Shown: one piece after another, positions 1 to 55,634 of the stretch
Layout of the letters: each line of letters opens with the position of its first letter
Position numbering within the stretch: the first letter of the stretch is position 1
Assembly (NCBI GenBank): GCA_017541975.1
Contig: JAFXYB010000006.1
Span: forward strand, 1 to 55,634
From: a bacterium
GTDB taxonomy: Bacteria; Bacillota_I; Bacilli_A; Izemoplasmatales; UBA1188
Direction: 5' to 3'
Length of the DNA: 55,634 nt
Made by a program: the position numbers and the translations under genes
Notes under the pieces: model-generated
Database searches by the model: none
Told to the model about the DNA's origin: nothing
The model's input: the letters and a program-made list of their open reading frames with translations, nothing else

Positions 1-1
1 A

Positions 2-3000
2 GTAAACAATACTACTATTGAAAAAGCACATTCATTCACTGCAAGACAAAATGGTTATTCACTTATTGGTTATTCATTTAAAGAATGGAATACTAAAGCT
101 GATGGCACAGGTACAACTTATACCGACGAACAAGAAGTATTAAATCTCCTTGAAAGTGGAAATATCACTTTATATGCTATTTACGATGAACTCGTGGTTA
201 CTGTAAGAATCGTTGCCTTTATCGATGGCGAATTAGTTGATACTAAATACGAATACGAAGTTACAGCTGGTACAAATATCGTATATGGTCAAGCTTATAA
301 CGTAAATGAAGTAATCCTATCTCAAGTAGGAAATGACCTAAGCCATGAAATTCCAAATAAATCATTCAAGGGTATGTATACAACAACACAACTTAATACA
401 CCTCTTGAAGAATCATTAGTATATAACGAGAATAACACAAATACTTATAGTATCTATGCATACTTTGCAACAGAAGTAACATTCGACTTAAGTGAAGGTG
501 GATATGAAAACGTTACTGTAAACCTTCATGAAGCAAATAATCATAATGTCTTAAATCTCCTTCCAAATGTCAGTGAAAAAGAAGGTTATATCTATTTCTT
601 CTTAGTTGGTCCTGATGATGAAGAAGTTAATGAAAACAAGACTATAACTGTTAAGTTCTATAAGAATGATCCATATTCACTCTATGTTGCAGGAGTAACT
701 AAATCAGAACTTCCATCAAGTGGTGGTTATAAATATGAAGTTACAATCGATGATGTAACTTACACATCATACTATGTATATAGTGGTATCTATTCATTCA
801 GCTTAGAAGATGTTGAAGTATTATGCTCATCTAGTGATAAGTTCAACAATAGTTCAATTTCATATAATGATTCATATGCAAGACTCACATTCAATCCACA
901 AGTTGGTGGCTATGCACTTGTTAAAGGAACTAAAGATTTAGCACTTAAGTATTATCAACTCCACATCTCTCAATTAACATCTGGATTCTCACTAAGTTCA
1001 GGTTATTATGATTATGAACACTTAAGTATGGAAACAAGTAAATACTTAAATAAAGAAAAAGGTATTTATTCAGCAAATCCATACCAAGTTGGTAGTGATA
1101 ATATCTATAAACTAAGATTCAACATCTTAGACTCTAACTCAGTTCCAATTGAATCAGCTGATTTCAATAAGACATATACAGCTAAACTCTTAGGTGAAAA
1201 TGCTGAAGCTGAAAAAGTAAACCTCGTATCAGTTCAACATCAAGCAAAAGATATTTTAGTTGGCACAACATCTTATAATGGTATTGAATATGGTATTGAT
1301 GAAAACGAAGACGGAACATTAGAAGTAGTATACTTCTATGTACTAAACAGTAATGATTCAGATGATGATACAACATATGATAGAATTAAGTTCACAGCAA
1401 GTGCAGTTGGCAAGAGATTTGAAATAGTAATTAAACCAATGAATACTGGCAATTCTCAAAACGATGAAGCAAGCGCAACATTAATGGCCTATATCAATAA
1501 TGGTTTAAATGTTGAATCACATGAAGAATTAAAAGATGCTTATGCTAACTATATGATTGATGAAAGTGATGTAAGTCCAATCATCAACATCCATTCAAAG
1601 ATCTTAAGTAAACTCGATCCTAGCCAATTATATCTTGGTTCACCAATCAACGTATCAAGTGGTTACGATCAAGCTAAGATTCACCAAATTGGTGCTACAC
1701 TTGAAGATGGTATGAACAATACTGGTAGCGTTTATGTAAGAGCTGTACATAGTTCAGAAATCTATAACAATAATTTAACTATCAATGGTAACTTCTTCGT
1801 TATCGATGGTTCAGAACTTCCAGTTGTTCAATTAGATGCAAATGGTAATGGATTATCATCATCTCAAGCCGATAACAACAATGGTACATTCTTCAATGAA
1901 AACAGTAAATATAAAGGTAAATATATCAAGAATATCCAAATTGGTATCTTCCATGAATATTTAACTTATATGGTTGGCTATAATTATATCGGTTATAAAC
2001 AAATCAATAACTCAGTAACATATAACAATATGAATATCATCTCTAATACAATTACTCCAGTTGTCAACTTCCAAGATCCTGCAGCTGCTCAAGATGAACA
2101 AGTTGAAATCGCTCTTAGAAACTCTGGTGGTTATAATGGTATTATGGCAAGAAGATGTAAGATAGAAACTAATAACGTAGTACTCGATTACTGTGGAATC
2201 GGTCTTACAGCTTCATTCGATGGTGCATCAATCGATGCAAAAGATACTTATATCTATTATTCTTGGGCTAACTCAGTATATTCATTTGGTTCAAATGTTG
2301 TAAAGGTATCTAATTCAGAATTCAGATATTCTGGTGGTGCATCAATCCACTATGATAATATTGAAGAAAACTTAAGTAACGCTGAAAACACAAATAAGGT
2401 AATCTACCACTACAATAGTCTAACAGGCGAATCAGAAGAACTTTCAATGACTAAGAAGGCAACTCTTGATATCGACCAAAGAACACAACTCGTTAACTGG
2501 GTAAATGGTTCAGAAATTTGGTTCCAATTATATGATATGAGCTCGCTATCTGGCCAATTACTCGCTGGTATGCAAGGATATGTATCTGGTTCAACAATAA
2601 ATGGCGATCAATCTAATATGTATTCTGTAGTCAAGAGTTATTCAAGATTATCAGAAGGCGATACAGCTTATACATCAGACTTCAGTGGTGAATATGGTGG
2701 TAATACTCAACTCTTCAATTTCGCAGTTATCTACAGAGAAAAGACTAGTGGTTCAGGCGAACAAGTTCTCTACCACAACATTCCAGAAGCTAAATTTAGA
2801 AATAGTGTCACAGACCTCTTAGATACAACTATCACAAGACTTCCAATGTACACTGATGGTGGTGATGGTTCATTCCAAACATTCGCAAGAATGAACGCAA
2901 ATGGTATTTCTAAACCAATCTTAGATGCGGCTGGAAATCCACTCCCAATGTACTGTTATCCAGTATCTAGATATAGTGGATTTGTAAATAGTACACAAGA

Positions 3001-3283
3001 TGTAGGTGGTGGCGTTACTGGTAACTCTCTTGCTCAAGCTCTTTCAACTTACCAAGGTTATACTGGCAATAAAGCATTACTTGTTGGTGCAGGTGTTGCA
3101 TCTAACGAAGGTACATTCTATACTGAAAGTGCTTATGCATATGGCCTCTCAGAACACGGTATTTTAAACCACGATGGTACACCTACTAATTATGGTTGGT
3201 TAGAAGTTGGTCTCGATTATCCAGGCGTAATGAACTGTTTCATCTACACTTATTACTACAATGGTTACGATATCATAAACTAA
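2..3283 (+). CDS. Large surface protein with InlB-type repeat, 5' end outside the window
   Basis: The reading frame is open from base 2, so the gene starts before the window; 1093 residues are visible and the GTG at 194 is only an internal codon. The first ~60 visible residues form an InlB B-repeat (Flg_new) unit with the typical YSFKEWNTKADG and ITLYAIYDE segments, and a weaker second unit seems to follow. The long middle part is rich in Asn, Ser, Tyr and Gly. Around bases 1990-2400 short strand-like segments (CGIGLTASFDGASIDAKD, VVKVSNSEFRYSGG) suggest a right-handed beta-helix. The end (YYYNGYDIIN) shows no LPXTG, membrane helix or basic tail, so anchoring must lie upstream or be non-covalent. 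A strong hairpin follows. The function is unknown; a surface or secreted role is inferred from the repeats. Confidence 0.75.
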   Translation, partial: VNNTTIEKAHSFTARQNGYSLIGYSFKEWNTKADGTGTTYTDEQEVLNLLESGNITLYAIYDELVVTVRIVAFIDGELVDTKYEYEVTAGTNIVYGQAYNVNEVILSQVGNDLSHEIPNKSFKGMYTTTQLNTPLEESLVYNENNTNTYSIYAYFATEVTFDLSEGGYENVTVNLHEANNHNVLNLLPNVSEKEGYIYFFLVGPDDEEVNENKTITVKFYKNDPYSLYVAGVTKSELPSSGGYKYEVTIDDVTYTSYYVYSGIYSFSLEDVEVLCSSSDKFNNSSISYNDSYARLTFNPQVGGYALVKGTKDLALKYYQLHISQLTSGFSLSSGYYDYEHLSMETSKYLNKEKGIYSANPYQVGSDNIYKLRFNILDSNSVPIESADFNKTYTAKLLGENAEAEKVNLVSVQHQAKDILVGTTSYNGIEYGIDENEDGTLEVVYFYVLNSNDSDDDTTYDRIKFTASAVGKRFEIVIKPMNTGNSQNDEASATLMAYINNGLNVESHEELKDAYANYMIDESDVSPIINIHSKILSKLDPSQLYLGSPINVSSGYDQAKIHQIGATLEDGMNNTGSVYVRAVHSSEIYNNNLTINGNFFVIDGSELPVVQLDANGNGLSSSQADNNNGTFFNENSKYKGKYIKNIQIGIFHEYLTYMVGYNYIGYKQINNSVTYNNMNIISNTITPVVNFQDPAAAQDEQVEIALRNSGGYNGIMARRCKIETNNVVLDYCGIGLTASFDGASIDAKDTYIYYSWANSVYSFGSNVVKVSNSEFRYSGGASIHYDNIEENLSNAENTNKVIYHYNSLTGESEELSMTKKATLDIDQRTQLVNWVNGSEIWFQLYDMSSLSGQLLAGMQGYVSGSTINGDQSNMYSVVKSYSRLSEGDTAYTSDFSGEYGGNTQLFNFAVIYREKTSGSGEQVLYHNIPEAKFRNSVTDLLDTTITRLPMYTDGGDGSFQTFARMNANGISKPILDAAGNPLPMYCYPVSRYSGFVNSTQDVGGGVTGNSLAQALSTYQGYTGNKALLVGAGVASNEGTFYTESAYAYGLSEHGILNHDGTPTNYGWLEVGLDYPGVMNCFIYTYYYNGYDIIN

Positions 3284-3295
3284 AATAATATTTAT

Positions 3296-3321
3296 GAACC
3301 CCAAGGCAACCCTTGGGGTTC
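3296..3321 (+). terminator. Hairpin after the surface-protein gene
   Basis: There is a perfect 11-bp stem (GAACCCCAAGG / CCTTGGGGTTC) with a CAAC loop, 12 bases after the stop. The U-tract is poor (TCATTAA), so termination may be inefficient or bidirectional and mntP may be reached by read-through; no clear promoter fits before mntP. Confidence 0.6.
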
Positions 3322-3345
3322 TCATTAAACTATAGGAGAAGAAGC

Positions 3346-3981
3346 ATGACCCTAGAAATATTATCAAAGATAATCCTTCTTGGAATCGCTCTTTCGATGG
3401 ATGCCTTTGCAGTTTCTATCACAGATGGATTAATATATAGAGATATCGATAAGAAGAAATCTTTCTTTATTGCATCTTTATTTGGATTTATGCAAGCCTT
3501 GATGCCACTTATTGGCTATTTTCTTGTCGAAATAATTTCCATTATTGTAGGTGAGACTGCGGGTGAAAGCGCAGGCATCACCATGAGCAAGATTGTCACC
3601 TGGGTTTCCTTCTCGCTCCTCCTTTTAATTGGTTTTAAGATGATAATCGATAGTATAAAGGAGATAAATAAGCCACAAGAAGAAAAGAATATGAAACTAT
3701 TTTCCTATAAGGAAGTCATATATTTTTCTTTTGCGACTGCGATAGATGCACTTGGTGCTGGTGTTGCCCTACACTCTAATTTATCAACAAATACTACAAT
3801 TTATCTCCATATCTCGATTATCTTCATAATTACCTTTATCTTTTCATTAATTGGATTATTCCTCGGAAGACAAATAGAAAGAATCTTGAAAGGAAAATAC
3901 GAAATAACATCGATAATTGGTGGTACAATCCTCATTATTCTTGCGGTTTGGATTGTATTAACTCACTATCTTGGCATATAA
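3346..3981 (+). CDS. mntP: Manganese efflux pump MntP
   Basis: This 211-residue membrane protein of the MntP/YebN family exports Mn2+ across the cytoplasmic membrane. Two inverted half-repeats carry the family motifs ALSMDAFAVSITDG near the N-terminus and FATAIDALGAGVAL near residue 130, with the paired Asp residues that bind metal; about six hydrophobic helices are visible. The start is the ATG at 3346 behind an AGGAG site; a TTG further up would begin inside the preceding hairpin. No Mn riboswitch (yybP-ykoY type) is visible: only 24 bases separate the hairpin from the start. The ABC-F gene follows 7 bases after the stop. Confidence 0.88.
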   Translation: MTLEILSKIILLGIALSMDAFAVSITDGLIYRDIDKKKSFFIASLFGFMQALMPLIGYFLVEIISIIVGETAGESAGITMSKIVTWVSFSLLLLIGFKMIIDSIKEINKPQEEKNMKLFSYKEVIYFSFATAIDALGAGVALHSNLSTNTTIYLHISIIFIITFIFSLIGLFLGRQIERILKGKYEITSIIGGTILIILAVWIVLTHYLGI

Positions 3982-3988
3982 TAATACT

Positions 3989-5521
3989 ATGGCAATATTA
4001 GAAGTAAGAGATCTTAAATTTGGATATACAGATGTCGAATTATATAATTCGATATCTTTTGATTTGAATTTAGGAGAACACGTGGTTTTAGTTGGACCTA
4101 ATGGATCTGGAAAATCTACATTCATGAAGATTATCGCATCTAAGCTTACACCTGATAGTGGTGAAGTCAAATGGCTTACTGGTATAAAATATGCCTATTT
4201 AGATCAACAACTCACAATCTCTAAAGATATCTCAATTGCTGAATATCTTCATGGCGTCTATGAAGATTTATTCAAAAGAGAAGCTCAAATGAATGAAATC
4301 TATAATAACGTTATGAATTATAGTCCTGATGAAATGGATACTATGCTCAATAGAGCTGAATCGATTAGAGAATATCTTGAGGTTAATGATTTTTATAACA
4401 TTGAGACAGAAATAAATAACGTAGTAGTAGGCTTAGGACTTTCTACAATCGATATGAATAGGACTCTTTCAACCCTTTCTGGTGGCGAAAAAGGAAAAGT
4501 ATATCTTGCAAAACTTCTCCTTGAAAAACCTGATTGCATCTTAATGGATGAGCCTACAAACTTTCTCGATAAATCGCATGTCAATTGGCTTGGCGAATAT
4601 CTATCAAACTATAAAGGTACTTTCCTTGTGATATCACATGACCAAGAATTCTTAAAGGCAATCGCAAAAATAGTATACGCACTTGAAGCTAAATCATTTG
4701 TGAGATATAAAGGCACATATGATTACTATCTAAAAGAAAAAGATCTCCGTCATGAGCAGCAATTAAATGCTTTCTACCGCCAACAAGAATTCATAAAGAA
4801 GACACAAATATTCATCCAGAAGAATATCACAAGAGCGACTACCACAAAAAGAGCGCAATCAAGACGTAAGATGCTTGAAAAGCTTGATGTCCTTGAAAAA
4901 CCAACCACAGAATACCATCCTCATATTCATTTCCCATATTCAAAAGATATGGGTCAAGAAGCTTTAAAGATGGTAGATCTTTTAATCGGATATGACTATC
5001 CACTACTTCCAGAACTCAATTATCTTATGAAGAAGAATGAGAGGATGGAAATAATCGGTAAAAATGGTATTGGTAAGAGCACACTCATAAAAACTATCGT
5101 TGGAGAAAGAGAACCAATCAGCGGTACCTATACCTTTAACCCATCAGTAACTATCAATTATTTTTCACAGGAAGAAGATATCGACCTTACAAAAACACCA
5201 ATAGAATATCTAAGAATGACATATCCTATGATGCTACTAGAGGAGTGTTTAAAAACACTTGCTCCTCTTGGAATCAAGGGTGATCTTGCAAGAAAACCTA
5301 TGAGTGAACTATCTGGTGGCGAACTTGGAAGAGTAAGGCTATCTTTAATGACCTTAAAGAAATCAAATTTCTTAATCCTTGATGAACCAACGAACCATCT
5401 TGATAAGATAACTAAAGATGCTCTACACGATGCAATAGAAGATTTCCCAGGTGCTGTCATCATCGTATCCCACGAAAAGGGATTTGCGGATGATTTAATC
5501 GATACTATCATTAAATTCTAG
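3989..5521 (+). CDS. ABC-F family ATPase (YbiT/YkpA-like)
   Basis: This 510-residue protein has two fused ATP-binding domains and no membrane segments, as expected of ABC-F proteins that act on ribosomes. Domain 1 has Walker A GPNGSGKST, signature LSGGEKGKV and Walker B LMDEPTNFLD; domain 2 has GKNGIGKST, LSGGELGRV and LILDEPTNHLD. The basic linker (residues ~240-310, KRAQSRRKMLEKL) and its length fit the YbiT/YkpA branch better than a resistance-type member. The ATG at 3989 is chosen because MAILEVRDLKFGY is the normal family N-terminus. No Shine-Dalgarno is visible, so it may be translated by coupling to mntP, 7 bases upstream. The TTG at 3971 is the alternative start. Confidence 0.85.
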   Translation: MAILEVRDLKFGYTDVELYNSISFDLNLGEHVVLVGPNGSGKSTFMKIIASKLTPDSGEVKWLTGIKYAYLDQQLTISKDISIAEYLHGVYEDLFKREAQMNEIYNNVMNYSPDEMDTMLNRAESIREYLEVNDFYNIETEINNVVVGLGLSTIDMNRTLSTLSGGEKGKVYLAKLLLEKPDCILMDEPTNFLDKSHVNWLGEYLSNYKGTFLVISHDQEFLKAIAKIVYALEAKSFVRYKGTYDYYLKEKDLRHEQQLNAFYRQQEFIKKTQIFIQKNITRATTTKRAQSRRKMLEKLDVLEKPTTEYHPHIHFPYSKDMGQEALKMVDLLIGYDYPLLPELNYLMKKNERMEIIGKNGIGKSTLIKTIVGEREPISGTYTFNPSVTINYFSQEEDIDLTKTPIEYLRMTYPMMLLEECLKTLAPLGIKGDLARKPMSELSGGELGRVRLSLMTLKKSNFLILDEPTNHLDKITKDALHDAIEDFPGAVIIVSHEKGFADDLIDTIIKF

Positions 5522-5529
5522 GTACATAT

Positions 5530-6066
5530 ATGAAAATAAAAAATCATTTAAAAGATACTGAATATGAATTTATGGGTATCAAGGAAGTAAGAGAAATCGC
5601 AAGATCGGTAATGATTAATGAAAAGAATGAAGTTGCATTACTAAAGATTAAAGGCGAGGATGAGGACTTCGGTAAAAGAGAATACTACGAACTCCCTGGT
5701 GGCGGTGTTGAAGAGGGCGAAACTCTAAAAGAAACCGTTAAAAGAGAGATGCAAGAAGAAACAGGATATGAAGTCGAAGTAATAGCTCCAATAGGTAAAG
5801 TAATAGATTATTACAATGCCATCTATAGAGAAAACCATAATCATTACTTCTTAACTAAGGCAATAAAGTATGTTGGGACAAACTACACAGATCTTGAAAA
5901 AAGACTTGTCGCAACATTGATATTTGTAAAAATTGATAAAGCAATTGAACTATACGAAAATGAAATGTATTATAAAATTGGTAAACTCGTTCAAAATAGA
6001 GAACTACCAATCCTAAAACTAGCTAAAGAAATGATGGAGGAAATATATGGAAGTCAAAACATATAA
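5530..6066 (+). CDS. NUDIX hydrolase
   Basis: This 178-residue protein belongs to the NUDIX superfamily, which hydrolyses nucleoside diphosphates linked to another group. The full NUDIX box G-x5-E-x7-REUxEExGU is present around residues 57-80, ending REMQEETGY, so the Mg2+ site is intact. The substrate cannot be read from the sequence. The gene starts 8 bases after the ABC-F stop, and its last 20 bases overlap the start of the downstream methyltransferase, so the two are probably co-translated. Confidence 0.85.
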   Translation: MKIKNHLKDTEYEFMGIKEVREIARSVMINEKNEVALLKIKGEDEDFGKREYYELPGGGVEEGETLKETVKREMQEETGYEVEVIAPIGKVIDYYNAIYRENHNHYFLTKAIKYVGTNYTDLEKRLVATLIFVKIDKAIELYENEMYYKIGKLVQNRELPILKLAKEMMEEIYGSQNI

Positions 6067-6757
6067 AAAAGATTATGATTATTCATATTCTCTTGGTGCC
6101 TTCCCTACAATGGAATTAATCAAGAAAAAGAGTGATGCAGTAGATAAAATAATCATCCATTCATCATTTGATAACCAAAATGTAATTGATGAAATAAAAT
6201 CCTTAGTTGATAATACAAGAATCTTCACTAATGATAAATTAGTTCTTAAGTTATCAGATAAAGGCAACTGTTTCATCATCGGTGTATTTAATAAGTATAG
6301 TTCAAAACTAGATGAGAACTCTGATCATTTACTTCTCGATAATCCATCAAATATGGGTAACCTCGGTACAATAATTAGAAGTAGTCTTGGTTTTGGCATT
6401 AAGAATATTGCGATTATAAAACCAGGAGTAGACTATTTTGATCCAAAGGTAATTAGATCATCAATGGGTTCGATATTTAGTGTTAATATTGAATATTTTG
6501 ATTCACTTGAAGACTATGAATCAAAATACCCACACCATAATATCTATTCATTTATGCTTCAGGCAAAGAAGAATTTAAGAGATGAAACATTTTCTAATAA
6601 ACCAGTTACCCTCGCATTTGGCAATGAAGCAACTGGCCTTGATATGAAATATTTAAATGAAAACTCTCTTATCATTAAGCATTCAGATGAGATTGATTCA
6701 TTAAATGTTACAAACGCAGTTTCAATCGCTCTTTATGAATATTCATTGAAACTATAA
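6047..6757 (+). CDS. TrmH/SpoU-family RNA 2'-O-methyltransferase
   Basis: This 236-residue protein has the SPOUT knot motifs of SAM-dependent RNA ribose methyltransferases: motif 1 DNPSNMGNLGTIIRS, motif 2 FGNEATGL and motif 3 SLNVTNAVSIALYE. The first ~80 residues form a short substrate-recognition part. It is a paralogue of the RlmB encoded at 16046. The target (rRNA or tRNA) cannot be decided from sequence. Translation starts inside the 3' end of the NUDIX gene with GGAGG at 6038-6042 as ribosome binding site. Confidence 0.8.
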   Translation: MEVKTYKKDYDYSYSLGAFPTMELIKKKSDAVDKIIIHSSFDNQNVIDEIKSLVDNTRIFTNDKLVLKLSDKGNCFIIGVFNKYSSKLDENSDHLLLDNPSNMGNLGTIIRSSLGFGIKNIAIIKPGVDYFDPKVIRSSMGSIFSVNIEYFDSLEDYESKYPHHNIYSFMLQAKKNLRDETFSNKPVTLAFGNEATGLDMKYLNENSLIIKHSDEIDSLNVTNAVSIALYEYSLKL

Positions 6758-6773
6758 CATTTATTAATTATCC

Positions 6774-6831
6774 TTTACTTAAATGATAAAAAATGATTCT
6801 AAGTAAAATTTGAACCTCGAAACTTTACTTA
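6774..6831 (+). repeat. Three TTTACTTA/TAAGTAAA arms upstream of the GH13 gene
   Basis: TTTACTTA occurs at 6774-6781 and 6824-6831, and its complement TAAGTAAA lies between them at 6800-6807. The middle arm can pair with either outer arm, so two mutually exclusive hairpins are possible in a transcript. A terminator-like hairpin follows at 6859. Confidence 0.5.
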
Positions 6832-6858
6832 GACGCTTGATTTAATACTTAGTCGTTA

Positions 6859-6887
6859 GAAAAGATAGACTTTATCTTTTCTTTTTT
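6859..6887 (+). terminator. Rho-independent terminator before the GH13 gene
   Basis: A 9-bp stem GAAAAGATA / TATCTTTTC with a 5-base loop is followed directly by six T residues. It ends the NUDIX-methyltransferase transcript, or could act as an attenuator for the GH13 gene. Confidence 0.75.
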
Positions 6888-6891
6888 ATTG

Positions 6892-6897
6892 TATAAT
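6892..6897 (+). promoter_or_regulatory. Likely -10 box for the GH13 gene
   Basis: A consensus TATAAT lies 23 bases before the start codon. The expected -35 position falls inside the terminator hairpin and has no good match, so assignment is tentative. Confidence 0.35.
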
Positions 6898-6919
6898 AAA
6901 AGTATATGAGGTGAACATT

Positions 6920-8614
6920 ATGGATAAAAAGACAAGATGGTATAAGGAAGCTATAATCTACCAAATCTATCCATTCAGTTTTATGGACGGAAATAATGAT
7001 GGAATGGGTGATATTGAAGGTATCATTCAAAAACTGGATTATTTAAAGAACTTAGGCATAACCGCAATTTGGTTTAGCCCTCTTTATGATTCTCCAAACA
7101 AGGATTATGGGTATGATATTAGAGACTATAGAAAGATTGCAGAAGCCTTCGGTACAATGGATGATTTCAAAACCCTTTTAGACGAATGCCATAAAAGAGA
7201 AATAAAAGTAATAATGGATATGGTTGTAAACCATACATCAAATGAACATGAATGGTTTAAAAAAGCTATGGAAGATGAAAACTCTCCATATAGAGATTAT
7301 TACATTATAAGAAAAGGAATCAAAAAAGGAAACAAGCTCCTTCCACCAAATAACTGGAAATCGACATTCACAGGATCTGCCTGGGAAAGAATAAAAGATA
7401 CAGATGATTTCTATCTTCATTTATTTACCATTGAACAACCTGATTTGAACTGGGAGAATGAAAATGTAAGAGAAGAAATCATCGACATTCTAAATTTCTA
7501 CTTAAGTATGGGTGTTGATGGTTTTAGATTTGATGTCTTTAATCTATTCTCTAAAGTAGAAGGTCTTCCAAGCGATAAACGTCTTTTTGCCTTCCCTAAA
7601 GGTGGTAATTATTATATAGATGGCCCAAGAATTCATGAATTCCTCCATGAATTAAACACTAAAGCCCTATCACTATATGATTCAATGAGTGTTGGCGAAT
7701 CAATGATGCCAAACGAAGAAGATGCCTTGAAATATATTGATGAAAGTAGCGCTGAACTTGATACTCTATTTAATTTCGCTCATATGACATCTGACAACCT
7801 TTTTGGACTTAAATATTTAAAGAAGAAATTCAACTTAAAAGAGTTCAAAGATGGTTTCTTCAAACCTCAAGAAAAATACTATGAAAATGGTTGGAATACA
7901 CTAGTTATAGAAAACCATGATAATCCAAGATGCATATCTCGTTTTGGGATAGATACTAAGAACTACCGCTATGAAGCCGCAACATTCATTCCAACTATCC
8001 TCTATATGGGATTTGGTACACCATATATCTATGAAGGGCAAGAATTCGGTATGATAAATAACGAATTCTCATCTTTAGATGAATTAATGGATCCAGTATC
8101 TCATTTCATCTATAATATCGCCAAAAAGATTCCATCATCAAAGAAATGGAAACTTAATACAGTTCTTTATGGCGCAAGAGATCACGCAAGAGTTCCAGTT
8201 GCCTGGGATGATAGTATAAATGGTGGATTCAATAAGGGCACCACTCCTTGGATGAAAGTATCTACTACTTATAAAGAAATAAATGCAAAGAAAGATTTAG
8301 AAAGTGATAAATCAGTCTATAAGTATTATCAAAGAATTATAGATATCAAAAAGACTAATAAAACAATTATCTATGGTAAAACTCAAGAATACTCTCATAA
8401 TAATAAGAAAGTAATAGCCTATACTAGAACATTAGATGATTCTAAATATTTCATTGTAGGTAACTTTTCTAATAAGCCTGTTGAATACAAAGTACCTGAT
8501 GATTTAGTAAATTTAACTAAGGTTATTTCTAACTACGATGATACTAATTATTCTAATGGCACTATAAGTTTCAGACCATATGAAGCAATTGTCTTCGAAG
8601 CTAAAAACTCCTAA
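6920..8614 (+). CDS. GH13 alpha-glucosidase / oligo-1,6-glucosidase
   Basis: This 564-residue cytoplasmic enzyme (no signal peptide) belongs to the GH13 oligo-1,6-glucosidase group, which cleaves alpha-glucosidic bonds of isomaltose- or sucrose-type oligosaccharides. The four GH13 motifs are intact: DMVVNHTS near residue 100, GFRFDVFN with nucleophile D205, VGESM with acid/base E260, and ENHDNPR with D334. A Ca2+-type loop DGNNDGMGD is at 23-31. The ATG at 6920 is chosen because GAGGTG sits 6 bases before it; the GTG at 6911 lies within that site. It stands alone between a terminator and exoA, with no transporter or regulator beside it. Linkage specificity is not certain. Confidence 0.9.
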   Translation: MDKKTRWYKEAIIYQIYPFSFMDGNNDGMGDIEGIIQKLDYLKNLGITAIWFSPLYDSPNKDYGYDIRDYRKIAEAFGTMDDFKTLLDECHKREIKVIMDMVVNHTSNEHEWFKKAMEDENSPYRDYYIIRKGIKKGNKLLPPNNWKSTFTGSAWERIKDTDDFYLHLFTIEQPDLNWENENVREEIIDILNFYLSMGVDGFRFDVFNLFSKVEGLPSDKRLFAFPKGGNYYIDGPRIHEFLHELNTKALSLYDSMSVGESMMPNEEDALKYIDESSAELDTLFNFAHMTSDNLFGLKYLKKKFNLKEFKDGFFKPQEKYYENGWNTLVIENHDNPRCISRFGIDTKNYRYEAATFIPTILYMGFGTPYIYEGQEFGMINNEFSSLDELMDPVSHFIYNIAKKIPSSKKWKLNTVLYGARDHARVPVAWDDSINGGFNKGTTPWMKVSTTYKEINAKKDLESDKSVYKYYQRIIDIKKTNKTIIYGKTQEYSHNNKKVIAYTRTLDDSKYFIVGNFSNKPVEYKVPDDLVNLTKVISNYDDTNYSNGTISFRPYEAIVFEAKNS

Positions 8615-8635
8615 AACTAAAAAGAGAGAAATAAT

Positions 8636-9385
8636 ATGAAATTAATGAGTTTTAATGTTAATGGCCTTCGTTCAGTAATAAATAAAGGTTTCTATGATTT
8701 TTTAAAAGAAGAAAACCCAGATATTCTAGGTATTCAAGAGACCAAGATGCAAGAAGGTCAAGCAGAAATAGAAAGTCTTGGATATAAACTATTTTGGAAT
8801 AACGCTGAAAGAAAGGGCTATTCTGGAACGCTAGTGTATTCAAAAATAGAACCAATATCTGTGCATTATGGTCTTAAAAATGGAACACATAATGATGAAG
8901 GAAGAACTATAACCCTTGAATTTGATGATTTTTACTTTGTGACATGCTACGTTCCAAATTCTAAAGAAGGCTTATTAAGGCTTCCTTATAGAATGGAATT
9001 TGAAGATGCTTTAAGAGAATATCTTTTATCACTTAAAGAAAAGAAACATGTAATTTACTGTGGTGATTTAAATGTAGCACATAACGAAATAGATCTTGCA
9101 AATCCAAATGTCCATCACTTTGATCCGGGTTTTAGTGATGAAGAAAGAAACAAATTTAGTGAATTATTAGATTCTGGATTTATTGATACTTTTAGGTATT
9201 TCTATCCAAATAAGATTAAGTATTCTTGGTGGAGTTATAGACAGTTTTCAAGAGAAAGAAATATCGGGTGGAGAATCGACTATTTCCTAGTTGATAAAGA
9301 ATATATTTCTAAAGTAAAAGATGCCTATATCTATAATGATATCTATGGGTCTGATCACTGCCCTGTCGGCATAATAATTGAATAA
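8636..9385 (+). CDS. exoA: Exodeoxyribonuclease III
   Basis: This 249-residue protein is an AP endonuclease/3'-exonuclease of the ExoIII family (base excision repair). Motifs in order are SFNVNGLRS at the N-terminus, the metal-binding QETK near residue 38, GDLNVAH near 142, WWSYR and WRIDYFLV near 200-220, and the catalytic GSDHCPVG at the C-terminus. It follows the GH13 gene by 21 bases with AGAGAG as a weak ribosome binding site and is closed by a terminator. Confidence 0.93.
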   Translation: MKLMSFNVNGLRSVINKGFYDFLKEENPDILGIQETKMQEGQAEIESLGYKLFWNNAERKGYSGTLVYSKIEPISVHYGLKNGTHNDEGRTITLEFDDFYFVTCYVPNSKEGLLRLPYRMEFEDALREYLLSLKEKKHVIYCGDLNVAHNEIDLANPNVHHFDPGFSDEERNKFSELLDSGFIDTFRYFYPNKIKYSWWSYRQFSRERNIGWRIDYFLVDKEYISKVKDAYIYNDIYGSDHCPVGIIIE

Positions 9386-9392
9386 TATATGA

Positions 9393-9425
9393 TAATGGAC
9401 TCTTCATGAGTTCATTATTTATTTT
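9393..9425 (+). terminator. Terminator after exoA
   Basis: A 10-bp stem TAATGGACTC / GAGTTCATTA (one G-T pair) with a TTCAT loop is followed by a T-rich run. Confidence 0.7.
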
Positions 9426-9451
9426 TAATGTGTTTTTTGAAATTTCTAATA

Positions 9452-9469
9452 TTGAAATATATATTTCAA
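9452..9469 (+). promoter_or_regulatory. Perfect 18-bp palindrome over the -35 box (candidate operator)
   Basis: TTGAAATATATATTTCAA is its own reverse complement. It begins with the -35 hexamer and covers most of the spacer, the usual position for a repressor that blocks RNA polymerase. No matching regulator gene is in the window. Confidence 0.55.
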
Positions 9470-9480
9470 TGGGTTATAAT
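9452..9480 (+). promoter_or_regulatory. Promoter of the pyruvate:ferredoxin oxidoreductase gene
   Basis: TTGAAA (9452-9457), a 17-base spacer and TATAAT (9475-9480) form a good sigma-A-type promoter 45 bases before the start codon. Confidence 0.78.
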
Positions 9481-9524
9481 AATTTTTGGTGAATAAAAAA
9501 TTAATAATTGGAGGAAATTTATTA

Positions 9525-12500
9525 ATGTCAGAAAAAGTTTTTGCGTCAATGGATGGTAACCAAGCTGCGGCATGGTGTGCCTACGCATTCACTGAAGTTG
9601 CGGGAATTTATCCTATCACCCCATCTTCACCAATGCCAGAATACGTTGACTTATGGAGTTCTCAAGGCAAGAAGAACTTATTTGGAACATCAGTTAAGGT
9701 TATTGAAATGGAATCTGAAGCTGGTGCTGCAGGAAGTGTTCATGGATCACTACTTTCAGGTGCTCTAACAACTACTTTCACAGCCAGCCAAGGTTTATTA
9801 CTCAAAATCCCTAACATGTACAAAATCGCTGGTGAATTATTACCAGGTGTAATGCATGTTGCAGCAAGAGCGCTTGCATCTCATGCTTTATCAATCTTCG
9901 GTGATCACCAAGACGTTATGGCTGCAAGACAAACTGGTTGGGCAATGCTCTGTTCAGGTTCTGTTCAAGAAGTTATGGATTTAGGTGGTGTTGCACATTT
10001 ATCAGCAATCGAAGCATCTGTTCCATTCCTACATTTCTTTGATGGTTTCAGAACAAGCCATGAAGTAAACAAGATTGAAGTAATGGATTATCAAGTATTT
10101 GATAAATTATTAAATAGAGAAAAGGTAGAAGAATTTAGAAATAAAGCTTTAAACAGTGGAAAACCTGTAATCTATGGTACAGCACAAAACGATGACGTTT
10201 ATTTCCAAGCAAGAGAAGCTTCTAATAAATTCTATGATGCTATTCCTGATATCGTAGCTAAATACATGGCTGAAATTTCTAAAGCTACCGGAAGAGAATA
10301 TCATCCATTCAACTATTATGGTGATAAGAATGCAACTGATGTAGTAGTACTCATGGGTTCTGCATGTCAAGTTGCTGAAGAAGTTGTAGATTATCTAAAT
10401 GCTAAAGGAAGAAAAGTAGGTGTTCTTGAAGTTCATCTATATCGTCCTTTCTCTGTTAAATATTTAATGGAAGCTATGCCAAAGTCAGTTAAGAGAATTG
10501 CTGTTCTTGATAGAACTAAAGAGGCTGGTGCTCTTGGCGAACCATTATATTTAGATATTAGATCTGCATACTTTGGTGTTGAAAATGCTCCAAAGATTGT
10601 TGGTGGTAGATATGGTCTTTCAAGTAAAGATGTATCTCCAAGACAAATCATTGCTGTATTTGATAACTTAGCTGGCGCTATGAAAGATCATTTCACAGTT
10701 GGTATCGTTGATGACGTTAATGGAATTTCACTCCCACTTGGTGAAGAAATCGCTGTTGGTGATCCATCTACAACTGAACTATTATTCTTTGGACTTGGTT
10801 CAGATGGTACAGTTGGTGCATGTAAAGATGCTATCAAATTAATTGGTGATAACACAGAAATGTATGCTCAAGCATACTCATCATATGACTCTAAGAAATC
10901 TGGTGGTGTTACAAGAATGCATTTAAGATTCGGTAAGAACCCAATCAAATCAACATATCTTGTTAATACTCCTGACTTCGTATCTTGCTCACAAAGTTCA
11001 TATTTACCTAAATATGATCTAATTGGTGGAATCAAGAAAGGTGGAACATTCCTCTTAAATGCTCCATATGAAGGTGAAGAATTAGAAGCTATTCTTCCAA
11101 ATTCAGTAAAGAAGATTTTAGCTGAAAGAGAAATCAAATTCTATACAATCAACGCATCAAAACTCGCTAAAGAAGTAGGTCTTGGCAACAAGATCAATAC
11201 CGTTATGGAATCTGCATTCTTCAAACTCAACGAACAAATCATTCCATATGATAAAGCTGTTGAACTTATGAAGAAATATGCTAAGAAGACATTCGGTAGA
11301 AAAGGTGATGCTATCGTTGAAATGAACTATAGAGCTATCGAAATCGGTGGCACAGGACTTGTTAAAGCTAACGTTAAACCTGAATGGAAGAACTTAAGTG
11401 CTGATAAGAAGGCTTCTGGTGCTGATAGACCTGACTTCGTTAAGACTCTTGCTGATCCAGTTAATGCAATCAAGGGATATGATCTTCCTGTATCTGCATT
11501 CAAGGGATATGAAGATGGTATGATGCCAGTTGGTACATCTGCATATGAAAAGAGAGCTATTGCTGATCAAGTTCCAGTTTGGGATGCAACTAAGTGTATT
11601 CAATGTAACCAATGCGCATTCGCATGTCCTCATGCTGCAATCCGTCCATTCTTAGTAAGTGCTGAAGAAGAAGCTAAAGCTCCAGCTGGTGCAACTTATC
11701 TTAAAGCTATGGGTAAAGGCCTTGAAGAATATAAATTCCGTATTCAAGTTTCAGTTGAAGACTGTACTGGATGTGGTGTATGTATCAACCAATGTATCGC
11801 TAAAGAAAAAGCTTTATCATTCGTACCAATTGCTGATGCAATGAAGTCTCCTGATAAAGAACTCGGTCATTATTTCTTCAATAAAGTATCTTATAAATCA
11901 GATTTAGTAGGCAAGAATAACCCTAAGAACTTACAATTTGCACAACCATTATTCGAATTCTCAGGCGCTTGTGCTGGTTGTGGTGAAGCTCCATATGTTA
12001 AGAACGTTACACAACTCTTTGGTGAAAGAATGGTAGTTGCTAATGCAACTGGATGTTCATCAATCTATGGTGCATCATTCCCTGCATCTCCTTACACTGT
12101 AAATAGTGAAGGAAGAGGTCCTGCTTGGGCAAATTCACTCTTCGAAGACAATGCTGAATTCGGTTTCGGTATGACAATCGGTTATAGAACATTAAGAGAA
12201 TCTATCCTTCCAAAGATGGATACTGCATCTGATAAAGTATCAGCTGATACTAAGGCATTATTTGATGAATTCAAAGAAAAATTCTATGATGGTGATGCAA
12301 CTCTTGCTTTATCAAAGAAATTAGTTGCTGCACTTGAAAAAGAAAAAGCTCCTGAAGCAAAAGAAGTCCTCGCTATGAAGAACTACTTCGTTAAACAATC
12401 TAACTGGATCTTCGGTGGTGATGGTTGGGCATATGATATCGGTTATGGTGGACTTGACCACGTTATCGCCAACAATCAAGATGTAAACATCTTAGTACTC

Positions 12501-13049
12501 GATACAGAAATGTATTCAAATACTGGTGGACAATCTTCTAAATCATCAAGAACTGGTTCAATCGCTAAATTCACTGCTGCAGGTAAAGAAGGCAAGAAGA
12601 AAGACCTCGCTGCTATCGCAATGAGTTATGGACATGTATATGTAGCTACAATTTCTCATGGTGCAAACCCAGCTCAAATGGTTAAAGCATTAAAAGAAGC
12701 TGAAAGCTATCCAGGTCCATCAATCGTTATTGCTTATGCTCCATGTATCGAACAACATATCAAGAAAGGTATGAGCTTATCACAAGCTGAAGCTAAACTC
12801 GCAGTAGAATGCGGCTACTTCCCATTATTCAGATTTGACCCAAGACTAAAAGCTGAAGGCAAGAATCCATTCCAACTCGATTCTAAGACTCCAGATTGGG
12901 AAAGATATAATGAATTCTTAATGAATGAAACAAGATATGCTAGCTTAGCTCAAATCAATCCTGAAAACGCTCAAGGCTTACTTGAAGCTAACGTTGAACA
13001 CGCTAAGGAAAGATTTGAAAACTACGTTAAGATGGCAAATCAACAATAA
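9525..13049 (+). CDS. nifJ: Pyruvate:ferredoxin (flavodoxin) oxidoreductase
   Basis: This 1174-residue single-chain enzyme oxidizes pyruvate with CoA to acetyl-CoA and CO2 and reduces ferredoxin or flavodoxin, a hallmark of anaerobic metabolism. The domains run as in the family: the N-terminal pyrimidine-binding part (GIYPITPSSPMPEYVD), a central domain, a two-cluster ferredoxin domain (C691, C694, C697, C701 and C747, C750, C753, C757), then the thiamine-pyrophosphate part with the proximal-cluster cysteines in GACAGCGEAPY (C816, C819) and YSNTGGQSSKS. The ATG at 9525 is chosen because GGAGG lies about 10 bases before it and MSEKVFASMDGNQ is the usual N-terminus. It is monocistronic: its own promoter in front, a strong terminator behind. 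Confidence 0.97.
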   Translation: MSEKVFASMDGNQAAAWCAYAFTEVAGIYPITPSSPMPEYVDLWSSQGKKNLFGTSVKVIEMESEAGAAGSVHGSLLSGALTTTFTASQGLLLKIPNMYKIAGELLPGVMHVAARALASHALSIFGDHQDVMAARQTGWAMLCSGSVQEVMDLGGVAHLSAIEASVPFLHFFDGFRTSHEVNKIEVMDYQVFDKLLNREKVEEFRNKALNSGKPVIYGTAQNDDVYFQAREASNKFYDAIPDIVAKYMAEISKATGREYHPFNYYGDKNATDVVVLMGSACQVAEEVVDYLNAKGRKVGVLEVHLYRPFSVKYLMEAMPKSVKRIAVLDRTKEAGALGEPLYLDIRSAYFGVENAPKIVGGRYGLSSKDVSPRQIIAVFDNLAGAMKDHFTVGIVDDVNGISLPLGEEIAVGDPSTTELLFFGLGSDGTVGACKDAIKLIGDNTEMYAQAYSSYDSKKSGGVTRMHLRFGKNPIKSTYLVNTPDFVSCSQSSYLPKYDLIGGIKKGGTFLLNAPYEGEELEAILPNSVKKILAEREIKFYTINASKLAKEVGLGNKINTVMESAFFKLNEQIIPYDKAVELMKKYAKKTFGRKGDAIVEMNYRAIEIGGTGLVKANVKPEWKNLSADKKASGADRPDFVKTLADPVNAIKGYDLPVSAFKGYEDGMMPVGTSAYEKRAIADQVPVWDATKCIQCNQCAFACPHAAIRPFLVSAEEEAKAPAGATYLKAMGKGLEEYKFRIQVSVEDCTGCGVCINQCIAKEKALSFVPIADAMKSPDKELGHYFFNKVSYKSDLVGKNNPKNLQFAQPLFEFSGACAGCGEAPYVKNVTQLFGERMVVANATGCSSIYGASFPASPYTVNSEGRGPAWANSLFEDNAEFGFGMTIGYRTLRESILPKMDTASDKVSADTKALFDEFKEKFYDGDATLALSKKLVAALEKEKAPEAKEVLAMKNYFVKQSNWIFGGDGWAYDIGYGGLDHVIANNQDVNILVLDTEMYSNTGGQSSKSSRTGSIAKFTAAGKEGKKKDLAAIAMSYGHVYVATISHGANPAQMVKALKEAESYPGPSIVIAYAPCIEQHIKKGMSLSQAEAKLAVECGYFPLFRFDPRLKAEGKNPFQLDSKTPDWERYNEFLMNETRYASLAQINPENAQGLLEANVEHAKERFENYVKMANQQ

Positions 13050-13054
13050 TAATT

Positions 13055-13079
13055 AACTCCCACTTTGTGGGAGTTTTTT
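13055..13079 (+). terminator. Terminator after the oxidoreductase gene
   Basis: A perfect 9-bp stem AACTCCCAC / GTGGGAGTT with a TTT loop runs into a T tract. The next start codon is only 19 bases beyond it. Confidence 0.88.
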
Positions 13080-13097
13080 ATCAAAAAAGGAGAATAT

Positions 13098-13877
13098 ATG
13101 AAACTTGAAGAAGTAATAAAAGAATACGCAAGTATCCCTGATATTTCGGATTTTAAAAACCCACTATTTATTGGTCCTCATCCAGATGATATTGAATTTG
13201 GTTGTGGAGCACTAGTTTCTAAGATGAAAGAAAAAGGTGCAACCATCCATTTTCTAGTTGTTACTGATGGAGCTGCCGGTTCAGCTGATTCAACAATGAA
13301 CCCTAAACTTCTCGCATCTATAAGAAAAGAAGAATCAATCACATCAGCCAAGTTCTTAAACGTAGATACTATTGATTTTGAGGATTTAGAAGATGGCGGT
13401 ACATTCACAAGTGAAGATGTTTTAAAGAAAGTAACACCATATATACTTAAATATAAACCGGATATCGTCTTTGCACCAGATCCAAGACTTAGAAGCGAAT
13501 GCCATCACGACCATATTGAAGTAGGCACTGGCGTGATGTATGCCCTTCAAATAGTTGGTTATAAAGAAGCATTAAATAGACATTCTATCGATACCTCTAA
13601 CGTTACTGAATTCCCAAGAAACATCTTCCTAGCACAGTATTTTACAGATGATTCAAACAAATACGTAGAAGTATCTGAAAAGAACCTCAATGATAAGATA
13701 TCATCGCTAACTCTTCATAAATCACAACTATCTTCGCCTGAATCAGAACTTTTAATTAAATATTTCATGCTTAAAGCGATGAAAGAAGGCGAAGCTATTA
13801 ATACTAAATTAGCTGAATCTTTTAAAGTAATTCATCCTATCATGCAACATGTCTATAGTGATAGTTTAAAACTATAG
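13098..13877 (+). CDS. PIG-L/LmbE-family deacetylase
   Basis: This 259-residue protein belongs to the Zn-dependent PIG-L/LmbE family, whose members remove acetyl groups from N-acetylglucosaminyl compounds. The metal site is visible as PHPDDIEFGCG (residues ~30-40) and the second His motif ECHHDHIEVG (~135). No signal peptide is present, so it acts in the cytoplasm. The start at 13098 follows AAAGGAGA; an upstream TTG would begin inside the terminator stem. With no sugar pathway beside it, the substrate is open (bacillithiol-type or chitobiose-type are family possibilities). Confidence 0.82.
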   Translation: MKLEEVIKEYASIPDISDFKNPLFIGPHPDDIEFGCGALVSKMKEKGATIHFLVVTDGAAGSADSTMNPKLLASIRKEESITSAKFLNVDTIDFEDLEDGGTFTSEDVLKKVTPYILKYKPDIVFAPDPRLRSECHHDHIEVGTGVMYALQIVGYKEALNRHSIDTSNVTEFPRNIFLAQYFTDDSNKYVEVSEKNLNDKISSLTLHKSQLSSPESELLIKYFMLKAMKEGEAINTKLAESFKVIHPIMQHVYSDSLKL

Positions 13878-13919
13878 TGTGACAATTTATAAAAAATTGT
13901 GTAATAATTCCTCAAGTTA

Positions 13920-13928
13920 TGTTATATT
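13920..13928 (+). promoter_or_regulatory. Extended -10 promoter for the cold-shock gene
   Basis: TGTTATATT (TGn plus a -10-like TATATT) lies 34 bases before the start; no -35 box at normal spacing is convincing. Confidence 0.42.
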
Positions 13929-13961
13929 GTATATATAAATACTAAATAAGTGAGGAAGCAC

Positions 13962-14162
13962 ATGAAAGGTACAGTTAAATGGTTCAATAATGATAAAGGT
14001 TATGGCTTCATAACTGGTGAAAATGGTGAAGACTATTTTGCTCATTATACTAAAATAATGGGCGATGGCTTCAAAACTATCAAAGAAGGCCAAACAGTTA
14101 CATTTGATGTAGATGAAGGTCCAAAAGGCCCTAACGCAATAAACATCACAAAAGAAGAATAA
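13962..14162 (+). CDS. Cold-shock RNA-binding protein
   Basis: This 66-residue CspA-type single OB-fold domain binds single-stranded RNA. RNP1 is KGYGFI, following the usual [14 protein letters not shown] start; RNP2 is DYFAHY, where most relatives have a VFVHF-like sequence. The ATG at 13962 follows GAGGAAG; the GTG at 13950 would place the site inside the gene. It is a single-gene unit with its own promoter and terminator. The untranslated leader looks short, unlike the long thermosensing leader of E. coli cspA. Confidence 0.92.
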
Positions 14163-14170
14163 AATAAAAA

Positions 14171-14199
14171 AATCTCTAATTCGTTTTAGAGATTTTTTT
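14171..14199 (+). terminator. Terminator after the cold-shock gene
   Basis: A 9-bp stem AATCTCTAA / TTAGAGATT with loop TTCGTT is followed by seven T residues. Confidence 0.85.
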
Positions 14200-14252
14200 A
14201 TTCATTTCATATCTTAAACACTAATGTGTTTCTATTTTACTCAATGATGTGA

Positions 14253-14258
14253 TATAAT
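14253..14258 (+). promoter_or_regulatory. Likely -10 box of the cysS operon
   Basis: TATAAT lies 26 bases before cysS; the -35 region is weak. The leader is far too short for a T-box, which controls cysS in many Bacilli. Confidence 0.42.
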
Positions 14259-14283
14259 CATTTGTAAAGATGAGGTAAAGAAG

Positions 14284-15618
14284 ATGAAATTATATAATAC
14301 CTATACAAATAAAATAGAAGAATTAAAACCAATTAAGGAAAATACAGTAACTATCTACTACTGTGGACCTACAGTATATAACTATATTCATATTGGAAAT
14401 GCTAGACCAATAGTATTTTTTGATACGCTTAAAAAATACTTAGAACATAAAGGCTATAAAGTAATAATGGCTTCTAATTTTACCGACATCAATGAAAAAA
14501 TCCTCAAACAATCAGAAATCGAAGGCATCTCAGAGATGGAGGTTGCCGAAAAATATATCAACGCATATATGAGTGATGTCAGATTCTTAAATGCTGATGA
14601 TTCTTTCTTAAAACCACGTGTCACAGAAACTATTCCAGAAATAATTGATTTTATCAAAGGATTAATCGATGTAGGTGCTGCATATAAGAGTGGTGGTGAT
14701 GTATATTATCGTGTTTCATCTTTAAAAAACTATGGACAATTATCTAATAGAAAAACAGATGAACTCATTCAAGGAGCAAGAGTAGAAGTTAGAGAAGAAA
14801 AAGAATCTGGCCTTGACTTTGCCCTTTGGAAAGAATTCCCACAAGGAATCAATTATCCATCTCCATGGTCAGTAGGACGTCCTGGTTGGCATACTGAGTG
14901 CTGCGTAATGATTCATAAATTATTTGGTGGTATGATTGATATTCATGGTGGTGGTGCTGATTTGATCTTCCCACATCATGAAAATGAAATAGCTCAAAAT
15001 GAATCACTCTATCACAATAGAATTGCCAATATTTGGGTTCACAACGGAAGACTCAATTTCGGTCAAGAAAAGATGAGTAAATCTTTAGGTAATGTCATCT
15101 GGACAAAAGATCTTAAATGTGATCCAAGGGCATTCCGTCTTCTCCTTTTAAAGGCATCTTATAGAAACGTTGTATCATATACTGATGAACTTCAAGATCA
15201 AGCCAGTGTTGAATTCGATAAAATCAATACTGCATTCCATAAATTATTCTTATATCTAGATGTAAATAACTTATTTGATGATAGCGTCAATACTGAAGAA
15301 TCAAATAACTTCATGAAGAAGTTTGATGATGCTAATGACGAAGATATGAACACTCCAAATGGCGTCACTGTAATCAACGATATAGTAAAAGAAGTTAATC
15401 TAGAATTAAGAGGCAAAAAGAATCCAGAAAGATTAGTATCTCTATATAATACATTAAAAGAGATGCTCTATGTTTACGGCCTTGATAGTAAACTTGAAAG
15501 AATGAATGAAGAGAATAGAAAACTCTATAATGATTGGAATCTCGCAAGACAAAATAAAGATTTTGAAAAGGCTGATGAACTTAGAAAACAGTTAATAGAT
15601 AGTGGCGTAGAGTTATGA
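14284..15618 (+). CDS. cysS: Cysteinyl-tRNA synthetase
   Basis: This 444-residue class I synthetase charges tRNA-Cys. It has the HIGN form of the HIGH motif (HIGNARP near residue 37), KMSKS near 265, and Zn ligands in YYCGPTVYN, GWHTECCVM and FPHHENE. The C-terminal helical domain is slightly short. The stop is TGA inside ATGA, where the next gene starts, so mrnC is translationally coupled. This is one of only two TGA stops in the window. The cysS-mrnC-rlmB order is that of Bacillus. Confidence 0.96.
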   Translation: MKLYNTYTNKIEELKPIKENTVTIYYCGPTVYNYIHIGNARPIVFFDTLKKYLEHKGYKVIMASNFTDINEKILKQSEIEGISEMEVAEKYINAYMSDVRFLNADDSFLKPRVTETIPEIIDFIKGLIDVGAAYKSGGDVYYRVSSLKNYGQLSNRKTDELIQGARVEVREEKESGLDFALWKEFPQGINYPSPWSVGRPGWHTECCVMIHKLFGGMIDIHGGGADLIFPHHENEIAQNESLYHNRIANIWVHNGRLNFGQEKMSKSLGNVIWTKDLKCDPRAFRLLLLKASYRNVVSYTDELQDQASVEFDKINTAFHKLFLYLDVNNLFDDSVNTEESNNFMKKFDDANDEDMNTPNGVTVINDIVKEVNLELRGKKNPERLVSLYNTLKEMLYVYGLDSKLERMNEENRKLYNDWNLARQNKDFEKADELRKQLIDSGVEL

Positions 15619-16001
15619 TACAAGAAAATGGATTAACTTTGGCATACATTGGCGATGCGATCTATGAACTCAAAATAAGAGAATATCTTTTGACACAAAA
15701 CTATACAAAAGTAAACGATCTTCATAAGCACGCAATAAAGTATACAAGTGCCATTAGTCAAGCACAAATAATAGACTATTTAATGCCAAATTTAACTGAA
15801 GAAGAAATCGAATATTATAAGAGAGGAAGAAACACCGGTGGTACTCATAAACCTAAAAATGCCTCTTTAAATGACTACAGAAAAGCCACAGGCTTTGAAG
15901 CATTAATAGGATACCTCTATTTGATAAAAAATCTCGATAGAATGGATGAATTAATCAATAAATCTATAAATTATATAAATTCAAAAAATGACTACAATTA
16001 G
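15615..16001 (+). CDS. mrnC: Mini-ribonuclease III
   Basis: This 128-residue protein is the catalytic RNase III domain without a double-stranded-RNA-binding domain. In Bacillus it matures the ends of 23S rRNA. The motif LAYIGDAIYELKIREY carries the acidic catalytic residues, followed by YKRGRNTGGTHKPKN and a second acidic helix (TGFEALIGYLYL). The start overlaps the cysS stop by four bases, and the position between cysS and rlmB matches the conserved Bacilli order. Confidence 0.92.
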   Translation: MIQENGLTLAYIGDAIYELKIREYLLTQNYTKVNDLHKHAIKYTSAISQAQIIDYLMPNLTEEEIEYYKRGRNTGGTHKPKNASLNDYRKATGFEALIGYLYLIKNLDRMDELINKSINYINSKNDYN

Positions 16002-16011
16002 GCATTTTCTA

Positions 16012-16020
16012 TGATATAAT
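16012..16020 (+). promoter_or_regulatory. Extended -10 promoter before rlmB
   Basis: TGATATAAT lies 26 bases before the rlmB start, between mrnC and rlmB, and could give an internal transcript; no clear -35 box is present. Confidence 0.42.
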
Positions 16021-16045
16021 TATAAATGTAAGGAAGAAATAATTT

Positions 16046-16750
16046 ATGTTGTTAAAAGGAAAAAACGTTTCTAGAGAAACAATTTATTCATCTAAAAATA
16101 TAAAGAAAATTATCATCAAAGAGTCTTTCAATGATGAAGTTTTAACATACATGAAGAAAAACCATATAAATTATACCATTCTTCCTGATAAGGATTTCAA
16201 TATGAGATATAAAGATGCACAAGGAATTGTCGTAGAAACAGGCGATTATCAGTATGCATCTTTTGACGAATGTTTAAAAAATACAACCAATAATTCTCTA
16301 TGTGTTATTTTAGATTCAATTGAAGATCCACAGAACTTTGGAAATATCATTCGTTCTTTTGAAGCCCTTGGTGGATCATTTATAATTATTCCTAAAAATC
16401 GTTCAATAGAAGTAAATGAAACTGTCGCAAAAGTATCAGCTGGTGCCTATGCGCACGTTAAGATCACTCAAGTTACAAACCTCAATCAAGCTATTTCAAA
16501 ACTCAAAGATAATGGTTATTGGGTGATGGGAACTGATATGGATGGCGATACAGACTATGATAATGTTAGAGTAGATATGCCAATTGCCCTTATCATCGGT
16601 TCTGAAGGTTTTGGTATGAGCAAGCTAATCAAACAAAACTGTGATTATCTATTAAGGATACCTATGGTTGGCAAAATCAATAGTTTAAATGCATCTATCT
16701 CTTGTGCGATTGTCATGTCTGATATAGTATCTAGGAGGAGAAAGCTATAA
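16046..16750 (+). CDS. rlmB: 23S rRNA guanosine-2'-O-methyltransferase RlmB
   Basis: This 234-residue SPOUT enzyme methylates the ribose of a guanosine in the 23S peptidyl-transferase region (G2251 in E. coli). An N-terminal RNA-binding domain (LLKGKNVSRETI, residues ~1-75) precedes the catalytic domain with motif 1 DSIEDPQNFGNIIRS, motif 2 GSEGFGMS and motif 3 INSLNASISCAIVM. Assignment to RlmB rests on these motifs and its place between mrnC and the sigma factor (yacO in Bacillus). Its last codons contain the AGGAGG that serves the next gene, and its TAA overlaps that gene's apparent ATA start. Confidence 0.9.
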   Translation: MLLKGKNVSRETIYSSKNIKKIIIKESFNDEVLTYMKKNHINYTILPDKDFNMRYKDAQGIVVETGDYQYASFDECLKNTTNNSLCVILDSIEDPQNFGNIIRSFEALGGSFIIIPKNRSIEVNETVAKVSAGAYAHVKITQVTNLNQAISKLKDNGYWVMGTDMDGDTDYDNVRVDMPIALIIGSEGFGMSKLIKQNCDYLLRIPMVGKINSLNASISCAIVMSDIVSRRRKL

Positions 16751-17289
16751 ACACATTTGGATTTAATGATTATGAACTCTTGTATATGATTCAAGATGGT
16801 GACTCTCTAGCTCTAGACATCATCTATAAAAAATACATCAATCTTATTTATAAAAAAATAAAAGAATTCAACTTTAAATCCGATTATGAAGACATTTTGC
16901 AAGAATGTCTAATAGTATTAAACAATTCAATAGAAAAATATAAAGATGGTCCAGTTCCTTTTGTTGCATTCTTTAGTAGGAATCTTCAAAACAAATTATC
17001 ATCAATCTACACCACAAAAAAGAAAAACAAATTGTTAGTTTCTGATAGTGTTGGAGTAATGATGGACTCATCTTTTTCTTTTTTTGCTGATTACGACATA
17101 AACGAAAAACTTTTTAAAGGACTAACACCACTCGAAAGAAAACTTATTGAACTCAGGTTCCTTGAAAAAAAAGAAGTATCATTCATTCTTAAAAACTATG
17201 AGATGAAAAGAAGTACCTATTATTACATAGTAAAAAAAGCCCTAAACACAATAAGAAAAAACATCACAAAATACCAATTATCATTCTAA
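16747..17289 (+). CDS. Sigma-70 family factor in the sigH position, probable AUA start
   Basis: This 180-residue protein has a sigma region 2 (DYELLYMIQDGDSLALDIIY, then SDYEDILQECLIVL) and a C-terminal helix-turn-helix-like region 4 (LTPLERKLIELRFL, MKRSTYYYIVKKAL). It lies where Bacillus has sigH, before rpmG-secE-nusG. Homology begins upstream of the first ordinary start codon (TTG 16780), and the frame opens after a TAG at 16732 with no ATG, GTG or TTG before 16780. The only well-placed start is ATA at 16747, eight bases after AGGAGG (16733-16738) and overlapping the rlmB stop as ATAA. I therefore start it there; 16780 is the conservative alternative. Whether it controls competence, early sporulation or stress genes, as SigH-like factors do, is unknown. 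Confidence 0.72.
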   Translation: MNTFGFNDYELLYMIQDGDSLALDIIYKKYINLIYKKIKEFNFKSDYEDILQECLIVLNNSIEKYKDGPVPFVAFFSRNLQNKLSSIYTTKKKNKLLVSDSVGVMMDSSFSFFADYDINEKLFKGLTPLERKLIELRFLEKKEVSFILKNYEMKRSTYYYIVKKALNTIRKNITKYQLSF

Positions 17290-17345
17290 AATCTAAAACA
17301 AAAACACATCTTGTTTATTTGTTAAATAACCTAGTAAAAAAATTG

Positions 17346-17373
17346 TTTACATTTTTTGATTATTTGATATAAT
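17346..17373 (+). promoter_or_regulatory. Promoter P1 of rpmG-secE-nusG
   Basis: TTTACA (17346-17351), a 16-base spacer and an extended -10, TGATATAAT (ending 17373). The transcript would begin almost at a small hairpin, CATATTT-TTG-AAATATG (17381-17397), followed by TCTTTTTT. Confidence 0.62.
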
Positions 17374-17446
17374 GATATTGCATATTTTTGAAATATGTCT
17401 TTTTTAAGATGGAAATGTCAACACGATAAACTAAAATCTTAAATGC

Positions 17447-17475
17447 TTGACTTTTCAATTATATATCTTTAAAAT
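17447..17475 (+). promoter_or_regulatory. Promoter P2 of rpmG-secE-nusG
   Basis: TTGACT (17447-17452), a 17-base spacer and TAAAAT (17470-17475) make a second promoter, giving a leader of about 15 bases before rpmG. Confidence 0.62.
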
Positions 17476-17496
17476 ATATAAAATGGGACGACTAAT

Positions 17497-17643
17497 ATGC
17501 AAGAAAAAGTAATTCTAATTTGTGCAGAGTGTTCATCTCGCAATTATATAATGAATAAGAATAGCTTAAAAAAAGAAAGAATTGAAATTCTAAAGTTTTG
17601 TAAGCACTGTAATAAAAGGACTCTTCATAAAGAGTCAAAGTAA
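17497..17643 (+). CDS. rpmG: Ribosomal protein L33
   Basis: This 48-residue protein of the large subunit begins [17 protein letters not shown] and keeps both zinc knuckle pairs (CAEC and CKHC), so it is the zinc-dependent form. It sits between the sigma factor and secE as in Bacillus (rpmGB). The ribosome binding site is weak (GGGAC). Confidence 0.9.
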
Positions 17644-17656
17644 TGGGAGAAATCGT

Positions 17657-18190
17657 ATGGAAACTAAAGACAATGAGGCAAAAGAAGTAAAGAATGCCGA
17701 AAAAGAACAAACTAAAACTGAAAAAGTAACTAAAGAAGGTTCAATGTCAAGAGTATGGGCTTTCATCAAAGAAGAACATAAATTTGAAAACTGGTTATTA
17801 TTCGCTCTTGCACTAATTCTTCTAGTATTATCTTTATACATCTTACTAGCTGGTATTGGTAATGCAATGGGTGATGATGCAACTGTAAATACATTCGCAG
17901 ACACATTCTTTGATATTTCACTCTCAGGTTGGGGAATCTTCAATAAGCCTTGGAAAGTTATACTTATCTCTTCAATAATCGTAGTAGTATCATTAGGCTC
18001 AATCGTTTATTGTATTTGGCCAGTATGTGTTCCAAGTTTCAAAGAATTAAAGTTCGTCACATGGACAGATAAAAAGACTTTATTTGCTAATAGCTTAACT
18101 GTTATTTCATTCATTGTTTTCTTAACTGTTTTATTCTATCTATTCAACTTAGCTCTTGCACCTTTATTAAATTTAATATTTGGAGCATAA
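17657..18190 (+). CDS. secE: Preprotein translocase subunit SecE, enlarged
   Basis: SecE clamps SecY in the Sec translocon. The conserved part is C-terminal: an amphipathic helix (SFKELKFVTWTDKKTLFAN) and the last membrane helix (residues ~146-172). The protein has 177 residues, against about 60 in most Firmicutes: a charged Lys/Glu-rich segment (1-30) and two additional membrane helices (about 45-70 and 100-124) precede the core, giving three helices in all, as in E. coli SecE. The place between rpmG and nusG confirms identity. A GGGAGA ribosome binding site lies 9 bases before the ATG. Confidence 0.87.
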   Translation: METKDNEAKEVKNAEKEQTKTEKVTKEGSMSRVWAFIKEEHKFENWLLFALALILLVLSLYILLAGIGNAMGDDATVNTFADTFFDISLSGWGIFNKPWKVILISSIIVVVSLGSIVYCIWPVCVPSFKELKFVTWTDKKTLFANSLTVISFIVFLTVLFYLFNLALAPLLNLIFGA

Positions 18191-18191
18191 T

Positions 18192-18743
18192 ATGGCAGAA
18201 ATTAAGGGCGAAAAACTTTGGTATATCGTCCAGACTTATTCTGGAAAGGAAAATGCCGTTAAAGATAATTTAATTCAACGTATCACATCAATGGATATGG
18301 AAGGACAAATCTTCCAAGTTATCGTTCCAGAACAAATCGTTCAAGAAAAGAAAGAAGATGGAACAATCAAAGAAAAAGTTGTTAAGATCTTCCCAGGTTA
18401 TGTATTCATTGAGATGATTGATAATGAACAATCTTGGTGGGTTGTTAGAAATACACCACAAGTTACAGGTTTCTTAGGATCTGCTGGTAAGAAGACAAGA
18501 CCAGTTCCAGTTCCAGCTTATGAAATGGAACCAATTCTAAAAGCTTGCGGTATTACTAAAGCTCCAGAAATTTCTTATCATGTTGGTGATATCGTTACAG
18601 TAATAAGAGGCAATTTCAAAGACCGTGTTGGTAAAGTAGAAGCAATCGATCTTGATAAAATGGAGACAACTATTTCTATTGAAATGTTCGGTCGTACAAT
18701 CTCTGCCCCTGTTGCTGCAGATGATGTCGAAGTCGTTAATTAA
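18192..18743 (+). CDS. nusG: Transcription termination/antitermination factor NusG
   Basis: This 183-residue factor binds RNA polymerase and couples it to Rho or the ribosome. The N-terminal NGN domain (LWYIVQTYSGKENAV, FPGYVFIEM, NTPQVTGFLG) and C-terminal KOW domain (GDIVTVIRGNFKDRVGKVE) are complete. The ATG at 18192 is preferred to the TTG at 18180 because GGAG lies just before it and MAEIKGEKLWY fits the family. It starts one base after the secE stop and is closed by a terminator. Confidence 0.96.
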   Translation: MAEIKGEKLWYIVQTYSGKENAVKDNLIQRITSMDMEGQIFQVIVPEQIVQEKKEDGTIKEKVVKIFPGYVFIEMIDNEQSWWVVRNTPQVTGFLGSAGKKTRPVPVPAYEMEPILKACGITKAPEISYHVGDIVTVIRGNFKDRVGKVEAIDLDKMETTISIEMFGRTISAPVAADDVEVVN

Positions 18744-18749
18744 TTAATT

Positions 18750-18772
18750 GGTAGCCTAGGCTACCTTTTATT
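18750..18772 (+). terminator. Terminator after nusG
   Basis: GGTAGCCTAGGCTACC is a perfect 16-base palindrome (6-bp stem plus CTAG loop) followed by TTTTATTATT. Confidence 0.75.
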
Positions 18773-18805
18773 ATTATTAATATATATAAGTATAAAGGAG
18801 GTCTA

Positions 18806-19474
18806 ATGATGGTTAAATGTGCAATATTTGATTTAGATGGTACACTCGTTGATTCAATGCCATACTGGGAAACTTCAGCAGTAAAACTTCTTGAAAAAGA
18901 AGGCATCAAAGCCGAAGAGAATCTATGCGATAAGTTCCTTTCAATGTCGCTTCCAGAATCAGCAGACTATCTTATAAAAACCTATAGTTTAAATTATTCA
19001 AACGAAGAGATATGCCAGAAAATTGATGATATAATGCTTGAAAACTATATTAACTATGTTAATATAAAACCACATATCATTGACCTTTTAGAAAGTTTTT
19101 ATAATCTTGGAATCAAGATGGCAGTTGCCTCTTCAACAGATAGAGAATTAATAGTAGCTTGCCTTAAAAAATTATCACTAGATAAGTTCTTTTCATTCAT
19201 CACAACTTCAACAGAAATCGGCAAATCTAAACAGCATCCCGATATCTATATTAAGTGCGCAAATCACTTTAACGTACCATATAATGAAACAATGATTTTT
19301 GAAGATCTTCCATACGGAATTATCGCCACAAAATCACTAGGATTTATCACTGTCGGTTTATACGATAAAACAAGCGAAAAACATCAAAAAACACTAGAAA
19401 AATATTCAAAATATTATTTCAAAAATATCGATGATTCATTCGTAAAAAAGATGATTGAAATTGCGGGTAAGTAA
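18806..19474 (+). CDS. HAD-family phosphatase (beta-phosphoglucomutase-like)
   Basis: This 222-residue HAD subfamily IA hydrolase has all four motifs: DLDGTLVDS with the nucleophilic Asp, the SST triad near residue 110, K at GKSKQHPD, and the acidic FEDLPYGI. The helical cap sits between motifs 1 and 2. The substrate, a phosphosugar or nucleotide, cannot be read. A strong AAGGAGG precedes two adjacent ATGs (18806 and 18809). In most Bacilli nusG is followed directly by rplK, so this gene is an insertion in the usual order. Confidence 0.86.
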   Translation: MMVKCAIFDLDGTLVDSMPYWETSAVKLLEKEGIKAEENLCDKFLSMSLPESADYLIKTYSLNYSNEEICQKIDDIMLENYINYVNIKPHIIDLLESFYNLGIKMAVASSTDRELIVACLKKLSLDKFFSFITTSTEIGKSKQHPDIYIKCANHFNVPYNETMIFEDLPYGIIATKSLGFITVGLYDKTSEKHQKTLEKYSKYYFKNIDDSFVKKMIEIAGK

Positions 19475-19495
19475 AACAACACTTGCCCGTGTTTC
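19464..19495 (+). terminator. Terminator overlapping the end of the HAD gene
   Basis: A 9-bp stem CGGGTAAGT / ACTTGCCCG (one G-T pair) includes the TAA stop; loop AAAACAAC; the T run after it is short, so strength is uncertain. Confidence 0.5.
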
Positions 19496-19533
19496 ATTAA
19501 TTAAATATTTTTGTTTTTCGCTGAAATTAATTA

Positions 19534-19562
19534 TTGACATTAATAATTGATTATTATATAAT
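19534..19562 (+). promoter_or_regulatory. Consensus promoter of rplK-rplA
   Basis: TTGACA, a 17-base spacer and TATAAT match the consensus at every position. The start of transcription should be near 19569. Confidence 0.92.
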
Positions 19563-19570
19563 AAAAAACG

Positions 19571-19640
19571 CGTGTGAGTTGTTCGCACGTGTGGGAGAGC
19601 GCAAAATGTGCTCATTAGACCACAACATGATCAAGGAGGA
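19571..19640 (+). promoter_or_regulatory. Structured rplK leader with L1-operator-like hairpin
   Basis: A first hairpin, CGTGTGA with TTCGCACG, is followed by GTGGGAG (from 19591), an inner stem GAGC/GCTC and ATTAGACCAC (to 19623). The GTGGGAG ... CCAC arrangement resembles the L1 site of 23S rRNA (helix 76 region), the basis of L1 autoregulation in other bacteria. The binding is inferred. Confidence 0.6.
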
Positions 19641-19646
19641 AACATC

Positions 19647-20072
19647 ATGGCAAAACAAGTTAAAACAGTTGTTAAATTGCAAATCCCTGGTGGAAAAGCC
19701 ACTCCAGCTCCACCTATCGGACCAGCACTAGGACAAGCAGGTGTTAATTTACAGCAATTCGTAACTCAGTTTAACGACCGAACTAAGGATATGGTTGGCT
19801 CAATTGTGCCTGTAATCATCAGCGTTTATGATGACAGAAGTTTCACTTTCATCACTAAGACTCCACCAGCATCTGATCTTTTAAGACAAGCTGCAGGAAT
19901 CAAGAAAGGTTCAGGAAAACCTAACAAAGAAAAAGCTGGAACTATCACTAAAGAACAGCTCAAGGCAATCGCTGAAAAGAAGATGCCAGATTTAAACGCA
20001 AATGATATCGAAGCTGCAATGAAGATCATCGCGGGCTCAGCTCGTCAGATGGGCATTGAAATTGTAGAATAG
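19647..20072 (+). CDS. rplK: Ribosomal protein L11
   Basis: This 141-residue L11 forms the base of the GTPase stalk. Typical features are the N-terminal [20 protein letters not shown] and the RNA-binding C-terminal domain ending [15 protein letters not shown]. The ATG at 19647 follows AAGGAGG; a GTG at 19608 would translate part of the leader hairpin. It is the first gene after the strongest promoter in the window. Confidence 0.97.
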
Positions 20073-20085
20073 TCATTTGACAATT

Positions 20086-20115
20086 GTGTGGAAGGATATT
20101 CCGCTATTACCACAA
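20086..20115 (+). promoter_or_regulatory. Second L1-operator-like hairpin, before rplA
   Basis: GTGTGGAAGGA-TAT-TCC-GCTATTACCAC repeats the layout of the rplK leader element: outer GTGG/CCAC, a short inner stem and an A/T-rich 3' internal loop (ATTA). It ends directly at the AAGGAGG of rplA. Confidence 0.5.
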
Positions 20116-20131
20116 GGAGGAAACAACATTT

Positions 20132-20809
20132 ATGAAAAAAGGTAAAAAGTATATTGAAGCCGCTAAGCAAGTAGACTCTACTAAGCAATATACAGTTGAA
20201 GAAGCTGTAGCATTACTTAAGAAAGTTCACTTCGAAAAGTTTGATGCTTCAGTAGAAATTGCTTTCCGTCTCAATCTTGACCCACGTAAAGCTGAACAGA
20301 ACCTAAGAGGTGCATTCGTGCTCCCTAACGGAACTGGTAAAACTAAGAAAGTCTTAGTATTCGCTAAAGGTGAAAAAGCTGCAGAAGCTCAAGCTGCTGG
20401 TGCTGACTACGTTGGCGAAGCTGATTACGTTCAAAAGATTATGGGTGGATGGTTCGATTTCGACACAGTAGTTGCTACACCTGATATGATGGCAGTTATT
20501 GGTAAACTCGGTAGAGTTTTAGGACCTAAAGGTTTAATGCCAAACCCAAAGACTGGAACAGTAACAAACGACTTGACTAAAGCCCTTGCTGATATCAAAG
20601 CCGGTAAAGTAGAATACAGAGTTGATAAAGTAGGTAACATCCAACTCGGTATCGGAAAAGTTTCATTTGATAATCAAAAACTCGTTGAAAACATCAACGC
20701 AACAGTAGAATTATTCAAAAAACTTAAACCAGCAACAGTAAAAGGAACTTTCATCAAGAACATTACTATTTCTTCAACAATGGGCCCTGGAATCAAGATC
20801 CAGTACTAA
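20132..20809 (+). CDS. rplA: Ribosomal protein L1
   Basis: This 225-residue protein of the mobile L1 stalk is also the likely repressor of its own operon. It shows [13 protein letters not shown] at the start, the [14 protein letters not shown] segment and the signature [19 protein letters not shown]. The ATG at 20132 is 11 bases after AAGGAGG, longer than usual. Sixty bases separate it from rplK and hold a hairpin like the leader element. The L10 leader follows. Confidence 0.97.
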
Positions 20810-20814
20810 TTATT

Positions 20815-20945
20815 TGAAGAAAACCAAAAAAACGAATATATATCTAAGATAGCTGGTGTGCTAAGCACTTAATTTCCCGCTGAGATTTCAAGGATAATAC
20901 ATTTATTTTTCCTCTTTTCTCTCGGCGAAAAGAGGTTTTATTTAC
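20815..20945 (+). promoter_or_regulatory. L10 leader of rplJ-rplL
   Basis: The segment GCTGGTGTGCTAAGC ... CCCGCTGAGATTTCAAGGA resembles the L10 leader family, the binding site of L10(L12)4, which represses its own operon. It ends in a terminator-like hairpin (20911-20935) before the rplJ ribosome binding site. Confidence 0.7.
20911..20940 (+). terminator. Attenuator hairpin in the L10 leader
   Basis: A perfect 9-bp stem CCTCTTTTC / GAAAAGAGG with loop TCTCGGC is followed by TTTTATTT. It lies inside the leader, so it would act as an attenuator between rplA and rplJ. Confidence 0.75.
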
Positions 20946-20961
20946 TTTAAAGGAGAAATTC

Positions 20962-21465
20962 ATGGCAAATCAAAAAATCGTTGCTTCTAAAGCAGATCAA
21001 GTTGAAAAGCTAGCTACCCAAATGAAAGAAAGTAAGTCATATTTCCTTTGTGAATATGCAGGACTTACAGTCGCTCAAATGGAAGAACTCAGAAAGACTC
21101 TTAGAAAAGATAATTGTTTCTTGAAGGTCGCAACAAACAATACTATCAAAAGAGCCGCAATCTCAAACGGTTTTGAACAACTAAACGATGTTGAAGGCCC
21201 ATCTTGCATTGTTATTTCTAACAATGAATCAGTAGACGGTCCAAAAGCCGTAGCTGCTTTCGCTAAGAAGAATAAGAAGCTTAAAATCAAGGACGGTGTT
21301 GTTGATGGACAATACTGCACTAAAGAAGAAATAATCGCTATTTCTCAATTACCATCAAAGACTGGATTACTTGCAATGCTCGCAGGTGGAATGTATCAAA
21401 CAATCCAGCAATTATGTTTAGGATTACATATGATTGCTAATCCTGAAGCTAAAACACAAGAATAA
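20962..21465 (+). CDS. rplJ: Ribosomal protein L10
   Basis: This 167-residue L10 anchors L7/L12 dimers to the ribosome. The N-terminal domain (CEYAGLTVAQMEELRKTLR) binds 23S rRNA and L11; the C-terminal helix (LLAMLAGGMYQTIQQLCLGL) binds L12. It follows the L10 leader with AAAGGAGA before the ATG. rplL starts 17 bases later. Confidence 0.96.
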   Translation: MANQKIVASKADQVEKLATQMKESKSYFLCEYAGLTVAQMEELRKTLRKDNCFLKVATNNTIKRAAISNGFEQLNDVEGPSCIVISNNESVDGPKAVAAFAKKNKKLKIKDGVVDGQYCTKEEIIAISQLPSKTGLLAMLAGGMYQTIQQLCLGLHMIANPEAKTQE

Positions 21466-21482
21466 TCTAAGGAGAATTTATC

Positions 21483-21860
21483 ATGGCAAAAATCACAAAA
21501 GAACAATTTATTGAATCATTAAAAGAAATGACTCTACTCGAAGTTAAAGAATGGGTAGATGCAATGAAAGAAGAATTCGGCGTTGATCCAACTGCTGTTG
21601 CTGTTGCAGGTCCAGCTCAAGCTGCTGCTCCAGCTGAAGAAGAAGGTCCAAAGAACGTATCTGTTATTTTAACAGGTGTTGGTGCTTCTAAAGTTGCTGT
21701 TATCAAAGTTGTTAGAGATTTACTCGGCGTTGGTCTAATTGAAGCTAAAGGTATCGTTGATGCTGCTCCTAAAGCTATTAAGGAAAACATCACTCCAGAA
21801 GAAGCTGAACCAATCAAGAAACAATTCGAAGACGCTGGCGCTACTGTTGAAATTAAATAG
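21483..21860 (+). CDS. rplL: Ribosomal protein L7/L12
   Basis: This 125-residue stalk protein recruits translation GTPases. It has the N-terminal dimer helix (LKEMTLLEVKEWVDAMKEEF), an Ala-rich hinge (VAGPAQAAAPAEEE) and the C-terminal factor-binding domain (KVAVIKVVRDLLGVGLIEAK). It ends this operon; rpoB, which normally follows, is absent. Confidence 0.97.
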   Translation: MAKITKEQFIESLKEMTLLEVKEWVDAMKEEFGVDPTAVAVAGPAQAAAPAEEEGPKNVSVILTGVGASKVAVIKVVRDLLGVGLIEAKGIVDAAPKAIKENITPEEAEPIKKQFEDAGATVEIK

Positions 21861-21891
21861 TTTTAATAGGCCAGTAAATAACTTTTAAATT

Positions 21892-21926
21892 GAAAAATGA
21901 GCTCATCACAGCTCATTTTTCTTTTA
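21892..21926 (+). terminator. Terminator after rplL
   Basis: A perfect 11-bp stem GAAAAATGAGC / GCTCATTTTTC with loop TCATCACA is followed by TTTTATTTATT. Confidence 0.88.
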
Positions 21927-21938
21927 TTTATTAGTAAA

Positions 21939-21951
21939 TATAATATATAAT
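21939..21951 (+). promoter_or_regulatory. Overlapping -10 boxes before the small exporter gene
   Basis: Two TATAAT hexamers (21939-21944 and 21946-21951) lie 15 and 8 bases before the ATG, so transcription would start at or within a few bases of the start codon. Confidence 0.42.
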
Positions 21952-21958
21952 AAGTAAT

Positions 21959-22597
21959 ATGATAGAGAAAATAGTTGAATTCCTAATTGCTCTTTTTAGT
22001 GGCAATTCTAAATTAATAACTTTCATAGCCTCGATGATTCCACTAATCGAACTCAAGGGTGCAATACCTGTTGGAGTAAGACTTGGAGAAAATCTTTTAT
22101 CATCGGCTCTTTTTGCCTATTTAGGTTCAACTATTGTATTTTTCTTTGTCTTTTTCCTTTTAATACCTATATTTAATCTATTAAAGAAAATAAAATTCTT
22201 TAAGAGACTTGTCGAAAAAATAGAAGGAGTTTTTGAAAGAAAGGCTGAGAAAATAGCTGAAAAGAAATCGTGCGATACAGAACAAGAAAAAAGAAGAATG
22301 TATAGATTAGCACTCTTCCTCTTTGTAGCCGTTCCATTCCCTGTGACTGGCGTTTGGACAGGTACTGCAGTTGCCGTATTTTTAAAGATGAAATTCAAGG
22401 ATTCTATCCTTCCAGTAGTCCTTGGAAACTTCATTGCTGGATCAATTATCACCCTCTTAACTTTCCTCTTTAAAGACTATGTAGATATTATAATATATGT
22501 ATTATTTGCCCTAGTATTAATTATGTTAACTATCTTTATTATTAAGGTAATTAAATCAAAACCAAGGGAAGAAATAGATGAAAATGAGCAGAGTTAG
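21959..22597 (+). CDS. Small multidrug-export-type membrane protein (COG2426 family)
   Basis: This 212-residue membrane protein resembles the family named putative small multi-drug export protein (Pfam PF06695). It opens with a helix and the motif IPLIELKGAIPVGVRLG, has four or five hydrophobic helices, a charged cytoplasmic loop (FERKAEKIAEKKSCDTEQEK) and the conserved PFPVTGVWTGTAVAVFL. The transported substrate is unknown; the family name is not proof of drug export. There is no Shine-Dalgarno, and the -10 boxes are so close that the mRNA is probably leaderless. It separates rplL from rpsJ, where rpoBC and the str operon usually lie. Confidence 0.78.
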   Translation: MIEKIVEFLIALFSGNSKLITFIASMIPLIELKGAIPVGVRLGENLLSSALFAYLGSTIVFFFVFFLLIPIFNLLKKIKFFKRLVEKIEGVFERKAEKIAEKKSCDTEQEKRRMYRLALFLFVAVPFPVTGVWTGTAVAVFLKMKFKDSILPVVLGNFIAGSIITLLTFLFKDYVDIIIYVLFALVLIMLTIFIIKVIKSKPREEIDENEQS

Positions 22598-22696
22598 CCT
22601 TTGCTTTTTTTATTTTTTTAGATGAACTTTTCACTATTTTGCGCAAAATTCAATATAAAACTATCTTGTAACAAATACACAATTTTTTAACCTTTA

Positions 22697-22721
22697 GGTT
22701 TATATACTGAGTATATAAACC
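22697..22721 (+). repeat. Perfect 11-bp inverted repeat upstream of the S10 promoter
   Basis: GGTTTATATAC-TGA-GTATATAAACC lies 24 bases before the -35 box of the S10 operon, within a 300-base gene-free stretch (22598-22897). The rest of that stretch is AT-rich up to here, then holds the promoter and a structured leader. No T run follows, so a protein-binding site is as likely as a terminator. Confidence 0.6.
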
Positions 22722-22745
22722 ATAAAAAATATCTAAAATTCCTAC

Positions 22746-22774
22746 TTGACTTTAATATTATATTGTAATATAAT
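22746..22774 (+). promoter_or_regulatory. Promoter of the S10-spc-alpha operon
   Basis: TTGACT, a 17-base spacer and TATAAT. Transcription should begin near 22781. No other strong promoter is evident until after rplQ. Confidence 0.9.
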
Positions 22775-22781
22775 ATATCTC

Positions 22782-22885
22782 GCGTGCGTAAGCATGCATA
22801 AATTATTGGGATGTTGCTGCTACACTAGATGGTGTTGTCATAGTGAGCAGGGAACTCTCAAATTACAAACTAAAAGATATTTAGA
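22782..22885 (+). promoter_or_regulatory. Structured leader of the S10 operon
   Basis: The ~117-base leader starts with a hairpin GCGTGC-GTAA-GCATGC (a GNRA-type loop) and has a second stem in which TGCT and CACTA pair with TAGTG and AGCA. Its place suggests ribosomal-protein autoregulation (L4 or another operon product), but I do not recognize a known leader family. Confidence 0.5.
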
Positions 22886-22897
22886 AAGGAGCAACAC

Positions 22898-23206
22898 ATG
22901 GTAGCAAGAAAAGACATTAGAATCAAGCTAAAATCCTATGACGCAAAGTTATTGGACCAATCTGCTAAACGTATCGTTGAAGCAGCAAAAAGAACTGGTG
23001 CGAAAGTATCAGGACCTATCCCACTACCTACTGACAAAGAAGTCTTCACAGTCTTAAGAAGTCCTCATGTCAATAAGGATTCAAGGGAACAATTCGAAAG
23101 AAGAACACACAAGAGATTAATCGACATTATCCATCCTACTCAAGCAACAATGGATGCATTAATGAGATTAGACCTCCCATCAGGTGTTGACATTCAACTT
23201 AAGTAG
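22898..23206 (+). CDS. rpsJ: Ribosomal protein S10
   Basis: This 102-residue small-subunit protein, also the transcription factor NusE, begins [18 protein letters not shown] and contains the family segment [19 protein letters not shown]. It is the first gene of the 29-gene operon, behind a good AAAGGAG site, and runs directly into rplC. Confidence 0.97.
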
Positions 23207-23215
23207 GTGACGAAT

Positions 23216-23848
23216 ATGAGAAATGCAATCCTTACAAGAAAAGTTGGAATGACACAAATTTTTGATCAAAACGGACTTTTAGTACCTGTAACTGTACTAG
23301 AAGCAAAAGGCGGAAACACAGTTCTCCAAATTAAGACTAAGGAAAACGATGGTTATTCTGCTTATCAATTAGGTTTCGAAGATAAGAAGGAATCTAATGC
23401 ATCTAAAGCTTTAATCGCTCACTGCAAGAAAGCTAATACAGCTCCAAAGAGATGTATCTCTGAAGTTAGATGCAAAGACATAACATTAAACGTTGGTGAT
23501 ACTGTTAACGTAGATATGTTCGAAGCTGGACAATACGTAGACGTAACAGGAACTGCAATTGGTAAAGGTTATGCTGGTCCAATCAAGTTAAACAACCAAC
23601 ATAGAGGACCTATGGGCCACGGTTCAAAATATCACAGAGGAATCGGTTCAATGGGTTCTATCGCTCCAAACAGAGTGTATAAAGGTAAAAGAATGCCTTC
23701 TCATATGGGCGCTTGGACTAGAACAGTTCAAAACTTAACAGTAATTGAAGTTATTGCTGATAAGAACTTAATCCTTGTAAAAGGAAATGTACCAGGACCA
23801 AAGAAGGGATTAGTATTCGTTAAAGCTTCTCTTAAGAAGAGTGCGTAG
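23216..23848 (+). CDS. rplC: Ribosomal protein L3
   Basis: This 210-residue early-assembly protein has the N-terminal LTRKVGMTQIFDQNG and the loop HRGPMGHGSKYHRGIGSMG that reaches the peptidyl-transferase centre. The ATG at 23216 is preferred to the GTG at 23207 because AGGTG, overlapping the rpsJ stop (TAGGTG), gives a normal spacing. Confidence 0.96.
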   Translation: MRNAILTRKVGMTQIFDQNGLLVPVTVLEAKGGNTVLQIKTKENDGYSAYQLGFEDKKESNASKALIAHCKKANTAPKRCISEVRCKDITLNVGDTVNVDMFEAGQYVDVTGTAIGKGYAGPIKLNNQHRGPMGHGSKYHRGIGSMGSIAPNRVYKGKRMPSHMGAWTRTVQNLTVIEVIADKNLILVKGNVPGPKKGLVFVKASLKKSA

Positions 23849-23859
23849 GAGAGTAAAAT

Positions 23860-24489
23860 ATGGCTAATATCGATGTATTAAATATGCAGGGTGAAGTTGT
23901 ATCATCACTCGAATTAAACGACAAAGTCTTCGGACAAGAATGGAACGATCAAATAATCTACGATGTAGTTAAGTCTCAAAGAGCAGCTATGAGAATCGGT
24001 TCAAGCCAAACTAAAAACCGTGCAGCTGTATCAGGCGGTGGAAGAAAGCCTTACAGACAAAAAGGTACAGGCCATGCTCGTCAAGGTACAATCAGAGCTC
24101 CACAATATAGAGGTGGCGGACACGTATTCGAACTTCATCCAAGAGATTATAGTTTCTCTGTAAACAAGAAAGTTAGAAGACAAGCTTTAAGAATTGCTTT
24201 ATCTGAAAAAGTAGCTACAAGCAAGTTCATCGTTCTTGATTCACTTCAAGTTGAAGATGTTAAAACTAAAACAATCGTTAAGATGTTTGACGATGTTAAA
24301 GCAGAAGGTAAAACACTCGTTCTCGTTAACGGCTTAGATGTTAAATTAGAACTTTCAGTAAGAAATATACCTTATGCAGCAATCTGTTTAGATAGTCACT
24401 CAAGTGTTTATGACATTTTAGATGCTGAAACACTAGTAGTAACAAAAGACGTAGTAAATTATTTCGAGGAGGCTTTATTAGATGAATAG
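23860..24489 (+). CDS. rplD: Ribosomal protein L4
   Basis: This 209-residue protein lines the exit tunnel with the basic loop GGGRKPYRQKGTGHARQGTIRAP in residues ~50-75. In other bacteria L4 also represses the S10 operon through its leader, and a structured leader is present here. The stop-SD fusion TAGGAG precedes it. Its last 8 bases overlap rplW. Confidence 0.96.
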   Translation: MANIDVLNMQGEVVSSLELNDKVFGQEWNDQIIYDVVKSQRAAMRIGSSQTKNRAAVSGGGRKPYRQKGTGHARQGTIRAPQYRGGGHVFELHPRDYSFSVNKKVRRQALRIALSEKVATSKFIVLDSLQVEDVKTKTIVKMFDDVKAEGKTLVLVNGLDVKLELSVRNIPYAAICLDSHSSVYDILDAETLVVTKDVVNYFEEALLDE

Positions 24490-24763
24490 TTATGATGTAG
24501 TAAAGAAGCCTATCATTACTGAAAAGAGTATGAAACTCGTTGAAAAGGGCCAATACACTTTTGAAGTAGCTAAAAACGCTAACAAGGCTGATGTTAAAAA
24601 GGCTATCGAAGAAATTTTCAAAGTTCATGTTGAATCTGTAAACATGATCAATTGTCTTCCAAAAGCGAAGAGAGTTGGTAAATATTCAGGATACTTACCA
24701 GCTGTACACAAAGCAGTTGTAAAACTAGCTAAAGGCGATAAGATTGAAATCTACGCTAAATAG
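24482..24763 (+). CDS. rplW: Ribosomal protein L23
   Basis: This 93-residue tunnel-exit protein, the docking site for trigger factor and SRP, has the N-terminal [17 protein letters not shown] and the loop [19 protein letters not shown]. The start overlaps the rplD end by 8 bases, with GAGGAGG inside rplD. Confidence 0.96.
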
Positions 24764-24771
24764 GATTTATT

Positions 24772-25605
24772 ATGGGAATTAAGAAATTTAAACCTATCAC
24801 TAACGGAACAAGAAATATGAGCGCCCTTGACTACAAGGAAGTTACAACAAATGTTCCAGAAAAATCTTTAACAGAAGTATTAAAGAAAAATGGTGGTAGA
24901 AACAACCAAGGTAAAATCACTGTTCGTCATCAAGGTGGCGGTGAAAAACAAAAATATAGAATTATCGACTTCAAGAGAAACAAAGATGGTATTGAAGGTG
25001 TAGTTAAAACTATAGAATACGATCCATCAAGAACTGCATTTATCTCTCTCATCCAATATCCTGATGGAGAAAAGAGATATATCATTCGTCCAGAAGGCTT
25101 AAAAGTAGGCGATAAAGTAATCTCTGGCGAAAACGTAGATATCCAAACTGGTAACTGCCTCCCAGTAGGTAATATTCCAGTAGGTACATTCATTCATAAC
25201 CTTGAATTAATCCCTGGTCATGGCGCACAACTCGTTAGAAGTGCTGGATCAAGTGCACAAATTCTTGGTAAAGATAACGGCTTCGTAATCATCAGATTAT
25301 CAAGCGGTGAAGTAAGAAGATTTAAAGAAGCTTGCCGTGCAACAATAGGTGTTGTATGTAACGGTGAAAGAACACTTATCTATGTAGGTAAAGCTGGTAA
25401 ATCTAGACATTATGGTATTCGTCCAACTGTAAGAGGTTCAGTTATGAACCCAGTAGATCACCCTCATGGTGGTGGTGAAGGTACTCAACCAATTGGACAT
25501 AAAGCACCAATGACCCCTTGGGGTAAGAAAGCTCTTGGCGTTAAGACAAGAAGCAAGAAGAATCCTTCTAACAAGTTCATTGTAAGAAGAAGAAATGGTA
25601 AGTAG
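24772..25605 (+). CDS. rplB: Ribosomal protein L2
   Basis: This 277-residue protein of the subunit interface has the N-terminal [18 protein letters not shown] and the C-terminal signature [13 protein letters not shown] with the conserved His needed for peptidyl transfer. It lies 8 bases after rplW. Confidence 0.97.
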
Positions 25606-25615
25606 GAGATAGGAC

Positions 25616-25897
25616 ATGTCAAGATCTATTAAGAAAGGTCCATTCTGTGATGAATCTTTAATGAAGAAAGTCATCGAAGCTAAAAACTCAAAATCAAAGA
25701 AAGTCATTCAAACTTGGTCAAGACGTTCTACTATCTTCCCAGAATTTGTAGGACTAACAATCGGCGTATACAACGGCAAACAATTCGTTCCAGTATACGT
25801 AGTAGAAGATATGGTTGGACATAAACTTGGTGAATTCTCGCTCACAAGAAACTTCCGTGGCCATACTTCTGGTGATAAACAACAAGGTAAGAAATAG
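25616..25897 (+). CDS. rpsS: Ribosomal protein S19
   Basis: This 93-residue head protein begins [18 protein letters not shown] and ends in the typical [18 protein letters not shown]. It follows rplB through a TAGGAG stop-SD fusion. Confidence 0.97.
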
Positions 25898-25908
25898 GAG
25901 GAAGTAAT

Positions 25909-26244
25909 ATGGAAGCTAAAGCTAGTGTAAAAATGATCAGAATTGCTCCTCGTAAAGTAAGACTTGTTCTTGATTTAGTTAGAGGCAAAGATTACAAAGA
26001 AGCTGAAGCCATCTTAAAGAACGTTAATCGTGGCGCAGCTAGAGAAGTATTAAAAGTTATCAATTCATGTAAAGCTAATGCAGAACACAACTTCAATATG
26101 GACGTTGAAAAGCTTTATGTAAAAGAAATTTACGCAAACGAAGGAATTACAATGAAGAGAATGCAACCTCATGCTAAAGGCCAAGGCTTTGCAATCTTAA
26201 AAAGAACTAGTTCAATCTACTGCGTTTTAGGAGAGAGGGAATAA
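25909..26244 (+). CDS. rplV: Ribosomal protein L22
   Basis: This 111-residue tunnel protein has KMIRIAPRKVRLVLDLVRGK at the start and a beta-hairpin (GITMKRMQPHAKGQGF) that would reach into the tunnel, the known site of macrolide-resistance changes. It is preceded by TAGGAGG. Confidence 0.97.
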   Translation: MEAKASVKMIRIAPRKVRLVLDLVRGKDYKEAEAILKNVNRGAAREVLKVINSCKANAEHNFNMDVEKLYVKEIYANEGITMKRMQPHAKGQGFAILKRTSSIYCVLGERE

Positions 26245-26247
26245 TCT

Positions 26248-26940
26248 ATGGGACAAAAAGTTAATCCTAATGGTTTACGTCTTGGCATCAACAAGAACTG
26301 GGATGCTAGATGGTATGCAAGCAATAAAGAAGTGCCATACCTTCTCGACGAAGATTTAAAAATTAGAAAATACGTTGCTAAGAAATTCCAATCAGCATCA
26401 ATCGCAAGAGTTGTTACTGAAAGAAGTAAAAACAGAGTAGTAGTTACTCTCTATACTGCAAAACCTGGTATGGTTATCGGTAGAGAAGGCGCTATCAAGA
26501 AAGAAGCTGTTGAAGAATTATCTAAATTAACAGGAAAAGAAGTTTACGTTAACGTTAAAGAAGTTAGACGTCCTGAAACTGATGCAACACTCGTTGCTGA
26601 ATCAATCGCTCGTCAACTTGAAAACCGTGCTTCATTCAGAAGAGTTCAAAAACTCGCTATCACAAGAGCTTTAAAAGCTGGTGCTAAAGGATGCAAAACT
26701 TCTATTTCTGGTAGACTTGCTGGCGCTGAAATCGCTAGAAGTGAAGGTTATTCTGAAGGAAACGTTCCTCTACATACTCTTCGTGCTAATATCGACTACG
26801 CTCACACTGAAGCCTTAACTACTTATGGTATCCTCGGTGTTAAAGTGTGGATCTATAAAGGCGAAGTATTAAAGGGAACTCCTGAAGAAGAAGACACAAG
26901 AAGGGAGGATAGAAGACATGTTAATGCCAAAAAGAACTAA
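26248..26940 (+). CDS. rpsC: Ribosomal protein S3
   Basis: This 230-residue mRNA-entry protein begins [20 protein letters not shown], contains the KH-type [13 protein letters not shown] near residue 75, and the C-terminal [12 protein letters not shown] and [14 protein letters not shown]. Its last 23 bases overlap rplP. Confidence 0.97.
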
Positions 26941-27331
26941 GTACCGTCGTCCACATAGACTTTCATTCGAAGGTCATGCAAAAGGCGGAACAGAACTCGC
27001 ATTCGGTGAGTTCGGTCTAGTTGCTAAAGAAGGCGCATGGGTCACTGCCCGTCAAATTGAAGCAGCCAGAGTTGCTATCACAAGATATTTAGACAGAACT
27101 GGTAAAGTTTGGATCAAAGTATTCCCACACTTAGCTAAAACTAAGAAACCTCTCGAAGTACGTATGGGTTCTGGTAAAGGTGCGGTTGAAGGATACGTTG
27201 CAGTAGTTAAAGAAGGATTCATCCTCTTCGAACTTGCAGGAGTAAGCGAAGAAGCAGCTAAAGAAGCTTTCCGTCTTGGCGCTGCAAAACTCCCAGTTTT
27301 AACAAAAATGATTAAGAAGGAGGTTCAATAG
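26918..27331 (+). CDS. rplP: Ribosomal protein L16
   Basis: This 137-residue protein next to the A site begins [20 protein letters not shown] and carries the segment [20 protein letters not shown]. The start lies inside the end of rpsC with GGGAGG nine bases upstream; a second in-frame ATG at 26924 is possible. Confidence 0.96.
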
Positions 27332-27335
27332 TTTT

Positions 27336-27530
27336 ATGAGAATCGAAGAAATCAGAAAGCTTTCTAACGAAGACATCACTAAGAAGATTCAAGATTTAAA
27401 GAAACAATTATTTGATCTCCGTTTCAAACAAGCTACAGGTCAATTACAAAATGTAGCTGACATTAAGAAAACAAGAAAGACTATCGCTCGTCTCTCTACA
27501 GTATTAAATGAGAGAAGAGTAGAGGCATAG
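27336..27530 (+). CDS. rpmC: Ribosomal protein L29
   Basis: This 64-residue two-helix protein at the tunnel exit begins MRIEEIRKLSNEDITKKI and has LFDLRFKQATGQLQN and the basic end KTRKTIARLSTVLNER. It starts 5 bases after rplP, whose end supplies AGGAGG. Confidence 0.95.
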   Translation: MRIEEIRKLSNEDITKKIQDLKKQLFDLRFKQATGQLQNVADIKKTRKTIARLSTVLNERRVEA

Positions 27531-27539
27531 GAGGAAAGT

Positions 27540-27800
27540 ATGGAAAGAAACGTTCGTAAAACTTTCGTTGGTATCGTTGTATCTGATACAAATGATAAAA
27601 CCATCACTGTTAAAGTTGATACTTATAAAAAACATCCTCTCTACTCTAAAAGAGTGATGTCATCTAAGAAATTTAGAGCTCATGATGAAGAAAACATCGC
27701 TCATGTTGGCGATAAAGTTGAAATCATGGAAACTAGACCTCTCAGTGCAACTAAACGTTATCGTTTAATCAAAGTCATTGAGAAGCATATTGAAGTGTAG
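27540..27800 (+). CDS. rpsQ: Ribosomal protein S17
   Basis: This 86-residue OB-fold protein has [20 protein letters not shown] and the conserved [28 protein letters not shown] stop-SD fusion links it to rpmC. Confidence 0.96.
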
Positions 27801-27812
27801 GAGGACTCGGTA

Positions 27813-28181
27813 ATGATTCAAACTTTTTCAAGATTAAGAGTTGCTGATAACTCTGGCGCTAAAACAATTATGTGCATTAAAGTATTAGGTGGAACTCACA
27901 GAAAATTCGCTCATATCGGTGATATTATCGTAGCTTCTGTTAAGAGTGCATCATCTGACGGTAACGTTAAACAATCTGATATTGTTAAAGCTGTTATCGT
28001 AAGAACTAAAAGAAGTATCCAAAGACCTGATGGATCATCAATCAAATTCGATGATAACGCAGCCGTTATCGTTGACTCTGAAAAGAATCCAAAAGGAACA
28101 CGTATCTTTGGTCCAGTAGCAAGAGAACTCCGTGATAAAGAATTCACAAAGATCGTATCTCTCGCTCCTGAGGTATTATAG
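27813..28181 (+). CDS. rplN: Ribosomal protein L14
   Basis: This 122-residue interface protein has [20 protein letters not shown] at the start and ends [12 protein letters not shown], the usual length and termini. TAGGAGG precedes it. Confidence 0.97.
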
Positions 28182-28191
28182 GAGGACGGCT

Positions 28192-28536
28192 ATGAATCTT
28201 AAGAAAGGTGATCAAGTTGTTATCATTAGTGGCCAAGATAAAGGCAAAACTGCTAAGATCGTTGCTGTTCTAAAGAACAACAAAGTTCTTCTCGATGGAG
28301 AAGGCATCAAGTTCGCTAAACATCATGAAAAACCATCTAACTCAAACCCAGATGGCGGTATCGTTGATAAAGCTATTCCAATTGATGCATCAAACGTTAT
28401 GCTCGTAGTTGGAAAAGACAAACAAAGAACAAGAGTTGGTTATAAAACTATAACTCAACAATCTAAAAAGAAAAATAGTCCAGCTGTTTCTAAGAAAGTT
28501 AGATATTCAGTTAAGACTCAAGAAGTGTTGGATTAG
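28192..28536 (+). CDS. rplX: Ribosomal protein L24
   Basis: This 114-residue assembly initiator has a KOW motif at KKGDQVVIISGQDKGKTAKI. The ATG at 28192 follows TAGGAGG; an in-frame codon at 28132 lies inside rplN and is not used. The C-terminal part (QQSKKKNSPAVSKKVRYSV) is basic and more variable. Confidence 0.95.
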   Translation: MNLKKGDQVVIISGQDKGKTAKIVAVLKNNKVLLDGEGIKFAKHHEKPSNSNPDGGIVDKAIPIDASNVMLVVGKDKQRTRVGYKTITQQSKKKNSPAVSKKVRYSVKTQEVLD

Positions 28537-28548
28537 TAGGAGTGTATT

Positions 28549-29097
28549 ATGAATAGACTACAAGAAAGATATTTAAATGAAATCCAACCAGCTTTAATGA
28601 AGAAATTCAACTATTCAACTGTAATGCAATGTCCTAAAGTTGTTAAGATCGTTGTAAACATGGGTGTTGGTGATTCAATCCAAAACTCAAAATTATTAGA
28701 TGATGCAGTAGCTGATTTAACTCAAATCACAGGACAAAAACCAGTTATCACAATCGCAAAGAAGTCAATCGCTAACTTCAAACTCCGTGAAGGAATGAAG
28801 ATCGGTACAAAGGTTACTCTTCGCGGTCAAAGAATGTATGAATTCTTAGACAAGCTCGTTTCAATTACCCTTCCTCGTGTTAGAGACTTTAGAGGCGTAA
28901 GCGCTAAAGCTTTCGATGGTAGAGGAAACTACACATTAGGTGTTAAAGAACAAATTATCTTCCCAGAAATCAATCTAGATAAGGTAACTAAAGTTCGTGG
29001 TATGGACATTGTAATCGTTACAACAGCCCAAACTGATGAGGAAGCTTTCGAATTATTAAAACTCGTAGGTGTTCCATTCCAACGCAAAGGTGAATAA
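28549..29097 (+). CDS. rplE: Ribosomal protein L5
   Basis: This 182-residue protein binds 5S rRNA and contacts the P-site tRNA. It has the [20 protein letters not shown] segment, [20 protein letters not shown] and the C-terminal [20 protein letters not shown]. Confidence 0.97.
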
Positions 29098-29102
29098 GAA
29101 TT

Positions 29103-29288
29103 ATGGCAAAGACATCAAAAATCGTTAGTTCAAAAAGACCACAAAAGTTCTCAACTCGTGTTTACACAAGATGCGAAAGATGTGGACGTCCTCATGCAGT
29201 ATATCGCAAATTCCATTTATGCCGTATCTGTTTCAGGGAATTAGCTTCAGAGGGAAAGATCCCTGGAGTAAGAAAATCAAGTTGGTAG
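29103..29288 (+). CDS. rpsN: Ribosomal protein S14, zinc-binding short form
   Basis: This 61-residue type Z S14 has an intact zinc site: CERC and CRIC, separated by [12 protein letters not shown]. It starts 5 bases after rplE, has a weak ribosome binding site and is linked to rpsH through TAGGAGG. Confidence 0.96.
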
Positions 29289-29302
29289 GAGGAAAGTAAA
29301 AT

Positions 29303-29704
29303 ATGATGACAGATCCAATTGCTGATATGCTCACTCGTATCAGAAACGCTAATGCGATGAAGATGAAAACTGTTAATATTCCTCTATCACGTACTAAAAC
29401 AGAAATCCTTGAAGTATTAAGAGTAGAAGGATATATTATGGGTTACGAAGTTAAGAGAGATGAAGTTTCTCATCGTAACGTTATTGAAGTAACTTTAAAA
29501 TATTTATCAAACAATGAAAGAGTTATCCAAGGACTCAAGAGAATCTCTAAGCCAGGCTTAAGAGTTTATGCAGCAGCTGAAAAACTCCCTAAGGTACTTA
29601 ATGGGCTCGGTGTTGCAATCATCTCTACATCTAAAGGTATTATGACTGATAAAGATGCAAGAAGACAAAATATCGGTGGCGAAGTAATCGCCTACATCTG
29701 GTAG
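29303..29704 (+). CDS. rpsH: Ribosomal protein S8
   Basis: This 133-residue 16S-binding protein begins [19 protein letters not shown] and ends [19 protein letters not shown] plus a short tail. It is the usual regulator of the spc operon in other bacteria. Two adjacent ATG codons (29303 and 29306) follow AGGAGG. Confidence 0.97.
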
Positions 29705-29709
29705 TAATT

Positions 29710-30252
29710 ATGAGTCGTATTGGTAAAAAACCTATAGCTATCCCAGACGGCACTAAAGTAACAGTTGAAAACAACGTAGTTACTGTAGAAGGCAAACTCG
29801 GAAAGCTCACACAAAAATTTAGAAACGATGTAGTAATCGAAGTAAAGGATAACGAAGTACACGTTACTCTTCCAGAAAACCCTACATCATTCTCAGAAGT
29901 TTATCATGGAACTGCAAGAGCATTAGTACACAACATGGTAGTAGGATGCAGCGAAGGTTTCAAAGTTGCACTCGAAATCAAGGGCACAGGTTACAGATTT
30001 GTAAACAGCACTCCTGGTGTTCTTACAGTTTTAGCTGGTTATTCAAATCCAGTAGAGTCTAAGATTCCAGAAGGAATCACAATTGAGCTCCCAACTCAAA
30101 CTGACTGCGTTATCAAAGGCGCAAACAAGGAACTAGTTGGAGAATATGCAGCTAACATTAGGGGAATTAGACCTCCTGAGCCATACCATGGAAAAGGTAT
30201 AAGATATAAAGGCGAAAAAGTTAGACATAAAGAAGGAAAGACAGCGAAGTAA
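29710..30252 (+). CDS. rplF: Ribosomal protein L6
   Basis: This 180-residue two-domain protein begins [19 protein letters not shown] and ends [20 protein letters not shown]. It is 5 bases after rpsH, without a clear Shine-Dalgarno, so coupling is likely. Confidence 0.97.
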
Positions 30253-30254
30253 TT

Positions 30255-30605
30255 ATGATTAAGATTTATGATTCAAATGCACAAAGACTAAGACGTCATG
30301 AACGCGTAAGAAAAACTGTAAGCGGAACTCCTGAACGTCCAAGATTAGATGTTTTCCGTTCAAATATGCATATCTATGCTCAAGTTATTGATGATACTAA
30401 GGGTGTTACACTCGCTAGTGCATCAAGTTTAAAACTCGCTCGTGGTTCAAACTGTGAAGCAGCTAAAGAAGTAGGCAAGATGGTTGCTGAAGCTGCTCTC
30501 AAAGCTGGAATCACTGAAGTAGTATTCGACCGTGGTGGTTATATCTATCATGGTAGAGTTAAAGCTCTCGCAGACGGCGCTAGAGAAGCCGGACTCAAAT
30601 TCTAG
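30255..30605 (+). CDS. rplR: Ribosomal protein L18
   Basis: This 116-residue 5S-binding protein has [20 protein letters not shown] and the C-terminal [20 protein letters not shown]. It starts two bases after the rplF stop. Confidence 0.96.
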
Positions 30606-30617
30606 GAGGATTATTAA

Positions 30618-31241
30618 ATGGAAGAAAAAGAATTAGAAGTTTTAGAAACTCCAGAAGTTGAAGCTGCTCCTCAAGCTAGCGAAGCTACTCAAGAAGAGAG
30701 ACCTAGAAGAGATCGTAGAAACTCTGAAAGACGTCCAAGAAGAGAAAAAGCGGTTGAAGAAGAATCTCCATACCAAGAAAAATTAATCTCTGTAGGCAGA
30801 ATCACTAAGGTAGTTAAGGGTGGTAGAAGAATGCGTTTCAATGCCCTCGTAGTTATCGGTGATGGTAAAGGTCTCGTTGGCTTTGGCACTGGTAAAGCTC
30901 ATGAAGTACCAGATGCAATCAAGAAAGCTGCAAAAGATGCAGAAAAGAATTTAGTTAAAGTTCCACTATACGGAACTACAATTTCTCACCAAATCGTAGG
31001 TCACTACGGTGCTGGTTCAGTTCTTCTAAAACCAGCCGTTCCTGGTACTGGTGTATCAGCTGGTGGTGCTGTTCGTTCTATCATGGAACTTGCAGGTATT
31101 GAAGACGTATTATCAAAATCTCTCGGTTCTCATACTCCAATCAACGTAGTTAGAGCAACATTCGATGCACTAACTCACTTACGTTCAGTAGATCAAGTTG
31201 CTGAAGTTAGAGGAATCGAGGCAAGGAAGGTACTTAAATAA
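30618..31241 (+). CDS. rpsE: Ribosomal protein S5 with N-terminal extension
   Basis: This 207-residue protein carries the S5 core from about residue 52 ([19 protein letters not shown], the fidelity loop, then [15 protein letters not shown] and [13 protein letters not shown]). The first ~50 residues are an extension absent from ordinary S5 (about 166 residues): an acidic part (residues 1-28) followed by a very basic one ([13 protein letters not shown]). The ATG at 30618 follows TAGGAGG at good spacing, so the extension is translated. Confidence 0.95.
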
Positions 31242-31420
31242 TGTTAAAAGTTACTTTAGTTAAGAGCCCTCTTACAAGAAAACAAAATCAAATCGCTACT
31301 GTTAAAGCTTTAGGTTTACACAAACTCCACAGCTCAGTAGTAAAAAACGATAATCCTCAGATCAGAGGTATGATTAACACAATCAAACACCTCGTTAAGG
31401 TCGAAGAAGTGGAGGCATAA
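31241..31420 (+). CDS. rpmD: Ribosomal protein L30
   Basis: This 59-residue protein begins [20 protein letters not shown] and has the family part [20 protein letters not shown]. Its ATG shares one base with the rpsE stop (TAATG), and GGAAGG lies upstream inside rpsE. It was too short for a simple length cutoff but is plainly real by sequence and position. Confidence 0.95.
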
Positions 31421-31421
31421 T

Positions 31422-31856
31422 ATGGCACTTGAAAATTTAAAACCAACTCCTGGTTCAACTCATTCAAAGAAAGTACTAGGCCGTGGTTATGGCGCTCATG
31501 GCAAAACTTCAGGTAGAGGCCAAAAAGGTCAAGGATCACGTGCTGGTGGTGGACCTCGTTTAGGTTTCGCTGGTGGGCAAACACCTCTCTATAAGAGACT
31601 TGCGAAAAGAGGTTTCACACATGTATTCAAGAAAGAATACGCAATCGTTAATGTTTCTATGTTAAATGTTTTCGAAGCTGGTTCAACTGTTGATAAAGAA
31701 GCTCTCGTTAACGCAGGTTTAGTTGATAAAGATGCCAAACTCGTTAAAGTACTCGCAAACGGCGAATTAAATGTTGCTCTTACAGTAAAAGCTGACAAAG
31801 TTTCAGAAAACGCAAAAGCTAAAATTGAAGCCGCTGGTGGAAAAGTAGAGGAGTAA
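31422..31856 (+). CDS. rplO: Ribosomal protein L15
   Basis: This 144-residue protein has the Gly-rich N-terminus [20 protein letters not shown] and [19 protein letters not shown], then the compact C-terminal domain. The ribosome binding site GGAGG is inside the end of rpmD. Confidence 0.96.
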
Positions 31857-31860
31857 TCTA

Positions 31861-33138
31861 ATGGATACTATCAAGAAGGTCTTCAAAAACAAAGAAGAGA
31901 TGCTTAAAATCTTATTTACTCTTGGAATGTTCTTAGTATTTAAAATTTGTACTATGATCCCTGCAGTAAATAATGTCCAATTATTCAAAGCTGAAGATTC
32001 AGCAGGATTTATCGGTATTATTAACTCCTTCTCAGGAGACGCTCTTAGAAATTATTCAATAGTCGCATTAGGAATTGGTCCTTACATCACCGCATCAATC
32101 ATCATCGAACTTTTAGAAATGGATATCATTCCAATTCTCAAAGAATGGAAAGATGAAGGAGAAGAAGGACGTAAAAAATTAGGTCAACTCACAAGATATG
32201 CTGGTATCGGCGTTGCTTTCATTCAAGCAGTTGCTACTACATTCGGTATGCAAGCCCAAATCTTCCAAGGCGGAAGAACTTCATTCCTTGGTTTAATGGC
32301 CGTTTCTATTACTCTAACTGCTGGTTCAGCTCTCTGTATCTGGCTCGCAGACTTAATCACAACTTATGGTGTTGGTAATGGTACATCATTACTAATCACA
32401 ATTGGTATTGTTATTTCTTTCCCAAGCTCTATAAGTACTCTAGTTTCGGATATTTCAGGTCAAGAAGTTGCATTCTCTAAATATTTCACTGCATTCTTCT
32501 CACTCCTATTATTCTTTGTTATCCTAATCGGTATCGTATTTATGGAAGGCTCACAAAGAAAGATTCAGATTCAATATGCTAATAGACCTAGTGCTGCTAA
32601 GTTCCAAGGCGCAAGCGAATCTACATTCCCAATTAAGCTCAACTCAGCTTCAGTTATCCCAGTAATCTTCGCTGCAACTTTACTAGGTATACCTCAAACA
32701 ATCTTCTCATTTGCGATTGATCAAAACACTGCTGCAGCTTTATGGCTAAATGAAATTTTCTCATCTCATGCCATCATCGGTTATGTAATCTATGTATTAT
32801 TAATATTCTTCTTTGCAATATTCTATACATTCTTACAAATCAACCCACAAAAGACTGCAGAAGATCTCCAAAAACGAGGAGCATATATCCCAGGCTATCG
32901 TCCAGGATATGAAACAGAAGAATACTTATCAAAAGTATTATTCAACGTAACTCTATTTGGCGCACTCTATCTTGTTGTTGTTGCATCACTTCCAACTCTC
33001 TCAACAATGCTTGGTGCATCTACCGCTATTGAAATTGGTGGTACATCACTCATGATCGTTGTCGGTGTTGCTATCGAAACAGTACGTCAAATCAAGACTG
33101 ATGTTCAAGATCAAAGATACGAGGGATTCCTCTCTTAG
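31861..33138 (+). CDS. secY: Protein translocase subunit SecY
   Basis: This 425-residue channel protein has ten hydrophobic segments. Recognizable parts are the plug and helix 2 region (SGDALRNYSIVALGIGPYI), the second-half segment QIQYANRPSAAKFQGASEST and the cytoplasmic loops YIPGYRPGYETEEYL and VEIGGTSLMIVVGVAIETV-like end. It follows rplO by 4 bases and works with the enlarged SecE of this window. Confidence 0.96.
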   Translation: MDTIKKVFKNKEEMLKILFTLGMFLVFKICTMIPAVNNVQLFKAEDSAGFIGIINSFSGDALRNYSIVALGIGPYITASIIIELLEMDIIPILKEWKDEGEEGRKKLGQLTRYAGIGVAFIQAVATTFGMQAQIFQGGRTSFLGLMAVSITLTAGSALCIWLADLITTYGVGNGTSLLITIGIVISFPSSISTLVSDISGQEVAFSKYFTAFFSLLLFFVILIGIVFMEGSQRKIQIQYANRPSAAKFQGASESTFPIKLNSASVIPVIFAATLLGIPQTIFSFAIDQNTAAALWLNEIFSSHAIIGYVIYVLLIFFFAIFYTFLQINPQKTAEDLQKRGAYIPGYRPGYETEEYLSKVLFNVTLFGALYLVVVASLPTLSTMLGASTAIEIGGTSLMIVVGVAIETVRQIKTDVQDQRYEGFLS

Positions 33139-33145
33139 GTGAAAC

Positions 33146-33796
33146 ATGAATTTAGTAATTCTTGGCAAACCAGGTGCAGGTAAAGGCACACTCTGTGCAT
33201 ATTGCGTAGAGAAAGCTAATCTCACTCATATTTCAACTGGAGATATTTTCCGCGAAGAAATCAAGGCAAAAACTCCACTTGGAATACTTGCTGATTCTTA
33301 CATTAGTAAGGGTAATCTATGTCCGGATAGTGTTACCAACGAAATTATCAAGAATGTACTATTAAAGGATCCAACAAAGAGTTATCTCTTTGATGGCTAT
33401 CCAAGAACTGTAAATCAAGCTGATGCACTAGCTCAAATGATGAAAGAGCTAGGCATCAAGCTTGATGCAGTCATCGATATGAACGTTAGTGATGATCTCG
33501 TTATCGAAAGACTATCGACAAGAAGACTATGCAGAAACTGTGGTACCATCTATAACACAAGAAACCATATGCCTAAGGTAGAAGGTAAATGTGACCTTTG
33601 TGGTGGTGAAATCTACACAAGGGCAGATGACCAAGTCGATGCAATTAAGGAACGTTTACATGTGTATAAAACAAAAACTCAACCTTTAATCGATTATTAC
33701 ACAAAGAACGGTTTACTTATGGTAGTAGACGGTGCTCTACCACCAGAAGAGCTTTATCAAGTAATTGAGGCAAACCTCAATGAAAGAAAGTTTTAG
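33146..33796 (+). CDS. adk: Adenylate kinase
   Basis: This 216-residue enzyme interconverts ATP, AMP and ADP. It has the P-loop GKPGAGKGTL, the AMP site STGDIFREE, DGYPRTVNQADAL, and a zinc-type LID with two Cys pairs (CRNC and CDLC). TAGGTG links it to secY. The methionine aminopeptidase gene that usually follows in Bacilli is absent. Confidence 0.96.
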   Translation: MNLVILGKPGAGKGTLCAYCVEKANLTHISTGDIFREEIKAKTPLGILADSYISKGNLCPDSVTNEIIKNVLLKDPTKSYLFDGYPRTVNQADALAQMMKELGIKLDAVIDMNVSDDLVIERLSTRRLCRNCGTIYNTRNHMPKVEGKCDLCGGEIYTRADDQVDAIKERLHVYKTKTQPLIDYYTKNGLLMVVDGALPPEELYQVIEANLNERKF

Positions 33797-33851
33797 TTTC
33801 TTAAAATATCTCTAAAGAGACAAAACTAAGCAATATTAAGGAGAATAATGA

Positions 33852-34085
33852 ATGGCAAAAGATGATGTAATCGAGTTTGATGGCACAGTAGTAGAAGTGC
33901 TTCCAAACACAGAATTCATTGTAGAACTTAAGAATGGACATCGTATCCATGCGCACGTTTCTGGCAAAATCCGCATAAACAACATACGCATTTTGCAAGG
34001 TCAAGAAGTCAAAGTTGAATTATCATCTTATGATTTAACACGTGGTAGAATTACGAGGAGATACAACACTAAAAAAGGAGAATAA
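33852..34085 (+). CDS. infA: Translation initiation factor IF-1
   Basis: This 77-residue OB-fold factor has [20 protein letters not shown] and the C-terminal [17 protein letters not shown]. It follows AAGGAG. The 55-base gap from adk holds a nested inverted repeat (TTAGTTT at 33793 with AAACTAA at 33823) that includes the adk stop. Confidence 0.95.
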
Positions 34086-34093
34086 TCAAATTA

Positions 34094-34210
34094 ATGAAAA
34101 CTAGACCTTCAGTTAAAAAGATTTGTGATAAGTGTAAAGTTATCAGAAGACATGGCGTAGTTATGGTAATTTGTGAAAATCCTAAACATAAACAAAGACA
34201 AGGTAAATAA
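34094..34210 (+). CDS. rpmJ: Ribosomal protein L36
   Basis: This 38-residue zinc-ribbon protein begins [19 protein letters not shown]; ligands are C11, C14, C27 and H32. It lies between infA and rpsM as in other Bacilli. Confidence 0.95.
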
Positions 34211-34224
34211 GGAGATAAAAGAGT

Positions 34225-34590
34225 ATGGCACGTATAGTTGGTGTAGATATTCCGAATGATAAGAGAGTCGTTATTTCCCTTACTTATATTTATGGTATCG
34301 GATTAAGCACTTCAAAGAAAATCTTAAAAGAAGTAGGAGTATCAGAAGATACAAGAGTTAAAAACTTAACTGATGAAGAATTAACTAAAATCAGAAATGA
34401 AGTTTCAAAATACAAAATCGAAGGTGATCTCAGAAGAGATACAACTAACGATATCAAACGTTTAATGGATGTTGGCTGCTATAGAGGCATTAGACACAGA
34501 AAAGGCTTACCAGTAAACGGACAAAACACAAGAAATAATGCAAGAACACGTAAAGGTCCAAAGAAGACCGTTACTAACAAGAAGAAATAA
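34225..34590 (+). CDS. rpsM: Ribosomal protein S13
   Basis: This 121-residue head protein begins [20 protein letters not shown] and has [19 protein letters not shown] before its basic tail. AAGGAG precedes the start. Confidence 0.97.
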
Positions 34591-34604
34591 GGGAGGAATC
34601 TAAA

Positions 34605-34988
34605 ATGGCTACAACAAGAAAACGTCGTGTTAAGAAAAACATCCCTTATGGTGTTGCACACATTCATTCAACATTCAATAACACTATCGTATCTATCACA
34701 GACCCACAAGGCAATTTAGTATCTTGGGCATCTGCAGGTGCAGTAGGTTATAAGGGATCTAAAAAATCAACTCCATTCGCTGCTGGACTTGCAGCTGAAG
34801 CTGCTGCTAAAAAAGCTGCAATGGATTGCGGAATGAAAAAGGTAGAAGTAGATGTTAAAGGACCAGGACCAGGAAGAGATACAGCAGTTCGTTCTTTAGC
34901 AGTTGCTGGTTTAGAAATCACTGCTATTTACGACACTACACCAATTCCACATAATGGTTGTCGTCCACCAAAGAGACCACGTGGCTAG
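34605..34988 (+). CDS. rpsK: Ribosomal protein S11
   Basis: This 127-residue platform protein has the signature [20 protein letters not shown] and ends [17 protein letters not shown] precedes it, and TAGGAGG links it to rpoA. Confidence 0.97.
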
Positions 34989-35002
34989 GAGGCTTTGATA
35001 TT

Positions 35003-35998
35003 ATGGCAGATTATGATATCACTCAAGAATCTAGAGCTGCTAGAGAAGAGCTAAAGCTCATCGCTCCAAAGGCTGTTATCACTCCAAGTAGTGATAAAGA
35101 TGTTGCCACTCTTTCAGTTAAACCACTTGAAAGGGGATATGGTCTTACAATTGGTAATGCTCTTAGAAGAGTATTACTCGCAAGTCTTCCAGGTGCTGCA
35201 ATCACTTCAATTCAAATTGATGGTATTCAACATGAATTCTCATCAATTCCTGGTGTAATTGAAGATGTAACTGGAATCGTCTTAAATTTAAAATCAGTTA
35301 TTCTTAAAATCTTATCAGAAGATGCAATCGAAAAGAACCTTGAAATCGATGTAACTGGTCCTATCACCGTTACTGCAGGTGACATTATCTGTGATGAAGA
35401 AGTAGAAATCGTCAACAAAGATCAATACATCTGTCGTGTAAATAGCGGTAGACTTAGAGTTCAACTCACCGCAAGAAAAGGTATCGGTTATAAGAATGCT
35501 GATGAAAACAGAGAATATTGTGAATCTCTAGCTGGTGTTATTCCAATCGATTCAATCTATACCCCTGTTTTAAAAGTTGCATATCATGTAAATAAAGTTA
35601 GAATTCAAGACAACGCTAACTACGAAGAACTCGTATTAGATGTTACTACAAATGGTAGTGTTACTCCTGAATACGCAGTTGCTAAAGCAGCTATGATATT
35701 AAAAGATCAATTAGATTGTGTTGCATCACTCTCAGATAGAGCTGTTCAAGAAGGCTCAACTACTGGTGCATCAATCGTTGAATCTGAAGAATCTCAAACT
35801 CCTGATAGACCAATTGAAGATTTAGATTTAAGTGTTAGATCTTACAATTGCCTCAAGAGAGCTGGTATCTACAAGATTAGTGATCTTTGCAACAAGAGCG
35901 AGGAAGATATGATGAAGATTAGAAACCTCGGCAAGAAATCTTTAAAGGAAATCAAGGACAAACTTGAAGAAATGGGCCTTGGCTTCGCACGTTATTAA
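35003..35998 (+). CDS. rpoA: RNA polymerase alpha subunit
   Basis: This 331-residue subunit has the N-terminal dimer domain (PLERGYGLTIGNALRRVLLA) and the C-terminal domain with tandem helix-hairpin-helix parts (DLDLSVRSYNCLKRAGIYKI and RNLGKKSLKEIKDKLEEMGL) that contacts UP elements and activators. The ATG at 35003, ten bases after TAGGAGG, is preferred to an upstream codon inside rpsK. rpoB and rpoC are not in the window. Confidence 0.97.
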   Translation: MADYDITQESRAAREELKLIAPKAVITPSSDKDVATLSVKPLERGYGLTIGNALRRVLLASLPGAAITSIQIDGIQHEFSSIPGVIEDVTGIVLNLKSVILKILSEDAIEKNLEIDVTGPITVTAGDIICDEEVEIVNKDQYICRVNSGRLRVQLTARKGIGYKNADENREYCESLAGVIPIDSIYTPVLKVAYHVNKVRIQDNANYEELVLDVTTNGSVTPEYAVAKAAMILKDQLDCVASLSDRAVQEGSTTGASIVESEESQTPDRPIEDLDLSVRSYNCLKRAGIYKISDLCNKSEEDMMKIRNLGKKSLKEIKDKLEEMGLGFARY

Positions 35999-36014
35999 TA
36001 ATTAGGAGGACTAT

Positions 36015-36404
36015 ATGTCAAACAAGTTCACACAGTTAAATCGTGATATGTCATCAAGAAAAGCATTAGTTAGAGATCTCTCAACTCAACTCATTCTTCA
36101 TGGTGAAATCAAGACAACTGAAAAGAAAGCTAAATTAGTTTCAGGCATCGTTGAAAAGCTCGTTACTTGTGCTAAAAACGGTCTAGATACAAACAATTCT
36201 AAAGACTTACTTGCTGCAAGAAGACAAGTTATGGAAACAGTTAGACCACTCAAGAATGCTGATGGCAAAACTGCAACTCAAATCTTATTTGATGAAATCG
36301 CACCAAAGTATAAAGATAGAAATGGTGGATACACTCAAATCTTCAAACTTGCACCACGTACTGGTGATGGAGCTCCAATGGCTCTCATCAGATTTGTTAA
36401 ATAA
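36015..36404 (+). CDS. rplQ: Ribosomal protein L17
   Basis: This 129-residue last gene of the operon has FTQLNRDMSSRKALVRDLST and the C-terminal GGYTQIFKLAPRTGDGAPMA. It follows AGGAGG and is closed by a strong terminator. Confidence 0.96.
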   Translation: MSNKFTQLNRDMSSRKALVRDLSTQLILHGEIKTTEKKAKLVSGIVEKLVTCAKNGLDTNNSKDLLAARRQVMETVRPLKNADGKTATQILFDEIAPKYKDRNGGYTQIFKLAPRTGDGAPMALIRFVK

Positions 36405-36416
36405 TTAATTTATCTT

Positions 36417-36452
36417 AAAAATGCACTTCTTTATATAAGAGTGCATTTTTTT
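36417..36452 (+). terminator. Terminator of the S10-spc-alpha operon
   Basis: The arms AAAAATGCAC and GTGCATTTTT extend inward by TCTT/AAGA after one bulged T; loop TATAT; six or more T residues follow. Confidence 0.85.
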
Positions 36453-36488
36453 ATATCTATCGTTTATTATAATGATAATAGTAAAATA

Positions 36489-36497
36489 TGATATAAT
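36489..36497 (+). promoter_or_regulatory. Extended -10 promoter of the ecfA1 operon
   Basis: TGATATAAT lies 25 bases before ecfA1; a -35 box is not evident. Confidence 0.48.
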
Positions 36498-36521
36498 AAA
36501 TAACGAGGTTATTTAGTACTC

Positions 36522-37328
36522 ATGAAAATTGTGTTTGATAATGTTAAATTCAAATATGAAGAAGGAAACAGAGAGATTCTAAAAGGTATCTCTTTTACTA
36601 TTGGCACTGGTGAATGGGTTTCAATTATCGGACACAATGGGTCAGGAAAATCAACTCTTGCGAAACTACTAATCGGCCTTTTATCACCAATTGAAGGCGC
36701 TATCTATCTAGACGATATAGAAGTTAAAGAAGAAAATCTCTATGATATCAGAAAGCATATAGGAATTGTCTTCCAAAACCCAGACAATCAGTTCGTTTCA
36801 ACCAGCGTAGAAGATGACATCGCTTTTGGACTCGAAAATATTTCTACTCCAAGAGATGAGATGATTATAAAAGTAAATGATGCAATTAAAGCTGTCAGTA
36901 TGGAAGACTATCGATATGAAATGCCTTCCAATCTTTCTGGTGGTCAGAAACAGCGTGTCGCAATTGCCGGAATCTTAGCGATAAACCCAGATATCTATAT
37001 CCTTGATGAGGCAACTTCAATGTTAGATCCAAAAGGAAGAGAAGATTTCATCAAGATTGTGAAAACATTAAAAGAAGCTGGCAAGACCATCATAATGATC
37101 ACCCATGATATGGATGAAGCACTCCTTACAGATAGATGTATCGTTTTAAAAGAAGGAGAAATCGTAAGAGATGGTAAAACCATCGATGTATTAAATGATT
37201 ACGATCTTTTAAAATCATCAAGACTTGAGATGCCAAGCGCTCTTTATCTATATCATCAGTTAAAGAAGAAAAATTACGGAAATAAGGAGGTCCTAAATGC
37301 CTTATGGGAATTAGCCTTAAAGAAGTAA
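36522..37328 (+). CDS. ecfA1: ECF transporter ATPase EcfA1
   Basis: This 268-residue ATPase powers energy-coupling-factor vitamin importers. It has Walker A GHNGSGKST, the Q-loop QNPDNQFV typical of EcfA1, signature LSGGQKQRVAIAG and Walker B IYILDEATSMLD. The GAGG site lies 13 bases before the ATG, a long spacing. The last 25 bases overlap ecfA2. The position after rplQ is conserved in Bacilli. No substrate-binding S component is in the window. Confidence 0.93.
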   Translation: MKIVFDNVKFKYEEGNREILKGISFTIGTGEWVSIIGHNGSGKSTLAKLLIGLLSPIEGAIYLDDIEVKEENLYDIRKHIGIVFQNPDNQFVSTSVEDDIAFGLENISTPRDEMIIKVNDAIKAVSMEDYRYEMPSNLSGGQKQRVAIAGILAINPDIYILDEATSMLDPKGREDFIKIVKTLKEAGKTIIMITHDMDEALLTDRCIVLKEGEIVRDGKTIDVLNDYDLLKSSRLEMPSALYLYHQLKKKNYGNKEVLNALWELALKK

Positions 37329-38164
37329 GTTTTTCTTATAATCCAAAAAGAAAAGGGACAGTGTATGCCCTTCATAATATCAATTTAGAAATAACTGATA
37401 AAGATGAATTCATCGCCATTATCGGTGAGACAGGAAGCGGGAAATCAACCCTTGCCTCTATTTTTAATGCGCTTAAGATCCCAACATCAGGTGAAGCATA
37501 CGTATCAGGAATCAAGATTAAAAAAATCCGTAAGAGAAGAGAAAACTACAACAACATCAGAAAACATGTAGGTCTTGTCTTCCAAATGAGCGATTATCAG
37601 CTTTTTGAAAATACAGTAATCGATGACGTAATGTTTGCACCTCTAAACTTCTCTAAGACAAAAGAAGAGGCAAGAGAAATCGCTAAACATTCCCTTGAAC
37701 TAGTTCATATCGATGAATCATTCTATGAAAAAAGTCCATTCTTACTTTCTGGTGGTGAGAAAAAACTCGTATCAATCGCTGGTATTTTAGCGATGGAACC
37801 AGATATTCTAATCTTTGATGAACCTACAGCGGGAATAGACCCAAGCACAAAAAAGAAATTATTAAAGCTCTTTAAAGAATTTAATGAGGTTCATCATAAA
37901 TCAATAATCATCATCACTCACGATATGAATATCGTAAATAGTTATGCAAAAAGAGTAATTCTAATGAAGAAGGGAAGAATAGCTCTCGATTCAACTCCAT
38001 ATGAACTCTTTAAAGAAAACAGTGATATCGTTAAAGATTCAAATATTGATCTTCCAGATACCTACACATTAATAGATTTTATCGAAGAAAAAACCGGTAT
38101 AAAAATCGATAAACACCTAAAGAATTTAGATGAAATAGCCGAGGTACTCACTTATGAATCGTAA
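37304..38164 (+). CDS. ecfA2: ECF transporter ATPase EcfA2
   Basis: This 286-residue partner of EcfA1 has Walker A GETGSGKST, the Q-loop FQMSDYQLFENTV, signature LSGGEKKLVSIAG and Walker B ILIFDEPTAGID. Translation begins inside ecfA1 (GGAGG upstream), giving the equal amounts needed for a heterodimer. It overlaps ecfT by 11 bases. Confidence 0.93.
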   Translation: MGISLKEVSFSYNPKRKGTVYALHNINLEITDKDEFIAIIGETGSGKSTLASIFNALKIPTSGEAYVSGIKIKKIRKRRENYNNIRKHVGLVFQMSDYQLFENTVIDDVMFAPLNFSKTKEEAREIAKHSLELVHIDESFYEKSPFLLSGGEKKLVSIAGILAMEPDILIFDEPTAGIDPSTKKKLLKLFKEFNEVHHKSIIIITHDMNIVNSYAKRVILMKKGRIALDSTPYELFKENSDIVKDSNIDLPDTYTLIDFIEEKTGIKIDKHLKNLDEIAEVLTYES

Positions 38165-39122
38165 TTTTGTGCTCGGCCAATATGTTCCAGGAAACTCTTA
38201 TTTATACAGATTAGATCCAAGAGTCAAGATTATCTCGACTATTTTACTAATGGTCAGCGTTTTTTTCCTTACGACTTATTATGAAATCCTAGGCGCTCTT
38301 GGAGTTATTCTTCTAATATTATTATCTGGAAGAATCTCAATCATAAAGGCAATAAGAGGATTAAAACCACTCCTAGTATTATCACTATTTGTCTTTTTCT
38401 TCCAAATATTCTTCAATCAAACTGGTACAGTTATTTATACAAGCGAATTAGTATTCTCTATTTCCTCAATAGTATCAATAATAGTACTAACATTTTTATT
38501 CTTCTTTATAAGAAGATTTATAAAATTCAAGTTCATCTTGCTGTTAATATATCTCGCATCCATCTATTTATCTCTTGCATATTTAGCATATCCAAATATT
38601 CTATATAGTTACACACTAAATATCTTTGATAAAGGTCTTGAGACAAGCCTATTTGTCTTCTTTAGATTAATTACCGTTGTCTTCATTGCGACTATTCTTA
38701 CCCTCACAACTAAACCTACAGACTTAACACTCGGTATTGAATATCTATTAAAGCCATTAAAAGTATTTAAAATCAATTCCGAAGAAATAGCACTAATCAT
38801 CACTATTGCATTAAGATACATCCCTACAATCTTGGAAGAAGCTTATCGTATTATGGATGCACAGGCATCTCGTGGTGCTGACTTTAATAGTGGCTCTCTA
38901 TTCAAAAAAATCAAGATCATCGTATCGCTCTTAATTCCAATGTTTATCATATCATTTGAAAGAAGTGATGAACTTGCGGATGCAATGCTTTCAAGAAACT
39001 TTGTTCCAGGAAAAGAAAAAACCAAATATCATATATTAAGATGGAAAGCGATTGATACAATGTCTCTTGTTTTATCATTTATTCTACTTGGAGGTTCAAT
39101 ATGTCTATTCATAATTGTCTAG
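38154..39122 (+). CDS. ecfT: ECF transporter membrane subunit EcfT
   Basis: This 322-residue membrane subunit couples the two ATPases to S components. It begins YVPGNSYLYRLDPRVKI, the family N-terminus. The first coupling motif is DAQASRGADF (S239-R240-G241); the second, usually A-R-G, reads AMLSRNF (S280-R281-N282). About 50 residues of extra hydrophobic sequence (about 100-150) make it longer than the usual ~265 residues, probably adding helices. truA starts inside its last 22 bases. Confidence 0.9.
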   Translation: MNRNFVLGQYVPGNSYLYRLDPRVKIISTILLMVSVFFLTTYYEILGALGVILLILLSGRISIIKAIRGLKPLLVLSLFVFFFQIFFNQTGTVIYTSELVFSISSIVSIIVLTFLFFFIRRFIKFKFILLLIYLASIYLSLAYLAYPNILYSYTLNIFDKGLETSLFVFFRLITVVFIATILTLTTKPTDLTLGIEYLLKPLKVFKINSEEIALIITIALRYIPTILEEAYRIMDAQASRGADFNSGSLFKKIKIIVSLLIPMFIISFERSDELADAMLSRNFVPGKEKTKYHILRWKAIDTMSLVLSFILLGGSICLFIIV

Positions 39123-40123
39123 AATCTTTCAAGAATTATCTTTTAAAAACAAACAGTGATACTTCATTCCTCTCAGACAACTTCATCGGTCTTAGAAAGG
39201 AAGACTTTGAAGTATTAAAAGGAAAAGAAGAAACACTCAAATACTATTCAAATATCACTAGCATAGAAAACATTGAATTTATCCCTGAAGATTCACACTT
39301 TCTAATGTTTTATGATACAAATGAAAAACATTATATTACAAAAATAAGATTCGATGAGAAAGAATTGGTACTATCTTTAGTAACTGAGATATATGATGAA
39401 TCTAAAGCACAGGTAGTTTTAGAAGTGGAATATGATGGTTCAAACTATAACGGTATGCAAAAACAATCCCTCATGCCTCACACAACCATTCAAGGTCAAA
39501 TAGAACTAGCTTTAAAGAAGATGTTAAATAGAGATGTGAATACCATCATCTCATCAAGAACTGACGCTAGAGTTCACGCAAGAGGAAACATCGTACAATT
39601 TGATGCAAATGGTATTGAACCTAAGAAATATATCTATGCCCTAAACAACATCCTTCCAGATGATATAAGAATAAAAGATGCAAAACTTAGAAGCCAATTA
39701 TTTCACGCAAGATATGACGTTATAGAAAAAACTTACATCTATATCATCGATACATCTACCTTCTCTGTATTCAAAAATGATTATGTTTACTATACAAAGG
39801 TAAAGGATACTCAAAAACTAAAGGAAGAACTTCATTCAATCATTGGAACACATGATTTTAAGGCATTCTGTAAGGGTGAAAACGATAATACAGTCCGTAC
39901 CATTTATAATACAGATTTAACAATAAATGGAAATGAACTCATACTCACCTTTACCGCTAATGGATTTCTACATAATATGATTCGTTTTATCGTTGGTGCA
40001 CTACTTGATTCAGTAAACAACGATAAACCATCTCTCTTAGAATTAACCGAGAAACAGGATAAGAATCTAACACCAAAACTTGCCCCTGCATCAGGTCTAT
40101 ATCTCATAAAAATAAAATATTAA
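39101..40123 (+). CDS. truA: tRNA pseudouridine synthase TruA with N-terminal extension
   Basis: The C-terminal ~235 residues are TruA, which makes pseudouridine at tRNA positions 38-40: VLEVEYDGSNYNGMQKQ near residue 106, the catalytic Asp D155 in SSRTDARVHARGN, the TYIYIIDT strand and the C-terminal NGFLHNMIRFIVGALLD. The usual motif is RTDAGVHA, so Gly is replaced by Arg (R157) beside the catalytic residue. Residues 1-103 have no place in ordinary TruA (about 245 residues); their strand-rich pattern could be a small NTF2-like domain, which is a guess. GGAGG before the ATG supports the long start. The extension overlaps the ecfT end by 22 bases. The order ecfT-truA is conserved in Bacilli. 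Confidence 0.87.
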   Translation: MSIHNCLESFKNYLLKTNSDTSFLSDNFIGLRKEDFEVLKGKEETLKYYSNITSIENIEFIPEDSHFLMFYDTNEKHYITKIRFDEKELVLSLVTEIYDESKAQVVLEVEYDGSNYNGMQKQSLMPHTTIQGQIELALKKMLNRDVNTIISSRTDARVHARGNIVQFDANGIEPKKYIYALNNILPDDIRIKDAKLRSQLFHARYDVIEKTYIYIIDTSTFSVFKNDYVYYTKVKDTQKLKEELHSIIGTHDFKAFCKGENDNTVRTIYNTDLTINGNELILTFTANGFLHNMIRFIVGALLDSVNNDKPSLLELTEKQDKNLTPKLAPASGLYLIKIKY

Positions 40124-40184
40124 GTTGCTTAATATTTCAAAACTATCTATTTTGTGCAATAATAATTTAGTAATGGAGGTTTTT

Positions 40185-40811
40185 ATGCCAGGAAAATTTA
40201 TAACATTCGAAGGAACTGATGGTTCTGGAAAAACATCAATAATCAAAGAAGTAGAAAGATATTTAAAGGTTCAAGGATATAAGGTTGTCACAACACGTGA
40301 ACCAGGTGGCGTTTCCATCTCTGAACAAGTTAGAAATGTCATTCACGATGTACAAAACACAGAAATGGATCCAGTATGTGAAGCTCTTCTTTATGCTGCA
40401 TCAAGAAGACAACACTTAGTTCAAAAAGTTATACCACTACTTAAAGAAGATACAATTGTCATCTGCGATAGATATGTAGATTCATCACTCGCATATCAAG
40501 GATATGCTCGTGGTATTGGCATTGAAAAAGTAAAAGAAATCAATGAATTCGCCATCGATGGAATCTACCCAGATCTTACAATTTTCTTAGATGTTGATCC
40601 TAAGGTTGGAATTGAAAGAATCATGACTCATCAATTAAGTCATGAAGTAAACAGAATGGATAAAGAATCTATCAACTTCCATGAAAAAACACACGAAGGT
40701 TATCTAGAACTCGTTAAGATGTATCCAGATAGAATCAAGAAAGTAAACGGAGAGAGAAGTATCAAAGAAGTAGCTTTTGATTGCTTCCAATTAATCAAGG
40801 AAATCCTATAA
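40185..40811 (+). CDS. tmk: Thymidylate kinase
   Basis: This 208-residue enzyme phosphorylates dTMP. It has the P-loop FEGTDGSGKTS, the DR(E/H)-type TTREPGGVSI, DRYVDSSLAYQGYARG and a short lid. The ATG at 40185, five bases after GGAGGT, is chosen over an upstream TTG at 40125. It opens the Bacilli-type cluster tmk-holB-ricT-trmN6-rsmI-metG. Confidence 0.95.
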   Translation: MPGKFITFEGTDGSGKTSIIKEVERYLKVQGYKVVTTREPGGVSISEQVRNVIHDVQNTEMDPVCEALLYAASRRQHLVQKVIPLLKEDTIVICDRYVDSSLAYQGYARGIGIEKVKEINEFAIDGIYPDLTIFLDVDPKVGIERIMTHQLSHEVNRMDKESINFHEKTHEGYLELVKMYPDRIKKVNGERSIKEVAFDCFQLIKEIL

Positions 40812-40819
40812 AAAAAAGA

Positions 40820-41818
40820 ATGGACTATAGTTATCTAATTAGTGAACAAGAGATTGTTTACTCAACCCTCAAAAACATGATACAAAAAAGGCATGTGCCA
40901 CATGCCTTCATTTTTTATGGGGATAAGAGTACATCTAAAAAAGAGATGGCAACTCTCTTCATTAAGATGATCTATAGTGATTTTCTAGGCCTTGAAATAG
41001 ATAGCACTCCAGTATTTAAAAGAATCGATGATGATTCCTCTACAAATATCTTTTGGATTAAGAAAGATAAGAAATCATCAATCAGTATCGATTCAGTAAA
41101 AGACTACATCAAGGAAACTGCATCATCTTCTTTAGAAGAAGGTCCAAGATTTTTTATCTTTGAAGATGGCGATAGCTTAAACACAAGTTCTAGTAACGCT
41201 ATTTTAAAATTCGTTGAAGAACCAGTAGATGATATCTACATCATCTTCCTAGTTGAAAACTTATCAAGTTTACTTGATACCATCATCTCAAGATGCGTTC
41301 TATTAAAGTTTAAACCTTTAGATAAAGATCACGTTAAGAATAAACTTCTTGAGGAAGGTTTTGAAGAAGAAGTATTAGATGTTGTCCTTGAATATACTCA
41401 AAAAGAAGATAAGGTTAGAGAGATTATGAAAGATGATGATTATATGCGTCTTTATAGTCTTTCTAAAGATATGTTTATCGAAAAATTTGAACGCACTGGT
41501 TCAATTGTCCTCTATATCAATGATAACTATGGTTTAATCGTAAAAGATACAGAAAAGACAGACTTTTTCTTATCATTAGTCCTAATATATCTTATGGATG
41601 TCTTCAATATGATGGTTAGCAAGTCATATGAACCAATCTATAAAGAGGAGACAGATCGTATAAAAAGAATCGCAGTTCTCTATAAGAAGGATGAATTTAG
41701 TGAATTCTTAAGAGAATTATTAAATATTAAATCAAATGTAAATAGTGGCAAAGCCATCAATCTCCATCTTCACCTGGATAATTTATTTTTAAAGATGGAA
41801 TTAGCTGCCAGAAAGTAG
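40820..41818 (+). CDS. holB: DNA polymerase III delta' subunit
   Basis: This 332-residue clamp-loader subunit starts DYSYLISEQEIVYSTLKN, with HAFIFYGDKSTSKKEMA in place of a functional P-loop, then EDGDSLNTSSSNAILKFVEE and the SRC motif (TIISRCVLLKF). The ATG at 40820 is used because an upstream codon would overlap tmk; no clear ribosome binding site is visible. No zinc-finger cysteines are present. Its place between tmk and ricT supports the identity. Confidence 0.88.
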   Translation: MDYSYLISEQEIVYSTLKNMIQKRHVPHAFIFYGDKSTSKKEMATLFIKMIYSDFLGLEIDSTPVFKRIDDDSSTNIFWIKKDKKSSISIDSVKDYIKETASSSLEEGPRFFIFEDGDSLNTSSSNAILKFVEEPVDDIYIIFLVENLSSLLDTIISRCVLLKFKPLDKDHVKNKLLEEGFEEEVLDVVLEYTQKEDKVREIMKDDDYMRLYSLSKDMFIEKFERTGSIVLYINDNYGLIVKDTEKTDFFLSLVLIYLMDVFNMMVSKSYEPIYKEETDRIKRIAVLYKKDEFSEFLRELLNIKSNVNSGKAINLHLHLDNLFLKMELAARK

Positions 41819-41824
41819 GTAAAT

Positions 41825-42550
41825 ATGCCAAGAGTTGTAGGCGTTGTTTTCGAAGGAAACAATAAGAAATATTATTTTGGTGCAATCACAAATCTTCGCT
41901 CTAAAGATAAAGTCGTAGTAGAGACCGCAAGAGGTCTTGAAGTAGGTACTATCGTTGAAGAAGAAAAGACAATCGATGATAAAGATGTCATCGGCGAACT
42001 CAAGATGGTTCAAAGAAAAGCGACAGTAAAAGATTTAGAAAACTACGAAGAAAATAAAGCACTTAAACCAAGACTATATGATGAAGTCAAATCAATCATT
42101 TCAAGGTCAGAACTTGAAATGAAGTTACTTGAAGTAACTTATACTCTCGATAGAACGAAACTTGTCGTTTATTTTAGTGCTGAAGGAAGAGTAGACTTCA
42201 GAGAACTAGTTAAAGATATTGCCGCTGTCTATAAGACAAGGATTGAACTAAGACAAGTAGGCCCTAGAGATGCCTCTAGGATTATATCAGGAATTGGTGT
42301 TTGTGGAAGAAAAGTGTGCTGTTCTTCATTTTTAGGTGACATTCAAAATGTCACAATCAAGATGGCTAAGAACCAAAACCTCTCCCTAAACCCAACTACC
42401 ATCTCAGGTTTATGTGGCAAACTTCTCTGTTGTATCAGCTACGAAGATAGCTTATACGAAGAACTAAGTGAAAGTTCAAAATCACAAGAAAATAAACCAG
42501 ATGAATCTAAAGATAAAGACGAAGAAGAAATCGTTAAATTAGAAATATAA
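41825..42550 (+). CDS. ricT: RicT (YaaT) PSP1-domain protein
   Basis: This 241-residue PSP1-domain protein is the homologue of RicT, in Bacillus part of an Fe-S complex that stimulates RNase Y maturation of mRNAs. It begins RVVGVVFEGNNKKYYFG, and the cysteine clusters CGRKVCCSSF and GLCGKLLCC are intact. The C-terminal tail is acidic. The partners RicA and RicF are not in the window. Compared with Bacillus, yaaQ, yaaR, yabA, yazA and abrB are missing from this cluster. Confidence 0.9.
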   Translation: MPRVVGVVFEGNNKKYYFGAITNLRSKDKVVVETARGLEVGTIVEEEKTIDDKDVIGELKMVQRKATVKDLENYEENKALKPRLYDEVKSIISRSELEMKLLEVTYTLDRTKLVVYFSAEGRVDFRELVKDIAAVYKTRIELRQVGPRDASRIISGIGVCGRKVCCSSFLGDIQNVTIKMAKNQNLSLNPTTISGLCGKLLCCISYEDSLYEELSESSKSQENKPDESKDKDEEEIVKLEI

Positions 42551-43293
42551 TGGAAGAAATCGATAATATTTTAGGTTACGAAGGTTCATATAAGATTATA
42601 CAAGATAAGGATGCGTTTAGTTTTTCGATAGACTCGACCATTCTTTCTTTCTTTTGTGATATAAAACCTCGTGAAAAGAATATTATTGATCTTGGAACTG
42701 GAAATGCGATAATTCCTCTCATCCTATCTCTTAGGACAGATAAAAAGATATATGGTATTGAAATCCAAGAAAATGTCTATGATAGGGCAAAAAGAAGCAT
42801 TGAATTAAACCATTTAGATGATAGAATTACCCTCATCAACGATGATATAAAGAACCTTAAAAACCTCTTTAAACAATCATCTTTCTCAATGGTTGTATCT
42901 AATCCACCATATTTTAGAATCGAAGATTCGAAGCATAAAAACGATAACCTTGAAGAGAAGTATTCAAGGCATGAATATCTAATCACTCTTGAAGATATCA
43001 TCAAGGAATCGTCATATCTTTTAACTGATGGTGGTTCACTAAATCTCGTTCAAAGAACTGATAGGTTTATAGAAACCATCGATTTATTAAAGAAATACCG
43101 CCTAGTTCCAAAAAGAATTAGATTTGTCTATCCAGATAGCTCTAAAGAAAGCTATGTATTTATGATAGACGCAAGAAAGAATGCCAAAAGCCACGGCTTA
43201 AAGATATTAACTCCACTTTATATTTACGATAAAGATGGTGAATACACAGAAGAAATCAAATTTTATTTCCACTTTGGAGAAAAACATGATTAG
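42550..43293 (+). CDS. tRNA adenine-N6 methyltransferase (YabB/TrmN6 family)
   Basis: This 247-residue SAM-dependent methyltransferase has a Rossmann motif I IIDLGTGNAIIPLI, the catalytic NPPY (SNPPYFRIEDSKHKND) and a C-terminal strand. The family methylates N6 of A37 in a tRNA. The ATG shares one base with the ricT stop, and the gene matches yabB of Bacillus in position. The exact tRNA is inferred. Confidence 0.85.
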   Translation: MEEIDNILGYEGSYKIIQDKDAFSFSIDSTILSFFCDIKPREKNIIDLGTGNAIIPLILSLRTDKKIYGIEIQENVYDRAKRSIELNHLDDRITLINDDIKNLKNLFKQSSFSMVVSNPPYFRIEDSKHKNDNLEEKYSRHEYLITLEDIIKESSYLLTDGGSLNLVQRTDRFIETIDLLKKYRLVPKRIRFVYPDSSKESYVFMIDARKNAKSHGLKILTPLYIYDKDGEYTEEIKFYFHFGEKHD

Positions 43294-44131
43294 ATCAAGT
43301 GAACTTGAAAAGAAAAACGCTCTATATGTTATATCTTCACCTATCGGTAATTTAAAAGATATCACCTTAAGAGCTCTTGAGACAATTAAAGATGTGGATT
43401 ATCTGTTCTGCGAAGATACTCGTGTAACTTCCAAACTTTTAGCACATTATAATATCGAAAGAGAACTTGATTCATACCACGACTTTTCATCAAAAGAAAA
43501 AGAAGATTATATCTTATCTCTTCTAAATGATGGTAAAAACGTAGGTATTATATCTGACTGTGGTACTCCAATAATATCTGATCCTGGATTTGAACTTGTA
43601 AGAAGATGCAAGATTGAAGGATTTAGAATTATTCCAATTCCGGGTGCTAGCGCAAGTACTGCATCAATAGTTATGTCAGGCCTTCCAGTTAAACCATATA
43701 TGTTTTATGGCTTTTTAGATCATAAACCATCTAAAAAGAAAAAAGAACTTGAAAAGCTTAAAAACTATGAAACCACAATTATCTTCTATGAATCTCCTCT
43801 TAGAATCCATGAAACTTTAAAGATAATGTATGAAGTTTTTGGAAGAAGAGAATGTGTTCTTTTAAGAGAAATCACCAAGATTTATGAAGAATCAATTGAT
43901 TTTAATCTAGAAGAATATGCATCACTTCCTATAGATTTAAAAGGTGAAATGGTCTTAATTGTTTCATATAACGGCGAACAAAATGAAAATGATATTGATT
44001 TATTTAAAGAAATAGATATAATATTAAAAAGTGGTCTATCTCTAAAAGAAGCATCTAAGATGCTTGCGAAAAGAACCGGACTAAAGGCAAGTGATATCTA
44101 TAATGATTATTTAAGGAGGGATGATAAATGA
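43286..44131 (+). CDS. rsmI: 16S rRNA cytidine-2'-O-methyltransferase RsmI
   Basis: This 281-residue tetrapyrrole-methylase-fold enzyme methylates the ribose of C1402 in 16S rRNA. It has LYVISSPIGNLKDITLRALE, CEDTRVTSKLL, the ISDCGTPIISDPG loop and IPIPGASA. The ATG at 43286 follows GGAG and overlaps the upstream gene by 8 bases. It ends in TGA within ATGA at the start of the next gene, the second of the two TGA stops. Confidence 0.94.
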   Translation: MIRSSELEKKNALYVISSPIGNLKDITLRALETIKDVDYLFCEDTRVTSKLLAHYNIERELDSYHDFSSKEKEDYILSLLNDGKNVGIISDCGTPIISDPGFELVRRCKIEGFRIIPIPGASASTASIVMSGLPVKPYMFYGFLDHKPSKKKKELEKLKNYETTIIFYESPLRIHETLKIMYEVFGRRECVLLREITKIYEESIDFNLEEYASLPIDLKGEMVLIVSYNGEQNENDIDLFKEIDIILKSGLSLKEASKMLAKRTGLKASDIYNDYLRRDDK

Positions 44132-44682
44132 AAATACTAGCGTTTTATACTGATGGAAATGAAGACGCAGAATTCGTTATCACAGTAGATTTACTAAGAC
44201 GTGCTAGAATCGAATGTCTTACAGTATCAGCGGATGATAAAGACTTTATCTATACCTCTCATAATATCTGCACAAAACCTGAAGCTAAACTTAAAGATTT
44301 ATCCGATGAGGAAATAATGTCATATGATGGCTTATTCATCCCTGGTGGTAAGATTGGTGTAGAAAATCTTTCAAAAAATGATAGATTATTAAAAATCATT
44401 AAAAAATTTCATGATAGTAATAAACTCGTAAGCGCTATTTGCGCTGCGCCTACGGTCTTATCAAAAGCTGGCATAATGTCTAATCATAAGTTTACCTGCT
44501 ACGACGGGTGGGAAAGCCTAGTTGATGGTATATATGAAAAAGCTATGCCATATGTTGTAGATAAAAATATAATCACAGGAAGAAGCCTCAATTATTCAGT
44601 AGATTTTACCCTTCAGATTATTGAATATCTTACTGGCAGTGAGAATAAAGAAAAAGTAGCGAAAGGAATATTAAAGGTATAG
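44128..44682 (+). CDS. DJ-1/PfpI family protein
   Basis: This 184-residue DJ-1/YajL-type protein has the nucleophile elbow SAICAAPTVLSKAG with its Cys near residue 110 and the conserved upstream acid (GNEDAEF). Members act as glyoxalases, deglycases or redox chaperones; which applies here is unknown. It begins within the rsmI stop (ATGA) and sits between rsmI and metG, an unusual addition to the cluster. Confidence 0.86.
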   Translation: MKILAFYTDGNEDAEFVITVDLLRRARIECLTVSADDKDFIYTSHNICTKPEAKLKDLSDEEIMSYDGLFIPGGKIGVENLSKNDRLLKIIKKFHDSNKLVSAICAAPTVLSKAGIMSNHKFTCYDGWESLVDGIYEKAMPYVVDKNIITGRSLNYSVDFTLQIIEYLTGSENKEKVAKGILKV

Positions 44683-44686
44683 AGAT

Positions 44687-46276
44687 ATGAAAAAGAATTT
44701 CTATATTACAACGCCAATATATTATGCATCTGGAAGACTCCATATCGGTAGTTCAAGTACTACCCTTCTTTGTGATAGTTTAAAAAGATATAAAAAATCA
44801 ATGGGTTATGATACTCGCTTTATGACTGGTCTTGATGAACATGGCCAAAAAGTTGAAAAGAAAGCTGCATTAAAAGGATTATCACCACAAGAATTTACTG
44901 ATAGACTTGCGAAGAATGCTAAGGACCTTTGGAAATACCTCGATTGTGATTATGATTATTTCGTTAGAACTACTGACGAAAACCATATGAAACAAGTCCA
45001 AGAAGTATTTGAAAAGATGCTTGAAAAAGGTGATATTTATCTAGGTTCTTATGATGGACTTTACTGTGTAGAATGTGAAACATTCTTTTCACAAAGTGAA
45101 GTAGGGGAAGAAAAGCTCTGCCCAGATTGTGGTAGACCAGTTCAAATCGTTAAAGAACCATCATATTTCTTTAAACTATCTAAATATCAAAATCGTCTTC
45201 TTGATTTTATCAACTCACATCCAAGTTTTATTCAACCTGAAGGCAAGAAAAACGAAGTAGTAGCTTTCATTAAACAAGGATTACAGGATTTATCCGTATC
45301 TCGTTCAACATTCAAATGGGGTATCCCAATCAAATCAGATCCAAAACATGTAGTTTATGTTTGGCTTGATGCACTCTTCAACTATCTTACCGCTCTTGGC
45401 TTTTTGGAAGAAGACAAATCTTTATATGAAAAATACTGGTTAAATTCAGAAGTAGTTCACGTTGTAGCGAAGGATATCTTAAGGTTTCACGCAATCTTCT
45501 GGCCAATCTTCTTAATGAGCATTGATGTGCCTCTGAATTTCCAACTCTTTGCACATAACTGGGTATTGATGTATGGCGATAAAATGAGTAAATCTAAAGG
45601 AAACGTTATCTTCCCTAAAACATTTGTCGAAAAGTATGGTGTTGATGCCTTTAGATACTATATGCTTAGAGAATTCCCAGTTTTATCAGATACAGTTTGT
45701 ACTCCAGAAGATTTTATTTCAAGATACAATACTGATCTTGTGAATGATTATGGAAACTTAGTATCAAGAAGTATCTCAATGGCTTCTAAATATTTCGATT
45801 CTAAAGTTAAAAGAATTGAAGACAATAACGAGTTCATTTTAGATTTAAGAAAGACAACCCTTGAGACAATTAAACTCTATCATGAAGATATGAATTCATT
45901 TAGAGTTGATAAAGCTCTAGCCGATATCAATAAACTCGTTTCTAGGACAAATAAATTAATCGATGAGACGATGCCATGGGCTTTATATAAAGAAGGAAAG
46001 ATGGAAGAACTCCAAGCTGTCATCTATGCCCTTCTCGATGCGATTAGAGTTGAGACAACTCTCTACACTCCATTCTTAGTAAATTCATCTAGCATAGTCT
46101 TTAAATCACTTGGTTTAAATTCTCAACAAGAGATTATAGACCTTAAACCTTACGAAGTAGATGAATACAATGTTGTTCCTCTTGAACAACCTATTTTCCC
46201 AAGAGAAAAAGATCCAAAAGTAGCGGTCAGCGAAATTGTTGAATCAATGGCATATGAATTAACAGTTGAAGCATAG
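44687..46276 (+). CDS. metG: Methionyl-tRNA synthetase
   Basis: This 529-residue class I synthetase has the HIGH-type RLHIGSS, a zinc-type knuckle (CVECETFF and CPDCGRP), and DKMSKSKGNV near residue 300. It ends after the anticodon-binding domain without the C-terminal EMAPII-type tRNA-binding domain found in B. subtilis MetS. It starts 4 bases after the DJ-1 gene. No T-box leader is possible in that space. Confidence 0.95.
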   Translation: MKKNFYITTPIYYASGRLHIGSSSTTLLCDSLKRYKKSMGYDTRFMTGLDEHGQKVEKKAALKGLSPQEFTDRLAKNAKDLWKYLDCDYDYFVRTTDENHMKQVQEVFEKMLEKGDIYLGSYDGLYCVECETFFSQSEVGEEKLCPDCGRPVQIVKEPSYFFKLSKYQNRLLDFINSHPSFIQPEGKKNEVVAFIKQGLQDLSVSRSTFKWGIPIKSDPKHVVYVWLDALFNYLTALGFLEEDKSLYEKYWLNSEVVHVVAKDILRFHAIFWPIFLMSIDVPLNFQLFAHNWVLMYGDKMSKSKGNVIFPKTFVEKYGVDAFRYYMLREFPVLSDTVCTPEDFISRYNTDLVNDYGNLVSRSISMASKYFDSKVKRIEDNNEFILDLRKTTLETIKLYHEDMNSFRVDKALADINKLVSRTNKLIDETMPWALYKEGKMEELQAVIYALLDAIRVETTLYTPFLVNSSSIVFKSLGLNSQQEIIDLKPYEVDEYNVVPLEQPIFPREKDPKVAVSEIVESMAYELTVEA

Positions 46277-46280
46277 AACT

Positions 46281-47237
46281 ATGAGTAAAAATATTAATAT
46301 TATAGATAAAAAGAAACAATCGGTATTTTATACAATCTTAATTATTATTGCTGCATCATTTATACTTTCTGTAGTAACAGCATCTTTAATTGATCCACTT
46401 GGTTTATATGCTGGTGGTGTAACTGGCATTGCCCAAATAATACTACACGCATTAGGTCTAATAATTAAACAAGATTGGAATTATTTTAAAGATTATCTAA
46501 GTATAGCTAACTTAATTCTCTTAGTTCCATTCAATATCTTAGCTTTCAAATTATCTAAAAAATATGCTTTATATACCTTTATCTCTACAATAGTTCAAAC
46601 TATTACTTTATCTTTTAGTAGCTTCTGGACTGATCTTGGTATATTTAGAAATCTTGATGGAAGTTATGAAGTATTATCTTGCGTTTTAGTTGCATCTATC
46701 GCAGTTGGTACAATGAATGGTGTAATGATGAGAAGAGGCGCAACATCCGGTGGCATTATTACAATGGCTCAGTATCTAAATATTAAAGGTGGAAAGTCAG
46801 TTGGCTTTATCAATTTAATTGTTTGTTCAACAATCATCGTCTTTGGTTCACTAATTAGTTTCTTTGACCCAGAGACTGGTTCGTTTGGTGCCGCTCTTAC
46901 CACGGCCCTTTATACAATGGTTTTATTCATTCTTTCAACCCTTGTATTGGATTTCATTCATACATCATATAATAAAGTAAAACTTGAAATAGTTACTGAA
47001 AAGGGCGAAGCAGTAACAAAGATGTTACTTGAAAAACTCCCTCATGGTCTTACAATAAGTTCAGCCAAGGGTGGTTATACTGGGAGAGATAAAACCATGC
47101 TTATTACAGTCGTACAAAAGAATGAATCTATTTATTATTCTACCGAAATATTAAAAATTGATGAGAGTGCATTCATCACAATCATCCCTGTATCAAGGAT
47201 ATTCGGTAGATTTAATGCACAAATAATTGATAAATAA
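46281..47237 (+). CDS. YitT family membrane protein
   Basis: This 318-residue protein has five or six membrane helices with the YitT (DUF161) features DPLGLYAGGVTGIAQI and RGATSGGIITMAQYL, then the cytoplasmic DUF2179 domain with LPHGLTISSAKGGYTGRDK. The function of the family is unknown. It starts 4 bases after metG and is closed by a strong terminator; the TTG at 46266 is not needed as a start. Confidence 0.85.
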   Translation: MSKNINIIDKKKQSVFYTILIIIAASFILSVVTASLIDPLGLYAGGVTGIAQIILHALGLIIKQDWNYFKDYLSIANLILLVPFNILAFKLSKKYALYTFISTIVQTITLSFSSFWTDLGIFRNLDGSYEVLSCVLVASIAVGTMNGVMMRRGATSGGIITMAQYLNIKGGKSVGFINLIVCSTIIVFGSLISFFDPETGSFGAALTTALYTMVLFILSTLVLDFIHTSYNKVKLEIVTEKGEAVTKMLLEKLPHGLTISSAKGGYTGRDKTMLITVVQKNESIYYSTEILKIDESAFITIIPVSRIFGRFNAQIIDK

Positions 47238-47238
47238 T

Positions 47239-47266
47239 AAAAATGTCAGTGCCCTGACATTTTTAT
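47239..47266 (+). terminator. Terminator after the YitT gene
   Basis: A perfect 11-bp stem AAAAATGTCAG / CTGACATTTTT with a TGCC loop. It closes the ecfA1 to YitT gene train. Confidence 0.9.
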
Positions 47267-47282
47267 ATTAAGATATAAAACA

Positions 47283-48200
47283 ATGAACAAAAAAGTATTA
47301 TTCAAAGAAATAATGTTGGTTATCACAACTATCATATGGGGTTTAGGTTTCATTGCACAATCCATTGGTGGTAAGTCCCTTGATGCCTTTACCTTTAATT
47401 TCTCAAGGAATGTTGTTGCATCCCTATTTTTGCTCATTGTTGTATTAATTAATAACTTAATAAAAAAGAAAAAGAATATTGAACAAGAACCACTAGATAA
47501 AAAAGGGAAAATAAACCTTATATTTGGTGGATTCTTAATTGGTTCAACCCTAGCTTTAGCGATGACTTTCCAACAACTTGGAATAAATAGTGAAGGTGCT
47601 GGAAAATCTGGCTTTCTAACTGCATTATATATTGTCTTTGTGCCAGTACTTGGTTTATTATTTGGAAGAAGAATCAATAGATATGTCCTCATAGCGATTC
47701 TATTCGCTCTTACAGGGCTATATTTAATAAATGTAAATTCAGGGGATTTTACCTTAAATATCGGTACTATTTATTTACTGCTTTGTGCACTTACGTATTC
47801 ATTTCAAATTATGCTTATCGATAAATACTCAAAAACATATGATTCATTTATTCTTTCATTTGTTCAATTTCTTTTTGCGACAATTGTATTAATACCATTC
47901 GTGTTTATATTTGGCGAATTTAATATAGACTTAATTATTGAAGCTTTACCATCAATTTTATTCCTTGGTATTCTCTCATCTGGCGTTGCTTACACTCTTC
48001 AGGTCGTTGCACAAAGGGATGTAAATGTCACAGTCGCATGTATAATTATGTCGCTTGAATCTGTGTTCTCTCTTATCTTTGGAGTGGTCTTTTTAAGCGA
48101 ATCCCATGAATTAATACAATACTTTGGTTGCCTTGCAATTTTTATTGCAGTAATTTTATCGCAAATTGAACCAAAGAAAGAAAAAGAAAAAATACAATAA
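47283..48200 (+). CDS. EamA/DMT family transporter
   Basis: This 305-residue protein has ten hydrophobic helices in two EamA halves: TTIIWGLGFIAQ at the start and, in the second half, LLCALTYSFQIMLID and LGILSSGVAYTLQVVAQ. Members of this drug/metabolite superfamily export amino acids or other small metabolites; the substrate here is unknown. The start is 17 bases after a terminator with no ribosome binding site visible, so its promoter and translation start remain unclear. Confidence 0.83.
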   Translation: MNKKVLFKEIMLVITTIIWGLGFIAQSIGGKSLDAFTFNFSRNVVASLFLLIVVLINNLIKKKKNIEQEPLDKKGKINLIFGGFLIGSTLALAMTFQQLGINSEGAGKSGFLTALYIVFVPVLGLLFGRRINRYVLIAILFALTGLYLINVNSGDFTLNIGTIYLLLCALTYSFQIMLIDKYSKTYDSFILSFVQFLFATIVLIPFVFIFGEFNIDLIIEALPSILFLGILSSGVAYTLQVVAQRDVNVTVACIIMSLESVFSLIFGVVFLSESHELIQYFGCLAIFIAVILSQIEPKKEKEKIQ

Positions 48201-48280
48201 TTAAAAAAATAACTTGCAAAAATTATTTATTTAGGTCAAGATTTAAATATAAGTATTATTGAAATTCGAAGAAGGAGGAA

Positions 48281-48319
48281 ATGGAAGTATACTACTTCGA
48301 TGTTTATTACTATGTTTAA
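48281..48319 (+). CDS. Possible 12-codon Tyr-rich leader peptide
   Basis: MEVYYFDVYYYV (five Tyr and one Phe in 12) follows the only good Shine-Dalgarno in this gap (AAGGAGG, 48272-48278) and ends at a TAA that overlaps the ATG at 48312 of the AraC-type gene. The spacing from SD to ATG is only two bases, which argues against efficient use. It may be chance. Confidence 0.25.
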   Translation: MEVYYFDVYYYV

Positions 48320-49091
48320 TTTCGTTTATAAAGATATCGATTTTGCACATAAGCTTGATAAAGCTGGTCTTCCAAACGAAGACTATGGAAAACATATGCA
48401 TCACTTCTATGAAATACTCTTTTTTATCAAAGGTGATGTTCACTACACAATTGAATCAAATACAGAAAAACTAAGAGAAGGTGATCTTCTGATAATTCAC
48501 CCTGGGCAATATCATTTTGCGGTTGTGAATGGAGGACTCTCTTATGAAAGATATGTTTTAAAATTTCCATCTTCAGTTCTTCCTCAGTACCTAGAAGAAA
48601 GATTAAAAGAGAAGAACCCTTGTTTCATAAGGAATCTTAATTATGAAAGTAGTTTTAAGGAATTTGACTTATACGATAGTGAATACAAAGAAGATGATTT
48701 ATATACTTTATTTATTTGTCAGCTAATGAAATTAGTTGTTAGTTTGTGTAAGGAAAAAACATCAACTCCTTCAATAGTAAATAACATGATTTCCAAAGTT
48801 GTATCTTATATCGACAACAACATTCAATCGCCACTAACACTTACTGATATATCAAAAGCTTGTCACTATAGTAAATCATACATAAGCAATGGATTTAAAC
48901 AGCATATGAAAACACCTATAATGAAATATGTAAGATACAAGAAGATGATTGCCGCTCACCAAATGATATTATCTGGTGAAAAGAAAAGGGTTGTGGCGAA
49001 TATGTTTGGATATGACGATTATTCAACGTTCTATAGAACTTACAAAAAAGCAATCAATAATCAGCAAACTGACAGCAAATATGATTCATAA
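48300..49091 (+). CDS. AraC-family transcriptional regulator
   Basis: This 263-residue regulator has an N-terminal cupin-like sensor domain (KHMHHFYEILFFIKGDVHY, then HPGQYHFAVV) and a C-terminal pair of helix-turn-helix units (SPLTLTDISKACHYSKSYIS and VANMFGYDDYSTFYRTYKK). Such proteins usually sense a sugar and act on neighbours; the next gene is the giant GH3 glycosidase, a plausible target. The ATG at 48300 has no Shine-Dalgarno at proper spacing; the ATG at 48312 is the alternative. Confidence 0.85.
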   Translation: MFITMFNFVYKDIDFAHKLDKAGLPNEDYGKHMHHFYEILFFIKGDVHYTIESNTEKLREGDLLIIHPGQYHFAVVNGGLSYERYVLKFPSSVLPQYLEERLKEKNPCFIRNLNYESSFKEFDLYDSEYKEDDLYTLFICQLMKLVVSLCKEKTSTPSIVNNMISKVVSYIDNNIQSPLTLTDISKACHYSKSYISNGFKQHMKTPIMKYVRYKKMIAAHQMILSGEKKRVVANMFGYDDYSTFYRTYKKAINNQQTDSKYDS

Positions 49092-49095
49092 GAAT

Positions 49096-49121
49096 GAGGC
49101 GCTAGTTAAGCACCTCTTTTT
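49096..49121 (+). terminator. Terminator after the AraC-type gene
   Basis: GAGGCGCT pairs with AGCACCTC around one mismatch (C-A), loop AGTTA, followed by TTTTTATTTT. The remaining ~180 bases before the GH3 gene are AT-rich with no convincing promoter pair. Confidence 0.72.
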
Positions 49122-49305
49122 ATTTTCAATAAAGGAATAATATTGATAGTAAAAAATGCAATGTATTTAAGTATTAATTACAATTGTTATTCAAATGATT
49201 ATGATTTACTATAAAAATGATTAATATTCAATTATGTTTTCATGATATTAGTGGACAAAAACCATTAAACATATAAAAAATACATAGGAGGAAATTTAAA
49301 AGTTT

Positions 49306-52300
49306 ATGAAAAACAGATTTTTAAAACTTTCTGCTTTAGTAGTTACTGCTCTTTTAGTTGCAGTTTCTACTATTTGCTTAAGTTTAGGATCTAAGGCTTT
49401 ACTTTTAGACAGAAATGGTAAATACTATGCCGATTTCGATACTAAAGCTGAAGCCCTAGAGTACGCTGATGAACTAAACATTGAGCTCTCTGCTGAAGGT
49501 AACGTTTTGCTTAAGAATAATGGTTTATTACCTCTTGCAAAAGGTTCTAAAGTTAGTGTATTCGGACGTGCACAAAACTCTTTAATTGGTGGAACTGCTG
49601 GTATGGGTGGCGGCGCTACTGTTGGTGGCACTGGCACAATCGGTGGTGTTCTATACGATTCAGGATTCCAAATCAATCCAACTGTTGACCAACTTTATGC
49701 TTCTAATAACGGTGGCATCGGTGTTGAAAAAGATATAACTCCAGCTAAGGATTCATTCTTCTGGTATAATGACGCTGCATTCATCGTTCTTTCTAGAACT
49801 GGTGGTGAAGGTAAGGACCTTGATTTAGTAACTGATGAACTCGCAGTTCTTGAAAATGCTGCTCCACTCGTTGTTGACCAAAATTATGATCTTCCATCTG
49901 GAACTGTAATCGAATACAATGGTGAATATTATTACACTACAAGCGCATTCAAGACTGACGTTGCATCAACAAAAGATGATGTTAAAGCTGCTGCAACATT
50001 AATTACTCCAACTCCAATCGCTGTTGGTGATAAGAAAGTTAACATTGCATCTGGTACAGTAGTTTCAAATGGTGGTTTCAATTATGAACTCGCTGCTGCA
50101 CTCAAAACTGCAGATGTAGCAAGTATTGATGCATTTGTTGCTACTACTTCAAACTACACAAGACTCAATCCAACTGCATTAGTTATTGGCCAAAGAACAA
50201 ATAGTGCTATTGCTGCTGGCGCTCTTGTTTCTTACAATGGTAGTCTTTACTATTTAAAGAATCAAATTGCAAGAAGAACAACTTTAAGTGCTGCTAACAT
50301 TGCAACTGCTATTGGTGATAACCCTGCTATTCCAGTTACTCCATTAGTTGTTGGCGATGAATCAGCTACATATCCTGTTGATTCTATCGTTTCTTATAAT
50401 GGTAACTATTATCAACTTAAAGTTGCTTTCAACTTTACTCCTGATACAGTTGGTTTAACAGCTGATCAAATCGCTGCTGCATGTACAGATACAACTAAGA
50501 TTACTCCAACAGAAGTAGTATTCAATGTTGAAAAGAATTATGCAAAAGGCGAATATTGCTTAGTTGATGCTGCTATTTATAAATTCAACAATGCTTTCAG
50601 ACTAATTGGTACAACTAGAGGTATCACTGCAGAACAAATCGCAAATCTTGCTAAGAATGGAACTAAAGCTTATGCTGATGGCTTCGAACATGCTGCTCTT
50701 GGTAAGCAAGGTTCAAGAAAGAACTGGAATCTCTCTAATGCTATGGGTGGAACTAATGGCCAAACTGGTAGCATTGATAAATTATCTGAAGGTCCAGATG
50801 TAAAACACTATTTACAACTTACTAATAGTGAAAAAACTTTAATCGAAAATGTAAAAGCTAACTTCAAGAACATCGTTGTTGTATTAAATACATCTAACGC
50901 TATGGAAGTTGGCGACTTACAAGATGATCCAGCTATCAGTGCAATCGTTTGGATTGGTAGACCTGGTTCAACTGGTCTAAAAGCTTTCGGTAAGATCATT
51001 AATGGTGAAGTTAACCCTTCTGGTAGACTTGCTGATGAATGGTTCAGAGATTTCACATCTGATCCAGTATGGCAAAACTATGCTAAGAACATTCAAGTAG
51101 GTTCTGCTCACTTATATTTATACGATTATACAAGCAATGAAGCTAAAGCTCATAGCGTTCCAACTCCACAAATTTCATCTGGTACAGTTGCCGGTGAAGG
51201 TTTCTATGGTATTGACTATGATGAAGATATCTATCTAGGTTATGGTTATGCTGAAACTGTATTTGCAGAAATCAAAGCTGGTCACATTACAACTGATCCT
51301 GCAACAGGTAATCCAATCGTAGGTGACGATGCAACTGAAAAGGCTGAAAACTGGTTCAATGCTAATGTCGTTTATCCATTTGGTTATGGTTTATCATATT
51401 CTAACTTCAAGATGGAAGTTGGTGATGTATACTACAAGAATAATGGTATAAAAACAAAACTTGGCGCTACTGTTACTCCAGCAATCTTCAATTCAGAAGT
51501 AGGTCATCCTGCTACTGCTGAAAAATTATATGTTCCAGTATCTGTAACAAACGTTTCAGGTCTCCCTGGCAAACAAGTAGTACAAATCTACGTTCGTGCT
51601 CCTTATACTTCAGGAAAAGTTGAAAAGACAGATAAAGTATTAGTTGGATTCGAAAAGACTAACTTACTTGCTCCTGGACAAACTCAAACATTAGAAGTTG
51701 CAATCAATGTTCAAGACTTTGCATCATATGACTGGAAAGACGCTAACGGAAACAGTTATAGAGGATATGAATTAGATCCAGGTGCTTATGAAATCATCGT
51801 TGCTTCTAACTCACATACTGAAGATGATTCATATGGATTCACAATCACTGGTGAAAATGCTGCACTTCTAAAGATTGATGACTTCAGCCACAATGAAATT
51901 ATCCCTCTATTCTCTAACAAGGATATGTATGATTCACTCCGTATCAACTATCCTGAATATACTGGTGATAAAGAATGGTTAAGAATTAACCCAACTAATG
52001 CAGACCAAGTATTACTCTCTCGTAGTGATATGGAAGGAACATATCCAGAAACTCAATCTGTTGAAGAAAGAACACTCACAAACGAATTCGTTTATGCAGT
52101 AATGTATTACAACAACTACTGGAATGGCGGTGCTAGAGAGTATTGGTATGATGATAACACTTCTTACTATTACAGTGTTTACGCTAAAGATAGTGAAGGC
52201 CACTATGGTACAGTTGGTGTTGCTGACTGGTATAAGACAGAAACTGAATACAAAACTTTAATGGCTGGTTGGACACAAATTAATGCTGTTGATAATGAAG

Positions 52301-54585
52301 CAACTTACACTCAACTCCATGAAATGTCAGGTATCAACCTATACATGCCAGATGGTTCAATCAATCCTTTATGGACTACATTCATGAACCAATTAACATG
52401 GAAGAATGTTTGTGATATTGTTAACCATGGTTCACATACAACTTATGCAGTAGCTCACATTGGTAAGAAGACTGCATCTGATGAAAACGGCCCTAACTCA
52501 TTCAATGGTAAGAGCTGGTGTGATGAAGTAGTTCAATCATCTACATGGAATAAAGACTTATTATACGAATATGGTGTTGTAAATGGCGATCTATGTATGC
52601 TCAATATAACAGACCCAACTAAGACTAAAGAAACTGGTTGGTATGGTCCAGCTATGAACAATCACCGTTCTCCATTCGGCGGACGTAACAATGAATACTT
52701 CAGCCAAGATGGTATCCATGGCGGATATGTTGCTGCTGCAGTAGTAGCTGGTGCTCAAGCTAGAGGTGTTAACGTATATATCAAACATATGTATGGTAAT
52801 GACCAAGAAGAAAATAGATCAAGAGAAGCATTATTCACTTGGTTCAGTGAAGCTGCTCAAAGACAAATCTATGCTAAACCATTCCAAATGGCAATGCAAG
52901 AAGGTGGCGCAACTGGATGTATGACAGCTCTAAACCGTATCGGTAGAGTTGTATCATCTATGAACTACAATTTCATTACAAGACTCGTAAGAGATGAATG
53001 GGGTTGGGAAGGTGCATTCGTTACTGACTTCTATGGAAATAACTCTATGGTACAAAATAACATGGACTTACTCTTAAAAGTTGGTTGTGATCTCCCAGAT
53101 GGAACTGCATCAAGCGGACAAGATCCAGTATCTGGTACTTGGGATGCTACACTCCAAGGCGTTGGAACTGCTGAAGCTCCAAGCGGTGCTGTTAAATATA
53201 ACCGTACTGTATATCCAAATCTATTCTCAACTGGAGCTGCATATGCTATAGATGATACAGTTGAATATAATGGCAAGTTCTACAAGTTCACTGCTGCTCA
53301 TGCTGCTGGTGCTTGGAACGCTGAAGAAGTAACAGAAGTTGCTGAAAATACTCTACCAAAAGCTGATATGGTTGATTTATCTCAATGGTATTATGCTCGT
53401 ATGGTTGCAATGAGAGTTCTCTATGTTGCTGCTAATACATTAAATAATGAAAATGGTGTAAGAGTAACTGGCTTCGGTGCTACATATGCTGATTTAGTAC
53501 AAGGCACTGCTGCTAACTTATCAGTTGCAATCGATCCATCTATGTTAAATGGTGAAACAGCAACTTACGCTGTAACAAACGGTACTCTTCCTGAAGGCTT
53601 AACACTCAATGCTACAACTGGTGCAATCACTGGTACTCCTCTTGCTACTGCAAACAACACAAGTGTAACAATTTCTTACACTGTTGCTAAGTACATAGTT
53701 GGTACTGGAACATTCAGATTCACTGTTGCATCTGCATTTGCTCTTGGCGAAGGTCAAAATACTGCTACAACTGGTACAGCATATACTGGCGCTATTACTG
53801 GTTTATCTGGTGCTACATATGCTCTTGCTGAAGATCAAATTCTCCCAGCTGGCTTAACACTTGCTAATACAGGTGCTATCACTGGTACTCCAACTAAAGC
53901 TGGTACATATAACTTCACAGTTAATGCTACAGTTGGTTCTGGAAACAATGCTAGAGTTTACACTGTTAACTTAACTATCACTGTAACTGGCGAAGACATC
54001 GTTACACCTGCTCCTGCTGCATTCATCGTAGAAGATGGATATGTTAAAGCTTATGATGCTGAAACTGGAACTTATGTAAATGTTGTAGCTCTTGCTGATA
54101 TTACTGGTCCTCAAGGTCCTAAGGGTGATTCAGGTGAAGATGGTATCGATGGTGAAGATGGCGCTCCTGGTGCAACTGGTCCTAAGGGCGATAAAGGCGA
54201 TAAAGGTGACACTGGTGAAACTGGTGCTCAAGGTCCTAAGGGTGATAAGGGTGACACTGGTGAAACTGGTGCAACTGGCCCTCAAGGCCCTCAAGGTGAA
54301 ACTGGCCCTCAAGGTCCTGCTGGTGCAAACGGAACTAACGGTCAAGATGGTGCTGCTGGTGCTGATGGTGCTCAAGGTCCTAAGGGTGACAAGGGTGATA
54401 AAGGTGACACAGGTGCTACTGGCCCTCAAGGCCCTCAAGGCGAAAAGGGTGAAAAAGGTGACAAGGGTGATCCAGGCGAAGCTGCTCAAGGTTGCGGTTC
54501 TGTAATCGGAATCTCTGCAGTTATGATCTCTGGTCTTGCTATCTGCGGAGCTGCTCTTGCTCTTAGAAGAAAAGAAAGAGAATAA
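49306..54585 (+). CDS. Giant membrane-anchored, circularly permuted GH3 glycosidase with collagen stalk
   Basis: This 1759-residue surface enzyme has a reversed GH3 order. Residues 1-30 are a signal or anchor helix. Residues ~62-580 are the GH3 C-domain (AEGNVLLKNNGLLPLAKG, the SRTGGEGKD loop with candidate acid/base E168, NPSGRLADEWF), split at ~186-450 by five ~55-residue repeats. Residues 690-835 are an Fn3-like domain (PFGYGLSYSNFK). The barrel follows at ~1035-1380 with KHMYGNDQEENR (K1160, H1161) and the nucleophile motif VTDFYG (D1241). Then come two putative Ig (He_PIG) domains, 42 collagen triplets (1601-1726) and a GCGS-helix-RRKERE tail. Permuted GH3 beta-glucosidases are known from Butyrivibrio and Ruminococcus; the substrate here is probably a plant or host beta-glycan, which is inferred. 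AGGAGG lies 14 bases before the ATG, a long spacing. Confidence 0.9.
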   Translation: MKNRFLKLSALVVTALLVAVSTICLSLGSKALLLDRNGKYYADFDTKAEALEYADELNIELSAEGNVLLKNNGLLPLAKGSKVSVFGRAQNSLIGGTAGMGGGATVGGTGTIGGVLYDSGFQINPTVDQLYASNNGGIGVEKDITPAKDSFFWYNDAAFIVLSRTGGEGKDLDLVTDELAVLENAAPLVVDQNYDLPSGTVIEYNGEYYYTTSAFKTDVASTKDDVKAAATLITPTPIAVGDKKVNIASGTVVSNGGFNYELAAALKTADVASIDAFVATTSNYTRLNPTALVIGQRTNSAIAAGALVSYNGSLYYLKNQIARRTTLSAANIATAIGDNPAIPVTPLVVGDESATYPVDSIVSYNGNYYQLKVAFNFTPDTVGLTADQIAAACTDTTKITPTEVVFNVEKNYAKGEYCLVDAAIYKFNNAFRLIGTTRGITAEQIANLAKNGTKAYADGFEHAALGKQGSRKNWNLSNAMGGTNGQTGSIDKLSEGPDVKHYLQLTNSEKTLIENVKANFKNIVVVLNTSNAMEVGDLQDDPAISAIVWIGRPGSTGLKAFGKIINGEVNPSGRLADEWFRDFTSDPVWQNYAKNIQVGSAHLYLYDYTSNEAKAHSVPTPQISSGTVAGEGFYGIDYDEDIYLGYGYAETVFAEIKAGHITTDPATGNPIVGDDATEKAENWFNANVVYPFGYGLSYSNFKMEVGDVYYKNNGIKTKLGATVTPAIFNSEVGHPATAEKLYVPVSVTNVSGLPGKQVVQIYVRAPYTSGKVEKTDKVLVGFEKTNLLAPGQTQTLEVAINVQDFASYDWKDANGNSYRGYELDPGAYEIIVASNSHTEDDSYGFTITGENAALLKIDDFSHNEIIPLFSNKDMYDSLRINYPEYTGDKEWLRINPTNADQVLLSRSDMEGTYPETQSVEERTLTNEFVYAVMYYNNYWNGGAREYWYDDNTSYYYSVYAKDSEGHYGTVGVADWYKTETEYKTLMAGWTQINAVDNEATYTQLHEMSGINLYMPDGSINPLWTTFMNQLTWKNVCDIVNHGSHTTYAVAHIGKKTASDENGPNSFNGKSWCDEVVQSSTWNKDLLYEYGVVNGDLCMLNITDPTKTKETGWYGPAMNNHRSPFGGRNNEYFSQDGIHGGYVAAAVVAGAQARGVNVYIKHMYGNDQEENRSREALFTWFSEAAQRQIYAKPFQMAMQEGGATGCMTALNRIGRVVSSMNYNFITRLVRDEWGWEGAFVTDFYGNNSMVQNNMDLLLKVGCDLPDGTASSGQDPVSGTWDATLQGVGTAEAPSGAVKYNRTVYPNLFSTGAAYAIDDTVEYNGKFYKFTAAHAAGAWNAEEVTEVAENTLPKADMVDLSQWYYARMVAMRVLYVAANTLNNENGVRVTGFGATYADLVQGTAANLSVAIDPSMLNGETATYAVTNGTLPEGLTLNATTGAITGTPLATANNTSVTISYTVAKYIVGTGTFRFTVASAFALGEGQNTATTGTAYTGAITGLSGATYALAEDQILPAGLTLANTGAITGTPTKAGTYNFTVNATVGSGNNARVYTVNLTITVTGEDIVTPAPAAFIVEDGYVKAYDAETGTYVNVVALADITGPQGPKGDSGEDGIDGEDGAPGATGPKGDKGDKGDTGETGAQGPKGDKGDTGETGATGPQGPQGETGPQGPAGANGTNGQDGAAGADGAQGPKGDKGDKGDTGATGPQGPQGEKGEKGDKGDPGEAAQGCGSVIGISAVMISGLAICGAALALRRKERE
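49861..50661 (+). repeat. Five degenerate ~55-residue coding repeats inside the GH3 domain
   Basis: Units at residues ~187-236, 237-292, 293-346, 347-403 and 404-450 share the core G-x-V-x-Y-N-G-x-Y-Y-x-L-x-x-A-F (for example GTVIEYNGEYYY, DSIVSYNGNYYQL). A related sixth piece, DDTVEYNGKFYKFTAAH, is in the barrel at 53242-53316. The pattern recalls small carbohydrate-binding modules such as CBM5/12. Confidence 0.6.
54106..54483 (+). repeat. Collagen-like tract of 42 Gly-X-Y triplets
   Basis: The triplets run without interruption from GPQ to GEA; GDK, GDT, GPK, GPQ and GET dominate. Longer blocks such as GPKGDKGDKGDTG recur, also at DNA level, so the tract should be prone to length change. 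The repeat also produces long meaningless ORFs in other frames. Confidence 0.92.
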
Positions 54586-54626
54586 TTATTGAAAAATATT
54601 TGATAATTATATAAACTAAATAAAAA

Positions 54627-54662
54627 CCAATCCAACGCTCATTCATGTGGGCGCTGGATTGG
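54627..54662 (+). terminator. Large hairpin after the GH3 gene
   Basis: CCAATCCA pairs with TGGATTGG, then after one A-C mismatch CGCTC pairs with GGGCG (one G-T). The following T run is weak (ATTATTTA). Confidence 0.65.
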
Positions 54663-54723
54663 ATTATTTAAGAAGACAATAATTGCGTTTCCCCTTAGAC
54701 CATTTGTTGTCTTCTTAAATAAT
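54663..54723 (+). repeat. Perfect 17-bp inverted repeat with 27-base loop
   Basis: ATTATTTAAGAAGACAA (54663-54679) is perfectly complementary to TTGTCTTCTTAAATAAT (54707-54723). It directly follows the previous hairpin and lies just before the lipoprotein ribosome binding site (AAGGAGA). The loop contains GCGTTTCCCCTTAGAC. No T tract follows on either strand. Confidence 0.7.
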
Positions 54724-54743
54724 ATATACAAGGAGAATAATAT

Positions 54744-55634
54744 ATGAAAAAAGGAATATTATCACTCATATTACTAATGGCAATAAGTCTTATTCTTATT
54801 GGATGTAGAGGTGGTGGAACAACTACACTACATACACATATAGATCAAAATAAAGATGGTATATGCGATGTTTGTAATGAAAAAATAGGTCAGAGTGAAA
54901 GACAATTCAATGTACAATTTAATCTTAATTATACTGGTGCTCCAAAAGTTAATCCAATTAAGGTTACACAAGGAACAACTGCGACTAAACCAGAAGATCC
55001 TGTTAGAGAAGGATATAGATTTAAAGGCTGGTATATGGATAGTAAAGGAAAAACTGTATTTGATTTTACTAAAGCAATAACAAAAAACACTATTATCTAT
55101 GCCATCTGGGAAGATATGGTCGCTAATGTATCATTTGATTTAAACTTTGATACAGATAGTGTAATTGCTGATATTGAAGTTGAAATTGGAAATACTATTA
55201 CACTTCCAACTGATCCAACTAGAGAAAACTATCGTTTTGATGGCTGGTATATTGATCAAACTTGTACTACAGCATTTGATAACACTAAAGGAGTAGAAGC
55301 TTCACTAACTTTATATGCTAAATGGACTAAGACTCATGACTATGTAACATATAATCAAAACTATGAAGGTGCTGAAGAACTAAATCCTGTATTAGCTGAA
55401 TTTGGAAAGGTACTTACATTCCCAACAGTTACAAGAGAACAATATAGATTCGATGGTTGGTATCTTGAAGCAGCTTGTACAACTGAATTTAGCGCAACTG
55501 ATCTCTTCACTGAAGCTACTACACTATATGCTAAGTGGACTAAGACTCATGACTATGTAACATATAATCAAAACTATGAAGGTGCTGAAGAACTAAATCC
55601 TGTATTAGCTGAATTTGGAAAGGTACTTACATTC
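54744..55634 (+). CDS. Lipoprotein of tandem InlB-type repeats, 3' end outside the window
   Basis: The gene starts at an ATG behind AAGGAGA and is cut by the window edge; 297 residues are visible. The signal peptide ends in the lipobox LIGC with C21 as the lipid-bearing residue. A short metal-site-like motif, HTHIDQNKDGICDVC, follows (residues 30-44). Then come InlB B-repeat (Flg_new) units with GYRFKGWYMD, NYRFDGWYID and QYRFDGWYLE cores and YAKW ends. The last units have a 71-residue period and are identical at DNA level over 99 bases. The frame is open to the last base, with no stop seen. Function unknown; a surface adhesin-like role is inferred. Confidence 0.85.
   Translation, partial: MKKGILSLILLMAISLILIGCRGGGTTTLHTHIDQNKDGICDVCNEKIGQSERQFNVQFNLNYTGAPKVNPIKVTQGTTATKPEDPVREGYRFKGWYMDSKGKTVFDFTKAITKNTIIYAIWEDMVANVSFDLNFDTDSVIADIEVEIGNTITLPTDPTRENYRFDGWYIDQTCTTAFDNTKGVEASLTLYAKWTKTHDYVTYNQNYEGAEELNPVLAEFGKVLTFPTVTREQYRFDGWYLEAACTTEFSATDLFTEATTLYAKWTKTHDYVTYNQNYEGAEELNPVLAEFGKVLTF
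55323..55634 (+). repeat. 213-bp tandem repeat in the lipoprotein gene
   Basis: Bases 55323-55421 and 55536-55634 are identical over 99 bases (period 213, in frame); the second copy runs out of the window. Confidence 0.92.

Follow-up and report, generated by a model that had tools for sequence, protein, structure and literature searches.

A sigma factor gene in the sigH position

The window (the whole stretch of 55,634 nucleotides that was analysed) is contig C18 of a genome of 1.18 Mb in 29 contigs (G000). It carries a gene for an alternative sigma factor, and the features of the locus are collected in Table 1. The order cysS, mrnC-like gene, rlmB, sigma gene, L33-like gene, secE and nusG fits the sigH cluster of Bacilli, for which cysS-rnc-rlmB-orf1-sigH followed by the secE operon is given as the ancestral arrangement (PMC8046335). 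In the window, orf1 is missing between rlmB and the sigma gene.

Table 1. Features at the rlmB-sigma junction and in its surroundings (positions refer to the window).
Feature	Position	Strand	Remarks
cysS	14284-15618		named by reading the translation
mini-RNase III gene (mrnC-like)	15615-16001		upstream of rlmB
rlmB, 23S rRNA 2'-O-methyltransferase	16046-16750	+	upstream neighbour; TIGR00186, 207.7 bits (cut-off 160.15)
in-frame TAG	16732-16734	+	bars initiation farther upstream in the sigma frame
Shine-Dalgarno sequence AGGAGG	16733-16738	+	inside the rlmB end; spacing 8 nt; duplex energy -10.9 kcal/mol
proposed AUA start codon	16747-16749	+	no other ATN codon from the in-frame TAG to NDYE
alternative sigma factor gene, sigH position	16747-17289	+	180 codons from the proposed AUA start; open frame and orthologs
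rlmB stop TAA	16748-16750	+	2-nt overlap with the proposed start (ATAA)
TTG, first canonical in-frame start codon	16780-16782	+	codon 12; rejected as start
L33-like small gene	between sigma gene and secE		named by reading the translation
secE	17657-18190	+	downstream neighbour, conserved Bacilli gene order; TIGR00964 and PF00584 above cut-off
nusG	18180-18743		named by reading the translation

Positions 16747-17289 encode a member of the sigma-70 family, an alternative sigma factor with both region 2 and region 4. A 25-row profile matched solved sigma factors (best E 1.5e-10). The AlphaFold model reached a mean pLDDT of 84.9, and a Foldseek search of the PDB with this model placed sigma factors at the top ranks (best E 9e-4) with whole-chain TM values below 0.5; region 2 alone superimposed on sigmaE with an rmsd of 2.1 Å and a TMt of 0.79-0.82. 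The protein scored 31.1 bits against TIGR02859 (spore_sigH, curated cut-off 294.8), 41.1 bits against TIGR02937 (sigma70-ECF, cut-off 42.9) and 20.9 bits against PF04542 (cut-off 24). As these curated cut-offs are missed, we refer to it as a sigma factor in the sigH position and not as SigH proper. An anti-sigma gene for the window sigma factor was not identified, and Rfam gave no match over 15500-18800 of the window. Between the sigma gene and L33/secE lies a promoter-like TTTACA-16-TATAAT with a TG before the -10 element (17346-17373, 11/12 positions), and sites of this kind are no commoner in the region than in shuffled sequences.

An AUA codon as the probable start

From the in-frame TAG to the NDYE motif, the sigma frame runs through the codons GAG GAG AAA GCT ATA AAC ACA TTT GGA TTT, an interval with zero NTG codons and one ATH codon. 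The preliminary description had located AGGAGG eight bases before the ATA at 16747, and these coordinates are right. Its proposal that the sigma factor appears to start at this AUA is supported by the lack of any NTG, by ATA being the sole ATN codon and by the alignment, in which the Ile of the ATA codon shares a column with Met1 of sister-family proteins. It had also described conserved sequence ahead of TTG 16780 with no ATG, GTG or TTG upstream in the frame; the TAG at 16732-16734 closes the frame to any earlier start. The N-terminus predicted from the AUA start reads M-NTFGFNDYELLYM, i.e. Met followed by NTFGF, and the N-terminal segment NTFGFNDYELLY separates this start from one at TTG 16780 or ATG 16786. 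ATA, ATT and ATC also encode Ile, and an ATH pattern by itself would be compatible with an internal Ile codon, so the start call rests on the upstream stop together with the lack of alternatives.

Conservation of the proposed start in the family of the window

The family of the window (f1) comprises seven genomes (G000-G006), and the start is readable in six of them; in G004 only the end of the sigma gene is present at a contig edge. The start codon is ATA in G000, G003, G005 and G002 and ATT in G001 and G006, and none of the six readable genomes has ATG, GTG or TTG at this place. The preliminary description had recommended comparing the junction in related strains, and this comparison returned ATA or ATT throughout and not a single ATGA. 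A sequencing or assembly error is rejected, as the same ATA occurs in G003 and G005, which are separate public records. All this holds at protein identities to the window sigma factor from 66% down to 30%. In G000, G003 and G001 there is a single ATH candidate between the upstream stop and the motif. The codons for NDYELL differ between the species by synonymous changes (e.g. GAT/GAC, CTC/TTA), and the segment ahead of the TTG therefore looks translated.

The distance of the rlmB stop from the start takes four values in f1. Counted from the first base of the start, the stop begins 1 nt downstream in G000, G003 and G005 (in G005 the junction is ATAG, with TAG instead of TAA as rlmB stop) and 2 nt downstream in G001 (junction TATTAA, start ATT), and in G002 and G006 it begins 5 nt and 8 nt upstream, respectively. 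The distances for L005 and L170, a locus of the second clade described below, were converted, having originally been measured to another ATH codon. This variation, which extends to the second clade, speaks against the earlier suggestion that ATAA is a coupled ATGA with one G-to-A change that kept the rlmB stop. Furthermore, TGA is an ordinary stop in G000, and ATGA would thus have worked at the junction.

Folding of the six f1 junctions gave z-scores of -0.84, -1.57, -0.42, 0.99, 0.18 and -3.24, and only G006 was notable. In this genome (L007, about 1440-1510), the rlmB end forms a strong predicted hairpin that takes in the SD of the sigma gene (z -3.24), reminiscent of the inverted repeat over the ribosome-binding site of Staphylococcus aureus sigH. 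A conserved RNA structure hiding the SD is therefore not a feature of the family. Taken together, the absence of NTG codons, a strong SD at normal distance and the conservation across relatives point to a conserved gene with a probable non-canonical start.

The sigma gene stands out within its genome

A strict screen covered 397,899 bases of G000, with 317 ORFs of 100 codons or more, and selected those that combine a strong SD and a non-canonical start without a canonical competitor. Only the sigma gene emerged with a near-cognate start behind a strong SD; one extra row was an ORF with neither a canonical codon nor an SD. The best canonical start among the 317 ORFs was ATG in 302, GTG in 10 and TTG in 4 cases. 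The strict screen missed infC because of a GTG inside the infC SD. A relaxed screen flagged 12 ORFs, namely infC, the ambiguous L099 and ten matches deeper in reading frames, and none of the eleven besides infC was convincing. It did not flag the sigma gene, as internal canonical codons compete there. In L099 (2501-5438, plus strand), AAGGAGG lies 4 nt before an ATA and an ATG follows nine bases, i.e. three codons, on, which leaves the start ambiguous.

The strict screen was also run on G164, a genome of genus g89 in family f13 (256 ORFs in 284,822 bases). Here, the sigma gene was flagged again, with ATT as start and an SD of -11.7 kcal/mol. The five other strict rows had neither a canonical start nor a strong SD and hence probably do not represent genes; in one row of looser quality, an ATG follows after two codons.

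A changed genetic code was ruled out, since TGA is a stop in both genomes, ending 26 of the 317 ORFs in G000 and 23 of the 256 in G164. A sigma-like match with an internal TGA (L200) turned out to be a short region-4-like reading frame, flanked by what we take to be ftsY-like and ffh-like genes. For an altered initiator tRNA, ARAGORN was run on 20 stretches plus the window, a partial sample that contained 9 tRNAs and none for Met or Ile.

infC is the classic gene with a non-canonical AUH start, and the gene for IF3 is present in all seven f1 genomes. After GAGGTG, infC shows ATT in G000 and G003 and ATA in G001, G002 and G004; the start in G006 looks like ATG, and infC of G005 is cut. This gives ATT or ATA after the infC SD in five of six readable f1 genomes, where an in-frame GTG lies inside the SD and the ATH start is an assignment by analogy. 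In g89, seven of eight infC loci were readable and all seven carry ATA behind GGAGGTG, a stretch that itself contains an in-frame ATG and GTG. Given the infC ATH starts in f1, the cells very likely initiate on such codons.

A second, distant clade with a probable non-canonical start

A class-wide pattern scan of 395 genomes pointed to G164 and its genus g89 as a second case. An ortholog is present in eight of the nine g89 genomes (G541 has distant matches only; L140 and L174 are near copies), and NTG is absent ahead of the motif in all eight. At the position five codons ahead of the motif, the codon is ATT in L139, L140, L169, L173 and L174, ATA in L170 and ATC in L171 and L172, and neighbouring ATH codons make the exact start ambiguous in five of them (L140, L170, L171, L172, L174). 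The rlmB stop begins 14-15 nt upstream of this codon and does not overlap the start. In four of the eight (L140, L171, L172, L174) it is a TAG in frame with the sigma gene that borders the SD.

Across f1 and g89, NTG codons are absent from the interval that runs from the upstream in-frame stop to the motif (14 of 14 genomes). The codon at the aligned start invariably opens with AT, and its third base is A, T or C and never G. G-rich SD-like runs also precede the start in f1 and g89 genomes other than G000 and G164. The picture differs in the other lineages, in which 157 of 159 assessed orthologs (76 of f2/f3, 83 of f13) have a canonical codon at the start, counted as any canonical codon within 15 codons before the motif, i.e. 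as presence and not as proof of use. A Fisher test on these counts yielded p = 8e-19, a value that ignores relatedness, with about two independent events.

The scan of the order matched 85 of 90 genomes; G017 was omitted, its match beginning at query residue 29 at a contig end. In f2/f3, 78 loci were read and 76 assessed (L093 and L095 were not located by the script), with ATG in 46, TTG in 19, GTG in 9 and none in 2. Family f13 matched in 145 genomes, and the 88 loci outside g89 that were read are the higher-scoring part of the list. A set of 28 gave 26 assessed loci (ATG 19, TTG 6, GTG 1; L162 and L164 skipped), and the other 60 gave 57 (ATG 45, GTG 7, TTG 5); L218, L256 and L259 were not located by the script and have a Met at or near the match start by eye. 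Two f2 loci, L020 (G018) and L074 (G029), have no ATG, GTG or TTG before NDFE and a CTG at the aligned start. L086, which has a GTG farther up in addition to a CTG in the aligned position, may be a similar case.

The sequences used for a tree of 66 sigma proteins began at the motif, which keeps the start codon from influencing the result. On this tree, f1 and g89 form separate clades with support values of 99/97 and 99/96. As lineages with canonical starts lie between them, the simplest explanation is two origins, and the non-canonical start probably arose twice.

Discussion

A start that probably limits the sigma factor

We consider it likely that the sigma gene starts at the near-cognate AUA at 16747, served by a strong SD in the rlmB end, and that this start is kept to limit the level of the sigma factor. 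A conserved, deliberately weak and SD-dependent start is the most likely interpretation for this sigma factor in the sigH position; its weak translation and its dependence on IF3 are what we infer. According to this model, the strong SD helix in the rlmB end would place the initiator tRNA on the near-cognate AUA. The AUH codon would be retained because it holds the sigma factor low. Judging from published systems, AUH would be rejected by IF3, so that a shortage of IF3 relative to 30S subunits should raise the yield; where the genes overlap, ribosomes coming off rlmB may contribute. In the two lineages, which would have acquired it independently, the AUH-started sigma gene might form a small IF3-gated set with infC, and IF3, in proportion to free 30S subunits, would directly determine an alternative transcription programme; we regard this extension as speculative and rather doubtful.

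A different interpretation is that the AUA is merely tolerated, the gene being barely needed and having drifted from ATG without regulatory meaning. The trait arose only about twice, so that the selection argument is backed by only about two independent origins, and the f1 sigma proteins evolve fast, as seen from their long branches on the tree. Competence genes may also be reduced: a ComEC domain was found in six of seven f1 genomes and a strong PF00437 ATPase (type II secretion/ComGA-like) in G006 only, and the DNA uptake machinery in the lineage of the window may be partial. However, the frame, the sigma motifs and a strong SD persist among proteins with 30-66% identity. Moreover, the third base of the start switches among A, T and C and never returns to ATG in 14 genomes, with ATG being the best canonical start of 302 of 317 ORFs in G000. 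Mere tolerance is therefore unlikely in our view.

Initiation at TTG 16780 or the nearby ATG 16786, with the AUA as part of an ordinary non-coding overlap, is very improbable, even though TTG and ATG are usable starts in G000. No SD serves the downstream starts, the best canonical candidate, ATG 16786, reaching -0.8 kcal/mol. The TTG sits within the conserved NDYELLYMIQDGD and falls into the middle of helix 1 (residues 8-16; pLDDT of the block about 92), and a downstream start would cut this helix and drop the N, D and E of the NDxE motif, which are invariant in 25 of 25 aligned proteins. In addition, G005 has the synonymous TTA in place of the TTG, and G002 and G006 lack it, their first canonical codon lying 19 and 30 codons, respectively, past the motif start, so the TTG has not been kept as a start. 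Synthesis as an RlmB extension by frameshifting or stop-codon readthrough, which the overlapping -1 frame of the window gene and the in-frame rlmB TAG of half the g89 genomes might suggest, is scarcely credible, since frame relation and stop position vary by species and no single recoding event fits all of them, whereas an SD with an ATH codon does.

The retention of AUA or AUU in relatives suggests that the cell deliberately makes little of the sigma factor, and it extends over one whole small family (f1) and one genus (g89), both of uncultured gut bacteria. Gene callers are blind to non-canonical starts, and such genes are annotated too short or missed; the usual annotation would here cut off the first helix of the sigma factor. 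The absence of NTG combined with a strong SD is a simple comparative test which can be run on any genome set. As a further sigma factor besides Streptomyces sigR whose non-canonical start is conserved, from an unrelated phylum and with two apparent origins, the case would suggest that alternative sigma factors are repeatedly held down by weak initiation.

Comparison with known systems

The closest parallel is sigR of Streptomyces, where a GTC start is repressed by IF3 and a canonical codon derepresses the regulon (Feeney et al., 2017, PMC5472188). Across species, the start is GTC in 32 of 34 and GTT in 2 of 34 cases (PMC5472188). Like the window gene, sigR encodes an alternative sigma factor and combines a conserved non-canonical start with a strong SD, mostly with one codon and a few variants. 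SigR differs in having an anti-sigma partner, in belonging to Actinobacteria and in its GTN codon, whereas the window gene belongs to Bacilli, occupies the sigH position downstream of rlmB and uses AUH codons.

Within the Bacilli, S. aureus starts ccpN and infC with AUA and cvfC1 with AUU, and two of these three starts were newly found and are conserved among relatives (PMC13009471). AUA and AUU starts there reach about 10% of AUG in poor medium, and the AUA of ccpN 30% in rich medium; the name sigH does not occur in the main text of that report (PMC13009471). In Listeria, start strength follows the order ATG > ATA > ATT (PMC13068326). The three S. aureus genes share with the window gene the class Bacilli, AUA or AUU codons and strong SDs, and their starts are low-yield; unlike the window gene, none of them encodes a sigma factor.

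The sigH gene of S. aureus presumably occupies the same genomic position as the sigma gene of the window. It has a TTG start and an inverted repeat that sequesters the ribosome-binding site, and translation is its limiting step (PMC3486894). S. aureus sigH thus pairs a weak canonical TTG with an RNA hairpin, in contrast to the family of the window with its AUH start and a notable hairpin in G006 only.

In Escherichia coli, infC and pcnB have AUU starts (cited in PMC5472188 and PMC13009471). They resemble the window gene in their near-cognate AUH start, which in the case of infC is discriminated by IF3, but neither encodes a sigma factor. When the start of E. coli rpoS was point-changed to ATA, RpoS was lowered (PMC12864459). 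Among titles and the opening parts of abstracts in the open-licence literature, we found no report of AUA or AUU as the sigH start in Bacilli. Sigma factors with a conserved non-AUG start are known in kind; what seems to be new is this gene, its codons and their apparent double origin.

Follow-up and report, generated by a model that had tools for sequence, protein, structure and literature searches.

A circularly permuted GH3 glycosidase with a collagen-like stalk and a C-terminal membrane tail in a lineage of Bacilli

Introduction

What kind of surface protein is encoded when the domains of a GH3 glycosidase and a long run of collagen triplets share one reading frame, and how could such a protein be displayed by its cell? 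This question is raised by an open reading frame close to the end of the window, by which we mean the whole stretch of 55,634 nucleotides that was analysed here. The window is the complete contig C18 of a draft genome of 1.18 Mb (82.5% complete), and its nearest named records are rumen MAGs from yak (RGIG10250) and goat (RGIG3500, 'Bacilli bacterium'). GH3 enzymes with a permuted domain order are already known (PMC5104943, PMC11233000). The original prediction, made from the sequence of the window, described such an enzyme, with catalytic residues that look intact, carried on a collagen stalk and anchored at the cell surface.

Results

Domain architecture of the stalked GH3 protein

A Pfam search of the protein found all five families named in the original prediction, in the order claimed: PF01915, PF14310, PF00933, PF05345 and PF01391 (Table 1). 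More specifically, PF01915 and PF05345 each match in two stretches, the latter between barrel and collagen, and PF01391 matches in three; PF00933 lies ahead of PF01915 in none of the Pfam results. The GH3 C-domain and the Fn3-like domain precede the barrel in a single chain, which is the permuted order, and the same arrangement was found in the scanned GH3 relatives. The two putative Ig domains, the exact count of 42 uninterrupted collagen triplets and the hydrophobic stretch at the C-terminus likewise agree with what had been described. The earlier interpretation is thus supported as a whole by the domain search and by alignment to solved structures: the domains are permuted, the catalytic dyad is intact, and both the run of collagen triplets and the tail for the membrane are present.

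Table 1. Features of the stalked GH3 gene and its neighbours, in window coordinates.
Feature	Position	Strand	Basis or remark
AraC-type regulator, directly upstream	48300..49091	+	PF02311, PF12833
Whole ORF of the collagen-stalked, membrane-tailed permuted GH3, 1759 aa	49306..54585	+	
N-terminal signal peptide, aa 1-31	49306..49398	+	hydrophobicity peak aa 5-28; cleavage site inferred
GH3 C-domain (alpha/beta sandwich) part 1, aa 62-175	49489..49830	+	second PF01915 stretch, limits by alignment
Acid/base E168 codon	49807-49809	+	
Five CBM5/12-like repeats in acid/base loop, aa 186-460	49861..50685	+	PF02839, repeat alignment
GH3 C-domain part 2, aa 494-646	50785..51243	+	PF01915, best stretch, E 9e-25
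Fn3-like domain, aa 758-836	51577..51813	+	PF14310
GH3 barrel domain, about aa 1000-1385	52303..53460	+	PF00933 at 1117-1243; alignment to GlyA1 5k6l
K1160-H1161	52783-52788	+	alignment to GlyA1
Nucleophile D1241	53026-53028	+	alignment to GlyA1
CBM5/12 module, aa 1308-1341, between last barrel strand and last barrel helix	53227..53328	+	PF02839, best stretch
Two He_PIG (putative Ig) domains, aa 1385-1565	53458..54000	+	PF05345, two stretches
Conserved leader ahead of collagen, aa 1566-1600	54001..54105	+	same motif in paralogues
Stalk of 42 Gly-X-Y collagen triplets without interruption, aa 1601-1726	54106..54483	+	PF01391
C-terminal tail: GCGSVIG, membrane helix, RRKERE, aa 1729-1759	54490..54582	+	
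Partner lipoprotein start, Listeria-Bacteroides repeats, runs off contig	54744..55634	+	PF09479

Active site and substrate

The best PDB match of a profile built from five relatives is GlyA1 (5k6l), a solved permuted GH3 from the cow rumen. In the profile alignment, E168 pairs with GlyA1 E143 and with E458 of T. neapolitana Bgl3B, D1241 aligns to GlyA1 D709, and K1160-H1161 align to K630-H631. The nucleophile Asp lies in the barrel and the acid/base Glu in the sandwich domain, and all four catalytic positions named in the original prediction proved correct. Furthermore, the catalytic E, K, H and D, together with an Arg, are identical in 17 of 17 aligned GH3 sequences, divergent paralogues included.

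The -1 subsite of GlyA1 is formed by D532, R597, K630, H631, R641, Y677 and W710 (PMC5104943). The R, K, H and R of this set are kept in the window protein, and the positions of D532, Y677 and W710 are occupied by N1061, L1209 and F1242, the first of these pairings having been made by eye by setting NGP against the usual DGP. Identical residues at the -1 subsite are unnecessary for membership among the permuted GH3 enzymes but are relevant to the substrate. Because three of them differ from GlyA1, a beta-glucosidase is not to be assumed. The enzyme is probably active, and glucose specificity should not be taken for granted; since the predicted glycone pocket differs from that of GlyA1, activity is not certain.

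Structure prediction was confident for the repeat array and for parts of the Fn3-like region only. The AlphaFold model of the core of the window protein (aa 66-1265), built from five alignment rows, has a mean pLDDT of 46, and that of the compact relative in the goat-rumen MAG L058, also from five rows, has a mean of 34, with the barrel at low confidence in both. A Foldseek search with the low-confidence core model returned GlyA1 first, over only about 365 columns and with a TM-score of 0.11.

Carbohydrate-binding-like repeats in the acid/base loop

PF02839 scores 41.7 bits for the protein (cut-off 26.2), with a family E-value of 1e-10, and its best stretch is the single module that interrupts the barrel after the last strand and is missing from the compact paralogues. 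The five repeats of the array align with each other and with this copy, giving six CBM-like units, where the CBM5/12 membership of each unit of the array (186-460) rests on alignment. The original prediction had noted an inserted repeat array; its CBM5/12-like character and the further copy towards the barrel end are additions of the present analysis. The array is the longest confidently predicted part of the core model, with hairpin-plus-helix units at a pLDDT of about 65-87. It is inserted in the acid/base loop: the compact paralogues have 11-38 residues after this loop, the window protein and two G003 relatives about 330. The repeats therefore adjoin the active site, and putative polysaccharide binding beside the active site is the simplest inference.

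The paralogues on contig C6 of the same genome carry their large inserts elsewhere, between the Fn3-like domain and the barrel. In the second of them (L044:12724-16371), CBM5/12 repeats occupy this position, and the gene is cut by the contig end.

Collagen stalk and C-terminal tail

The run of 42 triplets compares with a maximum of 6 in 300 shuffles of the protein, which rules out a chance origin. PF01391 scores 62 bits (cut-off 27.2), as for bacterial collagen-like proteins, and the collagen part also matches the NCBIfam models NF038330, NF046116 and NF038329, all below their cut-offs. The X positions are mainly Pro, Asp, Ala or Glu and the Y positions mainly Lys, Thr or Gln, and each of the 12 Lys in the run is directly followed by Gly-Asp or Gly-Glu. 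In composition, these preferences are typical of bacterial collagens. If triple-helical, the stalk would be about 36 nm long. The leader in front of it, whose motif also precedes collagen in the paralogues of C6 (C6a), G001 and G005, is a possible candidate for a trimer nucleation element.

Hydrophobic stretches occur at aa 5-28, within the signal peptide, and at aa 1733-1752, the C-terminal membrane helix. Within the genus, the tail is restricted to GH3-collagen ORFs or contig-end fragments. Its layout, GC[GNE]SVIG followed by a membrane helix and RRK, is similar to that of C-terminal sorting tags of the Cys type. None of the curated sorting-tag models of NCBIfam scored over its cut-off against the window tail, and the known tags, MYXO-CTERM included, were rejected for it. 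Anchoring by LPXTG and sortase was rejected as well, since the motif is missing from the tail and a search of the own genome (82.5% complete) for sortase (PF04203) found none. The tail of a related protein in G035 passes the LPXTG_anchor model with 21.7 bits, again without an LPXTG motif.

Recurrence of the architecture and variation of the stalk

Full-length relatives combining GH3, He_PIG, collagen and tail were found on contig C6 of the own genome, twice in G001, once in G005 and in the goat-rumen MAG L058; their stalks comprise 43, 32, 16, 15 and 8+19 triplets. The reverse layout, in which a lipobox Cys is followed by 12 triplets and then by GH3, is present on contig C17 of the own genome, and G003:C22 begins with lipobox, collagen and GH3 before running off the contig. 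The C17 gene, a mirror-image GH3 lipoprotein (L042:9861-14033, minus strand), has its N-terminal triplets directly after the lipobox Cys. No relatives were found among viral contigs.

Of 19 collagen proteins from the order and L058, whose anchors may be N- or C-terminal, 17 have no more than 40 residues between the collagen and the lipobox Cys or the tail; the exceptions are at 82 and 175. G211 carries, at the same position, a 94-residue segment with heptad (3.5-residue) periodicity that was matched in 0 of 2000 shuffles, and other families of Bacilli have short linkers in place of the stalk. The closeness to the anchor and the coiled coil or short linker found elsewhere thus suggest that collagen is one option among several interchangeable spacers next to the anchor. 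L138:7753-12153 (minus strand), a gene from a family of Bacilli other than that of the window, encodes a permuted GH3 in which a coiled-coil segment takes the place of the collagen, between an Ig-like/Flg_new region and a membrane helix.

The leader and tail themselves appear to move between genes. In nucleotide comparison with C6a, the window gene shows 93% identity in the leader and 91% in the tail, against 52-67% in the enzyme parts, and a tail in another genome, G005, matches that of C6a with 100% identity. The leader-collagen-tail cassette has likely been exchanged or converted between genes, which would also explain why three genomes (the own, G003 and G005) have contigs whose first or last bases fall within collagen. 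The genomes used are all drafts, for the most part MAGs, and repetitive collagen breaks their assemblies. The C6a paralogue lies at L044:4481-9457, and the compared region of the window spans 54001-54582.

Gene neighbourhood

An AraC-type gene also precedes the orthologue in G003:C5. Downstream, the start of contig G000:C4 overlaps the end of the window by 43 bases and continues the same kind of lipoprotein; C4 thus probably follows the window. After the lipoprotein, C4 encodes a permuted GH3 of 969 aa that has membrane helices. The order of stalked or anchored GH3, lipoprotein and membrane GH3 recurs in L058, G001, G211, G217 and G246, with a membrane GH3 of about 970 aa in the first three. 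This suggests a single surface module of three genes, in which one GH3 is held on a long tether and the other on a short one.

Cell wall status

The PBP transpeptidase family is missing from all seven genomes of the genus (G000 to G006). Among 90 genomes of the order, which may correspond to Izemoplasma-like bacteria (PMC8397711), 89 lack it and G020 is the one that has it; 10 of 14 control genomes were positive. It is also missing in eight of nine other Bacilli that carry the module or its GH3 genes, as well as in the goat MAG. A Mur-ligase-type ORF of about 421 aa occurs once per genome in five of the seven genus genomes, and the three such ORFs that were read all contain the FolC motif GTNGKGS. 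Together with the sortase search, the missing PBP transpeptidase indicates that the genus is most likely wall-less, and, judged by the same gene family, the order probably is too. A stalk serving mainly to cross a thick wall was rejected, given a genus without PBP transpeptidase and Mur-ligase-type ORFs that are FolC-like.

Discussion

We consider it likely that the gene encodes a secreted, membrane-anchored and collagen-stalked exo-glycosidase, a permuted GH3 of the GlyA1 type that is probably trimeric. The chain would be exported by its signal peptide, and the C-domain, Fn3-like domain and barrel would fold into one GH3 head in which E168 faces D1241. The CBM5/12-like repeats, which extend from the acid/base loop, may hold polysaccharide near the active site. 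The two Ig-like domains and the short leader would lead into the collagen rod, where three chains are probably joined as a trimer, and the tail of Cys, membrane helix and Arg would fix the protein in the cytoplasmic membrane. Because the cell is probably wall-less, the rod would not cross peptidoglycan but would lift the enzyme clear of the membrane and its surface coat and cluster it there. Together with the repeat lipoprotein and the short-tethered second GH3, the enzyme could trim plant oligosaccharides at the surface of the rumen cell for uptake. The earlier view of an enzyme held far out from the membrane gains from the recurrence of the stalk, its varied length, its place beside the anchor and its replacement by a coiled coil; it presupposes that a triple helix forms.

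Other readings of the same features were weighed. The protein could mainly be a glycan-binding adhesin, with CBM5/12, Ig and collagen parts for attachment to plant fibre and a GH3 head that performs no useful catalysis. The three -1 subsite residues unlike those of GlyA1 and the six CBM-like units fit this idea, and collagen-like proteins of bacteria frequently act as adhesins (PMC8968730, PMC3022705). A decayed site would, however, be expected to vary, and the nucleophile, acid/base, Lys-His and Arg residues are invariant throughout the aligned sequences, which makes an adhesin improbable. About as doubtful is a Gly-X-Y run that forms no triple helix and acts as a flexible monomeric spacer, merely lengthening the tether. 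Stalk length does vary widely and no known trimerisation domain was identified in the protein, but the triplet phase is exact over 126 residues, with Pro in X, Lys in Y and the invariable acidic step after Lys, a selected triple-helix signature, and in G211 the place of the run is taken by a coiled coil.

That the join of GH3 and collagen is an assembly error, arising from repetitive collagen DNA common to several genes, we regard as very unlikely. The near-identity of paralogue leaders and tails in DNA (91-93%) and the contigs that break within collagen are what such an error would draw on; against it, the fusion lies inside contigs of independent genomes (G001, G005 and the goat MAG L058) with differing stalk sequences, and the frame is open across the join within a single 55.6-kb contig.

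The stalked exo-glycosidase favoured here shares features with several known systems. GlyA1 (PDB 5k6l-5k6o, PMC5104943) has the same order of sandwich, FnIII and barrel, the corresponding catalytic pair and a rumen origin, but a CBM5/12 array in the acid/base loop and a collagen stalk are not reported for it, and the additional domain at its C-terminus is unlike these. Streptococcal Scl1 and Scl2 and Legionella Lcl also present a surface rod of Gly-X-Y triplets, whereas the Scl proteins are LPXTG-anchored and the window protein bears an enzyme as its head in a genome where sortase was not found. The MYXO-CTERM and other Cys-type sorting tags (PMC11980579) combine a short Cys motif, a membrane helix and an Arg-rich end as the window tail does, but the latter comes from a different phylum with one membrane and matches no sorting-tag model.

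Reports on phytoplasmas place collagen-like proteins at the membrane surface and name them as possible adhesins. Klebsiella pullulanase is a GH13 surface lipoprotein of the Gram-negative outer membrane with a short N-terminal Gly-X-Pro stretch. It resembles the window protein as a bacterial hydrolase with a collagen-like sequence and differs from it in that the latter is a permuted GH3 whose stalk, of 42 triplets, is C-terminal. Its collagen-like sequences stabilise homotrimers, as PMC3022705 cites from Charalambous et al. (1988, EMBO J). The original prediction had seen no precedent for an inserted repeat array and a bacterial collagen stalk on a permuted GH3; the pullulanase homotrimer, as cited there, softens this claim, and the combination itself stands as one that we did not find described. 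In the part of the literature covered, we found no description of a collagen-stalked GH3, nor of its recurrence with varied stalks or its presence in a probably wall-less lineage.

More tentatively, and with somewhat less than even confidence, we propose a general display scheme for wall-less rumen Bacilli, in which interchangeable rigid stalks, made of collagen of varying length or of a coiled coil, sit beside an N- or C-terminal anchor (lipid or helix) and hold permuted GH3 enzymes above the membrane in trimeric clusters, and the leader-collagen-tail cassette is exchanged between genes. A recurrent collagen stalk of variable length bearing a glycosidase in wall-less bacteria would show how such cells can position hydrolases at the surface when neither sortase nor cellulosome is at hand. 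It would also supply naturally occurring stalks for the design of clustered enzymes, in which both the length and the type of stalk could be varied and tested.

Large lipoproteins with 21-36 triplets close behind the lipobox were also observed in other genera of the order (L094, L095, L096, L097 and L099).
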